A DNA stretch of 64,000 nt, from NCBI GenBank assembly GCA_030445745.1, contig JASUTE010000003.1, forward strand, positions 62,001 through 126,000, read 5' to 3'. The position numbers were made by a program, and so were the translations under genes. The notes below the pieces were generated by a model. It was not told where the DNA came from, did no database searches, and worked only from the letters and a program-made list of their open reading frames with translations. Position 1 is the stretch's first letter. Every line of letters begins with the position of its first letter. Shown here piece after piece: positions 1-64,000 of the stretch. The stretch is from Candidatus Cloacimonadota bacterium (GTDB lineage: Bacteria > Cloacimonadota > Cloacimonadia > Cloacimonadales > TCS61).

Positions 1-24
1 GCTTTTTACTTTTACTGTGTCAAT

Positions 25-1293
25 TTATTCCAGCAAAGCTTTCACAGGCTGCAAACCAAAAGGAGAATTAGCTTCTATTGCCTTAAGAATAGTTCCTCCA
101 CCTGTGAAAAAATAGTATTTATCATCTTGCAGAGCTTTTTCATAAACTTCCGGTAAAAGATTTTTGAATTCTTGCAAGGTATCGCCTCCACCAAAATATT
201 TATGCGCATGTTCATTCCTATTAAGCGCTGTATCCAGAGCTATTGTCCCTTCGGCAAAGTTAGGAGTATAGCCCATCACAGCGTTTACAAAAATAGTTTC
301 AGCTTTTTCAATAACATCTATAATCTGTGGTTCAGAAAAACTTTTAGCAGCTGCATCGAGTATGTAGTTAAGTTTCTGTCCAGCTTGCAATTGGGAAACC
401 TTTATAGTGCAGATTTTGTCTTCATCACGCTCTTCCAACTTATCCGATTCTACTATATATGGCAATTCTATCATCTTTTGCGGATATTTTTCTGTTAGCT
501 TTACAAATTTTTGAGCGGCTTCAATATCTTTTTCGGAAATTCCTTCGATATGCACCTGATATTTAGCACACAGATAGGCATTATAAAGCACTCCTCCTAA
601 AATTACATTATCTGCTTTTTCTAGAAGTGCCGCAAGCGGTCCTATCTTGGTATCGAATTTGGAACCAGCTACCACTGCCAACATCGGTTTTTGTGGTTTT
701 AGCACATTTTGCAGATTATCTATCTCCTTTTGCATAAGAAATCCAGCATAGCTTGGTAATTCTTTGGTTATTTGGAAAGTAGAAACATGAGGTTGCCAAG
801 AGCCAAAAGCGTCATTTACAAATAAATCGGCTAGTGCAGCCAGTTCTTTTGCCAATTGCTGCGATTTTTCACCTTCTGTTTCTTCACCAGCAAACCAGCG
901 TGTATTGGGAAGATAAATACCGTCTAATTTGCCAGATTCCAACTGTTTTTGTAGTTTACTCATATCGGGCAGATTTTCTAACCCATACTTACTTTTATTT
1001 GTAACTTCCGGAGTCGCAAAATTTAAACCCTGCTTCTGTAAGTAATCAACGATTGGCTGTACAGCAGTTTTAGAGTCTATGCTAATCTCGCCTGTTTTTT
1101 TATCTCGTGGCCGTCCTACATGACTCATTAAAAATATTTTTGCCCCTTTACCCAAAATATACTTGATGGTTTCCAAGGAGGCATCAATACGATAAGGATC
1201 TTTTATTACACCCTTCTTCACTACATTATGGTCAACCCGCATCAAAACTTTTTTTCCTTTTAAATTCACATCCTGTAATTTGCGTAGTTTCAT
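25..1293 (-). CDS. pgk: Phosphoglycerate kinase, divergent
   Basis: A 422-residue protein of the PGK family, which moves phosphate between 1,3-bisphosphoglycerate and ADP in cytosolic glycolysis. Visible family marks are RVDHN (19-23), the SHVGRP turn (57-62), NTRW (130-133), the Lys-containing GSKFDTKIG stretch (210-218) and the glycine-rich FGGGDT (367-372) and TGGGT (397-401). Several normally fixed positions differ. The usual DAFGTAHRAHAS segment reads DAFGSWQPHVS (161-171), so the substrate-binding Arg is missing, and the WNGPMG motif reads VNAVMG (336-341). The length is slightly above the usual 390-415. A clear AGGAG-type site precedes the ATG. The gene lies 12 bases after the FAD oxidoreductase gene on the same strand. 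The fold assignment is secure; normal glycolytic activity is likely but not certain because of the substitutions. Confidence 0.9.
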   Translation of the reverse strand: MKLRKLQDVNLKGKKVLMRVDHNVVKKGVIKDPYRIDASLETIKYILGKGAKIFLMSHVGRPRDKKTGEISIDSKTAVQPIVDYLQKQGLNFATPEVTNKSKYGLENLPDMSKLQKQLESGKLDGIYLPNTRWFAGEETEGEKSQQLAKELAALADLFVNDAFGSWQPHVSTFQITKELPSYAGFLMQKEIDNLQNVLKPQKPMLAVVAGSKFDTKIGPLAALLEKADNVILGGVLYNAYLCAKYQVHIEGISEKDIEAAQKFVKLTEKYPQKMIELPYIVESDKLEERDEDKICTIKVSQLQAGQKLNYILDAAAKSFSEPQIIDVIEKAETIFVNAVMGYTPNFAEGTIALDTALNRNEHAHKYFGGGDTLQEFKNLLPEVYEKALQDDKYYFFTGGGTILKAIEANSPFGLQPVKALLE

Positions 1294-1305
1294 TCCTTTT
1301 CTCCT

Positions 1306-2550
1306 TTATTTTAGTGATTTAGCTGTTAAATATCCATGTACAGTGGCATAAATTATCGACCGAGTATAGCCGGAACAATCACCGATGAAAAAAAGATTTT
1401 CAAACATTTCGTTGTTCAGTTTGTTAGAATAAAATTTCACCTCTGGCGCATACACCAAGTTATCTTCATTTGCCACACCTGGCACTATTTTATCCAAGTT
1501 TTCCACAAAATCTATTATACTTTCGGTTATGCGCCTGGGAAAGGCCAAATTTATATCGCCCAAAATAAAATTATCTTCACCTAAAGTTGGTTTAACCCTG
1601 TACAGATGCTTGGTTCGCTTAGAATTCTTAAAATTATCGTAAGTTTGCAAAATCACTTTGCGGTCTCCCGCTAGAATATTGGTTAATTTAGCAATGTAGG
1701 AACCATATCCCACCGGATCATCAAAAGGAACGGTCAAGCTAACCGTGGTTAGAATGGCAAAATTTGTCGTCTCGCTTTTTTCCTTGTATTTGGAATGGCC
1801 GTTTACAGTGACAAAATCGTCATATTTTTCAGTTACCACATAGCCCGAAGGGTTATTGCAAAAAGTTCGCACCGTGTAGCCGGTTTTACTACGATAGCGT
1901 ACCTTGAATTCATACATCTCTTGATTCAGTTTTTCCACAATATGGTTCGGAAGCTCGAAGCGCACGCCTAAATCTACTTTGGTATTATCTGAAACTATCT
2001 CGGGAAATTTTTTGATTATATTTCTCACCAGTTTATGTCCGCTGCGACCAACTGCCACTATAACCTTGTCAAAATCGTTTTCGTGGTCTAAAATAACCTT
2101 ATTAGCCAAAATCTCGATTTCTTGCACTTTGTGGTTGAAATGGAAATGTATATTTTTGTAAGAACTAAAATCTTTGTAGATATTGAACAAAACTTCTTTT
2201 AACTGGTCAGTTCCCAAGTGATAAAAATCGGAAATTATTGGTTGAAACCCTTTTCTATAGAACTGACGATAAAATTCTTCGTTGCCAAAAGAAGTACCAG
2301 TTTCATAGCGTTTTTCTTTGGTTTTATTTATATAAAAATCTACCATTTTTTTCTGCAATTCAGGATCTATTTCTAGCTCACCACCCATTTGTTCGGAAAC
2401 AAATAGCTTACCGTCGGCTCTAATACCCGAAATGCTGGAAGAATATACATCTTTACTCTGTTCAAAAACATGGATTTGATGCTTTGTCCCTTTCATATTT
2501 TCCAAAAAACCAATGGCGGCTGCACCGAATCCCACAACTGCTATCTTCAC
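1306..2550 (-). CDS. NAD(P)/FAD-dependent oxidoreductase
   Basis: A 414-residue flavoprotein of the two-dinucleotide-fold type. The N-terminus carries the FAD-binding GxGxxAxG pattern (VVGFGAAAIG, residues 5-14), followed by an acidic residue at the end of the second strand (FEQS). A second GxG-type strand appears as VIVAVGRSGHKL near residue 165, and the C-terminus has the FIGDCSGYTRSI segment that normally contacts the flavin. It resembles the broad group annotated as FAD-dependent dehydrogenases in anaerobes, whose substrates are mostly unknown. Its start overlaps the end of the upstream AMIN-HTH gene by four bases, and pgk follows, so the three are probably co-transcribed. I see no redox-active CxxC motif. 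The substrate cannot be inferred. Confidence 0.75.
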   Translation of the reverse strand: MKIAVVGFGAAAIGFLENMKGTKHQIHVFEQSKDVYSSSISGIRADGKLFVSEQMGGELEIDPELQKKMVDFYINKTKEKRYETGTSFGNEEFYRQFYRKGFQPIISDFYHLGTDQLKEVLFNIYKDFSSYKNIHFHFNHKVQEIEILANKVILDHENDFDKVIVAVGRSGHKLVRNIIKKFPEIVSDNTKVDLGVRFELPNHIVEKLNQEMYEFKVRYRSKTGYTVRTFCNNPSGYVVTEKYDDFVTVNGHSKYKEKSETTNFAILTTVSLTVPFDDPVGYGSYIAKLTNILAGDRKVILQTYDNFKNSKRTKHLYRVKPTLGEDNFILGDINLAFPRRITESIIDFVENLDKIVPGVANEDNLVYAPEVKFYSNKLNNEMFENLFFIGDCSGYTRSIIYATVHGYLTAKSLK

Positions 2551-3674
2551 TTTTCTTGCCCCTCTTCCCCTTTTTGTTCTTCTCGGTTGGTTTGTAGATA
2601 GGAAATTACTTCCCCTTCACTTAGTTCCAATTCCTGGGCTATTTCAGCTAATTTCCAACCTTTTAACTTCAGTTTTTCTATCACTTCCCGTTTAAAATCA
2701 TCATCACCGAAACCTGCTTCAGAGCGATAATTTACCTCTTTAATCTTGGGAATATGATTTAACTTCTTTTTCTTACCAATATTCTCTTGTATAAGTTTTA
2801 TTACTATCTTCAAGATAAAGAAAGCTAAAAGTAGCTGCACTATCACCACAATAATTTTGGTGAAAAGAGAAGCCCCCTTGTTTGTCTTTGATTGTTGTCT
2901 TTGGCTTTCCTGAGCTATCTTCTCCTTTTCTGCCTCTAATCTCTGAACGAAAATAGATTCCGGTGAAAGCGTTTCTGCCAATACTACTTCTTGTTTACTC
3001 TCTACAGAATCTGCTAGCAGAGAGTCGTTTAAAGTTTGCTGATTGTTTGATGGCTGTTGTTGGCCACTAATTGCTGGATTTTGTATATTGGGTATTTGCT
3101 GCTGGTTTGCCTCAGTTTCTTCTTGTGCAGTTTCTTCTTTTTTTACTGTATGTTTGTTCTGCTCGTTATTTTCTTTAGCAGACTTTTTTTTCAGTTCTTC
3201 AGCTTTTTCGCGATACTTTTGTGCTAAAACTTGGTTTTTCTTTATGATTTGGTTATAAGATGCGTAACTCATTAATTCTTCGTAAGTTTGAGGATCCAAC
3301 GTGTTAAAAATGTCGATTACCAGTTTGTAATGCTGCTTTTCCTTGTAATAGAGTGTTTTTTGAGTGACATATTTTTTGTCTGTATAAATAATAAATTGCA
3401 AATCTTCCCCATCAATTTGAAAATCCCACGCTTCCAAAACCTGATTATCGTTAAAGATTTCATCAACCACATTTGTTCCTTTTACAGTCTCACGCAGCGT
3501 TATCTTCAATTTTTTTGGTCTAGAAGTAATACTATAATCGATATCGGAGCTAAGCACCAAAACTACACGGTCTATTTCACCATAATTGGCATGGTAGATA
3601 TTGTTCAAAGTAGCTGCCCAACCTACTGTCCCTAGCAGGACAGCCAAGATCAAAGTTATCTTTTTCATCTTCAC
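2547..3674 (-). CDS. Membrane protein: AMIN-like domain, TM helix, C-terminal HTH
   Basis: A 375-residue protein with an unusual order of parts. Residues 1-21 are a signal peptide or first membrane segment. Residues 22-125 are beta-rich and resemble an AMIN domain, the cell-envelope domain found on amidases and secretins (VVLVLSSDIDYSI, LKITLRE, YKLVIDIFN). Residues 145-265 are charged and Gln/Asn-rich, likely coiled or disordered. A strong hydrophobic helix spans 271-295 and is followed by a KKKK anchor. Residues 328-361 form a textbook helix-turn-helix pattern (WKLAEIAQELELSEGEV). The predicted layout is a periplasmic sensor-like domain and a cytosolic HTH. It starts 42 bases after the TPR gene and overlaps the FAD oxidoreductase gene. 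The function is not known; the HTH may bind protein rather than DNA. Confidence 0.7.
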   Translation of the reverse strand: MKMKKITLILAVLLGTVGWAATLNNIYHANYGEIDRVVLVLSSDIDYSITSRPKKLKITLRETVKGTNVVDEIFNDNQVLEAWDFQIDGEDLQFIIYTDKKYVTQKTLYYKEKQHYKLVIDIFNTLDPQTYEELMSYASYNQIIKKNQVLAQKYREKAEELKKKSAKENNEQNKHTVKKEETAQEETEANQQQIPNIQNPAISGQQQPSNNQQTLNDSLLADSVESKQEVVLAETLSPESIFVQRLEAEKEKIAQESQRQQSKTNKGASLFTKIIVVIVQLLLAFFILKIVIKLIQENIGKKKKLNHIPKIKEVNYRSEAGFGDDDFKREVIEKLKLKGWKLAEIAQELELSEGEVISYLQTNREEQKGEEGQEK

Positions 3675-3716
3675 CTCGGCTAGTATATTAGAACGAACTG
3701 ATAAGATGTCAAGAGG

Positions 3717-4364
3717 TCATTTTCTCAGTTTCCTTTTCACAAACTCGAAATTTTTGTGGAATTTCTTATTTTGGGGTGAAAGTGAAACTGCTTTTTCCAA
3801 ATACTCATAAGCTTTCTCATATTGTTTCAGCAAAATATAAACTGAACCAATATTGAAAATTATGGTAGGGCTCTCAGGATAATATTCCTCTGCTTCCAAA
3901 AGCTTATTCAAGGCAATTTTATCGTTTTTCTTTTCCAAATCTACTACTGCGCTGTTCAATAGCTGTTTCGATTTTACATATTTTTCTCGTGCAACTACAT
4001 CTTCTGAAATTTTTAAATATTTCTGAAAAGTTTTGTTTTGAGGTTGCTGTTGCAAAAGTTCCTTGTACAGCAGCGGAGCTTGCTGCCACTTACCCAACAT
4101 CAAATAACACTCTGCCAAAGAAAGTATATTTAGCATATTTTCTGGGTATTCCTGATAGACCTTTTCCAAAAATTTAGCAGCTTCCTCATATTTTTGGGAA
4201 GACATAAGCGCTAAGCCCAAATTAAACTTATCTTCCACAGCACCACTACGTATAAGCGCTTTACGAAAGCACTTTTCTGCGCGTAAGGGATGACCTTTGG
4301 TCAATAATTTCTGACCTTGTTTCTGGTAATACTTACTTAATAAATAATTAATCATATTTTGCAT
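3717..4364 (-). CDS. TPR repeat protein
   Basis: A 215-residue protein built almost entirely of tetratricopeptide repeats. Typical repeat cores are KCFRKALIRSGAVEDKFNLGLAL near residue 30, KFLEKVYQEYPENMLNILSLAECYLMLGKW near 62-92, and YEKAYEYLEKAVSLSPQNKKFHKNF near the C-terminus. I see no signal peptide or membrane segment, so it is probably cytosolic or attached to a partner. TPRs mediate protein-protein contacts. It lies between rnfB (75-base gap) and the AMIN-HTH gene (42-base gap) on the same strand, so it may be a distal part of the rnf transcript. A link to Rnf assembly is only a positional guess. The start has no strong ribosome binding site. Confidence 0.75.
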   Translation of the reverse strand: MQNMINYLLSKYYQKQGQKLLTKGHPLRAEKCFRKALIRSGAVEDKFNLGLALMSSQKYEEAAKFLEKVYQEYPENMLNILSLAECYLMLGKWQQAPLLYKELLQQQPQNKTFQKYLKISEDVVAREKYVKSKQLLNSAVVDLEKKNDKIALNKLLEAEEYYPESPTIIFNIGSVYILLKQYEKAYEYLEKAVSLSPQNKKFHKNFEFVKRKLRK

Positions 4365-4439
4365 GTAGTTAAAATTCTCTATTTATAGAAATTACGCAAG
4401 CTTTTTCCCAAAAAATATATCAATTACAGCCTTTTTTGC

Positions 4440-5342
4440 TTATTCTTTATCTTCTGCAGCTTTTTGTTTTGCTGCTTCTACTTTTTTCTTAGCAGCCTCT
4501 GCCTTAGCTTTAGCCTCAGCTTTCTTTTTAGCTCGTACTTCTTTTAAAGGATCAAATATAGCTGCAGTGGGGCAAACATCGGCGCATTGACCACAATTTA
4601 TACATTTTTCATAATTTATCACAGCTAAATTATTGTTAAGCGTTATAGCATCTACTGGACATTTTTTTACACATAGTCCGCAGCCTATACAAGCGGTTTT
4701 ATTGCCACAGGCAGGACGAGCCACTGCGCCTTTATCTTGTGATGAACACAATACATGCACACGTTTTTTCACAGGTACTAGTTCAATGAGATCACGTGGA
4801 CAAGCCTTCACACAAGCTCCACAGCTGGTACATTTTTCCTTATCAATAATCCTCATGCCATTTTCATCTAAATGGATAGCATCGAAATTACAAGCTTCTA
4901 AGCAATCATTCTGAAAAACACATCCATAATTACAAAGATTGGGACCATTAGAAAGCTGTACAGCCGCTTTACAGGTTGGAATACCTTCATATTTATATCG
5001 GAAAAAGGTATTATTGGAGCCACCACTTTGGCAGTGAATAAGAGCTACTTTTCGTTCTGTTGCGGTTGCTTCCACTCCCATAATCTTGCTAATTTGCCCT
5101 AAAACTGCAGAACCGCCAGGAGCACATTTGTTAATATCTACTCCATTGTTCACTATAGCTTCGGCATAAGCAGAGCAGCCCGGGTAACCACAAGCACCAC
5201 AATTAGCCTGGGGAAGAATTTCTGTTATTTTCTCTATTTTAGGATCAACTTCTACATGGAATTTGCGGGAGGCGTAAGCTAATCCCAAACCGTAGATCAA
5301 GCCTAAAATTCCTAAGGTGGCTACAGAATATACAATTATCAT
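4440..5342 (-). CDS. rnfB: Rnf complex subunit RnfB
   Basis: A 300-residue iron-sulfur subunit of the membrane Rnf complex, which couples ferredoxin oxidation with NAD to Na+ or H+ movement. It has one N-terminal membrane helix (residues 2-24), then the 4Fe-4S cluster site of the RnfB domain (CGACGYPGC about 48-56, with a fourth Cys in INKCAPGG). Two or more ferredoxin-like cluster pairs follow: [24 protein letters not shown] and [12 protein letters not shown]. The last 30 residues are an Ala/Lys-rich helix, a tail common in RnfB of anaerobes. It is the last gene of rnfCDGEAB, the usual order in anaerobes, and follows rnfA by 12 bases. Confidence 0.96.
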
Positions 5343-5355
5343 AACTAAATTCCTC

Positions 5356-5943
5356 CTAAATATTTAAACCTGAAAAGCCCAGGAATGCTAGTGCCATACT
5401 GCCAGCGACTATCATTGCAATTGGCATGCCCTTCATGCTAGCTGGTACTTCAGCTTTATCTAACCGTTCCCTGATTCCAGCCATAAGGACTAATACCAAG
5501 GTAAATCCCAATCCAGCAAAGAGACCATTCAAAATTGCTCCGATAAAATTCAATTCTTCGTTAATATTCAAAATAGCCACACCTAACACAGCACAGTTGG
5601 TGGTAATAAGTGGTAAATACACTCCCAAAGCCTTATAAAGTGCAGGCGCTGTTTTCTGTATTACCATCTCTACTAGTTGTACCAGAGAGGCAATGGTCAA
5701 AATAAAAGCTATAGTTTGTAAAAATTCCAATCCTAACGGGACCAGTACAAAAGTTTGGATGAGCCAGGTAAAAGTAGAAGCCAAAGTCATCACAAAGATA
5801 ACTGCCATTCCCATTCCCAGGGCTGAATCCAACTTTTTAGAAACACCAATGTATGGACACAATCCTAAGAACCTGGCTAAAACAAAGTTATGAACAAATA
5901 TTGTCGCAATTGCTAAAGCAAAAATTCTTCCTATAAGTTCCAT
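5356..5943 (-). CDS. rnfA: Rnf complex subunit RnfA
   Basis: A 195-residue integral membrane subunit with about six hydrophobic helices, the normal length for RnfA/NqrE. Family marks include the N-terminal [19 protein letters not shown] and the internal [13 protein letters not shown]; each carries a Cys, and the equivalent residues hold the intramembrane iron-sulfur site in Rnf/Nqr structures. With its inverted-topology paralogue RnfE it forms the central electron and ion pathway. It follows rnfE with an eight-base gap and precedes rnfB. RnfA and RnfE are paralogous, but the C-terminal [25 protein letters not shown] supports RnfA here. Confidence 0.95.
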
Positions 5944-5951
5944 CTATTCTC

Positions 5952-6539
5952 CTATTTCCTCTTTGTCAAATTCATCAAACCCATCAAAAGCCCCATCACC
6001 AAAAAGGCGCCTGGTGCTAAAATTGCTATTAAAATAGGTTTATAACCAGCTGACATCACATTCATACCAAAAAATTGGCCAGCTCCTAATAATTCCCGAA
6101 TTCCACCAATCACAATCAATGCTAATGTGAATCCTAAGCCCATTCCCAAACCATCAAAAATGGAGCTGATAGTGTTATTTTTACTGGCAAAAGCTTCTGC
6201 TCTTCCCAATATAATACAGTTAACCACAATAAGCGGGATAAATAATCCTAAGCTTTTGTGAATTTCCGGTAAAAAAGCGTTCATGGTGAGATCAACTATA
6301 GTTACAAAAGAAGCTATTATAACAATGTAGGAAGGAATTCTTATCTTTTCTGGAATAAAATTTTTAACAAGTGATACGAAAATATTGGAAAACACCAGTA
6401 CAAAAGTAGCTGCCATACCCATTCCAATAGCATTTTGCACTGAAGTGGTAACAGCTAGGGTAGGGCAAAGTCCTAATGCCATCACGAATACCGGGTTTTC
6501 CTTTATCAAACCTTTGGAAAACTCTTTCGTCAGTTTCAT
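5952..6539 (-). CDS. rnfE: Rnf complex subunit RnfE
   Basis: A 195-residue membrane subunit, paralogous to RnfA with opposite topology, with about six helices. Diagnostic segments are KENPVFVMALGLCPTLAVTTS near residue 14 and FIPLIVVNCIILGRAEAFASKN near 104; their Cys residues match the shared iron-sulfur site. The C-terminal part, FGMNVMSAGYKPILIAILAPGAF, is typical of RnfE. It overlaps the rnfG stop by four bases and is followed by rnfA. Confidence 0.95.
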   Translation of the reverse strand: MKLTKEFSKGLIKENPVFVMALGLCPTLAVTTSVQNAIGMGMAATFVLVFSNIFVSLVKNFIPEKIRIPSYIVIIASFVTIVDLTMNAFLPEIHKSLGLFIPLIVVNCIILGRAEAFASKNNTISSIFDGLGMGLGFTLALIVIGGIRELLGAGQFFGMNVMSAGYKPILIAILAPGAFLVMGLLMGLMNLTKRK

Positions 6540-7156
6540 TCAGCTACCTCCTTCTTATTCTGGTTGTTAAGTGCAGTTTCAATGTTATTTAGACCCTCTT
6601 TTATGGAATTTGTAATCGCCCGACTAGAGATTGTTGCTCCAGTTAAACTTTGAATTTGGCCTCCATCTTTATCTACCTGCAATTCTGCTTTTGTTAGTTG
6701 AGAAAACTGCGAGGTGAAAGATTCTTCTTCGCAATTAGCTCCCAAACCGGGAGTTTCGGCCTGGTTTATTATTTTTATCTTGTTAACAGAAAGATCAGGA
6801 TTTACACCCACCATGGTTTCAATTGTACTGCTATATCCATATTTTTTAGCTACAAAAGTGTATCCAACAATCTCCTGTTGGTTGTTTTTTCCTATATAAA
6901 ACACAAATTCGTTGCTTCCAGACGTTTCTTTTTGTATTTTTAAGGGATCAGGCTTACTCTCTGCTCTTTCCATAGCTATCGATTTTTTTTCAAATATTTC
7001 TGCCTGAGGCAATACCAAACTGCGGGCTTCTTCCTCTGTCTTTAACTTATTATTTTCTATAATTGGCTCCGTGTAACTGTTTATTAGCGCTAATACACCA
7101 CTGGCTATAGCGCCTATAAGCAATAAAATAAACCCTAATTTCAAATAATATTTCAT
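6536..7156 (-). CDS. rnfG: Rnf complex subunit RnfG, FMN-binding
   Basis: A 206-residue subunit with one N-terminal membrane helix (about 7-27) and a periplasmic FMN-binding domain. The flavin is normally attached covalently to a Thr in an S/T-GATxSS motif, seen here as LTGATISSRAI near residue 172. The preceding GLGANCEEESFTSQF is the usual glycine-rich stretch of this domain. It lies between rnfD and rnfE with four-base overlaps on both sides, suggesting coupled translation of the membrane subunits. Confidence 0.95.
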   Translation of the reverse strand: MKYYLKLGFILLLIGAIASGVLALINSYTEPIIENNKLKTEEEARSLVLPQAEIFEKKSIAMERAESKPDPLKIQKETSGSNEFVFYIGKNNQQEIVGYTFVAKKYGYSSTIETMVGVNPDLSVNKIKIINQAETPGLGANCEEESFTSQFSQLTKAELQVDKDGGQIQSLTGATISSRAITNSIKEGLNNIETALNNQNKKEVAE

Positions 7157-8208
7157 TTTTTTACCTCCCCAAAAGGTTTGGGAACTGTGTATCTATCGAT
7201 AAGTGGAACAAACATATTCATAAATAATATGGAATAGGAAACACCTTCTGGATAACCACCTACTAAACGGATTACCACTGTCAACACTCCGCAACCAATT
7301 CCAAAGATTACTCTACCTCGTTTGGTAACAGGTGACGTGACCATATCAGTTGCCATAAAGAATGCTCCTAATATTAAACCGCCAGCAAATATATGGAACA
7401 CAGGTAACAACAAAGAGGCCGAGAAAAGACCATTAATTCCACCAAAAATATAGGTTAACACAAAAACTGTGGCAATATAGCTAACTGGAATTCGCCATTC
7501 GATGATATGTTTGTAAGCCAAGAAGGCAGCACCAATAAGTAATGCAGCTGCTGATATTTCACCTAAACATCCACCAATATTGCCCCAAAACAAATTCTGT
7601 ATAGTATCCATACTGGCCAGTTGGTTCATAATATTATCTTGCATATTAGCTGCCACCTGAGTAGTATCACGCAAGGCTTTTGCTGCTCCCAAAGGAGTTG
7701 CCGAAGTAATTACTTCAGGTATTTTAGAAGGCAAACTCCCCAAATTCAAACCGTTTATTGAACCTAATCTGGTCGGCACCCAGCCAGAGGTCATGATACT
7801 TGGCCAAGACGCCATCAAAAATGCTCTACCCAATAAAGCTGGGTTGAAAATATTGAAGCCAAGTCCACCAAATATCTGTTTCCCAATAGCGATAGCAAAA
7901 ACGGCCCCTACCACGGGAATCCACCATGGTGCTGCGGCATTTATATTAAAAGCTACTAAAATACCTGTAACCACGGCACTACCATCTTTAATAGTAACAG
8001 GAACTCCTCTGAATTTTTGAATTATTGCTTCGGTAATAACTGCAGCTGCTGCGCCGTAGAGGGTTAGCAAAAAAGCTTTGGTGCCATAGAAATAGATGCT
8101 AACCAGCAAAGCTGGCAGTAATGCCAGCACTACCTGCCACATTATCGAAGATACAGAGACTTTTTCTTTAATATGGGGTGCTGCCGAAACAGTATAAACA
8201 TCACTCAT
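7153..8208 (-). CDS. rnfD: Rnf complex subunit RnfD, FMN-binding
   Basis: A 351-residue polytopic subunit with about nine to ten membrane helices. The N-terminus SAAPHIKEKVSVSSIMW is the usual RnfD opening. SATPLG near residue 176 matches the segment whose Thr carries covalent FMN. The C-terminal half holds the conserved MATDMVTSPVTKRGR stretch and FMNMFVPLIDRYT. It is translated between rnfC (14-base gap) and rnfG (overlap). Confidence 0.95.
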   Translation of the reverse strand: MSDVYTVSAAPHIKEKVSVSSIMWQVVLALLPALLVSIYFYGTKAFLLTLYGAAAAVITEAIIQKFRGVPVTIKDGSAVVTGILVAFNINAAAPWWIPVVGAVFAIAIGKQIFGGLGFNIFNPALLGRAFLMASWPSIMTSGWVPTRLGSINGLNLGSLPSKIPEVITSATPLGAAKALRDTTQVAANMQDNIMNQLASMDTIQNLFWGNIGGCLGEISAAALLIGAAFLAYKHIIEWRIPVSYIATVFVLTYIFGGINGLFSASLLLPVFHIFAGGLILGAFFMATDMVTSPVTKRGRVIFGIGCGVLTVVIRLVGGYPEGVSYSILFMNMFVPLIDRYTVPKPFGEVKK

Positions 8209-8222
8209 ATATCCTCCAAAAT

Positions 8223-9542
8223 TTATGATCTATTCTTTTCACTTATTTTCATTTTGCCAATATCTATCCACTGAATCAATTTTATGTTGGAAGGACACAC
8301 ATAGGCACAACTACCACACTTAATACAGTCCATCACACCATATTTTTCTGTCATTTCCCAATCTTCGTAACGTACATTTTTGGCTATAAGGCTAGGTACC
8401 AAATTCATAGGACATACATCTACACAGCTCCCACAGCGAATACATGTATTTTCCTTTTGTCTGTGTGCTTGCTTTTTGTTGAACAAAAGTAATCCTGAAC
8501 TTCCTTTAGCTACAGGTGCTTCCAAGTTAGGAATTGCAAATCCCATCATAGGACCACCAGAAATCACTTTGCCGATATCTTCAGTGGTTCCGTTGCAAAA
8601 TTCCAAAAGCTCTTCAAATTTTGTTCCTATTCTGGTTTTCAAATTTTTGGGCACTTTCACAATGCTACCGCTAACAGTCACAATCCTCTCAACCAGGGGT
8701 TTTTTATAACGAACAGCTTCATAAACTGCGAAAGCTGTACCCACATTTTGTACTACTACATTCACATCCATGGGTAAACCACCCTTATTAGGAACTTTGC
8801 GCTTGGTTGCAGCATAAATAAGTTGTTTCTCGGCGCCTTGAGGGTATTTCAATTTGAGTCCAACTACCCGAATATTTTGCTCGGTTGCAGTTAATTCTTT
8901 CATTTTTTTAATAACATCTGGTTTGTTAGCTTCGATGCCGATAATACCATTTTGTGCATCTACAGTTTTCATAAGCAATTTTAGACCCCAGATTATCTCA
9001 TCGGCTTTTTCCAGCATTAATCTGTAGTCAGCAGTTAGGAAAGGCTCGCATTCCACGCCATTCAAAATAACTGTATCTATCGGTTTTTCGGTAGGTGGAG
9101 AAATTTTTACAAGGGTAGGAAAGCCTGCCCCACCCATTCCACAAATTCCAGCTTCAGAGATGCGATTTTTTATTTCATCAGCTGTTAATTCTAAAAAGTT
9201 ATCTTCTTCGTATAATTCTATCCAATCATCTTTACCATCTCCAGTTATTTCAATAGCCAGTGAAGTAATACCGGTAGGATGAGGAAAATCTGCTATTTTA
9301 GTGATCTTTCCAGAAATAGAAGCATGCATTGGAATAGAAACGAAGCCTCCCGGTTCAGCTATTTTCTGCCCAGTTTTAACTTCATCTCCAACCTTAACCA
9401 AAGGTTTGGCAGGTGCACCAATATGTTGCGAAAGAGGGATGACTACCTTCTTAGGAATAGGTAAATCTTCTATTGCTGCATCTTTCGAAAACTCTTTACT
9501 ATCATGAGGATGAACTCCTCCAGGAAAAGTCTTCAATCCCAT
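8223..9542 (-). CDS. rnfC: Rnf complex subunit RnfC, NADH/ferredoxin module
   Basis: A 439-residue peripheral subunit and first gene of the operon. It opens with the family mark LKTFPGGVHPHDSK. The flavin/NADH-binding region contains ICGMGGAGFPT near 150, and NGVECEPFLTADYRLM follows. Two 4Fe-4S sites lie near the C-terminus: CIRCGSCVDVCP and CIKCGSCAYVCP. GGGAG-type spacing upstream (AAGGGAGATTAT before the ATG) supports this start. RnfC is the site where NAD(H) meets the iron-sulfur chain. The upstream 226-base divergent region presumably carries the operon promoter; a small hairpin (stems 9568-9573 and 9579-9584) lies in its leader. Confidence 0.96.
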   Translation of the reverse strand: MGLKTFPGGVHPHDSKEFSKDAAIEDLPIPKKVVIPLSQHIGAPAKPLVKVGDEVKTGQKIAEPGGFVSIPMHASISGKITKIADFPHPTGITSLAIEITGDGKDDWIELYEEDNFLELTADEIKNRISEAGICGMGGAGFPTLVKISPPTEKPIDTVILNGVECEPFLTADYRLMLEKADEIIWGLKLLMKTVDAQNGIIGIEANKPDVIKKMKELTATEQNIRVVGLKLKYPQGAEKQLIYAATKRKVPNKGGLPMDVNVVVQNVGTAFAVYEAVRYKKPLVERIVTVSGSIVKVPKNLKTRIGTKFEELLEFCNGTTEDIGKVISGGPMMGFAIPNLEAPVAKGSSGLLLFNKKQAHRQKENTCIRCGSCVDVCPMNLVPSLIAKNVRYEDWEMTEKYGVMDCIKCGSCAYVCPSNIKLIQWIDIGKMKISEKNRS

Positions 9543-9768
9543 ATAATCTCCCTTGTTTTCTGTTTGCTGGGAACTTCTTTCCCAAAAATTTTAAACCACA
9601 ATTATAATTAATTATATTATATCAAGGATTTTTTTTGAGAACATTTTTTCAATTACAACCTTAGAAAATATTATGGACAAATACTGCTCCTGGAATTATG
9701 TGGTAAAAAAATGTGAAGAAGCATAGATTCTTACTTTAATTATTGAAATAAATATTTTTGGAGGGAGC
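9543..9768. promoter_or_regulatory. Divergent control region, rnfC / amidase
   Basis: This 226-base AT-rich region separates rnfC (leftward) from the amidase gene (rightward). It holds a palindromic TATAAT-like stretch near 9607-9625, which gives -10-like hexamers on both strands, a short hairpin at 9568-9584 within the rnf leader, and one copy of the ATGGACAAAT element (9673-9682). A GGAGG site at 9760-9764 serves the amidase. I could not place a convincing -35/-10 pair for either gene. Confidence 0.4.
9673..9682 (+). repeat. ATGGACAAAT element, copy 1
   Basis: AGAAAATATT followed by ATGGACAAAT lies upstream of the amidase gene. The same core with AGAAAA lead-in recurs upstream of the trehalose operon and mtaD. 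Confidence 0.45.
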
Positions 9769-10875
9769 TTGAAATATTGGGTCATTTTATTGTTGGTTTT
9801 GTTTTCTTTGTGCTTACAGGCAGATATAACTGTGGAATACAAAAGCGGCATGTCAGCTGAAATCATTAGAACTACGAAAATAGATAATCATGAATATTTT
9901 AATATTTATGAATTAAATAAAGCTTTCCACTCTCGTATTCAGGAAAATATTTTGGATAGTAGATTGAATCTTAATATCTATAACCAGCAGATAATTTTCC
10001 TCTTGGAATCTTCCTATTTGAAGCATCTTTCCCAAACCTATAATCTAGGAACTCCGATAATTATACAAAACAGAAAATATCTTATTCCAACCAGTTTTCT
10101 CACCCATATCTTGCCAATAATTTTCCCAGAGAAAATTGAAACTACAAAAAATAAGATTATCGCAACTGCCCCCGAAGATAATTCAATAAAGCGCATAGTT
10201 ATCGATCCCGGGCATGGTGGTAAAGACCCCGGTGCAATCGGTTATTCTAGTGTGTTCGAAAAAGATATAGTTCTGCAGATCACTAAAAAATTAGCTAACA
10301 TTTTAGAGGATAACCTTGATGTGGAAGTTTTAATGACCCGCGATTGCGATAAATTTGTCTCTTTGCAGGATAGAACTAAATATGCAAATGATCAACAAGC
10401 CAATCTTTTCATTTCTATTCATTGTAATGCTCATCGCTATTCCAAGGTAAATGGGGTTGAAGTTTTTTATCTTTCTACTGCTAAAACCGATGACGCTAGA
10501 GCTGTTGAAGCTTTAGAAAATGCAGTTGTTTACAAATATGAAGGTGGAAAAGAAGCAGTGAAACACTATGATGATCTTTCATTTATCTTAGCGGATATGG
10601 CGCAAAATGAACATTTGGAAGAAAGCTATAATTTAGCCATGAAATTACAGGCAAATTTGGTAGAAACCTCTCACTCCAAAAATCGGGGGGTGAAACAGGC
10701 TAATTTCTATGTTCTACGTGGTGCTTTTATGCCTTCGGTGCTTTTGGAACTTGGGTTCATGACCAATAAGCAGGAAGAGAAAATGCTAAAAAACCAAAAT
10801 TATCAGGAAAAATTAGCTTGGGCTATCTTCGAAGGTATCAAAGATTTCAAATATAAATATGACCAGATGCGATAA
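9769..10875 (+). CDS. Secreted N-acetylmuramoyl-L-alanine amidase (Amidase_3)
   Basis: A 368-residue murein hydrolase that cuts the amide bond between MurNAc and the stem peptide. The start is a TTG with a GGAGG site four bases upstream; it places a clean signal peptide at residues 1-17. Residues about 20-135 form a beta-rich N-terminal domain of the copper-amine-oxidase-like or AMIN type. The catalytic Amidase_3 domain covers about 143-365, with zinc ligands in IDPGHGGKDPGAIG, in the conserved ISIHCNAH block, and the catalytic Glu in VLLELGFMTN. The protein acts in the periplasm. It is a single plus-strand gene flanked by oppositely oriented operons. A decayed gene overlaps its 3' end on the other strand. 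Confidence 0.93.
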   Translation: MKYWVILLLVLFSLCLQADITVEYKSGMSAEIIRTTKIDNHEYFNIYELNKAFHSRIQENILDSRLNLNIYNQQIIFLLESSYLKHLSQTYNLGTPIIIQNRKYLIPTSFLTHILPIIFPEKIETTKNKIIATAPEDNSIKRIVIDPGHGGKDPGAIGYSSVFEKDIVLQITKKLANILEDNLDVEVLMTRDCDKFVSLQDRTKYANDQQANLFISIHCNAHRYSKVNGVEVFYLSTAKTDDARAVEALENAVVYKYEGGKEAVKHYDDLSFILADMAQNEHLEESYNLAMKLQANLVETSHSKNRGVKQANFYVLRGAFMPSVLLELGFMTNKQEEKMLKNQNYQEKLAWAIFEGIKDFKYKYDQMR

Positions 10876-11125
10876 AGATTTTCATAGCTTCTTTGGAATC
10901 GGTTAGCTTATAAGAATTGGTCTTATAGTTTTCGGTATTATTGTCAAAAAATAGTTCCTCGCTAAATTTTAAAAGTTGTAACCCCGCTTGTTATCGAAAT
11001 CACTTTACCTTGTTCAGTAATATCATCAAATATTTTAATCAAGTGCAACAACGAACAGGTGCTAATCCCTCTCTAGTAAATCAGTTCCTGGGAGCAATTT
11101 TTATCTTCTCAATCTTCTCTATCGC
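10847..11125 (-). pseudogene. Decayed small gene remnant
   Basis: Read leftward, this interval has protein-like stretches in two frames joined by apparent frameshifts and interrupted by stops. One frame gives a segment ending in LIKIFDDITEQGKVISITSG. After a shift, a second frame gives LLKFSEELFFDNNTENYKT followed by SYKLTDSKEAMKIFIASG, and stops at 10847-10849, inside the end of the amidase gene. Composition and codon choice look like neighbouring genes, while the plus strand shows only a short poor reading frame. I do not recognise the family. It could also reflect a sequencing error, but at least two stops plus a shift favour true decay. Confidence 0.45.
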
Positions 11126-11140
11126 AGTGCTAAGGCATTA

Positions 11141-13579
11141 TTAGGAACTTTCATCAGCCTGGCGCAGTAGTTCTTTGCGCACTATTCGGAAGCTGTGAGT
11201 AGCCTGCCTTTCGATCCCAAAAATACCCTGTAACACGTTAAAAATAGAAGCTCCGCTTACCTTCTTTAAAATAGTTAACTTTTCGCCGTCATATTGCAAT
11301 TCGTTAACTAAATCCTTCAGCTCTTTATGTTGAATCCTCCCTTTTCTCTCTCTTTGAAAAGGCCAAGAATCCGCCTGGTTAAATTGGTCAGTTTTTTGCT
11401 GCCAGTTTAGTTTGGAAAGATGAGAAATCTGCACCCGCTCTAACTGGTAGTAGTCCATAGAGCGCTCTTTTTTTGTTTGTAACTGTTTTATTCCTATAAA
11501 TTTAAGCTGAGATGGAAATATTATCTGGTCACGCACCTCTTGCAAAGCCAACCGCTGCTGCAAAGAAAAATCGAAATATTCCTTCTCCGATTCTACTCCA
11601 ATCGGCAAGGGTGGACCTAAACTGAGGCGAGGATGCGGATTATAACCCTGTGAATAGGAAAGTGGCAAGCCAGAAGTTTTTAATATTTTTTGGAACATAC
11701 GCAACATATCCAGATGAGCTACAAAACGTAATTTACCAAGTTTACTATAAAAAATGCGATAGTAATAGTTATCGTTTTGCAGCTGCGGTTGGCTTTGCTT
11801 AATTTCTGCAGGCGTAAAACCGGTTTGATAAACCGGTTTTACCTGTGCTGAGCAAATTCCGCAATTGCTGCAAGCAGCATTGCGGCAATCTGCCGTGGTT
11901 TTTCCCTGTTGAGCTTTTTGCCATTCAGAAAGCAGGAACTTTCTACTTATGCCCAGGTCTACTACTTCCCACGGCAGCTTGGCAGCAGTATTGAGCTGCT
12001 GCTGATATTTGCTCAGCACCAGCCCGCTGTTGCGGGCAGCCTGCAGCCATTTATGGTTATCAAAACATTCGTGCCAACCATCAAATTTAGCACCCAATTT
12101 ATAAGCTGCTGTAATTAACTTTCCCACTTCCTGTCCACCGCGTCCCAGCACACATTCCAACACAGAAGAATCTACTTCGTGATAGTTTAGTTTAACAAAT
12201 TTATACCTTTTTACACTGCTTTTTAAAAACAGGGCTTTTTCCAAAAGTTTCTCTTTAGCTTCCATCTTTGCCCATTGGAAGGGAGTAAACGGTTTTGGTA
12301 CAAAAGGCGAAATGGTAATATTTATCTTCAAACTTTTCTGCGATACCTGAATAAGTTTTTTCACTAGATCGATTATGGCTTCCACATCCTTCCAAGTTTC
12401 TCCTGGCAATCCTATCATAAAGTATAATTTCACCAGACGCCAACCATTTTTACGGGCAGTATTTACACCATCTATTATCTCTGCTTCACTTATGTTCTTG
12501 TTAATAATGTTCCTAAGCCTCTGACTGCCAGCTTCCGGGGCAATTGTTAGCCCCGTTTGCCGCAGCTCATTCATCAATTTGGTAATATCATCGTCCAAGC
12601 TATCTACGCGCAGTGATGGTAAAGAAAGTCGTGTTTTACGGTTTTCCAAACGGCCAAAAAGCTCTTGCAGCAAAGGTTTTATGCTGGTGTAGTCGCTAGA
12701 AGACAAGGAAGTAAGTGCGGCTTCTTCCCAACCATATCTATTAACCTCGTCCAGCAGTTCATCTACTATCTGTTTGGGATCTCGTTCACGTACAGGACGA
12801 TAAAACATGCCAGCATGACAAAATCGGCATCCGCGACTGCAACCACGCATTATTTCGGCTACAAATCTATCGTGTACAGGTTGCATCCAAGGAAGTAACT
12901 GCGGTTTATGTAAACTAGGTGAACTGCTAAACTCCATGTATTTACGTGCGTTTACCGATTGCTGGGAAAATTCAGGTACATAGCAGCCAGGTATTTGCGC
13001 TAATTTTCTCAATTTTTGCTTTCGTGTAGCCTGTTTGTTATTCTTCACAACCTCTTTTATTTCCAAAATAGCCACTTCTCCTTCACCTATCAGAAAAAGG
13101 TCGATAAAATCAGATAGAGGTTGTGGATTAGAAGCACAAGGTCCGCCAGCAATAATTAGAGGGTCTTGTTCATTACGCTCTTTTCTAAGTAAAGGAATTT
13201 GCGCCAAATCGAGCATATAGAGTACATTGGTATAGGTTAATTCGCTTTGCAGCGTAAAACCCAGCACATCAAAATCACGTAAGGCCAGATTACTTTCCCA
13301 ACCAAACAAGGGAAGTTTCTCCTGTTTCAGCAACTCGCCAAAATCGGGCCAGGGCGCATAACTACGGTCACAAACACAATCAGCTTCTTTGTTTAGAATC
13401 GAATAAAGAATTTTGATACCTAGATGCGAAAATCCCACTTCATAGGTATCGGGAAATGCTAAACAAAAATTTGTTGTTTCTGCTGTTGGTTCAGCACGAA
13501 CTGCGTTTATTTCCGAATTAATATATCTGGCTGGTTTCTCTACTGCAGCTAACAGATGGTCAAATTTAACTTTTTTCAC
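11141..13579 (-). CDS. Radical SAM protein fused to DUF2344 (TIGR03960/TIGR03936)
   Basis: An 812-residue fusion. Residues about 1-220 resemble the B12-binding-like domain placed before many radical SAM enzymes. The radical SAM core follows, with the cluster motif CSRGCRFC near residue 248. About residues 590-800 form the DUF2344 domain, with the typical RIFYSKLGKLRFVAHLDMLR and SQGYNPHPRLSLGPPLPIG. Cys residues around CRNAACSNCGIC before DUF2344 suggest a further metal site. The family is widespread in anaerobes and is thought to modify tRNA or ribosome-related substrates, but its reaction is not established. Translation starts at a GTG that overlaps the TAG stop of the RodZ-like gene by one base. 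It is the last gene of the dap operon. Confidence 0.9.
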   Translation of the reverse strand: MKKVKFDHLLAAVEKPARYINSEINAVRAEPTAETTNFCLAFPDTYEVGFSHLGIKILYSILNKEADCVCDRSYAPWPDFGELLKQEKLPLFGWESNLALRDFDVLGFTLQSELTYTNVLYMLDLAQIPLLRKERNEQDPLIIAGGPCASNPQPLSDFIDLFLIGEGEVAILEIKEVVKNNKQATRKQKLRKLAQIPGCYVPEFSQQSVNARKYMEFSSSPSLHKPQLLPWMQPVHDRFVAEIMRGCSRGCRFCHAGMFYRPVRERDPKQIVDELLDEVNRYGWEEAALTSLSSSDYTSIKPLLQELFGRLENRKTRLSLPSLRVDSLDDDITKLMNELRQTGLTIAPEAGSQRLRNIINKNISEAEIIDGVNTARKNGWRLVKLYFMIGLPGETWKDVEAIIDLVKKLIQVSQKSLKINITISPFVPKPFTPFQWAKMEAKEKLLEKALFLKSSVKRYKFVKLNYHEVDSSVLECVLGRGGQEVGKLITAAYKLGAKFDGWHECFDNHKWLQAARNSGLVLSKYQQQLNTAAKLPWEVVDLGISRKFLLSEWQKAQQGKTTADCRNAACSNCGICSAQVKPVYQTGFTPAEIKQSQPQLQNDNYYYRIFYSKLGKLRFVAHLDMLRMFQKILKTSGLPLSYSQGYNPHPRLSLGPPLPIGVESEKEYFDFSLQQRLALQEVRDQIIFPSQLKFIGIKQLQTKKERSMDYYQLERVQISHLSKLNWQQKTDQFNQADSWPFQRERKGRIQHKELKDLVNELQYDGEKLTILKKVSGASIFNVLQGIFGIERQATHSFRIVRKELLRQADESS

Positions 13580-14166
13580 TAATCTTTATAATTTAGGGGG
13601 CTATCTTCACCTTTGAATTCCAGATCATTCAAATAATCGATTGTATCTTGCAGTGTTTCTTCATTTTGTGCTGAAGCTTCATTTTGTGAATTAATTTTCG
13701 GCTGAATTTTCTTTTCCGTAGCTGGCTCAGTTGTTCTAAAGGGAGAACCCAATTTGCCATCTTTATACAAACGAACAGTTACCACAGCTAAAACTATAAT
13801 GAGGATTATAAGAATGAGAAAAGAAAAAAAATTCATAGGGATCAGCATCTTTTTGGACTTAACCGGCTTATATTTGGTGAAACGCGGAGTATTTTTTACT
13901 GGTTTATCAAATTCCTTTTGATATAATTGAATAATTTCATTAGGATCTTGTTTTAAAGCTCTGGCATAAGTAGAGAGTAAAGCTTTCGTATAACCTACCC
14001 CGCCCATAATGTCCCAATCGTTTTGCTCAATAGCAACTAGAAATTTCTTCTTCACACAAGTTTTCTCAGAAATTTCTTCCAAACTCATTCCCTGAGCTTC
14101 TCTTATAGCTTTAAGGTGATCTCCCACCTTTTTTTCTGCTTTAATTTCTTGTTTATCTTCATTCAT
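13579..14166 (-). CDS. RodZ-like HTH membrane protein
   Basis: A 195-residue protein with an N-terminal Cro/C1-type HTH of the RodZ kind (VGDHLKAIREAQGMSLEEISEKT, residues 14-36, then KKKFLVAIEQNDWDIMGGVGYTKALLSTYAR). It has a basic stretch, one membrane helix at about 110-133, and an acidic tail of about 60 residues. RodZ connects MreB filaments to the elongation machinery. This version lacks the usual beta-rich periplasmic DUF4115 domain, so it is a short form. It sits in a cell-wall context (dapB, dapF) and overlaps its neighbours by one and four bases. Some members of the family act as transcription factors, so the MreB role is an inference. Confidence 0.75.
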   Translation of the reverse strand: MNEDKQEIKAEKKVGDHLKAIREAQGMSLEEISEKTCVKKKFLVAIEQNDWDIMGGVGYTKALLSTYARALKQDPNEIIQLYQKEFDKPVKNTPRFTKYKPVKSKKMLIPMNFFSFLILIILIIVLAVVTVRLYKDGKLGSPFRTTEPATEKKIQPKINSQNEASAQNEETLQDTIDYLNDLEFKGEDSPLNYKD

Positions 14167-14495
14167 CTTTTCTCCAGAAAATCTACATTATTTATAAAAA
14201 CAAAAGTAAGACATATACCGGCAGCATCGTACACTAAGTCGGGCCAACTCCAGCTTTCTTTTTTTATATAGCGATCGTTGTATTCCTTGATTAACCCAAT
14301 ATTAATACTAAAAGCAGCAGCTGTTAAAGAACTTTGTTGTGAATTCTGTTCCAAAATATTTTTGCTGATGCCATAACTCCAATATGTTAAAACACTGCTG
14401 GCACCCAAATGCATTATTTTATCTCTTCCAAACCAGTTTGCGCTTACCGAGTTACAATAAATAATAAGCAGTAAAAAAAGTAAACCTTTTTTCAT
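14163..14495 (-). CDS. DUF2279 (YfiM-like) envelope protein
   Basis: A 110-residue protein with a signal peptide or N-terminal membrane segment (1-19). The remainder carries the DUF2279/YfiM pattern: GRDKIMHLGASSVLTYWSYG, an internal GLIKEYNDR, and WSWPDLVYDAAGI near the C-terminus. Members are envelope proteins of unknown function. The conserved His and Asp positions recall small membrane proteins of the VanZ type, but no activity is known. The gene is embedded in the dap-rodZ operon with ATGA overlaps at both ends. Confidence 0.75.
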   Translation of the reverse strand: MKKGLLFLLLIIYCNSVSANWFGRDKIMHLGASSVLTYWSYGISKNILEQNSQQSSLTAAAFSINIGLIKEYNDRYIKKESWSWPDLVYDAAGICLTFVFINNVDFLEKR

Positions 14496-15271
14496 TTCAA
14501 CAACTCACCTTTGAATACAAAATCCACTTTGCCAGCCAAGTAAATGCCGTCTTTTTGGTAGGAAACTTGAAGCTCTCCCCCTGGAACTTTCACCTTTACC
14601 CTATTTTGCAAAAATCCCTGGCTAATTCCTGAAAACACAGTTGCACAAGCGCCGGTACCGCATGCCAAAGTAGCACCACTGCCCCTTTCCCATATTTCTA
14701 ACTCTATTTCAGTTGGTGAAATTAGGCGAGCGAATTCTACATTGATACCTTCGGGATAATAGTCGTTGTATTCCATCTTTGCACCCAATTTTTTGGGTAT
14801 ATCTTTACTTAATTTTTCTACAAATACAGGAAAATGCAAATTACCCACATCCACTGGAAAGGCTGAAAAACCTTCTATAAGCAGTTTTTCCGCGCTGGCC
14901 AGTTTGGGTAACCCCAAGTTTATCTGCGTAATCAACACCGGCTCGGTTTGCGTAACTTCTGCTACTATCGCTTGTTTATTGGTGTTTATAGTAAACTTTT
15001 TTTTACCAGTTTTCCTATATAATATTGCAGCAATACTTCTTAAGGCAGAGCCACAAACTGCACTCTCGCCGCCATCTGCATTGAACATGCGCATACGAGC
15101 ATCATGGTTGGTATCGGGTAGTAGTAAAACAATACCATCTGCACCTACACCAAAATGTTGACGGCAAATATCACGTGCCAATTCGGTAAAATCTATTTTC
15201 GGCAGCGGTTCCTGCAAAAAATCAAAGTAGATATAATCATTACCCTGGGCATGCATTTTTATAAATTTCAT
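14492..15271 (-). CDS. dapF: Diaminopimelate epimerase
   Basis: A 259-residue cytosolic enzyme that converts LL-diaminopimelate to the meso form used for lysine and peptidoglycan. The two catalytic Cys regions are present: MRMFNADGGESAVCGSALR (Cys73) and SGATLACGTGACATV. The opening KMHAQGNDYIYFD is the normal substrate-binding segment. The first Cys motif reads CGSALR where most homologues have CGNGAR or CGNALR, so the residue after the Gly is Ser instead of Asn. The gene follows dapB with a three-base gap and overlaps the DUF2279 gene. Confidence 0.95.
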   Translation of the reverse strand: MKFIKMHAQGNDYIYFDFLQEPLPKIDFTELARDICRQHFGVGADGIVLLLPDTNHDARMRMFNADGGESAVCGSALRSIAAILYRKTGKKKFTINTNKQAIVAEVTQTEPVLITQINLGLPKLASAEKLLIEGFSAFPVDVGNLHFPVFVEKLSKDIPKKLGAKMEYNDYYPEGINVEFARLISPTEIELEIWERGSGATLACGTGACATVFSGISQGFLQNRVKVKVPGGELQVSYQKDGIYLAGKVDFVFKGELLK

Positions 15272-15274
15272 AAG

Positions 15275-16012
15275 CTATCCTAAAAGCTGTAAAAATACTT
15301 CAGTAAAATCGTAACAGCCTTGTTTGTCTTTAATCCAATGAGCTGCTTTCAAAGCGCCCAGTGCAAATCCCTGGCGGTTGCGGGCAGTGTGTTTCAGCTC
15401 GATGCTATCTGCCACAGAATCGTAGATTATGCTGTGTGTACCAGGAATATCGCCACCACGCAGGCTGGCAAAATGCAACTCATCTGCTTCTATCTTTCTC
15501 TGCACCCTGTCCAGCTGCAATTTCTTCTTTCTGGCTATATTTTCCAGCAAAATATTTCCCAGTTTTATGGCCGTGCCAGAGGGACTATCCTGCTTGCGAT
15601 TATGATGCATCTCATAACCCAAAACATCGTAGTTCTCTACTTCGTTCATCAGCTGGGCTGCTGCTTGGTTTATTTGGAAGAACAAGTTCATGCCAACCGA
15701 AAAATTGGAACCAAACACCAGACCAGTCCCAGCTTTTGTAACTATATTTTCAACTTCGGTAAGTTGCTCTTGCCAGCCAGTAGTTCCCACTACTATATTT
15801 TTACCCAGCTTGATAAGCTTTTCTATATTGGAAAATACTGCTGTAGGTGTAGAGAACTCAATACAGACCTCGGCATCTTTCAAATTTTCTGCGTTTATTT
15901 CATTGCCTAAATCTGGATCTATCTTTGCTACTACTTGGCAATTATTTTGCGAAGCCAGCTGTTCCAACAACTTCCCCATGCGGCCATATCCTATTAAAGC
16001 TATCTTTAGCAT
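15275..16012 (-). CDS. dapB: 4-Hydroxy-tetrahydrodipicolinate reductase
   Basis: A 245-residue NAD(P)H-dependent reductase of the lysine/DAP pathway. The Rossmann motif is ALIGYGRMGKLL (residues 5-16). The active-site block EMHHNRKQDSPSGTAIKLG contains the catalytic His-His and Lys, and SLRGGDIPGTHSI follows as in other members. It is the second gene of an operon that starts with the M20 peptidase and continues to dapF, with three-base gaps on each side. Confidence 0.95.
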   Translation of the reverse strand: MLKIALIGYGRMGKLLEQLASQNNCQVVAKIDPDLGNEINAENLKDAEVCIEFSTPTAVFSNIEKLIKLGKNIVVGTTGWQEQLTEVENIVTKAGTGLVFGSNFSVGMNLFFQINQAAAQLMNEVENYDVLGYEMHHNRKQDSPSGTAIKLGNILLENIARKKKLQLDRVQRKIEADELHFASLRGGDIPGTHSIIYDSVADSIELKHTARNRQGFALGALKAAHWIKDKQGCYDFTEVFLQLLG

Positions 16013-16015
16013 TTT

Positions 16016-17140
16016 TTAATCCTTAGCATATTCTTTTATAATTTCTTTCACCCACTCTTTCCCTTTTTTCAAGTCTTCTAAAAGAATGAACTCCTCTGTA
16101 GTGTGCACACTTCTCATACCGGTTCCGGCGATAACAGCTTTTATGCCATGCTCGTTGAAATTATTGGCATCGCTGCCACCACCACCAACAGAGGGTTTTA
16201 TATCTATTCCCAGCTTTTTGTTCACGCGCAGTGCTAATTTTACCATTTCTTCCTCTTCGGAAATGCGGAAAGAACGGTAACGCTGGCCTAACTCGACATC
16301 TACCGTAGGTTCAAAATTTTCTGTTTTATGCTTTTTTACTGTATCTTTGAAACTATCGATAATTTTCTGAGTTGTATTAGCTAACTTATCATCATCGTGG
16401 CTTCTCACCTCGGCTTTTATCTCTACTTTGTTGGGAACTATGTTGGTAGCAACACCGCCGGAAATAATTCCGATATTACAAGTTGTTTGCTCGTCTATTC
16501 TACCCTGAGGTGCAGCTAAAATAGCTTCAGCAGCTAAACGAATAGCGCTGATTCCCTTTTCGGGTGCCATGCCCGCATGAGCTTCTTTGCCGTGTACTGT
16601 TAATTTTATACTTTTTTCAGAAGGTGCGCCTATGGTAAGGTCGCCAATATAATGCGCATCTAAGGCATATCCAAATTTTGCATGCAATTTAGCATAATCG
16701 GCATAACGTGAGCCCAGCAAACCAATTTCTTCGGAAATAGTGAACAACAGCTCGATCGGTGGTAATTTCTCGCCACTTTGCTGCAACTCTTTTATGGCAC
16801 TTATCACCTGGGCTATGCCAGATTTATCATCTGCACCCAAAACTGTTGTACCATCACTGGTAATGCGATCTTCCTTTAGCTGGGGTTTTACTCCTGTACC
16901 AGGCACAACTGTGTCTAGATGCGAACAAAACAAAATAGGACTTTGGCAAGTATCACCATCAAAATAAGCATATAGATTGCCAATTTCTCCACCAGTTTTA
17001 CTATGAGCATCATCAAATTCTACTCTAGCCCCCATCTCTTCCAAATCTGTTTGCAGTTTCAAAGCTATCTGCTTTTCTTGTTTCGATTCACTATCAATCT
17101 TCACCAATTCCATAAAATAATCTACGATTGATTCTTGCAT
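16016..17140 (-). CDS. M20 family metallopeptidase, PepT-like
   Basis: I chose the ATG at 17140, giving 374 residues. An in-frame codon 69 bases upstream would add a charged stretch not seen in the family, and AAGAGG lies just before the chosen start. The dinuclear zinc site is complete: CSHLDTVVPG, LGADDKSG, SEEIGLLGS, the Asp in YALDAH, and the C-terminal VHTTEEF. The GKEAHAGMAPEKGISAI block marks the lid domain. Sequence and length fit the peptidase T-like group. Its position just before dapB and dapF raises the possibility that it removes an acyl group from a DAP intermediate, as DapE does, but that is only context. Confidence 0.85.
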   Translation of the reverse strand: MQESIVDYFMELVKIDSESKQEKQIALKLQTDLEEMGARVEFDDAHSKTGGEIGNLYAYFDGDTCQSPILFCSHLDTVVPGTGVKPQLKEDRITSDGTTVLGADDKSGIAQVISAIKELQQSGEKLPPIELLFTISEEIGLLGSRYADYAKLHAKFGYALDAHYIGDLTIGAPSEKSIKLTVHGKEAHAGMAPEKGISAIRLAAEAILAAPQGRIDEQTTCNIGIISGGVATNIVPNKVEIKAEVRSHDDDKLANTTQKIIDSFKDTVKKHKTENFEPTVDVELGQRYRSFRISEEEEMVKLALRVNKKLGIDIKPSVGGGGSDANNFNEHGIKAVIAGTGMRSVHTTEEFILLEDLKKGKEWVKEIIKEYAKD

Positions 17141-17442
17141 AATACCTCTTGCTTCTAATTTTTTTGGAAATTTGAATTTCTTGCTGGTTTCTGTCAATAT
17201 TAAAAACAATAAATGGCATACCTCGAAATTTTTTTTAATCTGCTTTTATCGGAGTAGGCATATTAACCAAGATAAGGGAGAAAATATATGGACAAATTCT
17301 ATTCCACTTTATAAAAAGTGAATAAGCTAAACAAGTTGTGTAAAACAAAAATTGGTTGTTTTAGCAGCAAAAATACCTTAAATTGTTTGCTGATTAGGTT
17401 GTAACTTTTTTAATTGAATAAATTAACAAAACAGGAGGCAGA
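17141..17442. promoter_or_regulatory. Divergent control region, M20-dap operon / trehalose operon
   Basis: A 302-base AT-rich gap between two outward-facing operons. Visible parts are one copy of the ATGGACAAAT element (17288-17297) with the usual AGAAAA lead-in, a small perfect hairpin CACTTT-ATAA-AAAGTG (17305-17320) just after it, and AGGAGG at 17433-17438 for the GTG start of the trehalose synthase. I saw no convincing sigma-70 hexamer pair and no riboswitch. Confidence 0.4.
17288..17297 (+). repeat. ATGGACAAAT element, copy 2
   Basis: AGAAAATAT followed by ATGGACAAAT, 155 bases before the trehalose synthase start, with a small hairpin directly downstream. Confidence 0.45.
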
Positions 17443-19635
17443 GTGGCAAATTTAATAATCGTTTCGAACAGGTTACCGGTAAAATTACAAAAAAAAGATA
17501 ATACAATTAAATATGAAATGAGCACTGGAGGTTTAGCCACTGGCTTGAAATCATTTTATAAAAGTTACAATGGTTTTTGGATTGGTTGGCCTGGGATAGC
17601 TAGCAAAGAAATTTCAGATAAGAAAGATGAAATTAAAAATACTCTGAATGAAGAATACAACTGTGAGCCAGTTTTTTTGAATCAGCAAGAGATAGATCAC
17701 TACTATTTGGGTTATAGCAACAGGGCGATGTGGCCTCTGTGCCATTATTTTACCCAATTTGTTACCCACGACCTTGAAAATTGGCAAATCTATAAAAAAG
17801 TAAATCAGAAATTTGCCGAAAAGGTAGCTGCAATAGCTAAAGAAGATGATATTGTCTGGGTGCACGACTATCATCTGATGTTACTACCTAAAATGTTGCG
17901 ACAGAAGCTAAAAAATATTCGTATTGGTTATTTTCATCACATTCCATTTCCCTCCTACGAGATTTTTAGATTATTACCCTCCCGAAAGCAGATTTTGGAA
18001 GGTTTACTGGGAGCAGATCTTATAGGATTTCATACCTACGATTATCTGCGACATTTTCTGAGTAGTGTCCAACGATTACTTGGTTATAACAGTAATTTGG
18101 GGAAAATTGAATTGAATGAACGACTGGTGAAGGTAGATTCTTTTCCTATGGGTATAGATTTTGTCAAATTTTCGCAAGCTGCAGAAAACTCTGAAGTACA
18201 AAACAAAATTAAAACTCTGAAAAATAAATTGGAAGGACACCAAGTAGTGCTTTCTATCGATAGAATGGATTATACCAAAGGAATTTTACAGCGCTTGCAA
18301 GCCTATAGCAATTTTCTTAGGAAATATCCGCAATATACCGGCAAGCTCAAATTTATTGTGGTAACTGTTCCCTCGCGTGAAGAAGTAGAACAGTACCATC
18401 AGCTAAAAAACAGTATAGAACGTTTAGTAAGCGAAATAAACGGAGAGTTTGGTATTTTAGGTTGGATGCCGATTTGGTATTTACACAAGGCATTTGATTT
18501 TAAAGATCTGGTCGCTCTCTACAATGTTTCCGATATTTATGTAGTAACACCGCTGCGTGATGGTATGAATTTGATGGCTAAAGAGTATTTAGCTGCCCGC
18601 AACGATAAAAAAGGACTTCTAATTCTAAGTGAAATGGCTGGAGCTGCTAATGAATTGGGAGAAACCATAATTGTTAATCCTAACAATATTGAAGAGCTGG
18701 TAGAAGCAATAAGAGAAGCTGTTAGTGCACCAGACGAAGAAAAAATACGACGTAATGAAATTATGCGAGAGAGATTAGCCAGATACGATGTGCAAAGATG
18801 GGCAGAGGATTTTGTCCAGAAATTACTAAAAATGAAAGAACTACAGAAGATGCGACATGCCAATATTTTGAATAAAGCACGAATAGAAAAAATAAGGGAA
18901 TCCTTCCACAATGCTCAGCAGCGGCTGCTATTAATCGATTGGGACGGTACTTTGTTACCAATCTCAGAAAATAAGAATAAAATGCAGCCTACTGCAAAAA
19001 TTAAACATATTTTGCGGAAGTTGAACCAAAATAGTAAAAATAAATTAGTAATTTTTAGTCAGGCAGAAAAAGAGATTATGCAGACCTGGTTTAGCGATTT
19101 AGAAATCGATATGGTAGCGGCAAACGGGGAGTTTGTAAATCTGGCAGGCAGATGGCAACAATTTGATATCTTTGAAAACGACTGGAAGGATGACTTGCGT
19201 ACAATTTTTCAAGTTTTCGTCGATAGAACTCCCGGCTCGTTTTTTAAAGAAAACAAGTACTCCCTTATTTGGAACTACAGCAAAGCTGCTTTCGATTTGG
19301 GTGAAATGAGAGCACGCGAGTTAGTGAATGAGCTGATTAGCGTAACGGCAAATATGGAATTGCAAATCTTGGAGCATGAAAAAGAAATAGAGTTGCGTGC
19401 CGGCGGGTTAAGTAAAGAACATGCCTCTCTTCGCTGGCTTACTTCCAATCAATGGGATTTTGTGCTGGTGATTTCTGATGGTTTGACTGGAGAAAGGATG
19501 TTTGAGCATCTTCCCCAAAATTCCTATACAATTAGTGTAGGAAAACCGCAAAATAAAACCGATTTTTTTGTAAAAAAACAAGAAGTTATCCTCGAATTTT
19601 TGGAATATTTAAGTGAGGAGCAAAATGAGAATTAA
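17443..19635 (+). CDS. otsA: Trehalose-6-phosphate synthase with degenerate phosphatase domain
   Basis: A 730-residue two-domain protein starting at GTG with AGGAGG four bases upstream. Residues 1-480 are a GT20 synthase joining UDP-glucose and glucose-6-phosphate. Key blocks are present: SNRLPV, GGLATGL, YSNRAMWPLCHYF, WVHDYHLMLLP, IDRMDYTKG and RDGMNLMAKEY. Residues 485-725 are a HAD fold of the trehalose-phosphatase type. Its first motif survives (DWDGTL, 499-504), but motif II reads SQAEKE in place of SGR, and motif IV reads SDGLTGE (678-684) where GDDxTDE is expected, so two metal-binding Asp are Gly. The WHYR signature is WNYS. The second domain is therefore probably weak or inactive. 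An intact separate HAD protein follows, which could supply the phosphatase step. Confidence 0.9.
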   Translation: MANLIIVSNRLPVKLQKKDNTIKYEMSTGGLATGLKSFYKSYNGFWIGWPGIASKEISDKKDEIKNTLNEEYNCEPVFLNQQEIDHYYLGYSNRAMWPLCHYFTQFVTHDLENWQIYKKVNQKFAEKVAAIAKEDDIVWVHDYHLMLLPKMLRQKLKNIRIGYFHHIPFPSYEIFRLLPSRKQILEGLLGADLIGFHTYDYLRHFLSSVQRLLGYNSNLGKIELNERLVKVDSFPMGIDFVKFSQAAENSEVQNKIKTLKNKLEGHQVVLSIDRMDYTKGILQRLQAYSNFLRKYPQYTGKLKFIVVTVPSREEVEQYHQLKNSIERLVSEINGEFGILGWMPIWYLHKAFDFKDLVALYNVSDIYVVTPLRDGMNLMAKEYLAARNDKKGLLILSEMAGAANELGETIIVNPNNIEELVEAIREAVSAPDEEKIRRNEIMRERLARYDVQRWAEDFVQKLLKMKELQKMRHANILNKARIEKIRESFHNAQQRLLLIDWDGTLLPISENKNKMQPTAKIKHILRKLNQNSKNKLVIFSQAEKEIMQTWFSDLEIDMVAANGEFVNLAGRWQQFDIFENDWKDDLRTIFQVFVDRTPGSFFKENKYSLIWNYSKAAFDLGEMRARELVNELISVTANMELQILEHEKEIELRAGGLSKEHASLRWLTSNQWDFVLVISDGLTGERMFEHLPQNSYTISVGKPQNKTDFFVKKQEVILEFLEYLSEEQNEN

Positions 19636-20821
19636 AACAATTAAAGATTTCTACAATTTTATCTTTGAAACCCGAGATTTTAAAAGAAAACTTCTGAGAA
19701 AAAAATTAAATGCTGAAAAAATAAAAAAATCTGAGATAAAAAAATTGGAAAAATATGTGGTGAAATTGCTGAAAATTCCTCTTGGAGCAGGTAATCATGT
19801 TTTGGAATATGCAGAGGGCAAGAAAACTAATTTGGATCTGTTCTATGAGATAGATGAATTGACCAAAGATGTGATTTTTTTATCTGAAACCGAGAAAAAT
19901 TTCATGGATTATCTGAATAAAATGAATGAAGACTTTGAAAATGACGTAGAAACTGGTTTGGAATTTATATCAAAATCAGACATTACAACTTTTATTTCCG
20001 ATCGTGATGGAACGATTAATAACTATTGTGGTCGCTACAACTCTTCTATTCAATCGATCTACAATGCTAGTTATCTTATCGATATTGCCAAAATTTTGGA
20101 AAAACCAGTAATTCTTACTTCCGCACCACTGCAAAATACTGGGTTCTTAGATATGAACATAATGCCACCTAATTTTTTTGTAATTGCTGGTTCTAAAGGC
20201 AGAGAATTTACTTGGAAAAATCAATTTTACAAGATGCATTTGGATGAACAACAACAACAAAAATTAAATATTCTGAACCAGAAATTACAAGACTTAATAA
20301 ATAAGCCCTACTACGAAGTTTTCGCACTTATCGGTTCGGGGTTACAGTTTAAATTTGGTGAAACAACAATAGCGCGTCAAGATGTTTACAACTCGATTCC
20401 ACAACAGGATTCCCAAAACTTTTTGCAAAAAGTAGAAGAAATTGTTCGCAATATCGATCCTAAACAAGAATATTTTTCCATAATCGATACGGGCAAAGAT
20501 ATTGAAATAATTTTACATAAAAAAGATGCTGGAGTTTCTTCAGAATTCAGCAAGGGTGATGGAATCGAGTTTATTTCTAAAAAAATTGGCTTAAACTTAA
20601 CAGAAGCAGATAATCTGATATGTGGCGATACTGCTTCCGACCTGGCTATGCTGGAGTATGCTGAAAAGGTTACTCCAAATAATTATTCTATCTTTGTAAC
20701 TCAAGATGAAAAATTGAAAGAGAAAGTTGGGAAATTTGCAAGCAAAAATCTATTTGTAAGTTCACCCGATGCATTAGTAACTATTTTACATAAATACGCT
20801 TTGGAAAGGAGTACTAACTGA
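19625..20821 (+). CDS. HAD phosphatase, candidate trehalose-6-phosphatase
   Basis: The ATG at 19625 is preferred (398 residues), because GAGGAG lies five bases before it; a GTG 12 bases upstream has no site. Residues 1-115 are a charged helical extension with no match I recognise. The HAD core then shows intact motifs: ISDRDGTI near residue 126, LTSAP as motif II, SKGDGIEFI with the catalytic Lys, and CGDTASDLAML as motif IV. The gene overlaps the end of the synthase gene and the next gene's ATG (TGATG), so it belongs to the trehalose operon. Given the degenerate phosphatase domain of the neighbour, a trehalose-6-phosphatase role is a reasonable guess. A glucosyl-phosphate phosphatase of another kind is possible. 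Confidence 0.75.
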   Translation: MRIKTIKDFYNFIFETRDFKRKLLRKKLNAEKIKKSEIKKLEKYVVKLLKIPLGAGNHVLEYAEGKKTNLDLFYEIDELTKDVIFLSETEKNFMDYLNKMNEDFENDVETGLEFISKSDITTFISDRDGTINNYCGRYNSSIQSIYNASYLIDIAKILEKPVILTSAPLQNTGFLDMNIMPPNFFVIAGSKGREFTWKNQFYKMHLDEQQQQKLNILNQKLQDLINKPYYEVFALIGSGLQFKFGETTIARQDVYNSIPQQDSQNFLQKVEEIVRNIDPKQEYFSIIDTGKDIEIILHKKDAGVSSEFSKGDGIEFISKKIGLNLTEADNLICGDTASDLAMLEYAEKVTPNNYSIFVTQDEKLKEKVGKFASKNLFVSSPDALVTILHKYALERSTN

Positions 20822-23800
20822 TGAATTTCAAAGGAGCTATTTTCGATTTAGATGGTGTGATTACCAAAACAGCTAAACAGCATTTTAAAGCTTGGAAAAA
20901 GACATTTGATGAATTTTTGGAAAAACTGGGAAAAAATGGGGAATTTACTTACGAAGATGATTATCTACCTTATGTGGATGGTAAACCGCGCTATCAGGGG
21001 GTGAAATCTTTCTTAGAATCCCGTGATATCGATTTGCCTTTCGGTTCACCAAAAGATAAAGCTGGTAGCAAAACCATTTGTGCTGTTGGCAATAGGAAAA
21101 ATGACCTATTTCGCCAAATAATAGCAGAAGAGGGAGTTGATATCTATCAGAGTACTGTGGATTTCATAACAAAATTAAAAGAAAATGGTGTAAAAGTAGG
21201 AGTAGCTTCTTCCAGCAAAAATTGTAGTTTTGTATTGGAAAAAGCAGGTATTTTACATTTATTCAACACAGTTGTAAATGGGTTAGTTTCCAAAGAATTG
21301 GGTTTGCAGGGAAAACCAAACCCCGATATTTTTACTGTAGCAGCAGAAAATATCGGAGTAAAGCCATACGATAGTTTTATGGTAGAAGATGCTATTTCTG
21401 GTGTACAGGCAGGTAAAAATGGCAATTTTGGTTTGGTGATAGGTGTAGCTCGCCAATCAGATGCTCAGGAATTGCAGGCAGAAGGAGCTGATATTGTGGT
21501 AAGCGATATTGGTGAACTTAGCTTAGAAATGATTGAAAACTGGTTTGATAAAGGGTTACAGGACGATAGTTGGAATCTTACCTATCGTAAATTTGAACCA
21601 GACCAGGAAAAGCTGCGGGAATCGCTTACAACTGTAGGAAATGGATATTTTGGAACCCGCGGTTGTTTTGTTAGCAGTCAAGCTGATGAAGTTCTGCATT
21701 ACCCAGGAACTTACATAGCTGGAGTTTACAACAAACTTACTAGCAAAGTTTATAAGAAAAATGTGGTTAACAACGATTTTGTTAATTGCCCTAATTGGCA
21801 GCTTATTAAAATAAAAATTGGTGATGATTTTATTGAGCCTCTGCAACAGAATATATTGAATTATGAGCATAACTTGAATATGAAGGATGGATTAGTTACT
21901 CGAAAAGTTGTTTTTGAAGATAAAAAACAGCGTCGTACTAAAATTGAGACAACCAGATTTGCCGCTTTGAAAGACTACCATTATGGCGGGCTGGAATTTA
22001 AAATTACACCGTTAAACTATTCTGAAACAATTAAATTATACTCCACCTTAGATGGCGATATTATAAATTTTGGTGTCCCCAGATATCGCGATCTTAATTC
22101 ACGCCATCTTTCCCCTATTACCGTGGGAAAAGAGAAAGAGAAGATCTATTTAAAAGTGAAAACTGTTACTTCGGAAGTTAAGATCTTTATGGAAGCACAA
22201 CATCAGTTGTATTGGAATGACAAAAGTTTTGCTGCTGAAAGTGAATTGGAAACCGGCTCTGGTATTGTTTCCGATATTTATACAATAGAAGCTGTAGAAG
22301 GAAGCTGCTACCAGATGGATAAATTAGTTGGTATTTATACTTCCAAGGATAAAGATATTGATGATTTGAATGATACTTTCAAGAAAAAATTAGCAAAAAC
22401 CAGAAGCTTCAATAAAATTAAAAAAACTCATATAAAAAAGTGGCATCAACTGTGGCAATATTCCGACTATAAAATAACTGGAGATCGTTTTACCCAGAAA
22501 GCTGTTAGGTTACATATCTACCACCTCTATTCAACAGCTAATATCAACAACCAAAACATTGATGCGGGAATGCCCGCTCGCGGATTACACGGTGAGGCAT
22601 ATCGCGGACATATTTTTTGGGATGAGCTGTTTATCTATCCTTTCTATAATATTCATTGCCCTCAGATTACTCGTGCCCTGCTGATGTATCGTTATAAACA
22701 TTTAGATGCTGCTAGACAATATGCCAAGGAAAATGGCTACAAAGGTGCTATGTTTCCATGGCAAACAGCCGATGATGGCAAGGAAGAGACTCAAGAAGTA
22801 CACTACAATCCAATGTCGGGAAGCTGGGATCCAGATTACAGCCGTCTGCAACGTCATGTTTCCATAGCAGTAGCTTACAATGTTTGGGAATATTTCTATC
22901 TTACCCATGATTTGGAATTTCTTATCTACTATGGTTTGGAAATAATGTTGGAAGTTGCCAGGTTTTGGGCTAGTATTGCCAAATTCGACCAAAAAGATGG
23001 TAGATATCATATAAATGGTGTGATGGGCCCCGATGAATTTCACGAAAAATATCCTGGTGCCAAGCAGGGAGGCTTACAAGACAATGCCTACACCAACATC
23101 ATGGTCAGCTGGCTTTTGCATAAAACTATAGAAACTTATCAGCATCGCGACGAGGAAGTAAGAAAAGCTATCGCTGCCAAAATAGACCTAAAAGAGAGTG
23201 AAATTGAAAAGTGGCAGGATATTGTGAAGAAAATTAACATAGAGTTTTCTGACAACATAATCTCACAATTCAAAGGATATATGAATTTAAATGAATTAGA
23301 TTGGCAGCATTACAAGAATAAATACAAAGATATTCATCGTTTGGACAGAATTCTGAAATCGGAAGGAGATTCTCCAGATAAATACAAAGTAGCAAAACAG
23401 GCAGACGTAATGATGACTTTTTATATGCTATCCCCGTCTCAGGTGAAAAATATTCTGGAGATGATGGGTTACAAAGTAGGTAAAGCGCAAAAATTATTAA
23501 AGGATAATTATGAATATTACCAAAAGCGCACTTCCCATGGTTCCACACTAAGTCTTGTAGTACATTCAGCTATTCTAACCTACGTGAAAGAGCATAAAAA
23601 ACAGATGTGGGAATGGTTCCATAGAGCAATGCAGAGTGATATTTATGACATTCAAGGTGGTACAACTCAGGAGGGAATTCACACTGGGGTTATGGCCGGC
23701 TCTTTAGATATTATCTTCAAGAGTTTTGCCGGTATCAATATCTTCCGAGACCATCTACATATTCAGCCTTTTTTACCAAAACATTGGCAGAAACTGGAAT

Positions 23801-23964
23801 TTATGATGTATTACAAACAGAATTGGCTTAATCTGAAAATTACTCAGCAGGAAATAGAGATTTCAATTAATAAATTTGGAGAAAAAATCTATTTCGAAGT
23901 AGAAAACCAAACATATGAATTCAAAAATAAGAAAAAAATTCAGATCAAATACAAGGCGACCTAA
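20821..23964 (+). CDS. Beta-phosphoglucomutase / GH65 disaccharide phosphorylase fusion
   Basis: A 1047-residue fusion. Residues 1-235 form a HAD beta-phosphoglucomutase: FDLDGVITKT with Asp9 and Asp11, YVDGKPRYQGVKSFL, ASSSKN, KPNPDIF and VEDAISGVQAG. Residues about 240-1035 are a GH65 enzyme with the (alpha/alpha)6 block MPARGLHGEAYRGHIFWDEL, SGSWDPDYSRLQRH, the catalytic Glu739 in GVMGPDEFHE, and the phosphate-site segment GGTTQEGIHTG. GH65 phosphorylases split alpha-glucosides with phosphate to beta-glucose-1-phosphate, and the mutase converts this to glucose-6-phosphate. The operon makes trehalose the obvious substrate; kojibiose, maltose or nigerose cannot be excluded from sequence alone. 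Its ATG overlaps the preceding TGA. Confidence 0.9.
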   Translation: MNFKGAIFDLDGVITKTAKQHFKAWKKTFDEFLEKLGKNGEFTYEDDYLPYVDGKPRYQGVKSFLESRDIDLPFGSPKDKAGSKTICAVGNRKNDLFRQIIAEEGVDIYQSTVDFITKLKENGVKVGVASSSKNCSFVLEKAGILHLFNTVVNGLVSKELGLQGKPNPDIFTVAAENIGVKPYDSFMVEDAISGVQAGKNGNFGLVIGVARQSDAQELQAEGADIVVSDIGELSLEMIENWFDKGLQDDSWNLTYRKFEPDQEKLRESLTTVGNGYFGTRGCFVSSQADEVLHYPGTYIAGVYNKLTSKVYKKNVVNNDFVNCPNWQLIKIKIGDDFIEPLQQNILNYEHNLNMKDGLVTRKVVFEDKKQRRTKIETTRFAALKDYHYGGLEFKITPLNYSETIKLYSTLDGDIINFGVPRYRDLNSRHLSPITVGKEKEKIYLKVKTVTSEVKIFMEAQHQLYWNDKSFAAESELETGSGIVSDIYTIEAVEGSCYQMDKLVGIYTSKDKDIDDLNDTFKKKLAKTRSFNKIKKTHIKKWHQLWQYSDYKITGDRFTQKAVRLHIYHLYSTANINNQNIDAGMPARGLHGEAYRGHIFWDELFIYPFYNIHCPQITRALLMYRYKHLDAARQYAKENGYKGAMFPWQTADDGKEETQEVHYNPMSGSWDPDYSRLQRHVSIAVAYNVWEYFYLTHDLEFLIYYGLEIMLEVARFWASIAKFDQKDGRYHINGVMGPDEFHEKYPGAKQGGLQDNAYTNIMVSWLLHKTIETYQHRDEEVRKAIAAKIDLKESEIEKWQDIVKKINIEFSDNIISQFKGYMNLNELDWQHYKNKYKDIHRLDRILKSEGDSPDKYKVAKQADVMMTFYMLSPSQVKNILEMMGYKVGKAQKLLKDNYEYYQKRTSHGSTLSLVVHSAILTYVKEHKKQMWEWFHRAMQSDIYDIQGGTTQEGIHTGVMAGSLDIIFKSFAGINIFRDHLHIQPFLPKHWQKLEFMMYYKQNWLNLKITQQEIEISINKFGEKIYFEVENQTYEFKNKKKIQIKYKAT

Positions 23965-23994
23965 TTTCACTCCGCTCTTTTTGATTTTTTAGTT

Positions 23995-24069
23995 TTGACA
24001 AAAAATTACGCAGTAACTAGTTTAGTAATTAGTGTATTGAAGAAGAAGTTTAATAAACAGGGAGGTTTT
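23995..24069 (+). promoter_or_regulatory. Candidate promoter of the pspC-like operon
   Basis: A perfect TTGACA lies at 23995-24000, followed after 17 bases by TAGTTT, a weak -10. GGAGG at 24061-24065 then serves the ATG at 24070. An ORF that could start within this region has no ribosome binding site and would place a non-homologous extension on the PspC protein. The -35 match is good and the -10 match is poor. Confidence 0.4.
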
Positions 24070-24495
24070 ATGAAGAAGTTACATCTTTCCCAAAAAAATC
24101 GCGTTATTGCAGGCGTGTGCGGAGGTTTAGCAGAATCTTTAGGTATAGATGCTAATATCGTTAGAGCAATTTTTGGTTTATCTGTATTTTTTGGTGGTGC
24201 TGGGTTATTCCTCTATTTAGTACTTATGATAATTTTACCTAAAGATACAAATTACGAGGAAAAGGAGATCATTGATGTAGAGGTTAAGAATAAGTCGGGT
24301 AAAATCTATCGCAGTTGGGACAACAAGATGATAGCTGGTGTTTGTGCTGGGTTAGCCCGCTATCTAAGCTGGGATGTTAGTTTAGTGCGAATAATTTTTG
24401 TTCTGTTATTCTTAAGCGGTGGTATAGGCGCTATACTCTATTTAATTTTCTGGTTACTATTCCCTTTAGAAGGAGTAGAGGGTGAAGAGGAGTAA
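24070..24495 (+). CDS. Tandem PspC-domain membrane protein
   Basis: A 141-residue protein from the ATG with GGAGG five bases upstream. It contains two successive PspC domains: KNRVIAGVCGGLAESLGIDANIVR plus a hydrophobic helix ending in LPKD (residues 3-56), and NKMIAGVCAGLARYLSWDVSLVR plus a helix ending in FPLE (about 79-134). PspC domains act in the envelope stress (phage-shock) response, usually as inner-membrane partners of PspA or PspB. No other psp gene is nearby. The two domains look like an internal duplication. The last codons overlap the GTG start of the DUF362 gene. Confidence 0.88.
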   Translation: MKKLHLSQKNRVIAGVCGGLAESLGIDANIVRAIFGLSVFFGGAGLFLYLVLMIILPKDTNYEEKEIIDVEVKNKSGKIYRSWDNKMIAGVCAGLARYLSWDVSLVRIIFVLLFLSGGIGAILYLIFWLLFPLEGVEGEEE

Positions 24496-25579
24496 AGTAT
24501 ATTTTGTCTCATCGCGTATTTTGAACAAAAAGGGGTTGCTGCAGAAATTTTCTGATTTGTTGAAATATTTGCAATTGGATTTTATTAAGCAAGACGATAA
24601 TGTATTGGTAAAAACACATTTTGGAGAAGAGGGTAATCATACCTATATCTCACCAATTTTTTTAAGAAAATTAACTGATTACATCAAATCGAAACAGGCA
24701 CATCCCTTTTTGGGAGACACAAACACATTGTACAAAGGAGATCGCAAGCAGGGAGTTACGCATTTGGAATTAGCCTTACGTCACGGGTTTTCCTATGCTA
24801 CTTTAAATGCACCATTGGTTATTTTAGATGGAATTGGCAGTCGCCATTTTAAAGAAATTAAGATAAACGGTAAACACTTTGAAAAAGTGCAGTTAGCTGG
24901 TAACTATTTTAGTGCAGATGCAGCTGTGGTAGTTTCCCATGTAAAAGGGCATGTCTTAACCGCTATGGGAGCTGCCATTAAAAATATTTCTATGGGTTTA
25001 GGAACTAGAACTCAGAAACAACGTATGCACGGTGATATCAAACCTCAAATTAACCATAAAAAGTGTATTCTATGCCAAAATTGTGTTCGAGTATGTCCCG
25101 AAAATGCCATTTCTATTAAAAATAAGAAAATAGAGATCAACCTGGAGAAATGTGTTGGCTGTGCGGAATGTATCACAATGTGTCCAACTGGAGCTTTAAA
25201 AATTCTGTGGAACGAAAAACCACAGAATACTGCTGAGAAAATGGCTGAAACGGCACTGGCAGCAGTGAAACAAAAAGCCGGAAAAATTTTTTTCTTTAAC
25301 TTCCTTATCAATATAACTCCAGATTGCGACTGTTTAGGCTGGTCAGATAACGCTTTGGTAAATGATATTGGAATTTTAGCATCGCACGATCCGCTGGCTA
25401 TAGACAAGGCTAGTGTAGATCTCGTGAATAAGCAACACGCTCTGCCAAATTCGCGAGCTGAAAATACAAAAGGTGATATTCTGGGAAAACAAGATCTGGA
25501 TCTGGAAGATATGTTTGAATATTGCCAGAAAATTGGCTTAGGTAACAAAGAATACGAACTGATAGACTTGGGATGGTAA
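24482..25579 (+). CDS. DUF362 protein with two 4Fe-4S clusters
   Basis: A 365-residue protein starting at GTG, 14 bases inside the PspC gene. Residues 1-180 and 265-345 make up the DUF362 fold (VLVKTHFGEEGNHTYISP, VVVSHVKGHVLTAMGAAIKN, LASHDPLAIDKASVDLVN). Between them lies a bacterial-type ferredoxin insert with two cluster motifs, CILCQNCVRVCP and CVGCAECITMCP (about 195-235). Such proteins are common in anaerobes and are presumed electron carriers or oxidoreductases, but no reaction is established. It is cytosolic by sequence. It precedes a Nudix gene with no gap. Confidence 0.88.
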   Translation: MKRSKVYFVSSRILNKKGLLQKFSDLLKYLQLDFIKQDDNVLVKTHFGEEGNHTYISPIFLRKLTDYIKSKQAHPFLGDTNTLYKGDRKQGVTHLELALRHGFSYATLNAPLVILDGIGSRHFKEIKINGKHFEKVQLAGNYFSADAAVVVSHVKGHVLTAMGAAIKNISMGLGTRTQKQRMHGDIKPQINHKKCILCQNCVRVCPENAISIKNKKIEINLEKCVGCAECITMCPTGALKILWNEKPQNTAEKMAETALAAVKQKAGKIFFFNFLINITPDCDCLGWSDNALVNDIGILASHDPLAIDKASVDLVNKQHALPNSRAENTKGDILGKQDLDLEDMFEYCQKIGLGNKEYELIDLGW

Positions 25580-26041
25580 ATGACAATTTTAGCAACTTTG
25601 TGCTACTTGCAAAAAAATGGACGTACCCTGATGCTTTTTCGAAATAAAAAAGAGAATGATATACATCAAGGCAAATACAACGGGCTGGGAGGAAAATTCG
25701 AATCTGGCGAATCCCCAGAAGAATGTGCTCGACGTGAAATAAAAGAAGAGAGCGGGTTAACTGCTCAAGTGCTAAATTTAAAAGGAGTTATCTGCTTTCC
25801 TAATTTCGATGGTAGCAACGATTGGTATGTATTTGTATTTTGTGTTCCAAAGTTCAAAGGTAAATTGATAGAATCGCCAGAGGGTAAACTGGAATGGATC
25901 GATAACAGTAAATTAAATAAAATTCCTTTATGGAAAGGTGACTATATTTTTATACCCTGGTTGGGAAAAAATAATTTTTTTTCTGCTAAATTTTGCTACG
26001 AAAAAGGGGAATTGAAGTCGCATACAGTTGAATTCTATTAA
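25580..26041 (+). CDS. Nudix hydrolase (MutT family)
   Basis: A 153-residue protein with a complete Nudix box (GKFESGESPEECARREIKEE, continuing SGL, residues 36-58). Such enzymes hydrolyse nucleoside diphosphates linked to another group, including oxidised dGTP. The N-terminal ILATLCYLQKNGRTLMLFR and the YVFVFCVPKFKG strand suit the MutT/8-oxo-dGTPase group (NUDT1-like). Substrate specificity cannot be read from the sequence. It starts directly after the DUF362 stop and its own TAATG overlaps the start of the next gene. Confidence 0.88.
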   Translation: MTILATLCYLQKNGRTLMLFRNKKENDIHQGKYNGLGGKFESGESPEECARREIKEESGLTAQVLNLKGVICFPNFDGSNDWYVFVFCVPKFKGKLIESPEGKLEWIDNSKLNKIPLWKGDYIFIPWLGKNNFFSAKFCYEKGELKSHTVEFY

Positions 26042-29000
26042 TGAAAAAACTCTTTATAATATCTTTTACAACTCTGTGTGTATATTTAGCAGCATACAAT
26101 TTCTATTCTCCGGTATGGCGCTGGCAAAATATCAATACAGCTGAATCACCAATAAAATTTTCGCAGCAGAGAATAATAGATAACTCTATACATGTTTGGC
26201 AAGATAGTACCCTTATTAGTTCTGAATTTTATGAAGTCGATACTGAAGCTGGGGAAATATCTTTTCAACAGGATATTGGTTTCGTGCGATTAGAGTATGC
26301 TATTTATCCACAGGAATTGTTGCAGGAATATGCGGTTTACAAATCACAACCTATCACAAATAATAAAAAAATCCAAATCAAAAAGCCTTTTTTAGAAGAA
26401 ATATACGATGATACTCAGCTCAATATTACCGGTAACAAGACTTTTAAGATCTCAGTTGCCAACAACCAAGATTTTACTCTCGATCAATCCCTTTTCCTTA
26501 AAATAGATGGTAAACTAGGAGAAAATCTATTTATAACGGCACAGCTCACCGACAGTCAATCGCCTATAACACCAGAGGGTGACACTCGCGAAATTAGTAA
26601 TTTGGATAAAGTTTATCTACGTTTGTATGGCCAAAAATATGGAATTTCTTTTGGCGATTTGGAAGCCAGTTTTCATAATACTCATTTTATTAATTTCCAA
26701 ACAAGATTTGAAGGCTTAAAAGCGGAATGGCTAGGGAAAAATAAAGCTATGGCAGCTTTAGCTGTTTCCAAAGGCAAGCAGACAACCAATACTTTTAATG
26801 GAATTGAAGGGAAACAGGGACCTTACTACCTTTCTGCTAAAAATATGAATGGCGTGCAAGTGGTATCTGGCTCTGAAAATGTATTTTTAAATGGAAAGCA
26901 AATGCAACGGGGTTCCGATTATACTATCGATTATGCTGAAGGTAGTATCACTTTTACCAATCAGCATTTTATTAATTCCAACTCTTTCATCCAAGTAGAT
27001 TTCCAATATTCCGATGAAGAATACAGACAGAATATGTATCTGGCAGCTACAGAACTGGACACCTCTACTTTGGGTATTTCGGAGAGATTAAAACTTAATT
27101 CTCATATCATTATTCAGAATGATGACAAAGATAATCCACTGCAGCAGAGTTTTACCGAAAGTGATAAAGAAGCTTTGCAAGCAGCAGGCGATGACGAAGT
27201 TTGGGTTAGCGGAGTAACACAGGTAGAACCGGGTACAGGTTTGTATATTCAGGTTCAGCAGGAAGACGAAGTTTATTACCAATATGTAGGTAGCGAAGGC
27301 GAAGGAGATTTCAATATCCATTTCAGTTATGTGGGAAGTGGCGGCGATTATGAGCCAGCAGATGAAGGCTATGTTTATGTAGGAGAGAATCAGGGAACAT
27401 ACCTGCCTATCAAACAACTTGTGCCGCCCCAGTTTCAAGCTAACTACGATTTTGCTTTGTCATATCAGCACAATTGGTGGCAACTAAATATGGAATCGCT
27501 GCTTTCCAATTTTGATAAGAATACTTTTTCTGAAGTAGACGATGGAGATAATTTTGGGTTAGCCACCTATACAGACTTGCAAATTTTGCCAAATTGGGAT
27601 AAACTAAATCCCCATTTAACTCTCGCTTTCAGAAGAACAGAAGATAACTTAGAGACTTTTGCTCCTCTTACTTCTGCCATACAAAATTATCAATTAAATT
27701 CACTGCCAGATTCTCTGACTGTGAATGAATATGAGCTGGATCTACAAGCAGATATACTGAATCAATTGCAGCCTGCCATAAATTTACAATACAAAGATGC
27801 GCAAAAAGTAACACAAAAGTATGTGAACTCAAAGCTAAGTAGCAGGCAAAGATTCTATTTACCAAAATTGGAGTATGATTTTTTAACCTGGCAACAACAT
27901 TACAAAGATAACAACCTGAATATTAGCGGAGCGAACCAGATAGAACTTTTACAGCACAATATAAAAACTACTTACGACTGGGAAAAGATAGTTTGGAACG
28001 CAGGTTATTTTTACAAGAAAAAAACAAATGATAGCGCTAGCCTTGAATACAACGGAGAAAAACAGAACAATTGGAATAGCAGAATTTCTTATACTGATGA
28101 TAATAAATTTTCAGTCAGTGTCCATTGGACTAAAGAAACCACCGATTCTTTGAATACAGTTTGGAAAAATAAGTTACAAGCTAATACTTATGGTTTTCAA
28201 ACATTTTGGAATACGCAATCTCATCAAATAAATATTGATTTAGCGCGTAGAGACACTCACAAGGACACTTATGACATGGCCGAAATCCGCCTTTCCAATT
28301 CACTTTGGAATGATGCGCTAGCTTCCAATATGGACTACTCACTGCAAAATGTAGAGTTTTATCCCAAACAGCGAGAATTGGTATATGTTGGTGAAGAATA
28401 TGGACTTTACGACAGCACTGGCACTTATGCTGAGGATGGTGAATATATTTGGGAAATTACTGAAGTAGATTACGATAATCCACAACTTTCCATAGAAGTT
28501 AATGCCAATTTCAACTTATATTTGAAACCGGCTAAAGTAACCAATAGTTTTTGGCGTCGCTTTGAAGCTGAGACAAATCTTTTGGTATCAGAAAATTCCA
28601 AAAGTACTCATAAAACTTCTGTTTATTTGTTGCAACCTGAATATTTAATGCAACCCAATTCAACCCTGTATGGTAAAACTAATTTCTACCAAACTGTATG
28701 GCTCGATATTTGGCACCGCAAATTAACTGGCAAAATAGCTTATCAGCATCAAAAAAGTTTAGATAACCGTTATCAGAACCGGGAAGAATCTTTGCTTTCG
28801 GAGTGGGAAACTAGTTTGCGCTCACGCTTCATAAGCGGACATGATATCGAGCTTTCCTATTTTAAAAGCAAGGAAGAAGATTCCTATTACAATTCCGATA
28901 TCTCGGCACATTCATTAAACTTGGATATTCGCAGCAAACTACGCACTCAATTTATTTTGAATACAGCGATTAACTACGATAGAGAAGCAGGAGAAAATAG

Positions 29001-29298
29001 ATTAGAGGATGAGGACTATACTCTGAAAAGTTGGGATGTAAGTGAAAATATAACATATTTCGGTAACCAAAAGTACCGTTTTGTAGCCCGCCTCTCGTAT
29101 AGGAGGAATTGGCGAGATGGTTCTAGTTTTCTTGGTTATTTACCCGAAAAGCGGGAAGGAGACATTTGGAAATGGAAGGCAAGCTGGAACTATCAGATAA
29201 ACAGCTACACTTCTACAAATTTGGAATATACTGGTGAAAGTTTCCCTAACCAAAAAGATAAACATGAACTGCAGGTAGAACTGAAAGCTGAATTTTAA
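26041..29298 (+). CDS. Large secreted beta-barrel/outer-membrane protein, unknown function
   Basis: A 1085-residue protein with a signal peptide (about 1-18) followed by a long beta-rich chain. The N-terminal part (about 20-330) has repeated ILE/strand patterns such as FLKIDGKLGENLFITAQLTD and FLNGKQMQRGSDYTIDYAEG, typical of surface proteins in Fibrobacterota/Bacteroidota-related phyla. From about 460 to the end there are many amphipathic strands alternating aromatic and polar residues, and the chain ends in QVELKAEF, a terminal Phe as expected for BAM-dependent barrels. The ATG overlaps the Nudix stop. I do not recognise a named family. It could form a transporter or organise surface material; nothing in the sequence shows which. 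Confidence 0.65.
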   Translation: MKKLFIISFTTLCVYLAAYNFYSPVWRWQNINTAESPIKFSQQRIIDNSIHVWQDSTLISSEFYEVDTEAGEISFQQDIGFVRLEYAIYPQELLQEYAVYKSQPITNNKKIQIKKPFLEEIYDDTQLNITGNKTFKISVANNQDFTLDQSLFLKIDGKLGENLFITAQLTDSQSPITPEGDTREISNLDKVYLRLYGQKYGISFGDLEASFHNTHFINFQTRFEGLKAEWLGKNKAMAALAVSKGKQTTNTFNGIEGKQGPYYLSAKNMNGVQVVSGSENVFLNGKQMQRGSDYTIDYAEGSITFTNQHFINSNSFIQVDFQYSDEEYRQNMYLAATELDTSTLGISERLKLNSHIIIQNDDKDNPLQQSFTESDKEALQAAGDDEVWVSGVTQVEPGTGLYIQVQQEDEVYYQYVGSEGEGDFNIHFSYVGSGGDYEPADEGYVYVGENQGTYLPIKQLVPPQFQANYDFALSYQHNWWQLNMESLLSNFDKNTFSEVDDGDNFGLATYTDLQILPNWDKLNPHLTLAFRRTEDNLETFAPLTSAIQNYQLNSLPDSLTVNEYELDLQADILNQLQPAINLQYKDAQKVTQKYVNSKLSSRQRFYLPKLEYDFLTWQQHYKDNNLNISGANQIELLQHNIKTTYDWEKIVWNAGYFYKKKTNDSASLEYNGEKQNNWNSRISYTDDNKFSVSVHWTKETTDSLNTVWKNKLQANTYGFQTFWNTQSHQINIDLARRDTHKDTYDMAEIRLSNSLWNDALASNMDYSLQNVEFYPKQRELVYVGEEYGLYDSTGTYAEDGEYIWEITEVDYDNPQLSIEVNANFNLYLKPAKVTNSFWRRFEAETNLLVSENSKSTHKTSVYLLQPEYLMQPNSTLYGKTNFYQTVWLDIWHRKLTGKIAYQHQKSLDNRYQNREESLLSEWETSLRSRFISGHDIELSYFKSKEEDSYYNSDISAHSLNLDIRSKLRTQFILNTAINYDREAGENRLEDEDYTLKSWDVSENITYFGNQKYRFVARLSYRRNWRDGSSFLGYLPEKREGDIWKWKASWNYQINSYTSTNLEYTGESFPNQKDKHELQVELKAEF

Positions 29299-29361
29299 AA
29301 AATTACTTGCCTTTAGAATTTAAAATGTAATCTTAGTACAATTATTGGAATGGGAGAAATT

Positions 29362-29955
29362 ATGCTGGAAAATATCGAAAATTCATTGAACAACGCTTAT
29401 AAATGTGTAAAACAATTTATCAATGAAGAAAGCAACCTGATAAAAATTGAGCAGATCAGTACCAAAATTGCTGCTGCTTTCCAAAATAAGAATAAAGTTC
29501 TTATCTGTGGAAATGGCGGTAGTGCTGCCGATGCTATCCATTTTGCCGAAGAATTTACTGGCCGCTTTCAACAAGATAGGAAAGCATTGCCCGTTATTCC
29601 GCTTACAGATGCAGCCCACATTACCTGTGTTGGCAACGACTACGGTTTCGACGAGATCTTTGCCCGCGGAGTGCAAGCTTATGGCATCCCTGGAGATGTT
29701 TTTATCGGAATTTCTACCAGCGGAAATTCACAAAATGTATCCAAAGCATTGCAAACTGCTAAAGAAGATGGGCTTTTAACCATAACTTTTTTAGGAAAAA
29801 CCGGTGGCCAGATGAAAGGAAAAGCAGATCTGGAAATCGTTTTTCCTGGTGCAGATACAGCTCGCATCCAGGAATTGCAGATGCTAGCATTGCATATTAT
29901 TATCGAGAGTGTGGAACATCTTCTTTTCCCACAAAATTACCAAAAGCAAACATGA
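29362..29955 (+). CDS. gmhA: Phosphoheptose isomerase-like SIS protein
   Basis: A SIS-domain isomerase of 197 residues from the ATG at 29362, which has GGGAGA six bases upstream; an in-frame ATG 12 bases earlier has none. The family marks are [45 protein letters not shown] and the C-terminal [21 protein letters not shown], all close to GmhA. GmhA converts sedoheptulose-7-phosphate to D-glycero-heptose-7-phosphate, the first step toward lipopolysaccharide inner-core heptose. The other heptose genes are not in this window. It overlaps dtd by four bases. Confidence 0.9.
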
Positions 29956-30389
29956 AAATAGTACTACAACGAGTAAAAGAAGCTACTGTAAAAGTAGATG
30001 GTGAGCTGATTTCAGAAATCGGGCCAGGATTGCTGTTATTTTTGGGTGTGGGAAAAGAAGATGGTTTCACACAGCTAGAATGGTTGGCCAAAAAAGTGAT
30101 TGGCCTGCGTATTTTTGAAGATCAGCATGGCAAAATGAACCTTTCTGTGCAGGATATTGGTGGACAGATCTTGCTGGTTTCACAATTTACTTTGTATGCT
30201 GATTGCCGCAAGGGTCACCGCCCTGGCTTCGCTAATGCTGCTGCGCCACCACTGGCAGAAGAACTTTACCATGAATTTGCCGCCAAATTGGAGGAGTTGG
30301 GAAATAAACCTAAACTGGGTAAGTTTGCTGCTGATATGAAAATAGAACTGACAAATGATGGCCCGGTAACCATAATTTTGGAAAGATAA
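29952..30389 (+). CDS. dtd: D-aminoacyl-tRNA deacylase
   Basis: A 145-residue enzyme that removes D-amino acids from tRNA in the cytosol. The three family blocks are present: [19 protein letters not shown] at the start, [19 protein letters not shown] near residue 75, and the C-terminal [10 protein letters not shown] that carries the Gly-cisPro active-site loop. Length is normal. It sits in an operon with gmhA (overlapping start) and the following HAD gene (three-base gap); this neighbourhood does not suggest a further role. Confidence 0.96.
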
Positions 30390-30392
30390 CTT

Positions 30393-30998
30393 ATGCAGAT
30401 AGAAAATATTATCTTTGATTTGGGGAATGTGCTTATTGATGTTGATTTTGAGGTTTTTTATCAGAAATTGGGCTATGTTCCCAGTCAAATTGACCTAAAA
30501 AAAGCTAAAAAGGTGATAAAACATTTTGAAGCGGGCAAAATTTCGGTAGAAGATTTTATTTATGAATTGAATAAAAAATGGAATCTGCAAGTTTCTGTAA
30601 GTAATTTCAAAAAAATCTGGACAAATCTATTTAGTGCCAATCAGCAGATGATAGCCTTAGCAGAAGAGCTAAGCCAAAAATATCCGGTTTATATTCTGTC
30701 CAATACAGACGAGATTCATTTTCCATATATTTGGAATAATTTTCCTGAACTTCATTTTTTCCAGGATAGATTATTGCTTTCCTACAAGCTGGGAATAGTA
30801 AAACCAAATCCGCAGATCTACCAAATTGCTTGCCAAAAGTTTAACCTAATTCCCGAATCGACAATTTTTATTGATGATAAAGCTGAAAATATAGAAGCTG
30901 CCCGCAAATTTGGTTTTAATGGTATAGTTCACAAAAACTACAAGCAAACTAAACAAGAATTGGATAAATTATTAAAGAAGAGAGAGGATTTACAATGA
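30393..30998 (+). CDS. HAD-IA family phosphatase (YihX-like)
   Basis: A 201-residue haloacid-dehalogenase-type hydrolase. Motif I is IIFDLGNVLIDVDF (residues 5-18), motif II ILSNTDEIHF, motif III with the Lys in YKLGIVKPNPQIY, and motif IV FIDDKAENIEAARKFG. The FDLGNVL opening is typical of the YihX/glucose-1-phosphate phosphatase branch, where Gly replaces the second Asp. The true substrate is unknown. It is the third gene of the gmhA-dtd group and overlaps the lipoprotein gene by four bases. Confidence 0.85.
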   Translation: MQIENIIFDLGNVLIDVDFEVFYQKLGYVPSQIDLKKAKKVIKHFEAGKISVEDFIYELNKKWNLQVSVSNFKKIWTNLFSANQQMIALAEELSQKYPVYILSNTDEIHFPYIWNNFPELHFFQDRLLLSYKLGIVKPNPQIYQIACQKFNLIPESTIFIDDKAENIEAARKFGFNGIVHKNYKQTKQELDKLLKKREDLQ

Positions 30999-31822
30999 AA
31001 AGAATTGCAATAGCTTTGTTTTTGCTAATTCTGCTGGCTGCCTGCACAAACCAGGAAGCAGGACAGCAAAATGGCTGGGGCGAGGAATTTTGGCAAGATA
31101 GCACTTTTGTGCAAACCCGCGTGGATGCCAGCAACTTAGATAAAGGCTTAATCCGAGCCAATATTTCTGGTAAATGGCAGTTGTATGAAATTACCAATCT
31201 ACCAGAGGAATTTTTAGAATGGAGTTTAGGTAAGCGCCAGCAAACTTTGGAAAATATTAGGAAGGGCAAGCTGCCTTCCTTGGCTGGGCCACACAATGGT
31301 ATTGTGGCTACCTATGGCTATCAGCGGGCAGATTCCCAATTCAAGCTGAATAATGCTGTAAAAGGAATGGGATATCTTCCTAAACCAGAAAAAATGGCAG
31401 AAGTGATAGAACTTTTAGAAACCACTATTGATGATGAGATGCCAGCTAAATTGGATATTTTAAAAGAGCTCTACCAGCAAGGTGACGAAACTTGGGATAC
31501 TACCAAACAAGTTTCTTTGGAGCTGTATTCTACTCCTACCCGAGGAACCCAAACTTTCCTGAACCAGATGGCAAATCCTGTATCTGTTATTGTATTTATG
31601 GATATTCCTACTTTTAAATTGAAAACAATAAGCTACTTACTGCACCCGGAAAATAGTAATCTAACCGAATATGAAAATAATGTGGTTAAATTTGTGAATT
31701 TGATGCATAGTTATTTCCATGGCAAGTTCGACAAAATATTCCCAGCAGTTGTTTATAACGTGGTGGAAGTTTACAATAGTTCGCCTGGCACTAAAGAGGG
31801 AAGAGGTACAAAAATAGAATAA
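30995..31822 (+). CDS. Lipoprotein of unknown function
   Basis: A 275-residue lipoprotein with a clear lipobox, LLAAC, at residues 12-16. The mature part is mixed alpha/beta with no motif I recognise; a segment near 94-120 (LAGPHNGIVATYGYQRADSQF) and FMDIPTFKLKTISYLLHPEN near 200 are the most distinctive. It is the final gene of the gmhA-dtd-HAD group and ends just before a strong terminator. The family looks restricted to relatives of this organism, but I cannot test that. Confidence 0.7.
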   Translation: MKRIAIALFLLILLAACTNQEAGQQNGWGEEFWQDSTFVQTRVDASNLDKGLIRANISGKWQLYEITNLPEEFLEWSLGKRQQTLENIRKGKLPSLAGPHNGIVATYGYQRADSQFKLNNAVKGMGYLPKPEKMAEVIELLETTIDDEMPAKLDILKELYQQGDETWDTTKQVSLELYSTPTRGTQTFLNQMANPVSVIVFMDIPTFKLKTISYLLHPENSNLTEYENNVVKFVNLMHSYFHGKFDKIFPAVVYNVVEVYNSSPGTKEGRGTKIE

Positions 31823-31834
31823 TCTTCTAGGAAA

Positions 31835-31870
31835 TAAAAAAGCCCTCCGAAGTTTCGGAAGGCATTTTTT
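31835..31870. terminator. Bidirectional terminator between lipoprotein gene and ppdK
   Basis: A 10-bp stem with one mismatch (31842-31851 and 31854-31863) has a 2-base loop as drawn, which in practice would open to about four. It is preceded by an A-run and followed by a T-run (31865-31870). The symmetry lets it act for both the plus-strand lipoprotein gene and the minus-strand ppdK, which converge here. Confidence 0.85.
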
Positions 31871-31884
31871 ATGCTTGTAAGCTA

Positions 31885-34599
31885 TTATTCTTGTTCTTCT
31901 ATTGCTGCCTGAGCAGCTGCTAAACGGGCAATTGGCACACGATAGGGTGAACAGCTTACATAATTCATCCCTACTCTGTGACAGAATTTTACCGAGCTAG
32001 GTTCGCCACCGTGTTCACCACAGATACCAACTTTAAGTTCTGGGTTAGTACTGCGGCCCTTTGCTGTACCCATTTCAACCAGTTGTCCTACACCAGTTTG
32101 GTCAAGAACCTGGAATGGATCAACTTTTAGGAGGCCTTTTTCCAGATAGATAGGCAAGAATTTGCCTACATCATCGCGGCTGTAGCCAAAGGTCATCTGG
32201 GTAAGGTCGTTGGTTCCGAAACTGAAGAAATCGGCAACTTCGCCTATTTTATCGGCAGTTAAAGCTGCACGAGGAATTTCTATCATGGTTCCTACCAGAT
32301 AATCGACTTTTTCGCCAGTTTCATCGAATACTTTCTGTGCTGTTTCGTTAATAATTTCAGCCTGCATCTTGAATTCTTCTACTGTGCCAATAAGTGGTAC
32401 CATGATTTCGGGCCGAGCATCGTGGCCAGCTTTTTTGGCATTTATCGCTGCTTCGATTATAGCGCGTACCTGCATTTCGGTGATTTCGGGATAGGTGTTT
32501 CCTAAACGGCAGCCACGATGGCCTAACATTGGGTTAACTTCATGCAGAGAATCAACTTTTGCTTTGATTTTTTCTACATCTACACCAAGTTCTTTAGCCA
32601 TTTCCTGCTGATTTTTTTCTTCATTGGGAACAAATTCGTGCAAGGGTGGGTCAAGTAAACGAATAGTAACGCCGTATCCACTCATAGCTTCGAATATACC
32701 TTCAAAGTCTTCTCTTTGGAAGGGCAGAAGTTTTTCTAAAGCTTTTCTGCGGCCTGCTTCATCATCTGCCAATATCATTTCGCGCATAGCTTTAATTCTA
32801 CTACCTTCAAAGAACATATGTTCTGTACGAGTGAGGCCGATTCCTTTGGCACCAAATTTACGAGCAACTTGGGAATCGTGGGGAGTATCGGCATTGGTGC
32901 GTACATACATCTTGGTATATTTTTCGCATAACTCCATAAGTTGACCAAAGTAACCAGATAATTCCGGATCTTTAGTTTCAACTTCTCCTTTATAAACTTC
33001 GCCTGTAGTACCATTCAAAGAGATCCAGTCTCCTTCGTGTAATTCTTTTCCATCAACAGTCATAACGCGTGTGCGATAATTTATTTTAATATGACCAGCA
33101 CCTGAAACACAGCATTTACCCATACCACGGGCAACCACAGCAGCGTGCGAAGTCATGCCACCACGAGCTGTTAGAATACCATTGGCCAGATTCATCCCTT
33201 CCAAATCTTCGGGGGAAGTTTCTATACGGACCAAGATAGAGTTATCGAATTTACCAGCTTCATCGGCAAAGAATACTACTTGGCCAGTTGCTGCCCCGGG
33301 AGAGGCTGGTAAACCTTTGGTAATTACTTCAGCACTTTTCAGAGCTTTATCTTCAAAAATAGGGTGTAGAAGTTCATCCAATTTATTTGGTTCTACTCTT
33401 TTCACAGCCGTTTTTTCATCGATCATGCCCTCTTCAAGCATTTCCATAGCCATGCGTACCATGGCAGCACCAGTACGTTTACCAGTTCTGGTTTGCAGCA
33501 ACCACAGTTTACCTTCCTGAATGGTGAATTCCAAATCTTGCATATCTTTGTAATGTTCTTCCAATTTTTGTTGGATGTCATCCAATTCTTTGTATATTTC
33601 GGGCATTGCTTCTTCCAATGAAGGATATTTTTCTTTTCTTTCTTCTTCGGAAATACCTTGAAGTTTTGCCCAGCGTTTCGAACCCTCTTTGGTGATCTGT
33701 TGTGGAGTTCTAATTCCAGCAACAACATCTTCACCCTGAGCATTGATAAGGTATTCACCATTGAAGATATTTTCTCCAGTTGCAGCATCGCGAGTGAAAG
33801 CTACACCGGTAGCAGATTTATCACCCATATTTCCATAAACCATTGCCTGTACATTTACAGCTGTGCCCCAATCGTGGGGAATTTTGTTGATTTTGCGATA
33901 GTATTGAGCGCGCGGATTGTTCCAGCTTCCAAACACAGCAAAAATTGCTTTCCAAAGTTGTTCCCATGGATCTTCTGGGAATTCTTGATTGGTATTGTCT
34001 TTGATAGCTTTTTTAAAGCGAATTACCAGTTCTTGCAAATCTTTTGTATCCAACTCGATATCGTTTTCTACACCTTTTTTTTCTTTTATATCTTCAATAA
34101 TTTTTTCAAAAGGATCGATATCTTCTTTGGAGCTGGGTTTAAGTCCTAAAACCACATCCCCGTACATTTGCACAAAGCGGCGGTAGGAATCCCAGGCAAA
34201 ACGTTCATTATTAGATTTTTTTGCCAGTCCTTCTACAGCTTGGTCATTCAAACCTAAGTTCAATACTGTATCCATCATACCTGGCATAGATACACGCGCA
34301 CCGGAACGGACAGAAACCAAACAGGGGTTTTCACGATCGCCAAATTTAGCGCCCATCAGCTTTTCGATGTTGCGAATACCTGCCTCAACTTCATCTTTAA
34401 GCAATGCTCTGATTTTTTCTTCACCTAATTCATTGTATTCAATGCAGGCATCTGTAGTGATGGTGAAACCAGGAGGAACAGGTACACCAACCAAGTTCAT
34501 CTCCGCTAGGTTAGCTCCCTTACCACCTAAAAGGTTTTTCATCTCTGTTTTACCTTCAGCTTTGCCATCGCCGAATAAATATACACGTTTTTTACTCAT
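31885..34599 (-). CDS. ppdK: Pyruvate, phosphate dikinase
   Basis: A 904-residue enzyme that interconverts pyruvate, ATP and phosphate with PEP, AMP and pyrophosphate. The N-terminal ATP-binding domain has MKNLLGGKGANLAEM; the swivelling central domain carries the phosphorylated His in GGMTSHAAVVARGMGK; the C-terminal PEP domain contains the GICGEHGGEP block with the catalytic Cys. The length is typical for bacterial PPDK (about 875-900). In anaerobes it often runs in the glycolytic direction and makes pyrophosphate-linked ATP savings. AAGGAG lies upstream of the ATG. The gene stands alone, ending at a shared terminator. Confidence 0.97.
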   Translation of the reverse strand: MSKKRVYLFGDGKAEGKTEMKNLLGGKGANLAEMNLVGVPVPPGFTITTDACIEYNELGEEKIRALLKDEVEAGIRNIEKLMGAKFGDRENPCLVSVRSGARVSMPGMMDTVLNLGLNDQAVEGLAKKSNNERFAWDSYRRFVQMYGDVVLGLKPSSKEDIDPFEKIIEDIKEKKGVENDIELDTKDLQELVIRFKKAIKDNTNQEFPEDPWEQLWKAIFAVFGSWNNPRAQYYRKINKIPHDWGTAVNVQAMVYGNMGDKSATGVAFTRDAATGENIFNGEYLINAQGEDVVAGIRTPQQITKEGSKRWAKLQGISEEERKEKYPSLEEAMPEIYKELDDIQQKLEEHYKDMQDLEFTIQEGKLWLLQTRTGKRTGAAMVRMAMEMLEEGMIDEKTAVKRVEPNKLDELLHPIFEDKALKSAEVITKGLPASPGAATGQVVFFADEAGKFDNSILVRIETSPEDLEGMNLANGILTARGGMTSHAAVVARGMGKCCVSGAGHIKINYRTRVMTVDGKELHEGDWISLNGTTGEVYKGEVETKDPELSGYFGQLMELCEKYTKMYVRTNADTPHDSQVARKFGAKGIGLTRTEHMFFEGSRIKAMREMILADDEAGRRKALEKLLPFQREDFEGIFEAMSGYGVTIRLLDPPLHEFVPNEEKNQQEMAKELGVDVEKIKAKVDSLHEVNPMLGHRGCRLGNTYPEITEMQVRAIIEAAINAKKAGHDARPEIMVPLIGTVEEFKMQAEIINETAQKVFDETGEKVDYLVGTMIEIPRAALTADKIGEVADFFSFGTNDLTQMTFGYSRDDVGKFLPIYLEKGLLKVDPFQVLDQTGVGQLVEMGTAKGRSTNPELKVGICGEHGGEPSSVKFCHRVGMNYVSCSPYRVPIARLAAAQAAIEEQE

Positions 34600-34821
34600 C
34601 TTCTCTCCTTAATTCTTTTAATTATAACTAGTTACAACTATTCTCATTGAAATCCTACTTCTTGAATTAATCTTATACATCTGCTATTCTGTCAATCAAA
34701 AATCTAAATGACTTTCCTTTTTTAACAAATTATTTTTATTTTCTTCGTTAATGGGAATTAGAAAAAAATGGACAAATAAACAATATTTTAAGATCTTACT
34801 CTCAGTTAGAAAGGAATTTTT
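34600..34821. promoter_or_regulatory. Divergent control region, ppdK / mtaD
   Basis: A 222-base AT-rich gap between two outward-facing genes. It has one copy of the AGAAAA...ATGGACAAAT element (34768-34777), 45 bases before the mtaD start codon. GAAAGGA at 34809-34815 is the likely mtaD ribosome binding site. No convincing promoter hexamers or riboswitch were seen. Confidence 0.4.
34768..34777 (+). repeat. ATGGACAAAT element, copy 3
   Basis: AGAAAAAA followed by ATGGACAAAT, 45 bases before the mtaD start codon. Confidence 0.45.
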
Positions 34822-36075
34822 ATGAGTATTTTAATTAAAAATGCAAAATTGAATGAGATTGAGCAAGATATTTTTATTCAAGGAAAATATATAAAAAAGA
34901 TAGCACCTAACATAGATTGGGAGGCAGATACTATAATAGACGGGACTGGCATGGCTGCTTTGCCTTCTTTGATGAATGGACATTCCCATGCTGCTATGAA
35001 TTTGTTGCGAGGTTATGCCGATGATATGGCCCTGATGGATTGGTTGCAGAATAAAATTTGGCCTTTGGAAGCCAAGCTGACTGAAAATGATGTTTATTGG
35101 GGTAGTAAACTAGCTTTTTTGGAAATGATAAAAAGTGGAACAACATTTTTCAATGATATGTACTGGCACTTTCATGGTACAGCCAGAGCTGCAGAAGAGA
35201 TGGGACTGCGCGGAGTGGTAGCGGCAGCTCTGATAGACAATTTTCAAAAGAAAGATATGCAAGCTGCCAAAATATTAGTGCAAAAATTACTGGAAGAAAG
35301 CGGAAAATATAGCAGCAGAATTCAATATGCGGTTGCTCCTCATGCTATTTACACAGTTTCCAAAGATACATTAATTTGGCTGCGCGATTTTGCCAAAGAA
35401 CATAATTTACTTATTCATACCCACCTATCCGAGACCCAAAACGAAGTAGAGCAAAGTCTGCAAAAATTTGGTAAAAGACCAGTGGAATATTTACACGACT
35501 TAGGTCTTTTAGGCCCTAATTTAGTTGTAGCACATGCTATTTGGTTAGATGAACGAGAATTGGAGTTATTAGCAGAAAATAATGTTAAGATAGTCCATAC
35601 CCCAGCTTCTAATATGAAACTTTGCTCTGGCATTATGCCACTTCCTAAGATATTGGAAATGAATATTTTAACCTGTTTGGGCACTGATGGCACTAGTTCC
35701 AATAATAATTTGGATATTATCGAAGAGATGAAAATAGCTTCTTTACTGCACAAGGTAAATAGCCGTGACCCACAGCAGGCCAATGCTCAGCAGGTTTTTC
35801 AGTTGGCTACCTTGAATGCAGCTAAAATTTTTGCTATACCAGCTGGTGAAATCGCTGTAGGCAAGTTAGCTGACCTTATTCTGGTCAATTTGGATGCTGT
35901 AAGCCTGGTTCCAGGTTTTAATTTGATCTCGGATATAGTTTATTCAGCAAATGGCAGTTGTGTGGATACGACTATATGCGATGGCAAAGTTTTAATGCAA
36001 AATCGGCATGTGGAAGGAGAAGAAGAGATAATAGCCAATGCCAGAAAAGTTGCAAACGATCTGGTAAAACGATAA
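34822..36075 (+). CDS. mtaD: 5-Methylthioadenosine/S-adenosylhomocysteine deaminase
   Basis: A 417-residue amidohydrolase. Metal-site and active-site blocks are MNGHSHAAMNLLRG (His-x-His), HLSETQNEV, the zinc His in VVAHAIWLDE, and LGTDGTSSNNNLDIIEE; the HTPASNMKLCSG block is characteristic of the MtaD/TrzA/AtzB branch. MtaD deaminates methylthioadenosine to methylthioinosine, or SAH to S-inosylhomocysteine. The gene is convergent with an aldolase-mtnA pair that would act on a later intermediate of the same pathway. A general adenosine deaminase role is possible. Confidence 0.85.
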   Translation: MSILIKNAKLNEIEQDIFIQGKYIKKIAPNIDWEADTIIDGTGMAALPSLMNGHSHAAMNLLRGYADDMALMDWLQNKIWPLEAKLTENDVYWGSKLAFLEMIKSGTTFFNDMYWHFHGTARAAEEMGLRGVVAAALIDNFQKKDMQAAKILVQKLLEESGKYSSRIQYAVAPHAIYTVSKDTLIWLRDFAKEHNLLIHTHLSETQNEVEQSLQKFGKRPVEYLHDLGLLGPNLVVAHAIWLDERELELLAENNVKIVHTPASNMKLCSGIMPLPKILEMNILTCLGTDGTSSNNNLDIIEEMKIASLLHKVNSRDPQQANAQQVFQLATLNAAKIFAIPAGEIAVGKLADLILVNLDAVSLVPGFNLISDIVYSANGSCVDTTICDGKVLMQNRHVEGEEEIIANARKVANDLVKR

Positions 36076-36151
36076 ATATTCTCCAGAAAATTAGACTCAT
36101 TCACTAAAAATTTCCAGTATATGCTTGTTGCTGGTGTTTCGCTTTTGATCT

Positions 36152-36724
36152 CTACCCTTTATCAATAATATCTAAAATTTGTTTGCCAGCACTATTCATG
36201 TTAGCTGCCATAGAAATAAAACCATGCTGTTTGATAAGCAAAATATCATAGTTAGCACAGATCTTTAGTACTTCTTTAATTTGGGCATAGGAACCATAGG
36301 GCTGTTTTTTTGCAGTTATAGGAATATTGTATTGGGAAATTAGTTTGGAATTCAGCAGGTTATGTCCATGGAAAATAGCATTTACCTTTGGCCGTTTGGT
36401 GTAAAGCGCATAGTGCAAAATAGCTTCGGAAGAGGGCTGCTGCTTGCCTTCCACAAATACAGTGTTTCCTTTGATTTTTTTTACTAAAACCAGTTGGGAA
36501 GCAGAGATATTTTGCAGATTGGCACCTGTGGCTGTGATTATGAAGCCATTTGAGCAGCGGAAACTAAGGTTACCACCAAAACCGCCACCGGGTAGAGCTG
36601 GTGAAAGCCCCTTTTGGGCAAAGATACTACACCATTTTTTTAATTCCGAGATTTGCGAATGCTGCACTGGTTGCTGGCTAAGAAAATTAGTAGTAAATTT
36701 GGTGCCAATGTATTTTTCGCTCAT
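36152..36724 (-). CDS. Class II aldolase/dehydratase, MtnB- or Ald2-like
   Basis: A 190-residue class II aldolase-family protein. The zinc ligands are visible as HGH in NAIFHGHNLL plus the His in LLIKQHGFIS; the Glu/Ser block SSEAILHYALY is the catalytic region, and GGNLSFR with TATGANL binds the sugar phosphate. Both the methylthioribulose-1-phosphate dehydratase (MtnB) and the aldolase of the DHAP shunt (Ald2, FucA-like) fall here; sequence reading cannot separate them. It overlaps the end of mtnA by four bases, so the two are co-translated, which supports methylthioribulose-1-phosphate as substrate. No mtnC, mtnD or mtnK homologue is in the window. Confidence 0.8.
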   Translation of the reverse strand: MSEKYIGTKFTTNFLSQQPVQHSQISELKKWCSIFAQKGLSPALPGGGFGGNLSFRCSNGFIITATGANLQNISASQLVLVKKIKGNTVFVEGKQQPSSEAILHYALYTKRPKVNAIFHGHNLLNSKLISQYNIPITAKKQPYGSYAQIKEVLKICANYDILLIKQHGFISMAANMNSAGKQILDIIDKG

Positions 36725-37737
36725 TTTTGCAAATGCCTTATCTGCTCTGGTCTAAAGATGCCCTTATCGGTGATAATGCCAGTTATGTAGCGGGCGGGTG
36801 TTATATCGAAAGCTGGATTTTGAATTGGCGAATTGGGGTTGGCAATAAGTTTATCTTCAATATAACTTATTTCTTCATCAGCTCGCTGTTCAATGGGAAT
36901 TTTAGCACCGCTAGCACAGCTAAAGTCGATGGTAGAAAGCGGAGCAGCAATGTAGAAGGGAATATTGTTTGCTTTGGCAACAACTGCTTTTTCGTAGGTG
37001 CCTATTTTGTTGGCCACATCGCCGTTAAGGGCAACTCTGTCGGCGCCGGTTATTACCATATCTACCTGACCGGTTTGCATAAAATAGCCAGCAGCATTAT
37101 CGGCAATAATGGCATGAGGAATACCTTCCTGTTCTAACTCGAAAGCTGTAAGCCGGCTGCCCTGCAAGCGCGGGCGGGTTTCATCGACGTAAACGAAGAT
37201 GTTTCTGTGTTTGCTGAAACGAATAGGCGCCAGCGCTGTGCCAAAGTCCACTGTGGCCAAAGCACCAGCATTGCAGTGGGTTAAAATTTGAAAGTTGGGC
37301 TGTATGAGCTCTGCGCCCAGCTTGCCTATCTGGCGGCAAGCTTGCACATTACTATCGGCAAAAGCCTGGGCTGCCTGCAATGCTGTGGCAGCAGAGTCAG
37401 CTGGGCTCTGCGCAATAGCTGCTTCCACCTGGTTTAGCGCATAACTAAGATCGAAAGCGGTGGGACGTGTGGCTAACAGGGTTTCTTTACTTTTTTTTAT
37501 AAATTCAGCAAAATTTTTAGCTGGAGCTAGCCTGGCTGCCAGAGCTAAACCAAAACCACCGGTAGCACCAATTGCCGGCGCTCCGCGTACTTGCATTTGC
37601 AGTATAGCCTGGGCCACCTGCTCTACGGTGGTTAACTGCAGAACTTTGAAATTAAAGGGTAAACTGGTTTGGTCGATTATATTTATGGCACCATCTTGCC
37701 ACCACACTGTGCGATATTGTAGGTCTGCTATTTGCAT
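36721..37737 (-). CDS. mtnA: S-methyl-5-thioribose-1-phosphate isomerase
   Basis: A 338-residue isomerase from the ATG at 37737, which has GGAGGA just upstream; an in-frame codon 75 bases further out would add a hydrophobic stretch foreign to the family. Active-site blocks are MQVRGAPAIGATGGFG, LTHCNAGALATVDFGTAL with the catalytic Cys, and ITGADRVALNGDVANKIGT with the catalytic Asp. It opens methylthioribose-1-phosphate to methylthioribulose-1-phosphate. The block is GC-richer by eye than the flanking genes. The related ribose-1,5-bisphosphate isomerase is less likely with this neighbour. Confidence 0.93.
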   Translation of the reverse strand: MQIADLQYRTVWWQDGAINIIDQTSLPFNFKVLQLTTVEQVAQAILQMQVRGAPAIGATGGFGLALAARLAPAKNFAEFIKKSKETLLATRPTAFDLSYALNQVEAAIAQSPADSAATALQAAQAFADSNVQACRQIGKLGAELIQPNFQILTHCNAGALATVDFGTALAPIRFSKHRNIFVYVDETRPRLQGSRLTAFELEQEGIPHAIIADNAAGYFMQTGQVDMVITGADRVALNGDVANKIGTYEKAVVAKANNIPFYIAAPLSTIDFSCASGAKIPIEQRADEEISYIEDKLIANPNSPIQNPAFDITPARYITGIITDKGIFRPEQIRHLQK

Positions 37738-37918
37738 TTTTCCTCCAAATTTATTTTTTAAATTATTTATTAAACTTATGAATGTCAATGTAAATTTTAT
37801 AAGTAAATTCAATTTTTCAAAATAAATATTAAACTTTTACCAATGTAATATCACCCCATCACGCCCGAAATACATTTTTCATTTGACAGATAAACTCTAA
37901 TTTAGCTATTTTTGTTTT

Positions 37919-38659
37919 ATGAAATTTAAATTCGATTATTCCCAGCCTTTGGTAGCAGCCAGCATTCACAGTGGGCACAAGCTTACCAAAAAGCTGCAGC
38001 GCAAAATAAACGTAAGTGATCAGCAACGTTTTGCTGAAGAAGATCCATTTACGGAGCTTCTTACCGCAAGTTTTGGGAATAGCATACAGGTAGTAACCAG
38101 CCGCTTTGTGGCAGATGTGAACCGCCGTCCGCACCGCTTTATTTACCAAAAGCCGGAAGATGCTTGGGGTTTAGCGGTGCTGCAGCAGCCGCTGAATAGC
38201 TCCGAGCTGGTTCAAGCTGCTGGTTTCTACCACAGATTCTACCATAAGGTGGAACATTACATTAACCGGCTGCTGCTAAAATTCCCTGTGCTGTTTGTCT
38301 ACGATTTCCATAGTTTTAATGCCAGAACTGAAAATGGTTACCCCGACATAATGGTTGGGCGCAGCAACTTGCAGCCCCGATTCTACCCTATTGCTACCAA
38401 GCTGCAACAGCACTATCAAGCTGGCTATAACAATAGTAAACAGGTAATTTTGGACGGCTTCTACCCCGGGGGCTATTTTCCCCGCTGGTTGCATCACACT
38501 TTTCCCAATCGAGTTATCTGCATCGCTATGGAATTTAACAAAAATCTGTTCATGACCTCGCCGACCGGAACCTTGAAACAAGCCGAATTTAATAAACTAA
38601 AACAACTGGTAGAGACTTCTAAACCAATTATTTTAGATTATCTAAATGAAATATCTTAG
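37919..38659 (+). CDS. N-formylglutamate amidohydrolase-like protein
   Basis: A 246-residue protein of the FGase family. Conserved features are the early ASIHSGHKL, the acid cluster EEDPFTELLTASF, RFVADVNRRPH, and LFVYDFHSFN, which holds metal-binding His and Asp. Most members are uncharacterised beyond a hydrolase role in histidine degradation (N-formylglutamate to glutamate). No other hut gene is nearby, so the substrate is open. Its end overlaps the ogt start by 14 bases. It is one of the GC-richer genes here, by eye. Confidence 0.8.
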   Translation: MKFKFDYSQPLVAASIHSGHKLTKKLQRKINVSDQQRFAEEDPFTELLTASFGNSIQVVTSRFVADVNRRPHRFIYQKPEDAWGLAVLQQPLNSSELVQAAGFYHRFYHKVEHYINRLLLKFPVLFVYDFHSFNARTENGYPDIMVGRSNLQPRFYPIATKLQQHYQAGYNNSKQVILDGFYPGGYFPRWLHHTFPNRVICIAMEFNKNLFMTSPTGTLKQAEFNKLKQLVETSKPIILDYLNEIS

Positions 38660-39095
38660 CAGTTTTACCTCACCGCTAGGTCACCTCTCGCTAGTAGCTA
38701 AAGATGATATTTTGGTTGAACTGAGATTTGCGTCCGCTTCCCAATCACTGAAAAATCCACTATTAAAAGAAGCAGAAAAACAGCTGCAAGCCTATTTTAA
38801 AGGTAAAATTCGCAAATTTGACCTTCCTTATAAAATTAATGGCAGTGATTTCCAAAAACAGGTGCTGACAGCTGCTTCCCAAATAGAATATGGCCACACC
38901 ATTAGCTATGGCGAATTGGCTAAAAAAATAGGAAAACCCAACAGCGCCCAAGCAGTGGGCCAGGCTTTGGCTAGCAACTCGTTACCAATTATTATTCCCT
39001 GCCACAGAATTATAGCAAAAAATGGATTGGGCGGATATAATGGTAGCTTGTGGCGCAAAAGCTTCCTACTAAATTTTGAAAAAATTAACAGCTAG
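38646..39095 (+). CDS. ogt: Methylated-DNA--protein-cysteine methyltransferase
   Basis: A 149-residue suicide enzyme that takes the methyl group from O6-methylguanine. The active Cys lies in IIPCHRIIAKNG; the helix-turn-helix region is ISYGELAKKIGKPNSAQAVGQAL and the C-terminal NGLGGYNGSLWRK is typical. Length suits the short Ogt form without the Ada N-domain. It overlaps the preceding gene by 14 bases, suggesting translational coupling. Confidence 0.95.
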   Translation: MKYLSSFTSPLGHLSLVAKDDILVELRFASASQSLKNPLLKEAEKQLQAYFKGKIRKFDLPYKINGSDFQKQVLTAASQIEYGHTISYGELAKKIGKPNSAQAVGQALASNSLPIIIPCHRIIAKNGLGGYNGSLWRKSFLLNFEKINS

Positions 39096-39109
39096 CAAAG
39101 GATCTCTGT

Positions 39110-39133
39110 CATTATGCATATGCAGGCATAATG
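39110..39133 (+). other. Perfect 8-bp hairpin downstream of ogt
   Basis: CATTATGC (39110-39117) pairs with GCATAATG (39126-39133) across an eight-base loop. No T-run follows, so it is a poor intrinsic terminator; it could be a processing or protein-binding site, or a trace of the rearrangement that left gene remnants just downstream. Confidence 0.35.
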
Positions 39134-39139
39134 TGGTGA

Positions 39140-39262
39140 AAAAGACCTGAATTTGTTTTTTTGCTGAATAATCCCATATTCTACGATCTTAGCGATAAAG
39201 AAGCTGAATATGTAAATGAAAAGAGCAGCCAGCAAACTCTAGCCAGTAAGAGTTTCTGGTAA
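39140..39262 (+). other. Open reading stretch of unknown origin between ogt and OsmC remnant
   Basis: Forty codons are open after a stop, with protein-like content (FLLNNPIFYDLSDKEAEYVN) but no start codon with a ribosome binding site. It may be a fragment of a gene lost here; I do not recognise it. Confidence 0.25.
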
Positions 39263-39515
39263 CCAAAGAATCACTTTCAACTGCATCTACTTACGTGGTA
39301 TTAGCGTGAAGATAGAAGGCGATTTAGATCTGGAAATCCTGATGGGCAAAAGCAAATACTATCGCGCTGGTTTCCAAGGAATAAAAGTGATAACCACTAT
39401 TGAAGCCGATATGAGCAAGGAAGAAAAGGAAAAATTCGTAAATGAAATAGACGAACGTTGCCCTATTGCCGATAATATCGCTGGCATCACCCCCATCGAA
39501 TTTGTAGTAAAATAA
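39243..39515 (+). pseudogene. 5'-truncated OsmC-family remnant
   Basis: The open frame (about 90 codons) from 39243 has no suitable start. From about 39279 it reads as the C-terminal part of an OsmC-like protein: RGISVKIEGDLDLE, RAGFQGIKV and the redox motif ERCPIADNI with a Cys. Full OsmC proteins are about 130-145 residues and need an N-terminal Cys-bearing helix that is absent. A GTG at 39306 could start a 69-residue product. The simplest reading is a decayed gene; a functional short protein is less likely. OsmC proteins reduce organic peroxides. Confidence 0.65.
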
Positions 39516-39555
39516 ACTAAATTATTCAAACCAGCTTTGCCAGTCAGAACAGGTT

Positions 39556-40092
39556 TTACTTTTGCATTATCTTCACATTCTCTTCTCCGTCTGTGCTCTC
39601 AAAAGCAACTTTTATAACTTCCGATTGCGAAGTAGGAACTTCTCTGCCCACAAAATCTGCTTTCACTGGCATCTCGTGGTGTCCACGGTCTATTAGCACA
39701 CCCAATTGAATCTTTTGTGGTCTGCCAAAAGAAAGTAACCCGTCTATAGCAGCACGTACCGTTCTACCAGTATAAAGTACATCATCTATCAGCACTATGA
39801 TAGAATTTTTGATATCAAAATTAATGATCGTATCTTTGTGAACAGGACTTTCAGCGATCTGGGAAAGATCATCGCGGTACAGAGTAATATCCAAAATTCC
39901 TACTTCCACCTCTTCCCCTTCAATTTGCTTCAGGTATTGGGCTATTTTTTGGGCCATTGGCACTCCGCGGCTGCGAATTCCCACTAAATAAACATTATCC
40001 AGTCCGGAATTTTTCTCCAAGATCTCTAGTGCCATGCGCTGCAAACTGCGCTCCATATCTGGTTTGTTCATTATTACAGATTTTGTTTTCAT
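39556..40092 (-). CDS. pyrR: PyrR bifunctional protein (uracil phosphoribosyltransferase/regulator)
   Basis: A 178-residue PRTase of the PyrR family. The PRPP-binding motif is VLIDDVLYTGRTVRAA (about 105-120), and the LVGIRSRGVPMA and RPQKIQLGVLIDRGHHE blocks are standard. PyrR binds pyr mRNA leaders with UMP and has weak uracil PRTase activity. No pyr genes or PyrR-type leader are visible in this window, so any target is elsewhere. It overlaps the uvrC stop by four bases. Confidence 0.93.
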   Translation of the reverse strand: MKTKSVIMNKPDMERSLQRMALEILEKNSGLDNVYLVGIRSRGVPMAQKIAQYLKQIEGEEVEVGILDITLYRDDLSQIAESPVHKDTIINFDIKNSIIVLIDDVLYTGRTVRAAIDGLLSFGRPQKIQLGVLIDRGHHEMPVKADFVGREVPTSQSEVIKVAFESTDGEENVKIMQK

Positions 40093-41888
40093 TTTAAATT
40101 CTCCTTTATTAATTTGGCTGTTTTCTCACCAATTCCTTTTGTCTTCATCAATTCTTTTACATCAGCTTTTTTTATATTTTCTATAGACCCAAATTCTTTC
40201 AATAAAATGAATTTAGTATGTTCACCTACACCCTTAATTTGGTCTAACTGGCTGGTGAGTGTGCGCGTTTTGCGTCTTTTCCTATGAAAAGTAATAGCAA
40301 AGCGATGCGCTTCATCGCGAATATGAACCAAAAGCCGCAATGCCGCTGAATTCCGTGGTAATATTATGGAATCTTTCTGGCCTGGTACAAATACTTCTTC
40401 GATACGTTTTGCCAGCGAAATAAGCTCAACCTGCCAATTTTGAGCTTTCACCACTTTATAGGCAGAACTAAGCTGGCCTTTACCACCATCAATAACGATG
40501 AGATCTGGCCTATCAGCTTCTTCCAACTTATTAAAATAGCGCTGTAGGGTTTCTATCATGGAAGCAAAATCGTCTTGTCCCTGCACTGTTTTCATAATAA
40601 AATGTCGATAATTTTTCTTTTTGGGTTTGCCATTTTGAAAGTACACAACGGAGGACACCGTATCGCTACCCTGAATAGTGGAAATATCCACACAGATCAT
40701 TTTGCGGGGCAATTTAGAAAGCTGCAGTTTGTCTTTCAGCTCTTTCACTGGGAAAATAGTACGATTGCTTTTACGCAAATGTTTCAACTTCTGTTCTTCC
40801 ACATAGTTAAAAGCGTTTTCGCGCGCTATTTTCAATATCAAACGGTTTTCGCCCCGTTGGGGCACATGCAATTTTTTACGCAAGATCTCATTCAGATCGG
40901 CAAAATTATGTGGTTCAACCTGCACAATGATTTGATACGGCAAATTATCCAGTTTTTCAGCATAATACTGGGTTAAAAATGCTTCCATTATTTCCGGCAA
41001 ACCACTATCTTTTATATTATCTAGCGGATAGATCTGTTTATTCAGAAGCTTTCCACCCAAAATTTTCAAAATAGCCACAGCAGCTTTGTTTTCTTCTTTG
41101 TAAAGACCTATTACATCGCGGTCTTTCAGGTCGGAAAAGAAAAGACTGGAGGAACGATTTAATTTTTGAATATTGGAAATTTTATCACGCACTTCAGCTG
41201 CTTTTTCATATTGGTAGGAAGCAGCAAGCTCTTGCATTTGCTGCTTAAGATCTTCTATAACTTCCTGATTTTTCCCTTTGAGGAATCTAATAGCATTATT
41301 CACCACCTGACGGTATTCTTTTTTGCTTATTTTGCCTATGCAGGGCGCTGGGCATAACCCCATCTGATAGTTCATACAAGCTCTTTTGTAAAGCTTACCA
41401 CCAGCTACGATCTCTCTTTTGCAGGTACGCAAGGCAAAGATCCATTCCATAGTACGCAGAGTTCTATTCAAAGCTCTACCGTCTGTGTATGGTCCAAAAT
41501 AACGGCTACCATCTTTCACCAATCGCCTGGTTTTTATTATTCGCGGGAAATCCTCATTTGTAGTTACTTTGATGAACGGATATTGTTTATCGTCACGTAG
41601 ATAGATATTGTAGCGTGGTTTGTATTTTTTTATCAGGTTGTTTTCCAAAACCAAAGCACTCTGTTCAGAACTGGTGATAATGTAGTCCAGATCGGTTATA
41701 TTTTTCACCAACTTGCTAGTTTTTCTATCCAAATTACCAGTGGTAAAGTAACTTCTTACCCTATTTTTTAGCACTTTTGCCTTACCCACATAAATTACTT
41801 TATCTTGGGAATTCTTCATCAGATAAACACCCGGTTTAGCGGGCAATAATGCCAGTTTTTGTTTTATTTTCTCAGAATTTTCTGCCAT
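40089..41888 (-). CDS. uvrC: Excinuclease ABC subunit C
   Basis: A 599-residue nuclease of nucleotide excision repair. It has the GIY-YIG domain near the start (PGVYLMKNSQDKVIYVGKAK), Cys residues of the Fe-S-like region (CKREIVAGGKLYKRACMNYQMGLC), a UVR motif near 205, the RNase-H-like C-terminal nuclease (MICVDISTIQGSD, DLIVIDGGKGQL), and a C-terminal helix-hairpin-helix pair (LDQIKGVGEHT, LMKTKGIGEKTAK). It overlaps murJ by 25 bases and pyrR by four. Its partner uvrA lies at 54506. Confidence 0.96.
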   Translation of the reverse strand: MAENSEKIKQKLALLPAKPGVYLMKNSQDKVIYVGKAKVLKNRVRSYFTTGNLDRKTSKLVKNITDLDYIITSSEQSALVLENNLIKKYKPRYNIYLRDDKQYPFIKVTTNEDFPRIIKTRRLVKDGSRYFGPYTDGRALNRTLRTMEWIFALRTCKREIVAGGKLYKRACMNYQMGLCPAPCIGKISKKEYRQVVNNAIRFLKGKNQEVIEDLKQQMQELAASYQYEKAAEVRDKISNIQKLNRSSSLFFSDLKDRDVIGLYKEENKAAVAILKILGGKLLNKQIYPLDNIKDSGLPEIMEAFLTQYYAEKLDNLPYQIIVQVEPHNFADLNEILRKKLHVPQRGENRLILKIARENAFNYVEEQKLKHLRKSNRTIFPVKELKDKLQLSKLPRKMICVDISTIQGSDTVSSVVYFQNGKPKKKNYRHFIMKTVQGQDDFASMIETLQRYFNKLEEADRPDLIVIDGGKGQLSSAYKVVKAQNWQVELISLAKRIEEVFVPGQKDSIILPRNSAALRLLVHIRDEAHRFAITFHRKRRKTRTLTSQLDQIKGVGEHTKFILLKEFGSIENIKKADVKELMKTKGIGEKTAKLIKENLK

Positions 41889-43429
41889 ATTCGTTTTATT
41901 ATAATATCTCCATGTTCAATTTTTAAAATATTTATACCTGCTACCAGAATTAGCAGGCTCATTATTCCCAAAATGGCAATTTTAAGCAGTGCCTGCCAGA
42001 AACTGGCTGCCAGGTAGTAGTAATTTGCCAAACTAAGGAATACAAATATAAATAGTGATATTAGCAAAATCTTTGCAATAGATTTTTTCATAGATGGAAT
42101 ACGTATTTGTGGTATTTTTTTTCTTAAAAACATGAGCAGTACACCAAATTGAATAAGAGCAGAAACCGAAGTAGCCAGAGCCAGGCCAGCGTGTTGCAAA
42201 AATTTCATAAAAATTATGTTCAAACTGATGTTTATAACCACTATAAAAGCTGAAATTTTTACAGGAGTTTTGGTATCTTTGTTGGCATAGTAGATAGGAA
42301 TAATAAGCCGATTAAGCCCGTAAAAAACCAGACCAAGTGAATAAAAAACCAGAGCTGCATTAGTCATGTCTAAAGAATGTTGTCCAAAAGCACCTCGCAT
42401 AAAAATAACTCGGATAATATCTTTCCCTAAACCAGCCAAAATTGCTGTTACAGGTAACATTATCAAACTAAGCGAAATTATCGAAAATCGTAGCTCATCG
42501 GCTAGGGTTTCCCATTTTTTTTGAGCAAAATAGCGGGAAAAGGCTGGCAGGGCCACCACACCAGCGGTAATTCCAAATATCCCCAGCGGTAACTGCATAA
42601 GCCTATTACCATAGTTCAACGCAGCTATACTTCCTGTAGCCAAAGTAGAAGCTAAAATTAAATCCACTGCCAAATTCACCTGGCGAATTGCCAAACCCCA
42701 AACTCCTGGTAAAAAACGCTGCCAAACAGCTTTTAAGCCACCTGCTGCTAAGCTGAAATTCAATCTGAAACGATATCCCAACCTTTTCAACAGTGGAAAA
42801 TTAACAATTGTTTGTAACACTCCACCAATTACCACACCATAAGACCACACAGTAACTTGCTGCTCAACAGTCTGTGCATCTTTCAGAAGAATATATAGCG
42901 CCAGGCTGCCCACCATTCCTATATTTAAAAAGGCAGAAGTTAACCCAGGCAAAAAGAAGTAATCATGCGAATTCAAAATAGCAATAAGGGTAGAAGATAA
43001 ACCGATGAGAAAGAGATAGGGAAACATAATGCGAGTGAGCTTTAAAGTAAGTAAATAAGTTTGTTCCCCGAAACCGGGAGCTAAAACTCGAACTATTAGG
43101 GGTGCCAGCAAAATTCCCAAGCCAGATAAAATTAGCAAAGCTAAAGAGAGCAGTGAAAGCACGTTTATGGCAAAGTTAACTTGATATTTGCGGCCTTTTT
43201 TTATGCCTACTTCGTTGTAGATAGGTACAAAAGCTGCCGAAAGCGCACCTTCGCCAAAAAGTTTACGTAATAAATTGGGAATTTGATATGCTACCTGGAA
43301 AGCATCTGCTACATAGGAAGTACCGAAAAAGCTGGTCATAACTATGTCGCGCACTAAACCCAATATACGGCTTATGAACACAGCTAAAGACATCGATCCA
43401 GCATTTTTGGCTAATTTTCTTTTACTCAT
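41864..43429 (-). CDS. murJ: Lipid II flippase MurJ (MviN)
   Basis: A 521-residue membrane protein with about 14 helices. Family marks are MSLAVFISRILGLVRDIVM, YVADAFQVAYQIPNLLRKLFGEGALSAAFVPIY and the internal KMRQ-region equivalent around ALLIRQVNLAVD (AIRQVNLAVDLI). It moves lipid-linked peptidoglycan precursor across the inner membrane. It starts the murJ-uvrC-pyrR group and overlaps uvrC by 25 bases. Confidence 0.93.
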   Translation of the reverse strand: MSKRKLAKNAGSMSLAVFISRILGLVRDIVMTSFFGTSYVADAFQVAYQIPNLLRKLFGEGALSAAFVPIYNEVGIKKGRKYQVNFAINVLSLLSLALLILSGLGILLAPLIVRVLAPGFGEQTYLLTLKLTRIMFPYLFLIGLSSTLIAILNSHDYFFLPGLTSAFLNIGMVGSLALYILLKDAQTVEQQVTVWSYGVVIGGVLQTIVNFPLLKRLGYRFRLNFSLAAGGLKAVWQRFLPGVWGLAIRQVNLAVDLILASTLATGSIAALNYGNRLMQLPLGIFGITAGVVALPAFSRYFAQKKWETLADELRFSIISLSLIMLPVTAILAGLGKDIIRVIFMRGAFGQHSLDMTNAALVFYSLGLVFYGLNRLIIPIYYANKDTKTPVKISAFIVVINISLNIIFMKFLQHAGLALATSVSALIQFGVLLMFLRKKIPQIRIPSMKKSIAKILLISLFIFVFLSLANYYYLAASFWQALLKIAILGIMSLLILVAGINILKIEHGDIIIKRIWQKILRK

Positions 43430-43605
43430 AAAGTCTATCTATTCACTTTTCGGATTTGCAAACTACAGATTACGTGACTAAAAAACTTTTTTATTAAATT
43501 CGTTTCTCTCTGTCTAACCTTGCACTAGTTTCCCAAATTTGAGTATTAAGCCATCATAGAGATTTTCACATATTTATAGTGAACCAGAGAGCTCAAGCAG
43601 ATTCT

Positions 43606-44157
43606 CTAACAATCCGTTATTTTTTCTAAAAGCTTTTTCAAGGTGTTATCTTGCATAACATTTTCAGCTGATTTGTAAAACTTACCCATATCTTTTCCAG
43701 TGAGTTTACTGTACATCTTTGCCTGAAAAGCCATTTCCAGTTTATCAAGCTGCTTCACAAAGCAGCCTTCGGCTGTTCTGCCTTCCTCGAAATCCAGCCA
43801 TAGATTCAACCAATATTCGGAATTTTCCAATTGGGAGAAGATTTTTTCCACTGCTTTTGTTTCCAAATGGTTTTTTTCTTTTTCAGAAATTCCATCGTGC
43901 GGTGTTATATCTCCGGTAATAACTTCTCCGGTTTCGTGCAAAATAGCCATTTCCAAAACACGTTGTTTGTTTAGATGAGCGGGGCATAAAAACAAGGCCA
44001 AAACAGCTGTGCCAAAGCTGTGATCGGCTACACTTTCGCAAATATTCGCGTCTATTCCACTTTTTAACCACCCCTGGCGCAACAGAGATTTTAATTCCAC
44101 CAAATCCCAATAGATTTGCAAACTTCCTTCAAGATGGTGGTCATAGCGTTTTTTCAT
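43606..44157 (-). CDS. HD-domain phosphohydrolase (YfbR/HDDC2-like)
   Basis: A 183-residue HD protein. Metal-binding residues are seen in SVADHSFGTA, AILHETGEVITGDITP and the late KQLDKLEMAFQAKMY. The RQGWLKSGI opening and GDITP block suit the YfbR/HDDC2 5'-deoxynucleotidase branch, which removes phosphate from deoxynucleoside monophosphates. The substrate is inferred from the family only. It is the last gene of the long leftward run from adk, after the adaptor gene with a two-base gap. Confidence 0.82.
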   Translation of the reverse strand: MKKRYDHHLEGSLQIYWDLVELKSLLRQGWLKSGIDANICESVADHSFGTAVLALFLCPAHLNKQRVLEMAILHETGEVITGDITPHDGISEKEKNHLETKAVEKIFSQLENSEYWLNLWLDFEEGRTAEGCFVKQLDKLEMAFQAKMYSKLTGKDMGKFYKSAENVMQDNTLKKLLEKITDC

Positions 44158-44159
44158 TC

Positions 44160-45278
44160 CTAATGACCAAATCTGATATTCATATTATTGTTGTTAGGTG
44201 TTTTGGGCTTGGTTAAGGAAATTGTATCGCCTAAACTAACTCCTTCAATAACTTCTACCTGCTGAAAATCGTTGATACCAGTTTTAACAAATTTAGGGCC
44301 AGCAATGGTGTCGTTTTTTACTTGGTAAACTATATCTTCGCCATCTTGATCGCTAAAAATTGCACGAATCGGTACAACTAGAATATCTTGCTTTTCTTCG
44401 CCAATTATGCTGATGTTAGCGGTCATACCGGGTTTAAGTTTTTCATCCACGTCCAATATCTCAATTTCCACAGGAAATACTTTAACGTTGTTGTATTCCA
44501 CTGCCATTGCGGCTATTTTAGTAATTTTCCCATTATATTGGGAATAGGGATAAGCATCTACTCTTATCTCAACCTTTTGAGCATCTTCTATCTTGGAAAT
44601 ATCGACTTCATTGATGCGAGTGGTTACTATCATTCTCTCTAAATCGGCTAAAGTCATTATTACAGTACCAGCATTGTAAGAACCAGTGCTTGATACGACC
44701 ATTTCACCCTCTTCAACCTGCTTCTGGATAACAGTTCCTGAGGCTGGTGAAACTAGTTTAGAAACATTATCTATAGTTTCTATCTCTTGGATTAATTCAG
44801 ATTGACGCAAAGCATTTTGATAATCTAATTTAGCTTCTATTAAATTATCTTGGGCATTATCTAATTCATCTTTGGAAACATAATTCTTTTTATACAGTTT
44901 TTCTACTTTCTGCAATTCTTCTCTAGCATTCTCCAATCTAATTTCCGAAAGTTTCAGATTAGTATTGATTCGGGCAATCTCTTCTGCCTGGTTGTAATCT
45001 GGTTCCACATCGGCTATTATGTCTCCTTTTTGAACATAATCACCTTCTTCTACATAAAATTTGAGGATCTTACCAGATATTTTAGATTTAATTTCAACTT
45101 GTTTAATAGGTTCTATCTCGCCTGTTTCTTCCAGTTTAATAGTTATATCACCTTTGCCAACTTTGTATGTCTGAATTTTCATTTTTACAGTAGATTCAGC
45201 GGTATTGTCTTTTGAAAATATAGCAATTAAAACTATAATTACTATGATAACTGCTATAATAATTGCAAATTTTTTCAT
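44160..45278 (-). CDS. HlyD-family efflux adaptor (MacA-like)
   Basis: A 372-residue periplasmic adaptor with an N-terminal membrane helix (3-22). The lipoyl halves are EIKSKISGKILKFYVEEGDYVQKGDIIADVE and LVSPASGTVIQKQVEEGEMV; a coiled hairpin lies between (about 100-155), and beta-barrel and membrane-proximal domains follow (KVFPVEIEILDVDEKLKPGMTANI). Such adaptors link an inner-membrane ABC or RND pump to a TolC channel. A TolC-type gene lies two genes upstream, and a MacB-type permease is at the right edge of the window, some 18 kb away. Confidence 0.9.
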   Translation of the reverse strand: MKKFAIIIAVIIVIIVLIAIFSKDNTAESTVKMKIQTYKVGKGDITIKLEETGEIEPIKQVEIKSKISGKILKFYVEEGDYVQKGDIIADVEPDYNQAEEIARINTNLKLSEIRLENAREELQKVEKLYKKNYVSKDELDNAQDNLIEAKLDYQNALRQSELIQEIETIDNVSKLVSPASGTVIQKQVEEGEMVVSSTGSYNAGTVIMTLADLERMIVTTRINEVDISKIEDAQKVEIRVDAYPYSQYNGKITKIAAMAVEYNNVKVFPVEIEILDVDEKLKPGMTANISIIGEEKQDILVVPIRAIFSDQDGEDIVYQVKNDTIAGPKFVKTGINDFQQVEVIEGVSLGDTISLTKPKTPNNNNMNIRFGH

Positions 45279-45286
45279 CTTCTCTC

Positions 45287-46462
45287 CTACTTATACTCCA
45301 CAGCTTCTATTATTATTTCTTTATTTATTCCATCTCTTATTATCTGCAAAACTATACTTTCGCCTACCGTAATATCGGCAACAGCTAACTGCGCCGATTC
45401 TACATCAGTAACCTTGTATTCGTTTATTGCTACTATTATATCGCCTTTTTGCAAGCCTGCTTTAGCTGCAGGAGTATTTTTGTCAATGGAAGTAACAATA
45501 ATTCCCTCATCAGTGGAAAGACCATAATACTCCGCCAGGGCTGGATTTAGATCTTGAACTCCGAAATCTAGCCATATTTGCCTGATTTCACCATATTTAA
45601 TCAACTCGCGGGAGCGTTTTTTTACCCTATTTATTGGAATTGCGAAACCTAAACCGATATTTCCACCCGATTCAGATAGAATAAAGGCGTTCAAACCAAT
45701 AACTTCGCCATAAATATTTACTAGTGGACCTCCGCTATTCCCCGGATTAATAGCTGCATCAGTTTGAATCATTTTCCGATAGATCTTGCCGTTTCTATCC
45801 TGGGCAAAATCACGGTTCACAGCCGAAATTACTCCCACCGAAACACTTGGTTTGCTATCTTTTATCAGAAATCCGTAAGGGTTACCCACAGCTATCACCC
45901 ATTCACCAATAATTAGGTCATCTGAATTCCCCAGTTTGGCTACTGGTAAGTCCTTTCCTTCAATCTTCAAAACAGCAATATCGTAAATACTGTCTGTTCC
46001 AATAAGCTCGGCTTCAAACTGGCGATTATCTTCCAAAATAACCTTGATTTTAGTAGCTCCTTCTACCACGTGCGCATTGGTAAGAATATAACCTTCTTTG
46101 CTAAAAATAACGCCTGAACCAATACTTTTAATATTCTGCGGTATTTCATCATAAAAACCAAAGAAAAAACTCAATCGCCGGCGTACATAGCGGGTTTTAA
46201 TTACATTCACACTTACCACAGTTGGCTCTACTTTTTCTACAGCTCTGGTGATAGCTGTTCGGCGTGTTACTTCCAATACCTGTAAATCTTCCTGTTTGTA
46301 ACTTGGCTGAACTGCGCTTTCTGACTTTGCTACAGCCTCTTCTTCCATCTCCTGCTGTAATTCTTGGGGTAATTCCCGCGGTTCTGGTTCTTTATAATGC
46401 TGATATAAGATTATAGCAACTAAAACCAAAAATATTATTAAAATTACATTGTTGCGTCGCAT
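45287..46462 (-). CDS. HtrA/Deg-family serine protease with PDZ domain
   Basis: A 391-residue periplasmic protease anchored by an N-terminal helix (6-20). The trypsin-like triad is visible: His131 in LTNAHVV, Asp161 in YDIAVLKI and Ser243 in GNSGGP. One PDZ domain follows (about 300-388: GIIVTSIDKNTPAAKAGLQKGDIIVAINEY). One PDZ and a membrane anchor make it DegS-like in layout. It may control envelope quality or release a regulator. It lies between the TolC-type and adaptor genes with eight-base gaps. Confidence 0.93.
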   Translation of the reverse strand: MRRNNVILIIFLVLVAIILYQHYKEPEPRELPQELQQEMEEEAVAKSESAVQPSYKQEDLQVLEVTRRTAITRAVEKVEPTVVSVNVIKTRYVRRRLSFFFGFYDEIPQNIKSIGSGVIFSKEGYILTNAHVVEGATKIKVILEDNRQFEAELIGTDSIYDIAVLKIEGKDLPVAKLGNSDDLIIGEWVIAVGNPYGFLIKDSKPSVSVGVISAVNRDFAQDRNGKIYRKMIQTDAAINPGNSGGPLVNIYGEVIGLNAFILSESGGNIGLGFAIPINRVKKRSRELIKYGEIRQIWLDFGVQDLNPALAEYYGLSTDEGIIVTSIDKNTPAAKAGLQKGDIIVAINEYKVTDVESAQLAVADITVGESIVLQIIRDGINKEIIIEAVEYK

Positions 46463-46470
46463 TTAAGCTC

Positions 46471-47700
46471 CTACCATCTACCTAATATTTTTTGTGAAAG
46501 TAGCAAATTCCGTTCTTCTTGTTTGCGGAATAGTTGATAATAATTTTTGTTATAATTTAGCTGGGCATTTAAGTAATCCAGTCTGCTTTTATCTAAGTCC
46601 AACAAGTTAATCAAGCCCAACTTGAATTGCTCTTCAGCTTTTTCCAAATTTTTGCGTGCCAAAGTTATTTTTTTCTCGTAAAGTTTTACAGATTTTTCCA
46701 AAGTAGCTATATCGCTGTTTAAATTCTCCAATTCTGTTTGATATTTCTTCTGGGTGCGATCTAAAGCTATCTGCTGTATTTTTAAATTACGTTTTTGCTG
46801 TCCATGATTTTCGTATTTATGGAAAAGGTCGAATAAAGAATAGCTAAAAGAAAGAGATAGCGTAGTAGAATCTTCATAATCATCCCAATCGTTATAATCT
46901 GCAATAGTGGGTTTATCGTAATTGTAGCTGTAGCCCAGAGAAAAGGAGGGTAGGAAGTTAAGTTTTTGTTCAAATAGGCTTAATTTAGTGCTTTTAATAT
47001 TGTTTTGCTGTCTGGTAATCTCCAAATTGGTTTTGAAATCCTCTACCAACTTGTATTCGGGCATATCTGGTTCTTTAAGTTCCCAACCATCATCTTCAAT
47101 GTTCAAATAATTAAACAGTTCTTTTCTACTTGTTTTCAAGCTATTCTTCGCTTCTAACACAGCAATTTCGTAATCAATTAAATCTATTTCACTTTGTTGC
47201 AACTCTAATTCAGATTTTTTACCTACTTCGTACATGATTTCTATCTGGTTTTTTATTTTTTTTTGCAGCTCAATATTTTTTTGTTGTATTTGCAAAGCTT
47301 TCTTGCTTTCCAAAATAGTTAGGTAGTAAGAAACTATGTTATAAGCAATCTGTTTGCGAGTATCTTGCCAGGTATATTCCGCATTTTCTTTGTTCAATAG
47401 ACCTCTACGAATATTAAAATAGGTAGGTTCATTTAAATAAATACTCTTAGAAATACTAAAACCAGCACTTTTAGTCCAGGCGTTGTTATCGTATCTATTA
47501 TTGGAAGCATTCAAATTAGCTGATGGCAAAATTTCCCAGTAATTATTACGTAAACTGGATTTAGCATTCTGCAATTCCTGTTGCTGAGAAAGAATTTGGT
47601 GGGAATTTTGCATTCCTATCTCTATCATATCTGGCAAATTGTACTCTTTCGCAAAAAGCAAAACTGGCATAATTACCATCATCAGTAAAATTTTCTTCAT
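46471..47700 (-). CDS. TolC-family outer-membrane efflux protein
   Basis: A 409-residue protein with a signal peptide (1-17) and the long helical repeats of TolC proteins. Two halves are seen: ALQIQQKNIELQKKIKNQIEIMYEVGKKSELELQQSEIDL and the matching LARKNLEKAEEQFKLGLINLLDLDKSRLDYLNAQLNYNKN, with membrane strands such as LSLSFSYSLFDLFHK. It would give the outer-membrane exit for the adaptor encoded two genes downstream. Confidence 0.88.
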   Translation of the reverse strand: MKKILLMMVIMPVLLFAKEYNLPDMIEIGMQNSHQILSQQQELQNAKSSLRNNYWEILPSANLNASNNRYDNNAWTKSAGFSISKSIYLNEPTYFNIRRGLLNKENAEYTWQDTRKQIAYNIVSYYLTILESKKALQIQQKNIELQKKIKNQIEIMYEVGKKSELELQQSEIDLIDYEIAVLEAKNSLKTSRKELFNYLNIEDDGWELKEPDMPEYKLVEDFKTNLEITRQQNNIKSTKLSLFEQKLNFLPSFSLGYSYNYDKPTIADYNDWDDYEDSTTLSLSFSYSLFDLFHKYENHGQQKRNLKIQQIALDRTQKKYQTELENLNSDIATLEKSVKLYEKKITLARKNLEKAEEQFKLGLINLLDLDKSRLDYLNAQLNYNKNYYQLFRKQEERNLLLSQKILGRW

Positions 47701-47710
47701 TCAGGTCTCC

Positions 47711-48292
47711 TTATTTTGGTATTATTAAGAAAAATATCATATTTGCAATTCCGATTAAGAAATAGAAGGAAAGCACTACTATAAGCATATATTTGTAAAC
47801 ATATTTATTAAAATATTCCTCTAAAATCTCTAAACTTATTTTTTCGTCTAAGAGGGCAATATAGTGTTTTACGTTCAATTTTTGTAGTAAGAAGGGCACA
47901 AAACTACGCAGAAAACCACGCGTAATTTCAAAAACCAGCAATGCAACGCTGTGACGCAATTTTGTTTTAATAAAGGAAGGCAGAAATTTTATTTCTTCCA
48001 AAGAAGCTAATTGCTGCCATGCTTTTTCGTAGATCTGATCTTCCCAATCGCTTATCATATTGTTTTGAGAATAGTTTTGGCAGGCAGTTAAGTAATCGTG
48101 CAGAGATACTTCTATCTTTTCCATTAGTATATTTCTGTATTTAGGTACCAGACCTGGAGTTAGAGGAATTTGTTTTTTAAACCAGAACTTTGGTTGGCGA
48201 GGACGAAATAAAATAAATTTAATAATACAAACAAGGCAATAAGCCAAGACTACATTAAAAACTATAAATAATAAAGATTTTAGAAAAGTCAT
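47711..48292 (-). CDS. DUF445-like membrane protein, short form
   Basis: A 193-residue protein with helices at both ends (about 1-27 and 165-190). The early [25 protein letters not shown] is the usual DUF445 opening after the first helix. Full DUF445 proteins are about 380-420 residues, so this is roughly half size, with a mostly helical middle. The function is unknown. It overlaps the start region of the small Cys-rich gene by four bases. Confidence 0.65.
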
Positions 48293-48492
48293 ATTTTGCC
48301 TCTATTATAAAGTTCTACGAAATAGCTTATAGAGCGATCGTATGTTTTTTCGGCTTCTGGTGGGAAATAACAGGCCGGCAATTCTCTTCGCTGCCAGTGC
48401 GAACGAATACATTCACAGCACACTCCCTGGCGTGAACAAGGATAGGAGCAATTACACTCCTGTAAATTCAATTCTTTATTATTGCAATTCAT
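48289..48492 (-). CDS. Small Cys-rich protein (DUF6485-like)
   Basis: A 67-residue protein with eight Cys, most in the first half ([16 protein letters not shown]), then [18 protein letters not shown]. This pattern matches a small protein family found in anaerobes (DUF6485). The Cys arrangement suggests a bound metal, most likely zinc or iron-sulfur, but no role is known. AGGAG precedes the ATG. Confidence 0.75.
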
Positions 48493-48504
48493 AAAATCTC
48501 CTTT

Positions 48505-49476
48505 TTATTCGGTGTAAAAAAACTTCTGCAGCCATTGCAAGGTATACTGCATGTCATCTGGCAATTTTGTTTCCAAATGCAAGTTTTTTTTGGTAATAGG
48601 ATGCCTGAATTGTAGTTTAAATGCATGTAAAGCCTGTCTTTGCAAATGGTTGGCTAAAAGATATTTTGCCTTCTTTTTTAAATTCTCGGGCAGATAGGTT
48701 AGCGTTCTTTTCAGGCTAGAGTAAACAGGATCGCCCAAAATGGGGCAGTTTATGTGCGAAAAATGGACACGTATCTGGTGAGTTCGTCCTGTTTCCAATT
48801 CTATTTCCAAGTAGGAAAAAAAATCATACTTTTTCAGAACTTTATAGTGTGTTATTGCCTGACGACCAGTGTTGCTAACCGTCATTTTAGTACGATTGGT
48901 TTTGCTTCTATTTAATTTAGTGCTAATCGTACCAGCATCGCTAGTGGGAATACCCACCGAAATAGCGCGGTATGTCTTTTTTATTTTCTTTTCTTGGAAT
49001 AGTTGGGAAAGGAGCGCCTGGGTTTTATCATCTTTGGCTACTATTAGCAAGCCAGTTGTGTCCTTATCCAATCGATGTACTATTCCGGGACGTAGATCTT
49101 CATAACCGCTAGCTAGCTCATCTTTAAAGTGATACACAAGACCATTCACAATGGTACCAGCGGGATTGCCTGCCCCGGGATGCACAACAATACCAGCAGG
49201 CTTGTTGATTACCGCCAGATATTCATCTTCATAAACAAATTCCAGTGGGATTCGTTGCGGTTGCACTTTATTTGGATTCTGAGCTGGAATCTCTATCTCT
49301 ATCTCATCTTCTGGATTCAATTTATAGCTCTTTTTCACTTTTTGTCCATTCACACAAATCTTACCTGTGGCAATTAGTTTATCTATAAAACTACGAGAAT
49401 AGAGCTCTTTTATCTGGGCTTCTGCCAAATATTTATCAATTCTACTCTGAACTTTTTTCCGATACTTTATCTTCAT
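48505..49476 (-). CDS. rluD: RluD-family 23S rRNA pseudouridine synthase
   Basis: A 323-residue protein with an N-terminal S4 RNA-binding domain (residues about 10-65) and the pseudouridine synthase domain. The catalytic Asp lies in GIVHRLDKDTTGLLIVAK; INKPAGIVVHPGAGN and ETGRTHQIRVHFSH are also standard. It probably modifies helix 69 of 23S rRNA. The first codons overlap the PAS gene by 35 bases. The ATG has only AGAAGG immediately before it, a poor spacing. Confidence 0.9.
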   Translation of the reverse strand: MKIKYRKKVQSRIDKYLAEAQIKELYSRSFIDKLIATGKICVNGQKVKKSYKLNPEDEIEIEIPAQNPNKVQPQRIPLEFVYEDEYLAVINKPAGIVVHPGAGNPAGTIVNGLVYHFKDELASGYEDLRPGIVHRLDKDTTGLLIVAKDDKTQALLSQLFQEKKIKKTYRAISVGIPTSDAGTISTKLNRSKTNRTKMTVSNTGRQAITHYKVLKKYDFFSYLEIELETGRTHQIRVHFSHINCPILGDPVYSSLKRTLTYLPENLKKKAKYLLANHLQRQALHAFKLQFRHPITKKNLHLETKLPDDMQYTLQWLQKFFYTE

Positions 49477-50233
49477 CCTTCTGCTTTTTCTGTTTTTTCT
49501 CTATTTGAATATTTCTAACACTTATCACAGCACCAGTTGCTTTTCCTTCATCATCTCTTACAATTGCACTGTCTAAGGTAACATGTCTTTTCAAATCTGC
49601 TATGAAAAACTGCACCGGATCTTGTTTAGATTTTTTATCTAAAACTGTAATTACATATTTTTTTAAATTTTTTTCCAAAACTGGGGGAAGATTAGAATCT
49701 ACCAAATTGGATTTTTCGACAATACTGGGAAATACTTGAGCACATAGTTCGTTCATATAAACGATATTTCCTTTTAAATCAAGAATCATAATACCTTCCT
49801 GGGCTAGTTTCAAAAGAGCATTGATGCGGTTATGATGCTCTACAATTTTGGCTTTTTTCAATTTATCGAACCTATACACAGCCTGCAACATTTTCTGGAT
49901 AGAGAGAAATATGCTATAAATTTCTTTATCTGTGTGTTTTTTGAAATATTCCATATCTATTTCTAAGTTGTAGCGTCCTTTAGCTATCTCGTTTAGCACA
50001 TTATGTATTTCGGAAAAGGATTTACGCATAAAAACTGGGATATAGAAAAACAGGACAACTAAAAGCAAAAATTGCAAAAAAATAGCGATGAGAACGATAT
50101 TTTGAACATTCTTCACTAGGTCATCATTCTGTATTCCTCCCACCAAATTCAAAACTACTAAGCCCTGGATGAGTGTAATGAGAAATACCAAGAGTATTAT
50201 TAGCCTAATTTTACCGGTAAAAGTTTGTTTCAT
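49442..50233 (-). CDS. Membrane PAS-domain protein without output domain
   Basis: A 263-residue protein with two membrane helices (about 8-28 and 43-66), a HAMP-like linker (MRKSFSEIHNVLNEIAKGRYNLEI) and a coiled stretch. A PAS domain follows (about 135-240: ALLKLAQEGIMILDLKGNIVYMNELCAQVF). The last 20 residues are Lys/Glu-rich. No His-kinase, cyclase or methyl-accepting domain follows, so either it works with a partner or it has lost its output. It starts two bases after the TrkA-type gene. Confidence 0.75.
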   Translation of the reverse strand: MKQTFTGKIRLIILLVFLITLIQGLVVLNLVGGIQNDDLVKNVQNIVLIAIFLQFLLLVVLFFYIPVFMRKSFSEIHNVLNEIAKGRYNLEIDMEYFKKHTDKEIYSIFLSIQKMLQAVYRFDKLKKAKIVEHHNRINALLKLAQEGIMILDLKGNIVYMNELCAQVFPSIVEKSNLVDSNLPPVLEKNLKKYVITVLDKKSKQDPVQFFIADLKRHVTLDSAIVRDDEGKATGAVISVRNIQIEKKQKKQKDEDKVSEKSSE

Positions 50234-50234
50234 G

Positions 50235-50936
50235 CTATGCCTTCCCTTCTGTTTCTTTAATTAGTTTGTTAATCCTATTTTTAGGACCGATAAGGACTAA
50301 TATATCACCTTCATTTACTCTGTCGTTAGCACCAGGCATATCATTTATCTTGTTTTCTACTTCGTTTTCACCCTCTTCGGTCACTGTTTCTGCTTTATAT
50401 TTTATAGCCACCACATTCACACCTTTTTTAGTAGGAAGAGCTAATTCTTGCAAGGTTTTGCCTACCCATTCTTCAGGGACCACCATATCGATGATGACAT
50501 GACCGCTGGAAAGATCGATATATTCCAATATATTGCTAGAAATAAGCGAATTAGCCAGTTGTGTACCTATCTGTTCTTCAGGAAAAATAATATTCTGGAT
50601 GCCCAATAACCGTAAAATGCGAGCATGGACTTTGCTGTCTACTTTGGCGTAAATATTGCTTATACCAAGTTTTTTCAAGATAACACTGGTAAGAACACTA
50701 ACTTCGATATTATTACCAATTGCCAAAACAACAGCATCCATATCTTGGATGCCGTGCTGTCGTAGTGCTGTTTCATCTGTACTATTAAGGTGAATAGGTG
50801 AACTAACCAGCCCAGTTACTTCTTCTATCAGCTTTTCGTCATTATCAATAGCAATTACCTCTGCACCATTTTCATAAAGCGTGGTTGCTACGGTTTTTCC
50901 AAACTTTCCTAATCCTATGACTGCAAAACGTGCCAT
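50235..50936 (-). CDS. TrkA/KtrA-type potassium-channel regulator
   Basis: The ATG at 50936 has AAAGGAG six bases before it; an in-frame TTG 21 bases earlier is less likely. The 233-residue protein has an RCK-N Rossmann domain (MARFAVIGLGKFGKTVATTL, GAEVIAIDNDEKLIEEV) and an RCK-C domain (about 145-230). This is the KtrA/TrkA cytosolic ring that binds NAD or nucleotides and gates a KtrB/TrkH potassium channel. No channel gene is in this window. A 49-residue membrane peptide is encoded directly upstream. Confidence 0.9.
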   Translation of the reverse strand: MARFAVIGLGKFGKTVATTLYENGAEVIAIDNDEKLIEEVTGLVSSPIHLNSTDETALRQHGIQDMDAVVLAIGNNIEVSVLTSVILKKLGISNIYAKVDSKVHARILRLLGIQNIIFPEEQIGTQLANSLISSNILEYIDLSSGHVIIDMVVPEEWVGKTLQELALPTKKGVNVVAIKYKAETVTEEGENEVENKINDMPGANDRVNEGDILVLIGPKNRINKLIKETEGKA

Positions 50937-50949
50937 AAAATCTCCTTTT

Positions 50950-51099
50950 TTATCCAATCCCGATTTTTTCTTCTATATAATGGGAATCAACTTTAGCTTT
51001 AGTTTCCGAAATAGCGAATATTAAAGTTAAGTAAAGAATTGCTGCTAGAGTAAGTAATAAAAAAATAGCATTCTCTATTTTTTCAAATATTTGTTTCAT
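50950..51099 (-). CDS. Small single-pass membrane protein, 49 residues
   Basis: This short gene starts at an ATG that overlaps the TGA of adk (ATGA) and ends 13 bases before the trkA ATG. It encodes MKQIFEKIENAIF, then a hydrophobic helix (about 11-30, LLLTLAAILYLTLIFAI), and a short charged tail (SETKAKVDSHYIEEKIGIG). The overlap with adk, the helix bordered by charges, and the fit between two real genes support coding. No homologue is recognised. It may assist the potassium channel controlled by the next gene; that is a guess from position. Confidence 0.6.
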   Translation of the reverse strand: MKQIFEKIENAIFLLLTLAAILYLTLIFAISETKAKVDSHYIEEKIGIG

Positions 51100-51719
51100 T
51101 TTTTAATTTCTTCTATAACATTTTTGTGTATAACTTCTAACGGTCTATCAGCATCCAAATCCACAAAGCGGCATTTTTCTTTTAAAATTGGTATCACTTT
51201 TTTGGTAGTTTTATGAAACTCTTCTATCCTTTTTTCTATAGCTTCTTTCTTATCATCATCTCGTTGTACTAATTCCCCTCCACATAAATCACAAATTCCA
51301 TCTTGTTTGGGCGGATTGAAAAGCAGATTATAATCTTTATGACAACTACTACAATGCCGGCGTGCTTGAATTCTGGTAATAGCAACACTTTTGGGTAATT
51401 TCAGGTTAAAGCAAATATCAATTGTAAATTTATCCAGTAAAAAATAAGCTTGTTTTTCAGTTCTTGGAAAACCATCTAAAATGAAACCCCGAGTAGCATT
51501 TTGCAAGGCAGGTTCAATCATCTTAAAAACAAATTCATCAGGAACCAACTTCCCTTTGTTGATAAAATCCTCTGCTTGCTTTCCTAATTTTGTCTGTTTC
51601 GCTATATGCTCACGAAATTTTTCGCCCACGTTGATATGAGGCCAACCAAACTTTTCGCTAAGCAGCTTCGCTTGGGTGCCTTTGCCACTTCCCTGAACTC
51701 CTAAAAAGATTACATTCAT
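51096..51719 (-). CDS. adk: Adenylate kinase, zinc-type
   Basis: A 207-residue kinase from the ATG before MNVIFLGVQGSGKGTQ; longer in-frame starts add residues before the normal beginning. The Walker A is GVQGSGKGT, FILDGFPRT is the AMP-site block, and the lid has four Cys in CSSCHKDYNLL and CDLCGGELV, so it binds zinc. It interconverts ATP, AMP and ADP. It begins the long leftward run and overlaps the 49-residue gene by four bases. Confidence 0.95.
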   Translation of the reverse strand: MNVIFLGVQGSGKGTQAKLLSEKFGWPHINVGEKFREHIAKQTKLGKQAEDFINKGKLVPDEFVFKMIEPALQNATRGFILDGFPRTEKQAYFLLDKFTIDICFNLKLPKSVAITRIQARRHCSSCHKDYNLLFNPPKQDGICDLCGGELVQRDDDKKEAIEKRIEEFHKTTKKVIPILKEKCRFVDLDADRPLEVIHKNVIEEIKK

Positions 51720-51929
51720 GTCAAACATCCCTATTTGCATATTTTATGTAAAATCTATTCTAGTCACTTTTATCGTCAAGTTTTACCTTCTTTTTAACAA
51801 ATGTTTTGTAAAATAATCTGCCAACTTTTAGTTATTAAATTATTTTAGGTTGGAAGTTTGTATTTTATTTCTTGACTTTACCAAGCTAATTCACAAATTT
51901 TCTCAAAACGATAATTTGGGAGATAGACG

Positions 51930-54506
51930 ATGAACTTAAAACCGCAACCTTTTGTAAACAAAAGAGATAATTCCATAATAGCATTTTTAATCTTTGTGGG
52001 AACACTGGTGGTGTATTGGCTCACTCTGGCGCGCTCTCTTTCTTTTTGGGATGCTGGAGAATATATCACTTGTAGCAGTATTTTAGGTATACCGCACCCG
52101 CCTGGAAACCCTTTTTACATTCTACTAGGTCGCTTTTCCACCATCTTGGGATTAGGAGTACCGCATGCTCAGGCAGTCAATTTCCTTTCCGCTGTGCTGG
52201 CTTCTTTAGCAGTTATGTTTACCTACCTGTTTACTGTAAAGCTCATCTCGATGTGGCTGCAAAACCCCAAACAAGCGTATAAGGCATATTTAGGTGGTTT
52301 TCTGGCAGCCTTTTACACAGCTTTTTCCTATACATTTTGGACAAATGCAATAGAAGCAGAAGTTTACTCTGGACTAGCATTTATTATTAATCTTATAGTC
52401 TGGTTAACCCTGGTGTGGGTGGAAAAATCTCGCGATTTTTCTCATCAAAATATCCTTCTGCTCATTATCTACGTATTCTTTTTAGGGTTTGGAATTCACC
52501 AAACTTCCTTACAAATTGCTCCAGCTATCCTTTTCATAGTTGTATACCCTCTGCTACGAGATAACATCGGATCCAAAGAGTTTTGGAGTCGTTTAATCAT
52601 CTACCTTATCTCCCTAATTGGCATCTACCTTATTTTTAATGCTGTTGGCAAACAACTCCAAATTCCAGCTCTTTCCAAGTATATGTTTGCTTTAGGCTCG
52701 GTTGCGCTTATGTACTATCATCTAAAGGAAAAATTTCAAAAGAAAATCTGGCTTTTAGGTATTTTATTTATTCTGGTTGGACTAAGCAGCCACATTTATC
52801 TGTTAGTTCGCTCTGAACTGCAACCATTTATAAATGAAGGCAATCCTCATAATATTCCTATGTTTATAGAATATGTGCTTAGAAAACAATATGGCTCTAC
52901 CAGCATGTTTGTACGCCGTGCCTCTTTTATCTATCAGCTAAAAGACCAATTTTTAAAATATTTTAGCTGGCAATTTTTCAATACTGAGGTTATAGCCTAT
53001 TTCTTGCAAATTCCGCAACGATTTGTACAGTTTTTAGCTAATCTGATAGTTACTCTGCTAGGAATTGGCGGAGCTTATTATCACTATAAAAAAAACAAAC
53101 ATTCCTTTGCCTATATGTTAGCTCTATTTCTTATGGCTTCCATTGCAATGGTATTTGTTCTCAACCTTTCCGATGCCGAGGTAAGAGAACGTGATTATTT
53201 CTTTGTCACAGCTTACAACTTCTGGGCAGTTTGGTTAGCTATTGGTTCTTTGGCAATAGTGAATTTCTTCCGCAAAAATAAAAAGATCTTCGGCTATTTA
53301 GCTATTATTTTAGTTATCATGCTTCCTACCATAAATCTGTTTTCCCAATATAAAATCCACGATCGTTCTGAAGAATATATAGCTTTAGATTATGGCCAAA
53401 ATATTCTAAACAGTGTGGAAAAGAACGCGATAATTTTTACAAATGGCGATAACGACACCTTCCCAGCCTGGTATGCACAAGCTGTATTCGATCCCAAAGC
53501 TACTGAATATATTCCGGAAACAGACAATGAATATCACCCAGATAAGCAGGCACAAGAAGCTATCTCTACTGCTATGGCTTATAAAAATGAACAATGTAAG
53601 GGAATTAGAAAAGATGTAACTATAGCTAATTTGAGCCTTCTTAATACCGGCTGGTATATAAAGCAACTACGCGATTTGGAAGGTGTGATGTTCGTATTAA
53701 GAAACCGCTCTGGTAAACCACTTCCTATTGAAAAACAAAATGAATATATCGAAGGTTGCGAAACTATGCGCAGCTCTCCGCTCTCTCCTAAAATAGTGCC
53801 CCAAGATATCAGTCTACCTGTTTCTACCGATTTCCCTGATAAATCTTTTGTTGTTAACTTCCCTAAAGATAAAATATTATACACAAAAGACTTGGCAGTG
53901 TTACAGATAATTAAAGATAATTATGGCAAACGACCCATTTATTTTGCCGTAACAGTAGGAGATGTGGTTGGTTTCGATAAATATCTGAAAAATGAAGGTA
54001 TGGTGGATAGATTGGTAACCGAAAAAGCTGAATATAACTACGATATAGATAGAATCACCACCAACATCGATTCTGTTTATTCCTACCGCGGTATTTTTGA
54101 TGAGACAGTTTACAAGGATAGAAATATGTCCCGTCTGTTGAATAACTACGGTGCTTCTTTTATGCGTGCTTCTCAATACTACCATCAACACGACGATTAT
54201 GAAAATGCCATAAAATATATGAGACGTGGCATGGATTTTATTCAGCAACAACAAAGATTTAATTCCAGTTTAGCTAGGCTTTATTTGGAATACAGCTACC
54301 AGCTAATAGAAAAAGACAGTACCAAAGCTGCTTTCGATAAATTGGAAACAGCGGTAGAGTTAGATCCAAGTAATCAATATCTGCCAGGAATAATTTCCGA
54401 ATATGCTCGGATAACAAATGATTTTGAACGTGCTAAGCAAATATTGGAGAAAACCAATCTGGATTCTAGCTTAAAGAAAAACTTTTTTGAAAGATTAAAA
54501 CCATAA
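51930..54506 (+). CDS. DUF2723 membrane protein with C-terminal TPR
   Basis: An 858-residue protein. Residues 1-480 hold about eleven to twelve helices with the DUF2723 signature SLSFWDAGEYITCSSILGIPHPPGNPFY near 35-62. A soluble region follows (480-720), and the last 140 residues show TPR-like helices (YENAIKYMRRGMDF, TKAAFDKLETAVELDPSNQYLP). The family resembles PMT/GT-C glycosyltransferases, which use lipid-linked sugars outside the membrane, but the DUF2723 acceptor is not generally known. GGGAG lies before the ATG. The start of uvrA overlaps its stop by one base. Confidence 0.85.
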   Translation: MNLKPQPFVNKRDNSIIAFLIFVGTLVVYWLTLARSLSFWDAGEYITCSSILGIPHPPGNPFYILLGRFSTILGLGVPHAQAVNFLSAVLASLAVMFTYLFTVKLISMWLQNPKQAYKAYLGGFLAAFYTAFSYTFWTNAIEAEVYSGLAFIINLIVWLTLVWVEKSRDFSHQNILLLIIYVFFLGFGIHQTSLQIAPAILFIVVYPLLRDNIGSKEFWSRLIIYLISLIGIYLIFNAVGKQLQIPALSKYMFALGSVALMYYHLKEKFQKKIWLLGILFILVGLSSHIYLLVRSELQPFINEGNPHNIPMFIEYVLRKQYGSTSMFVRRASFIYQLKDQFLKYFSWQFFNTEVIAYFLQIPQRFVQFLANLIVTLLGIGGAYYHYKKNKHSFAYMLALFLMASIAMVFVLNLSDAEVRERDYFFVTAYNFWAVWLAIGSLAIVNFFRKNKKIFGYLAIILVIMLPTINLFSQYKIHDRSEEYIALDYGQNILNSVEKNAIIFTNGDNDTFPAWYAQAVFDPKATEYIPETDNEYHPDKQAQEAISTAMAYKNEQCKGIRKDVTIANLSLLNTGWYIKQLRDLEGVMFVLRNRSGKPLPIEKQNEYIEGCETMRSSPLSPKIVPQDISLPVSTDFPDKSFVVNFPKDKILYTKDLAVLQIIKDNYGKRPIYFAVTVGDVVGFDKYLKNEGMVDRLVTEKAEYNYDIDRITTNIDSVYSYRGIFDETVYKDRNMSRLLNNYGASFMRASQYYHQHDDYENAIKYMRRGMDFIQQQQRFNSSLARLYLEYSYQLIEKDSTKAAFDKLETAVELDPSNQYLPGIISEYARITNDFERAKQILEKTNLDSSLKKNFFERLKP

Positions 54507-57331
54507 TGAAAGAAGAAATTTATATAAAGGGAGCGCAGGCTCATAATCTGAAAAATTTAGAATTACGCCTGCCACGGAATAAATTAATTGTTTTTACAGG
54601 TGTTTCTGGCTCCGGAAAATCCTCTTTAGCTTTCGATACTCTATACGCCGAAGGTCAGCGCCGATACGTGGAATCGCTTTCAGCTTACGCGCGCCAATTC
54701 TTGGGACAAATGGAAAAACCCAAATTAGACTACATCGAAGGACTCTCGCCAGCTATTTCCATAGAGCAAAAAGCAGCTAGTAAAAATCCACGTTCTACCG
54801 TGGGAACTGTTACCGAGATATACGACTATTTACGAATTTTATTTGCCAGAGTAGGAACACAATACTGCTATAATTGCGGAGATAAAGTGGGCTCGCAAAC
54901 TGTTGACGAATTGGTCGATCATATTATGCAGAATCCCCAAGGTACTAGAATACAAATTTTAGCACCTATCGTTCAAAATAGAAAAGGAGAACACAAAGAA
55001 GAACTTGAAGAAGCCCGCCGTGAAGGATTTGTACGTGTAAAGATAAATGGAAAAATGCGTGATCTTTCCGAAGATATTCAGTTAGATAAAAAAAGTAAAC
55101 ACAATATCGACATCATTGTGGACAGGTTGGTGGTAAAAGAAAATATCCGCTCTCGTATGATAGATTCTGTAGAAACTGCACTCAAGCTTACCGATGGCTT
55201 TCTACGAGTTGATTATGTAGATGAAGATAGGCAGGAAATCCTATCTGAATCCAATTCCTGTGCTCGCTGCGGTATAGGCTACCCAGAGCTTACGCCACAA
55301 CATTTTTCCTTTAATAGCCCTATAGGAATGTGCCCCGAATGTAATGGATTGGGCACCAAAATGGAGTTTGATCCCGACCTTATTGTTCCCGATAAATCCA
55401 AATCTATCTTAGAAGGTGCTGTAGCCAACTGGGGAGATTTGAATAAGAAAAAACGCAGCTGGACTCTGCAAACTCTGCGTGCTTTGAGTAAAAACTTCAA
55501 ATTTTCTTTAGAAACGCCTTGGGAAGACCTTCCAACTAAAATTCAGGAGATGCTACTTTATGGTTCGCGCAATAAGCGTTTTAATTTAAAATGGCGCACT
55601 GGCAGTGGCTATGGAAGCTATTCTACCCGCTGGGCAGGAATTATTCCTACCTTAAAACGCAGAATGGCGCAAACCAGGTCGAAATATATGCGCCAATACT
55701 ATATGAAATTTATTAGTGATAAGCCTTGCCCCTATTGTGAAGGCAAAAAACTGCGCCAGGAAAGTCTGGCTGTACGCATAGCTGGAAAAAATATTCATGA
55801 TATTACTACTCTATCAATATCAAATGCAAAACAATTTTTCGAAAATTTAAATTTGGAAGGTAATCAGAAACTAATAGCTCAAGAAGTTCTAAAAGAGATC
55901 ATCAATCGTTTAAACTTCTTAATAAATGTAGGGTTACATTATTTAACCTTAAACCGCAAAGCGCCAACTCTCTCCAGTGGTGAATCGCAACGTATTCGCT
56001 TGGCCTCGCAAATAGGAAGTAGCTTGGTGGGTGTGATGTATATTTTAGATGAGCCCAGTATTGGCCTGCATCAACGTGACAACAGAAGGTTAATAAACAT
56101 GCTGCAGCATTTGCGTGATTTGGGTAACACGATTTTGGTTGTGGAACACGATGAAGAGATGATACGTACTGCCGATCAAATATTGGATTTTGGCCCCAGG
56201 GCAGGTGTTCATGGAGGTGAAATAGTTTTTCAGGGTAATGTGAAACAAATTGTTAATGCCGAAAGATCGCTTACTGGTAAATATCTCGCTTCCAAATTAA
56301 AAATAAATCTGCCAGATAAAAGACGAAACCCCGATTTTAGAAAAATTATTGTAAAGAAAGCCGCACAAAACAATCTAAAAAATATCGATGTAACTATTCC
56401 TGTTGGTGTTTTCACCTGTGTAACTGGCGTATCTGGTTCTGGAAAGAGTTCCTTGATCAATCAGATCTTGTATCCGGCTTTAGCTAACATTGTGAATAAA
56501 GCTTCAAAACCAGAGGGTAAATATGCTGGTATAACTGGACAAAAGTACATTAACAAGGTTATCGATATCGACCAACAGCCAATTGGGCGCACTCCACGCT
56601 CTAATCCAGCCACTTATATAAAGCTTTTCGATCCTATTAGGAAACTATTTGCCGAGCTTCCTGCTTCCAAAATAAGAGGTTACCAGCCAGGTAGATTTTC
56701 TTTCAATGTTAAGGGAGGTCGGTGTGAAGCCTGTCAAGGTGCCGGGGTTAAACAGATTGAGATGCATTTTTTACCCGATATTTTTGTGACCTGCGAAGTT
56801 TGCAAAGGTAAACGCTACAATCACGAAACTTTAGCTGTAAAATACAAAAATAAAGATATTTCCGAGATCTTGGATATGGATGTACAAGAAGCGATGGAAC
56901 TTTTTCAAAACGTTCCCAAGATTGCCAAAAAATTACAGACCCTGATTGATGTTGGGCTGGAATACATTAAGTTAGGCCAGCCTTCCACCACCCTTTCTGG
57001 TGGTGAGGCTCAGCGGGTGAAATTGGCACGAGAACTAAGTAAAACTAGTACCGGTTCTACGCTTTATATTTTAGATGAACCCACTACTGGCCTACATTTT
57101 CATGATATAAAAAAACTTCTGCAAGTATTGCAAAGGCTGGTTTCAATGGGAAATTCAGTGATTGTTATCGAACACAATTTGGATGTTATTAAATGTGCCG
57201 ATTATATTATCGACCTAGGGCCGGAAGGCGGTGATGAAGGCGGTAGAATAGTTGCTACTGGAACCCCAGAAGAAATTGCAGCTAATAAGGCTTCCTATAC
57301 TGGCAAATATTTAAAGCCTTATCTTAAATAA
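54506..57331 (+). CDS. uvrA: Excinuclease ABC subunit A
   Basis: A 941-residue ATPase of nucleotide excision repair. There are two ABC modules with Walker A GVSGSGKSSLAFDTLYAEGQ and GVSGSGKSSLINQILYPAL; two signature blocks (SSGESQRIRLASQIG and LSGGEAQRVKLAREL); and zinc Cys pairs (CARCGIGY, CPECNGLG; CEACQGAGVKQIEMHFLPDIFVTCEVC). Length is normal. Its uvrC partner is at 40089 on the other strand. dapD follows; its ribosome site overlaps the uvrA stop. Confidence 0.97.
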   Translation: MKEEIYIKGAQAHNLKNLELRLPRNKLIVFTGVSGSGKSSLAFDTLYAEGQRRYVESLSAYARQFLGQMEKPKLDYIEGLSPAISIEQKAASKNPRSTVGTVTEIYDYLRILFARVGTQYCYNCGDKVGSQTVDELVDHIMQNPQGTRIQILAPIVQNRKGEHKEELEEARREGFVRVKINGKMRDLSEDIQLDKKSKHNIDIIVDRLVVKENIRSRMIDSVETALKLTDGFLRVDYVDEDRQEILSESNSCARCGIGYPELTPQHFSFNSPIGMCPECNGLGTKMEFDPDLIVPDKSKSILEGAVANWGDLNKKKRSWTLQTLRALSKNFKFSLETPWEDLPTKIQEMLLYGSRNKRFNLKWRTGSGYGSYSTRWAGIIPTLKRRMAQTRSKYMRQYYMKFISDKPCPYCEGKKLRQESLAVRIAGKNIHDITTLSISNAKQFFENLNLEGNQKLIAQEVLKEIINRLNFLINVGLHYLTLNRKAPTLSSGESQRIRLASQIGSSLVGVMYILDEPSIGLHQRDNRRLINMLQHLRDLGNTILVVEHDEEMIRTADQILDFGPRAGVHGGEIVFQGNVKQIVNAERSLTGKYLASKLKINLPDKRRNPDFRKIIVKKAAQNNLKNIDVTIPVGVFTCVTGVSGSGKSSLINQILYPALANIVNKASKPEGKYAGITGQKYINKVIDIDQQPIGRTPRSNPATYIKLFDPIRKLFAELPASKIRGYQPGRFSFNVKGGRCEACQGAGVKQIEMHFLPDIFVTCEVCKGKRYNHETLAVKYKNKDISEILDMDVQEAMELFQNVPKIAKKLQTLIDVGLEYIKLGQPSTTLSGGEAQRVKLARELSKTSTGSTLYILDEPTTGLHFHDIKKLLQVLQRLVSMGNSVIVIEHNLDVIKCADYIIDLGPEGGDEGGRIVATGTPEEIAANKASYTGKYLKPYLK

Positions 57332-57340
57332 GGAGTAGTG

Positions 57341-58129
57341 ATGGATTTGAAAACTAAAATATTGGAATTTTGGCAAAAAGAAGATTTTAGCACTACTGAC
57401 AGAGAGCTATTTGATGAATTTTTAGCATCTTTGGAAAATGGAACTATTCGAGCAGCGGAAAAAATAGATGGCAGTTGGCAAGTGAACAGTTGGGTGAAAA
57501 AAGGAATCTTAACTGGTTTTAAAATTGGGAAAAATATCGAAATTGGTAAATATTTTCGCGATAAAGACACCTATCCCATTCAAAATTTGCAATTTCGTGA
57601 TGATGTTCGCTTAGTACCAGGTGGTTCAGCTGTTCGCCGCGGTAGTTTCATAGGAAAAAATGTGATCTTGATGCCACCTGTTTATGTGAATACAGGCGCT
57701 TATGTGGATTCTGGTTCCATGCTCGATTCCCATGCGTTGGTTGGTAGTTGCGCCCAGGTTGGAAAAAATGTTCACCTCTCCGCTGCCGCTCAGTTGGGAG
57801 GAGTGTTGGAACCCATTTCCGCTAAACCTGTTATAATAGAAGATAACGTATTCATCGGTGGGAATTGTGGTATCTACGAAGGAGTAGAAGTACACGAATA
57901 TGCTGTGCTTGCAGCCGGGGTTATTATTACTGCTTCTACTAAAATTTATGATTCTACTAAAAAAGAATTTCTACCTCAGAATGGCTATGTACCGGCAAAA
58001 GCTGTTGTAGTACCCGGAAGTCGGCCTCTGCATGGTCATAACGGATTTTCTACCTATTGTCCCATAATAATAAAATATCGAGATGAAAAAACAAGCAGTT
58101 CTGTTGCTTTAGAAAATTCTTTAAGATGA
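57341..58129 (+). CDS. dapD: Tetrahydrodipicolinate N-succinyl/acyltransferase
   Basis: A 262-residue left-handed beta-helix acyltransferase; AGGAG six bases before the ATG at 57341 decides the start over a GTG three bases upstream. The hexapeptide repeats cover about 100-225 ([75 protein letters not shown]). The N-terminal helical domain is present, which fits DapD rather than the shorter DapH. It makes the acylated intermediate of DAP synthesis. It overlaps the aminotransferase gene by four bases; dapB and dapF lie at 14.5-16 kb. Confidence 0.92.
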
Positions 58130-59226
58130 TTGCGGAACGGTTAAGAGGACAAAAAAAGTCGATAATTCGCCAAATTGTTGATTCTGCGCCACAAAATTCC
58201 ATCAATTTAGGGTTGGGTGAATTAACAATTTCAACATTTTCAAAAAAAAATAGAGAAATTTACAAAAAATTGCAAAATGAAACAGCTATATACACTCCCA
58301 ATGCGGGATTACCAGAGCTCATCCTTCAGATTAAAAAATATTATAACGCACCTCAGGCTTATGTTTGTGTAACTAATGGTGCTGAAGAAGCAATCTTTGC
58401 CACTCTTTTTTCCATATTAAACGCTGAAGATGAGTTGTTGGTCGCCAACCCTGATTATCCGGCTTATGCTAATATTGCTAAGCTTTTAAACGTGAAATGC
58501 AAAAGTTTTGATAGAAACCCGCAAAACAATTTTCAGTTAGAGAAAAAATCGCTGCAAGAATCAATTACACCAAACACTAAAGCTATTATCATCAGCAATC
58601 CTTCCAACCCTCTTTCTATTACTTATACTTCCGATGAACTTGATTTTATTATTAAGTTAGCGCACGAGCATAATATAGTGCTGATCATTGACGAAATATA
58701 TAAAGACTTGTTATTTTCTGGTTCTGGTAGTACTGCTTTTGGAAAAAATATGAATATAGTGGTCGTTTCTGGTTTATCGAAATCTTATCAACTAACAGGT
58801 TGGCGTTTAGGCTGGGTTATTACTCAGCAAGAAGAATTGGCCCAGGCAATAACGATATCTCATCAGTATATAAGCACTTGCGCTGGTTATTTTGCGCAAA
58901 GAATAGCTACTGAAATATTGCAACAACATCAACAAAATTCTTTAAAAACATTAAAAGAAAAATTGCTGGCAAATAGAGATTTAGCCAGTAATTTAATAAA
59001 AAATAACACAAATTGGAAGATACTCCTCAGTCAAGCTGCACCCTATCTTTTTGTAAATATCGAATCTAATAGCTTAGAATTTAGCAAACAAAAAGCTGCA
59101 GAAGGAGTGATAGTGATTCCTGGAGTAGCTTTTGGTAAAAATGGTGCAGGTTGGATAAGAATAAACTATGCTATAGAAAAATCGCAATTAATAAAAGGAA
59201 TAGAGCTTTTATCAAATTTTTCTTAA
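58126..59226 (+). CDS. Pyridoxal-phosphate aminotransferase, candidate DapC
   Basis: A 366-residue class I/II aminotransferase. The PLP Lys is in [16 protein letters not shown] (about 220-235), NPSNPLSI is the usual Asn-Pro block, and [11 protein letters not shown] holds the PLP Asp and Tyr. The C-terminal Arg, GWIRINYA, is present. The ATGA overlap with dapD suggests N-succinyl-L,L-diaminopimelate aminotransferase (DapC). A general aspartate or branched-chain transaminase cannot be excluded. Confidence 0.83.
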
Positions 59227-59231
59227 TATTT

Positions 59232-59260
59232 TTGCTTTGGAATGCATATTGCATTATATT
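59232..59260 (+). promoter_or_regulatory. Promoter of the first LruC gene
   Basis: TTGCTT (59232-59237) and TATATT (59255-59260) with a 17-base spacer form a reasonable sigma-70-like pair. The block TTTTTGCTTTGG and the following GCATT-rich run recur at the same place before the second LruC gene. Transcription would start about 25 bases before the ATG. Confidence 0.55.
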
Positions 59261-59290
59261 TTATATAATTTATGAGAGAGGGGAAAATAG

Positions 59291-60925
59291 ATGAAACGTT
59301 TATTAATTTTAATGTTTATTTTTTTGATCTTTACAGCCTGTGAAAATAAGGATGAAGCAGAAGAACCAAACTCTATGGCAGACCTTAGTGTTAGTCCCGA
59401 TTTTGCATTCAACACAACCAAAATTGTTGAATTAAATTTAACCTCGCGCGATGCTAGCGGTAATCTGCAGCCAAATGTACCTTTTTCTATATTCAAAAAA
59501 GATCCTGCCACCGCTAGCGGTAGCAGAGTGCTACGTTCAGCAACCAATGACTTCGGTAATTTTGAAAATACCATAAAGTTACCAGCCTACTACAATAAAA
59601 TCTATATTCGGCCAGCTGCAAGTGAAGTCCAAGAATTAGCAATAAATCACTTATCTAGCGAAAATGCCAAAATTGATGCTGATTTTATCTATTCGCCTAA
59701 TAAGTTAAAGTACAATAAGAACTTAGATAGCTTCGAACCAGTTACTGCTTCCGATAATGGCTTTGTTTTTACTTTGCAAAATATTGTAGCTGATTATGAA
59801 AATAGCACAGCAACCATAACAATTTCCATAACAAACAACAATAATAAAAAGTTTAAAGATGCTTATTTTACAATACCCTCGAGTGTATTAGCTACGGAAA
59901 TTGAACCTAACAACACAAATTATGAATCTCCAGCTGGTATGACTTATTGGGTACAATATCCCGTGAATCATTGGATAATGGGTAATAGCATTGCGTATTA
60001 TGGAAATAATGGTTTCAAAAATGGGGAAACAGATTATTATTACATCACACTTCCTTTAGAAGTTTTTGAATTTTGGAATTCTATGGAAATGTATGCTACA
60101 GCTACAGGAAATACTTCTGGCCAGGTAACCCTTGATTTTTCCTATACACCAGAGTTTAGTATGACAGAATACTATCCAGCTGAAAATGAATTTGGTACAT
60201 TAGCCTATGAAGACTATTGGCCACAGCAGGGTGATTATGATATGAACGATCTGGTAATAGATTACAATATGAGTCTTGAGAAATCTTATGTTGGTGATTT
60301 GGAAACGATATTTGCCCAATTCAACATTAGAGCCATAGGAGCAAGTTATACAATAGGTTTTGGCTTTCAGCTTCCCGATTTTATCCAGGTAAATGGTAAT
60401 GTGACCTCCACTAGCGGCTTAGCTTATGTAGAAGCAGATAATCGTACCATAGTGCTATTCGATGATGCCCGTGATATAGTTACTGAAAATTCCGATCAGT
60501 TTATAAATACCGACCCTGCTCTACCCTACATCGAAACCAGCGTTATGACCATATCTATTCCTGTGGTAAGCTCCGATAATAATACCGATGAAGATTGGTT
60601 TTTGCCACCCTACAACCCATTTATCTTCGTTAACGAGCGTGCCAAAGAAATTCATTTGGCAAACTTTCCACCAACAAACCAGGCAGATCTTACATTATTC
60701 AATACACAAGATGATGCTTCCGATCCTGTTTCCGATTATTACTATAGAACAGCAGCAAATCTACCTTGGGCATTTCATATAGCAGAATCCTCCTTATACC
60801 CTATCGAGAAAATCCAAATTATTCAAGCTTTCCCTGAATTTTACCAATGGGCAGAATCGGAAGGTAACCAAGCTACCGACTGGTATACCTTTCCCGATGA
60901 AAACTTAATATACCCAGTACCTTAA
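59291..60925 (+). CDS. LruC-domain lipoprotein 1
   Basis: A 544-residue exported protein whose signal ends at a probable lipobox (FTAC, Cys at residue 17). After a short linker comes an Ig/peptidase-regulatory-like domain (about 35-120: VELNLTSRDASGNLQPNVPFSIFKKD, TNDFGNFENTI). The C-terminal 250 residues are an LruC/DUF4842-type domain with LAYEDYWPQQGDYDMNDLVIDY; the DYDMND acids at 315-320 look like a calcium site. LruC of Leptospira is an outer-membrane lipoprotein thought to contact peptidoglycan. The role here is unknown. The gene has its own promoter and terminator and a close paralogue 380 bases downstream. Confidence 0.8.
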   Translation: MKRLLILMFIFLIFTACENKDEAEEPNSMADLSVSPDFAFNTTKIVELNLTSRDASGNLQPNVPFSIFKKDPATASGSRVLRSATNDFGNFENTIKLPAYYNKIYIRPAASEVQELAINHLSSENAKIDADFIYSPNKLKYNKNLDSFEPVTASDNGFVFTLQNIVADYENSTATITISITNNNNKKFKDAYFTIPSSVLATEIEPNNTNYESPAGMTYWVQYPVNHWIMGNSIAYYGNNGFKNGETDYYYITLPLEVFEFWNSMEMYATATGNTSGQVTLDFSYTPEFSMTEYYPAENEFGTLAYEDYWPQQGDYDMNDLVIDYNMSLEKSYVGDLETIFAQFNIRAIGASYTIGFGFQLPDFIQVNGNVTSTSGLAYVEADNRTIVLFDDARDIVTENSDQFINTDPALPYIETSVMTISIPVVSSDNNTDEDWFLPPYNPFIFVNERAKEIHLANFPPTNQADLTLFNTQDDASDPVSDYYYRTAANLPWAFHIAESSLYPIEKIQIIQAFPEFYQWAESEGNQATDWYTFPDENLIYPVP

Positions 60926-60946
60926 ATGCACTCTATTTTTTCTTTT

Positions 60947-60977
60947 AAGGGTAATTTGAAAAAATTACCCTTTTTTT
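60947..60977 (+). terminator. Intrinsic terminator after LruC 1
   Basis: A perfect 10-bp stem (AAGGGTAATT pairing with AATTACCCTT) with a short loop is followed directly by a T-run. It lies 22 bases after the stop codon. Confidence 0.88.
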
Positions 60978-61243
60978 ATTATAATCGGACATCCCCATTC
61001 CCTTATTCCAATTTTTATTAAATCCCTCTGTAGTAGCTTGATAACAAGTTTTGTTGAAATAAATTTAGCTAGTAGATTAATAGCTAAAAACTTCAATTGC
61101 CCATTTGCGGTCGGCTCTAACTACCTGTAAAAAATATTATTAGTTGACATTTTAAATAAAAAAAACTTTCTTTTATCAATAGTGGGCATGAAGATAAAAA
61201 AATGTTAGTTCTTTTTCCAGATTTTTTCAATCTGACGTATTTT

Positions 61244-61272
61244 TTGCTTTGGTATAAATAATGCATTTTATT
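61244..61272 (+). promoter_or_regulatory. Promoter of the second LruC gene
   Basis: TTGCTT (61244-61249) and TTTATT (61267-61272) with a 17-base spacer. The 12-base block TTTTTGCTTTGG (61241-61252) is identical to that before the first gene, and the -10 flank GCATTTTATT resembles GCATTATATT there. GGAGG at 61295-61299 serves the ATG. Confidence 0.55.
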
Positions 61273-61304
61273 CTTAAGATGTTAGGAATATGTAGGAGGT
61301 CATA

Positions 61305-62966
61305 ATGAAAAAAGCTATTGGTTTATTTTTATTTGTATTACTTATAGTTGTTGGCTGCGATAATACAGAGGAAGACAACTATCCTACTAACATGCAAGGG
61401 CTGAATGTTAGTCCCGATTTCGATTTTAATACAACCATGCAAGTAAGTGTGAAGTTAACCTCGCAGAATGCAAACGGAGAGGTAATTCCTAATGCACCTT
61501 TTTCTTTGTACAAAGAAAATCCAGCTTATTTGGAAGATAAACGCATTATTCGTGCATCCACGAATAACGAAGGTGATTTTGAAGATATAATAGTGCTTCC
61601 TAATTATTACAGAAAATTATATATACAGTCGGGAATAGGAGAGATACAAGAACTTTATTTGAATATTATTGGAACAGAAGAAGCAGAAATAAACGCTTTT
61701 TTCACCTACGATCCTACTGATATTAAAGGCTTAAGTAAATTTAAAATATCTGACAAATTTGAATCTGTAACTGCTTCCGATAATGGGTTTGATATAACTT
61801 TGCATACAATCTTTTCTAGCACTTTTAATGCTACTTTTGTTTTTTCTGTTACCAACAACCATCCTTTTGGATTAGATACTGTTAAATTTGGTCTACCAGC
61901 TAATTCCGAAGCTAGCTATCCCACCGATGGCGAAACTTATACTTCACCAACCGAACTTTATACTTACAACATAGAAAACCCAACCGATAATCCTTTCCGG
62001 GCCATAGCCTTCGAAACTATTGGAGAAGGATATAAAAATGGAGATTCCGATTTCTTTATCTACACAGTTAATCTGGCTTATTTATCTTCTTGGGATAATG
62101 TTCAAGTATTTGCAAAAGCAGGTACTCAAACGGGTCAAGTTACCCTAAATTTCGATTACAATTTCAATTGGTGGTTTAGTTGTCAGATAAGTTATCCCAG
62201 TGAAACTGAATATGCTACCCTTGCTTTTGAAGATTACTGGCCACTGGAAGGTGATTATGATATGAACGATTTGGTAATAGATTATAACTTCACCGTAAAA
62301 TATAAAGATGACACTCTTATTAAAGAAATCATATTAGCCAAGTTTCATTTGCGGGCTATTGGAGCTTCCTATCATTTAGGTTTTGGATTCCAGCTTCCTG
62401 AAAATTTAGAAGTGAATGGAGATATTACCTCTACAAATGGTTTAGCTTATGTGGAAGCAGATAACCGAACTATAATTTTATTCGATGATGCCCGCGATGT
62501 TATTCCTGATAATCCGGGACAGTTCATAAATACCGACCCTACTTTGCCCTATACTCCCACTTTTGTAATTGGCCTTGCCATTCCAGTGGAAGATAATTGG
62601 TGGGAAATAGTGCAGATGGGTCCTTGGAATTGTCCACCTTACAATCCATTTATTTTTGTTGGTCAGCGTTCACACGAAATTCATCTTGCTAATTACCCAC
62701 CCACTCTTCAAGCTGATTTTGAACTTTTTGGAACAGATAATGATGCTTCTGACCCAGAATCAGATGTCTATTATAGAACTACAGAAAATCTTCCCTGGGC
62801 TTTTAATATAGGAGAAAGCACCGTTTACCCCATAGAAAAAACTGCTATTATTCAAGCTTTTAATTATTTTGCTGCCTGGGCAAACAGCGATGGTAACAAT
62901 TATCAGGATTGGTATAAAGATGAACCAGGCTATCGCAATAATGATTTGATCTATCAAGAACCATAA
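61305..62966 (+). CDS. LruC-domain lipoprotein 2
   Basis: A 553-residue paralogue of the preceding gene, with lipobox VVGC (Cys at residue 19). It has the same order: an Ig-like domain (about 35-125), a middle beta-rich domain (about 150-290) and the LruC/DUF4842-type domain with LAFEDYWPLEGDYDMNDLVIDY; the acidic DYDMND is at 317-322. Long stretches are nearly identical to the first copy, such as TSTNGLAYVEADNRTI and RAIGASY. The central region differs more, so the copies may bind different partners. The gene has its own promoter and terminator. Confidence 0.8.
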   Translation: MKKAIGLFLFVLLIVVGCDNTEEDNYPTNMQGLNVSPDFDFNTTMQVSVKLTSQNANGEVIPNAPFSLYKENPAYLEDKRIIRASTNNEGDFEDIIVLPNYYRKLYIQSGIGEIQELYLNIIGTEEAEINAFFTYDPTDIKGLSKFKISDKFESVTASDNGFDITLHTIFSSTFNATFVFSVTNNHPFGLDTVKFGLPANSEASYPTDGETYTSPTELYTYNIENPTDNPFRAIAFETIGEGYKNGDSDFFIYTVNLAYLSSWDNVQVFAKAGTQTGQVTLNFDYNFNWWFSCQISYPSETEYATLAFEDYWPLEGDYDMNDLVIDYNFTVKYKDDTLIKEIILAKFHLRAIGASYHLGFGFQLPENLEVNGDITSTNGLAYVEADNRTIILFDDARDVIPDNPGQFINTDPTLPYTPTFVIGLAIPVEDNWWEIVQMGPWNCPPYNPFIFVGQRSHEIHLANYPPTLQADFELFGTDNDASDPESDVYYRTTENLPWAFNIGESTVYPIEKTAIIQAFNYFAAWANSDGNNYQDWYKDEPGYRNNDLIYQEP

Positions 62967-62987
62967 AATCCCATAATACCTAAATAA

Positions 62988-63026
62988 AAACGGACAATTT
63001 CATATGAAATTGCCCGTTTTCTTTTT
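62988..63026 (+). terminator. Intrinsic terminator after LruC 2
   Basis: A 16-bp stem with one mismatch (62988-63003 and 63004-63019, allowing a small loop at the centre) is followed by a T-run. It lies just after the second LruC stop codon. Confidence 0.85.
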
Positions 63027-63177
63027 ACCGATAATATTTTCAACTCATATAATGTAATTTTTTCTGAACTATCTCGCTACATTAGTAGTTAAAAATCTGG
63101 GTGCAATAGATACTGATTATAATGAAAATTTCATTTATACTAGTGAAATTAGATAAACTATAAAAATTATTTAAGCC

Positions 63178-64000
63178 TTATTCCAAATAATAAATTGCTT
63201 TAATAGGATCTATCTTTGATGCTTTAATTGAAGGATACAAACCAGAAACTATACCAATGAACAAGGCAAATCCGATACCAATCAAAACTCCCTCTAAGGG
63301 AAGTGGAAAACTGGTTTGGAGGGCAGCAGAAACAGCTTGAACCAAAAATACAGAAATCACTATGCCTATAATAGCTCCAATTAGTGAAAGTATAATAGAT
63401 TCAAAAATGAAATAGAGAAAAATATCTTTATTGGTAGCGCCAATACTTTTACGAATTCCAATTTCGGTCATACGCTCGTTGATGGAAATAAGTAGAGTGC
63501 TGAACAGGCCAATTCCTCCTACGATAAGCGAGATGGAAGCAATAGCAACCAATGTAATATTCCATTTCTGCATCATCTCATTCATTTCTTGCGTAATTTG
63601 CAGAGCTAAACTAGCCAAATCTCCAAACGAGAAATCATGAGCCATCCTGTGCCGCATCAATAATATTTGTCGGGCTTTTGTCTTAAGCTCATCATAGCTG
63701 GCTTCATCCAAGGCTTGTATATAGATCTGGTCGATCTGTTGATTGGCGCGCAGATACCTAGCAGCTGTACTTAAAGGTATGTAAACAGCTTGTAAATCCC
63801 AGCGCCTTGACCAATTATTAAAATTTACCCCGCCTTGGTTCAAAGGATCTTCATCTAAAATACCCACAATCTCGTAACGTTGCTCGCCAATGGTTATATA
63901 TTCTCCTAATAATTTACGGGCACTATATAAATATCTACTTATGAAATTAGGGCCTAAAATACATACTTTTCTAGCAGTTAGTAGTTCATGTTTATCAAAA
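63178..64000 (-). CDS. MacB/FtsX-type ABC permease, cut by window edge
   Basis: The frame remains open to the right edge (upstream residues include TARKVCILGPNFISRYLYSA), so this is the 3' part of a longer gene and a GTG inside it near 63867 is not the start. The visible 274 codons hold part of the periplasmic MacB_PCD region and a FtsX domain with three helices (about ITLVAIASISLIVGGIGLFSTLL, IFESIILSLIGAIIGIVISVFLV and VLIGIGFALFIGIVSGLYP). The cytosolic EIGIRKSIGATNKDI loop and the final ASKIDPIKAIYYLE are typical of MacB-like permeases, which work with a separate ATPase and HlyD/TolC partners. No ATPase is in the window. Confidence 0.88.
   Translation of the reverse strand, partial: FDKHELLTARKVCILGPNFISRYLYSARKLLGEYITIGEQRYEIVGILDEDPLNQGGVNFNNWSRRWDLQAVYIPLSTAARYLRANQQIDQIYIQALDEASYDELKTKARQILLMRHRMAHDFSFGDLASLALQITQEMNEMMQKWNITLVAIASISLIVGGIGLFSTLLISINERMTEIGIRKSIGATNKDIFLYFIFESIILSLIGAIIGIVISVFLVQAVSAALQTSFPLPLEGVLIGIGFALFIGIVSGLYPSIKASKIDPIKAIYYLE

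Follow-up and report, generated by a model that had tools for sequence, protein, structure and literature searches.

A trehalose-6-phosphate synthase with a probable pseudophosphatase domain, encoded beside a GOB-1-type phosphatase in a Candidatus Cloacimonadota genome

The window, the whole 64,000-nucleotide stretch of DNA analysed here, encodes a fused trehalose-6-phosphate synthase (TPS) whose C-terminal phosphatase (TPP) domain has lost conserved residues of the active site. This domain is probably a pseudophosphatase retained for the synthase, its former activity being replaced in trans by a GOB-1-type trehalose 6-phosphate (T6P) phosphatase from the same operon. The features of the operon are as follows:

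17443 to 19635, forward strand: fused trehalose-6-phosphate synthase / putative pseudo-phosphatase gene (open reading frame of 730 aa with a GTG start and GGAGG at 17434-17438)
17449 to 18825, forward strand: GT20 synthase domain (aa 3-461), intact (PF00982, E 1e-167, 558.8 bits)
18931 to 19620, forward strand: decayed HAD / trehalose-phosphatase domain (aa 497-726; PF02358, E 5e-32)
18937 to 18951, forward strand: motif I DWDGT (aa 499-503), retained (D499-W-D501-G-T503)
19057 to 19065, forward strand: motif II SQA (aa 539-541) replacing SGR, with Ser539 kept (motif alignment)
19246 to 19281, forward strand: cap segment (aa 602-613) with E602K, K604N, H611N and R613S at conserved columns (alignment)
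19411 to 19422, forward strand: motif III SKEH (aa 657-660) replacing NKGR, with Lys658 kept (motif alignment)
19474 to 19494, forward strand: motif IV SDGLTGE (aa 678-684) replacing GDDxTDE, with the Mg ligand D683 lost and D679 kept (alignment)
19625 to 20821, forward strand: GOB-1/nematode-type T6P phosphatase (398 aa from ATG 19625; PF21141 E 1e-80, PF18572 E 4e-10)
20821 to 21555, forward strand: beta-phosphoglucomutase (bPGM) half of a bPGM-GH65 fusion (TIGR02009, above cut-off)
21556 to 23964, forward strand: GH65 half, predicted T6P phosphorylase (PF03632, E 1e-120; specificity residues DQAQDE)

The 730-aa protein matches NCBIfam PRK14501 with 909 bits and carries both parts of a prokaryotic TPS-TPP fusion: a GT20 domain with conserved catalytic columns and a C-terminal PF02358 domain of the HAD/TPP fold (Pfam Trehalose_PPase match over aa 497-699; 111 bits against a cut-off of 27). 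Domain order and length are the same as in the prokaryotic fusions (TPSPs) of Cytophaga hutchinsonii and Thermoproteus tenax. Such fusions are monophyletic in prokaryotes (PMC3634074). Profile searches of the 2.04 Mb genome returned one TPS of the fused kind and one PF02358 domain; no second OtsB was found in this whole-genome PF02358 search. The operon is followed directly, with no change of strand, by a gene for a protein with two PspC domains (23995-24495).

Conservation was scored against 82 fused TPS-TPP proteins with intact motifs, a conserved column being one at 93% or above, which gave 108 columns in the TPS half and 41 in the TPP half. The sequence-only reading had described this reading frame, its coordinates, the motifs SQA and SDGLTGE, an intact GT20 half and a retained DWDGTL, and all of these were recovered: the GT20 half keeps 105 of its 108 columns, and D499, D501 and T503 are present. 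In the TPP half 24 of the 41 columns are kept; the mean for intact relatives in a leave-one-out comparison is 98%. The losses include G540, R541, H561, E602, K604, H611, R613, G645, G659, G678, D680 and D683, among others, and the residues kept include D499, D501, T503, S539, K658, D679 and E684. G540, R541, G678, D679, D680, D683 and E684 are 100% conserved in the 82 intact relatives; therefore, the motif changes at these positions are not chance variation. The full set expected of a bifunctional enzyme with active TPP (DxDGT, SGR, K, GDDxTDE) is not present, the protein reading DWDGT, SQA, K and SDGLTGE. PRK14501 and TIGR00685, both with scores above their cut-offs, label the protein a bifunctional phosphatase, a label that is probably wrong.

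In the structure of Brugia malayi T6P phosphatase, the Mg ligands are D213, D215 (through its main-chain carbonyl), D424 and D428 (PMC4081830). Alignment to this protein places the kept D679 at D424 and the lost D683 at D428, and position 680 is Thr there. Thus, of the two acidic metal ligands said in the sequence-only reading to have become Gly (680 and 683), only the one at 683 is a direct ligand; the claim does not hold for 680. Position 684 was the candidate for a shifted substitute. No conserved replacement for the missing Asp was found: E684 stands at GDxxxxE spacing, but it is Lys in a related genome (G170, locus L140, described below), which rules out Glu684 or a shifted Asp as the substitute ligand. 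The cap losses E602K, K604N, H611N and R613S are absent from the sequence-only reading. Columns 602, 604 and 613 fall in the IERKxxALTWHYR segment of the cap, as aligned to the solved fungal TPPs 5dxi and 5dxl. In the Candida Tps2 structure, Glu131, Lys133 and Arg142 of this segment presumably contact the glucose of T6P.

Because a metal ligand, motif II, the surroundings of motif III and cap residues are lost in combination, and because the comparison across genomes agrees, the domain almost certainly lacks T6P phosphatase activity, even if sequence alone does not prove this. A domain that still works as a phosphatase, with an altered metal site or on another substrate such as a different sugar phosphate, is improbable. 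The motif I Asp pair, Ser539, Lys658 and Asp679 are kept, so that a weak or different phosphatase activity is compatible with the sequence, and E684 retains the GDxxxxE spacing. Against this stand the loss of the second metal ligand and of the cap residues that would contact T6P, the further loss of Thr503 and Glu684 in G170, by which the residue set lacks the constancy of an active enzyme, and the change of the nucleophile to Asn in parallel lineages.

The same decayed state was found in G170, a genome of the same class and a different family. Its locus L140 has the operon order of the window: the TPSP (1343-3529), a GOB-1-type gene (3541-4737) and a bPGM-GH65 fusion (4734-7907). The TPP motifs read DYDGA, SQAE, SKEHA and SDGLAGK and share the SQA, SKEHA and SDGLxG changes with the window protein. 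The two proteins are 63% identical, with 71% for the TPS half and 50% for the TPP half, and they carry seven identical replacement residues at conserved columns (540, 541, 613, 659, 678, 680 and 683). The shared operon and these seven replacements rule out a sequencing or assembly error behind the altered motifs, an explanation with a vanishingly small remaining probability.

There is an 11-bp overlap between the synthase stop and the gene downstream of the fusion, which in turn overlaps the third gene by one base. This second gene, the main context of the decayed domain, is absent from the sequence-only reading. GAGGAG precedes its ATG at 19625; an alternative GTG start at 19613 would give 402 aa. 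Both domains of a GOB-1-type T6P phosphatase are present, PF18572 at the N-terminus and PF21141 at the C-terminus, and its solved relatives are the B. malayi structures 4ofz and 5e0o (E 2e-36). The protein keeps D130, D132, T169, K314, D339 and D343, which match the B. malayi catalytic set D213, D215, T253, K398, D424 and D428 and are invariant in five bacterial homologues. Unlike the B. malayi enzyme of this family, the one in the window is bacterial. Within the phylum, the family scores above cut-off in G000 and G170 only; three Spirochaetaceae genomes carry it as well, adjoining a bPGM gene or a bPGM-GH65 fusion. A plasmid search found no relatives of the GOB-1-type gene on plasmids. The N-terminal MIT-like domain was reported in 2014 from nematodes and mycobacteria only (PMC4081830). 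Bacterial GOB-1-type phosphatases, some with the MIT-like PF18572, were seen at four loci besides the window gene (L127, L128, L129 and L140), and these genes are donor-side candidates in the gob-1 transfer that has been proposed. With them, the range of the GOB-1-type phosphatase with an MIT-like domain comes to include bacteria, a point relevant to the suggestion that nematode gob-1 was acquired horizontally.

To place these losses in a wider context, a sample was drawn of 80 loci with a fused TPS-TPP, all from named genomes, and of ten TPSP genomes of the window's phylum; the neighbours are MAG-based. Across 89 genomes with a fused TPSP, a separate T6P phosphatase is encoded in 8 of 8 with a decayed domain and in 8 of 81 with an intact one (Fisher 1.8e-7, ignoring phylogeny; the rows are related, and a tree of the TPS half requires four independent losses). 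A phylogeny-aware test on independent pairs was not significant (4 pairs, p 0.5), the events being too few. In the three lineages other than that of the window, the motif I nucleophile has changed from Asp to Asn. Three genomes of the window's phylum (G012, G039 and G048) encode a bPGM-OtsB fusion with an intact TPP, a GH65 gene and a TPSP whose fused TPP has the Asn nucleophile, and one Atribacterota and two Spirochaetaceae genomes read NYDGTL, each also encoding a separate T6P phosphatase. The loss of phosphatase function proposed in the sequence-only reading is well supported by G170 and by these parallel nucleophile losses.

Within the phylum, a decayed TPP, a separate T6P phosphatase and GH65 coincide in the same five genomes, with the cassette in the same operon in 5/5; the TPSPs with an intact TPP (G010, G162, G165, G166 and G167) occur without a separate T6P phosphatase and without GH65. 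An intact fused TPP and a separate T6P phosphatase coexist in some genomes (G121, G127, G129, G138, G139, G144 and G183), which shows that decay is not an obligatory result of replacement. Two of the decayed lineages have sisters with an intact domain (L036 and L047) in which a separate T6P phosphatase is already present, a pattern that fits gain of the separate enzyme before loss of the fused one. The several independent losses in bacteria allow comparison, and this makes the old question of why a synthase retains an inactive TPP testable. Three further observations concern this sample. All five intact phylum TPSPs (L010, L142-L145) adjoin a TreT-type GT4 gene (PF21269), which the five decayed genomes lack and which recalls the glycosyltransferase acting as TPSP activator in T. 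tenax. One other GH65 gene occurs in the phylum, at L152 (G038), where no fused TPS-TPP is encoded. At L146 (G079), a distant GT20 protein (34% identity) stands immediately before a short separate OtsB, so that synthase and phosphatase have the order of the fusion but are unfused.

The decayed domain nevertheless appears to fold. Its AF2 model has a pLDDT of 90 (86 for the full-length protein) and the fungal TPP fold, with 5dxl as the best PDB match (TM 0.82, Foldseek) and the Candida regulatory domain 5hus among the fold matches. For two closely related Spirochaetaceae genomes that carry a decayed domain, dN/dS was 0.008 for TPS and 0.066 for TPP; the TPP/TPS dN ratio is 15, based on just three TPS amino-acid changes, compared to 0.6-2.6 in intact pairs. 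In this pair, the domain is relaxed yet under purifying selection. Neutral decay, by which the domain has no role and simply has not yet been deleted, would account for the vanishing conserved TPP columns and for the faster change of TPP than TPS (50% against 71% identity between the window and G170). It is nonetheless a doubtful explanation, as the domain is full length and free of frameshifts in two genomes of different families, its model folds at pLDDT 90, and dN/dS is 0.07 in the other decayed lineage.

The TPS domain of T. tenax shows no activity in isolation, and its activation by a partner depends on fusion to TPP (PMC3634074). A scaffold role of the window domain for its synthase is favoured by this precedent, by the confident fold and by the purifying dN/dS in another lineage, and we infer that the HAD fold may be kept for synthase folding, oligomerisation or activation. 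The earlier description of the domain as structural or regulatory is plausible on the fold model and the dN/dS of 0.07 in the other lineage. A minor possibility is that the domain is a ligand sensor that binds a phosphosugar without hydrolysis and regulates the synthase. Residues on the phosphate side are kept and those related to catalysis are lost, and a regulatory function has been described for eukaryotic TPS proteins whose TPP domain is inactive (PMC3634074); the sugar-contacting cap residues are lost, however, and the retained residues vary among lineages.

The third gene of the operon provides a second connection to T6P. Six GH65 specificity positions have been defined by De Beul et al. 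(PMC8537180), and in the same work a verified Caldithrix T6P phosphorylase reads DQGQDE and trehalose phosphorylase TRIGPP. These positions (64/392/394/402/416/585) were read through alignment to Caldicellulosiruptor kojibiose phosphorylase. The window protein has D, Q, A, Q, D and E, identical to DQGQDE at five of six positions with Ala for Gly, and also has the catalytic Glu in GPDE and the phosphorylase-type HGSTLS loop. On the six specificity residues it is predicted to be a T6P phosphorylase; trehalose phosphorylase is disfavoured by DQAQDE rather than TRIGPP. Among cassettes linked to a T6P phosphatase, G170 reads DQAQDE like the window, one reads DQSQDE and all others DQGQDE. Two unrelated GH65 genes read TRI- at these positions. 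Among PDB chains the closest is 9lb6, which bears the name T6P hydrolase and also gives DQGQDE by alignment reading. As a separate observation, a bPGM-OtsB fusion with a GH65 gene of T6P phosphorylase signature behind it was found at L011 (9298-10884), L130, L132-L135 and L137; this cassette is widespread in several phyla, often in genomes with a fused TPS-TPP elsewhere.

With the domain as a retained pseudophosphatase, the intact synthase half would make T6P and release it, and the GOB-1-type enzyme would dephosphorylate it in trans to trehalose. The predicted T6P phosphorylase and bPGM would link the T6P pool to glucose 6-phosphate (G6P), or the reverse. The presence of a separate phosphatase may have relaxed selection on the fused site, and the uncoupling of the synthase from its own phosphatase would make T6P, we infer, a free branch point between trehalose and G6P. 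It is also conceivable, if unlikely, that the bPGM-GH65 protein and the GOB-1-type enzyme form a trehalose route independent of nucleotide sugars, with two T6P sources and one irreversible exit. Here G6P would be converted to beta-glucose 1-phosphate, this and G6P to T6P, and T6P to trehalose; loss of the synthase's own phosphatase would then have allowed the flux of T6P to be shared and to run in reverse. A T6P phosphorylase has been run in the synthetic direction in vitro (PMC13121652).

Returning to the proposed pseudophosphatase, an open-access literature search found no published example of an inactive TPP domain on a bacterial trehalose synthase; such domains are known from eukaryotes. 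In T. tenax TPSP the TPP motifs are conserved and phosphatase activity is high, in contrast to the lost motifs and the separate phosphatase alongside in the window. The eukaryotic TPS proteins (yeast Tps1/Tps3/Tsl1, plant class I/II) likewise have a degenerate TPP and obtain the phosphatase from another protein; the window case differs in being bacterial, of independent origin and replaced from within the operon by an enzyme of a different T6P phosphatase family. Nematode TPS-1/TPS-2 carry a phosphatase-like domain beside the separate GOB-1 phosphatase (PMC8277472). There both domains are GOB-1-type, which is read as subfunctionalisation, whereas the decayed domain of the window is OtsB-type and the putatively active one GOB-1-type, suggesting a non-orthologous replacement. 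In Mycobacterium tuberculosis, OtsB1 (Rv2006, 1327 aa) is an OtsB homologue without a synthase fusion, unlike the window protein; it has been described as having no T6P phosphatase activity, OtsB2 doing the job (PMC11046441). Finally, the lactococcal TrePP and bPGM likewise pair GH65 with a beta-phosphoglucomutase acting on T6P. In that pathway T6P comes from PTS uptake; the window operon instead has a synthase and a phosphatase, with bPGM and GH65 fused.
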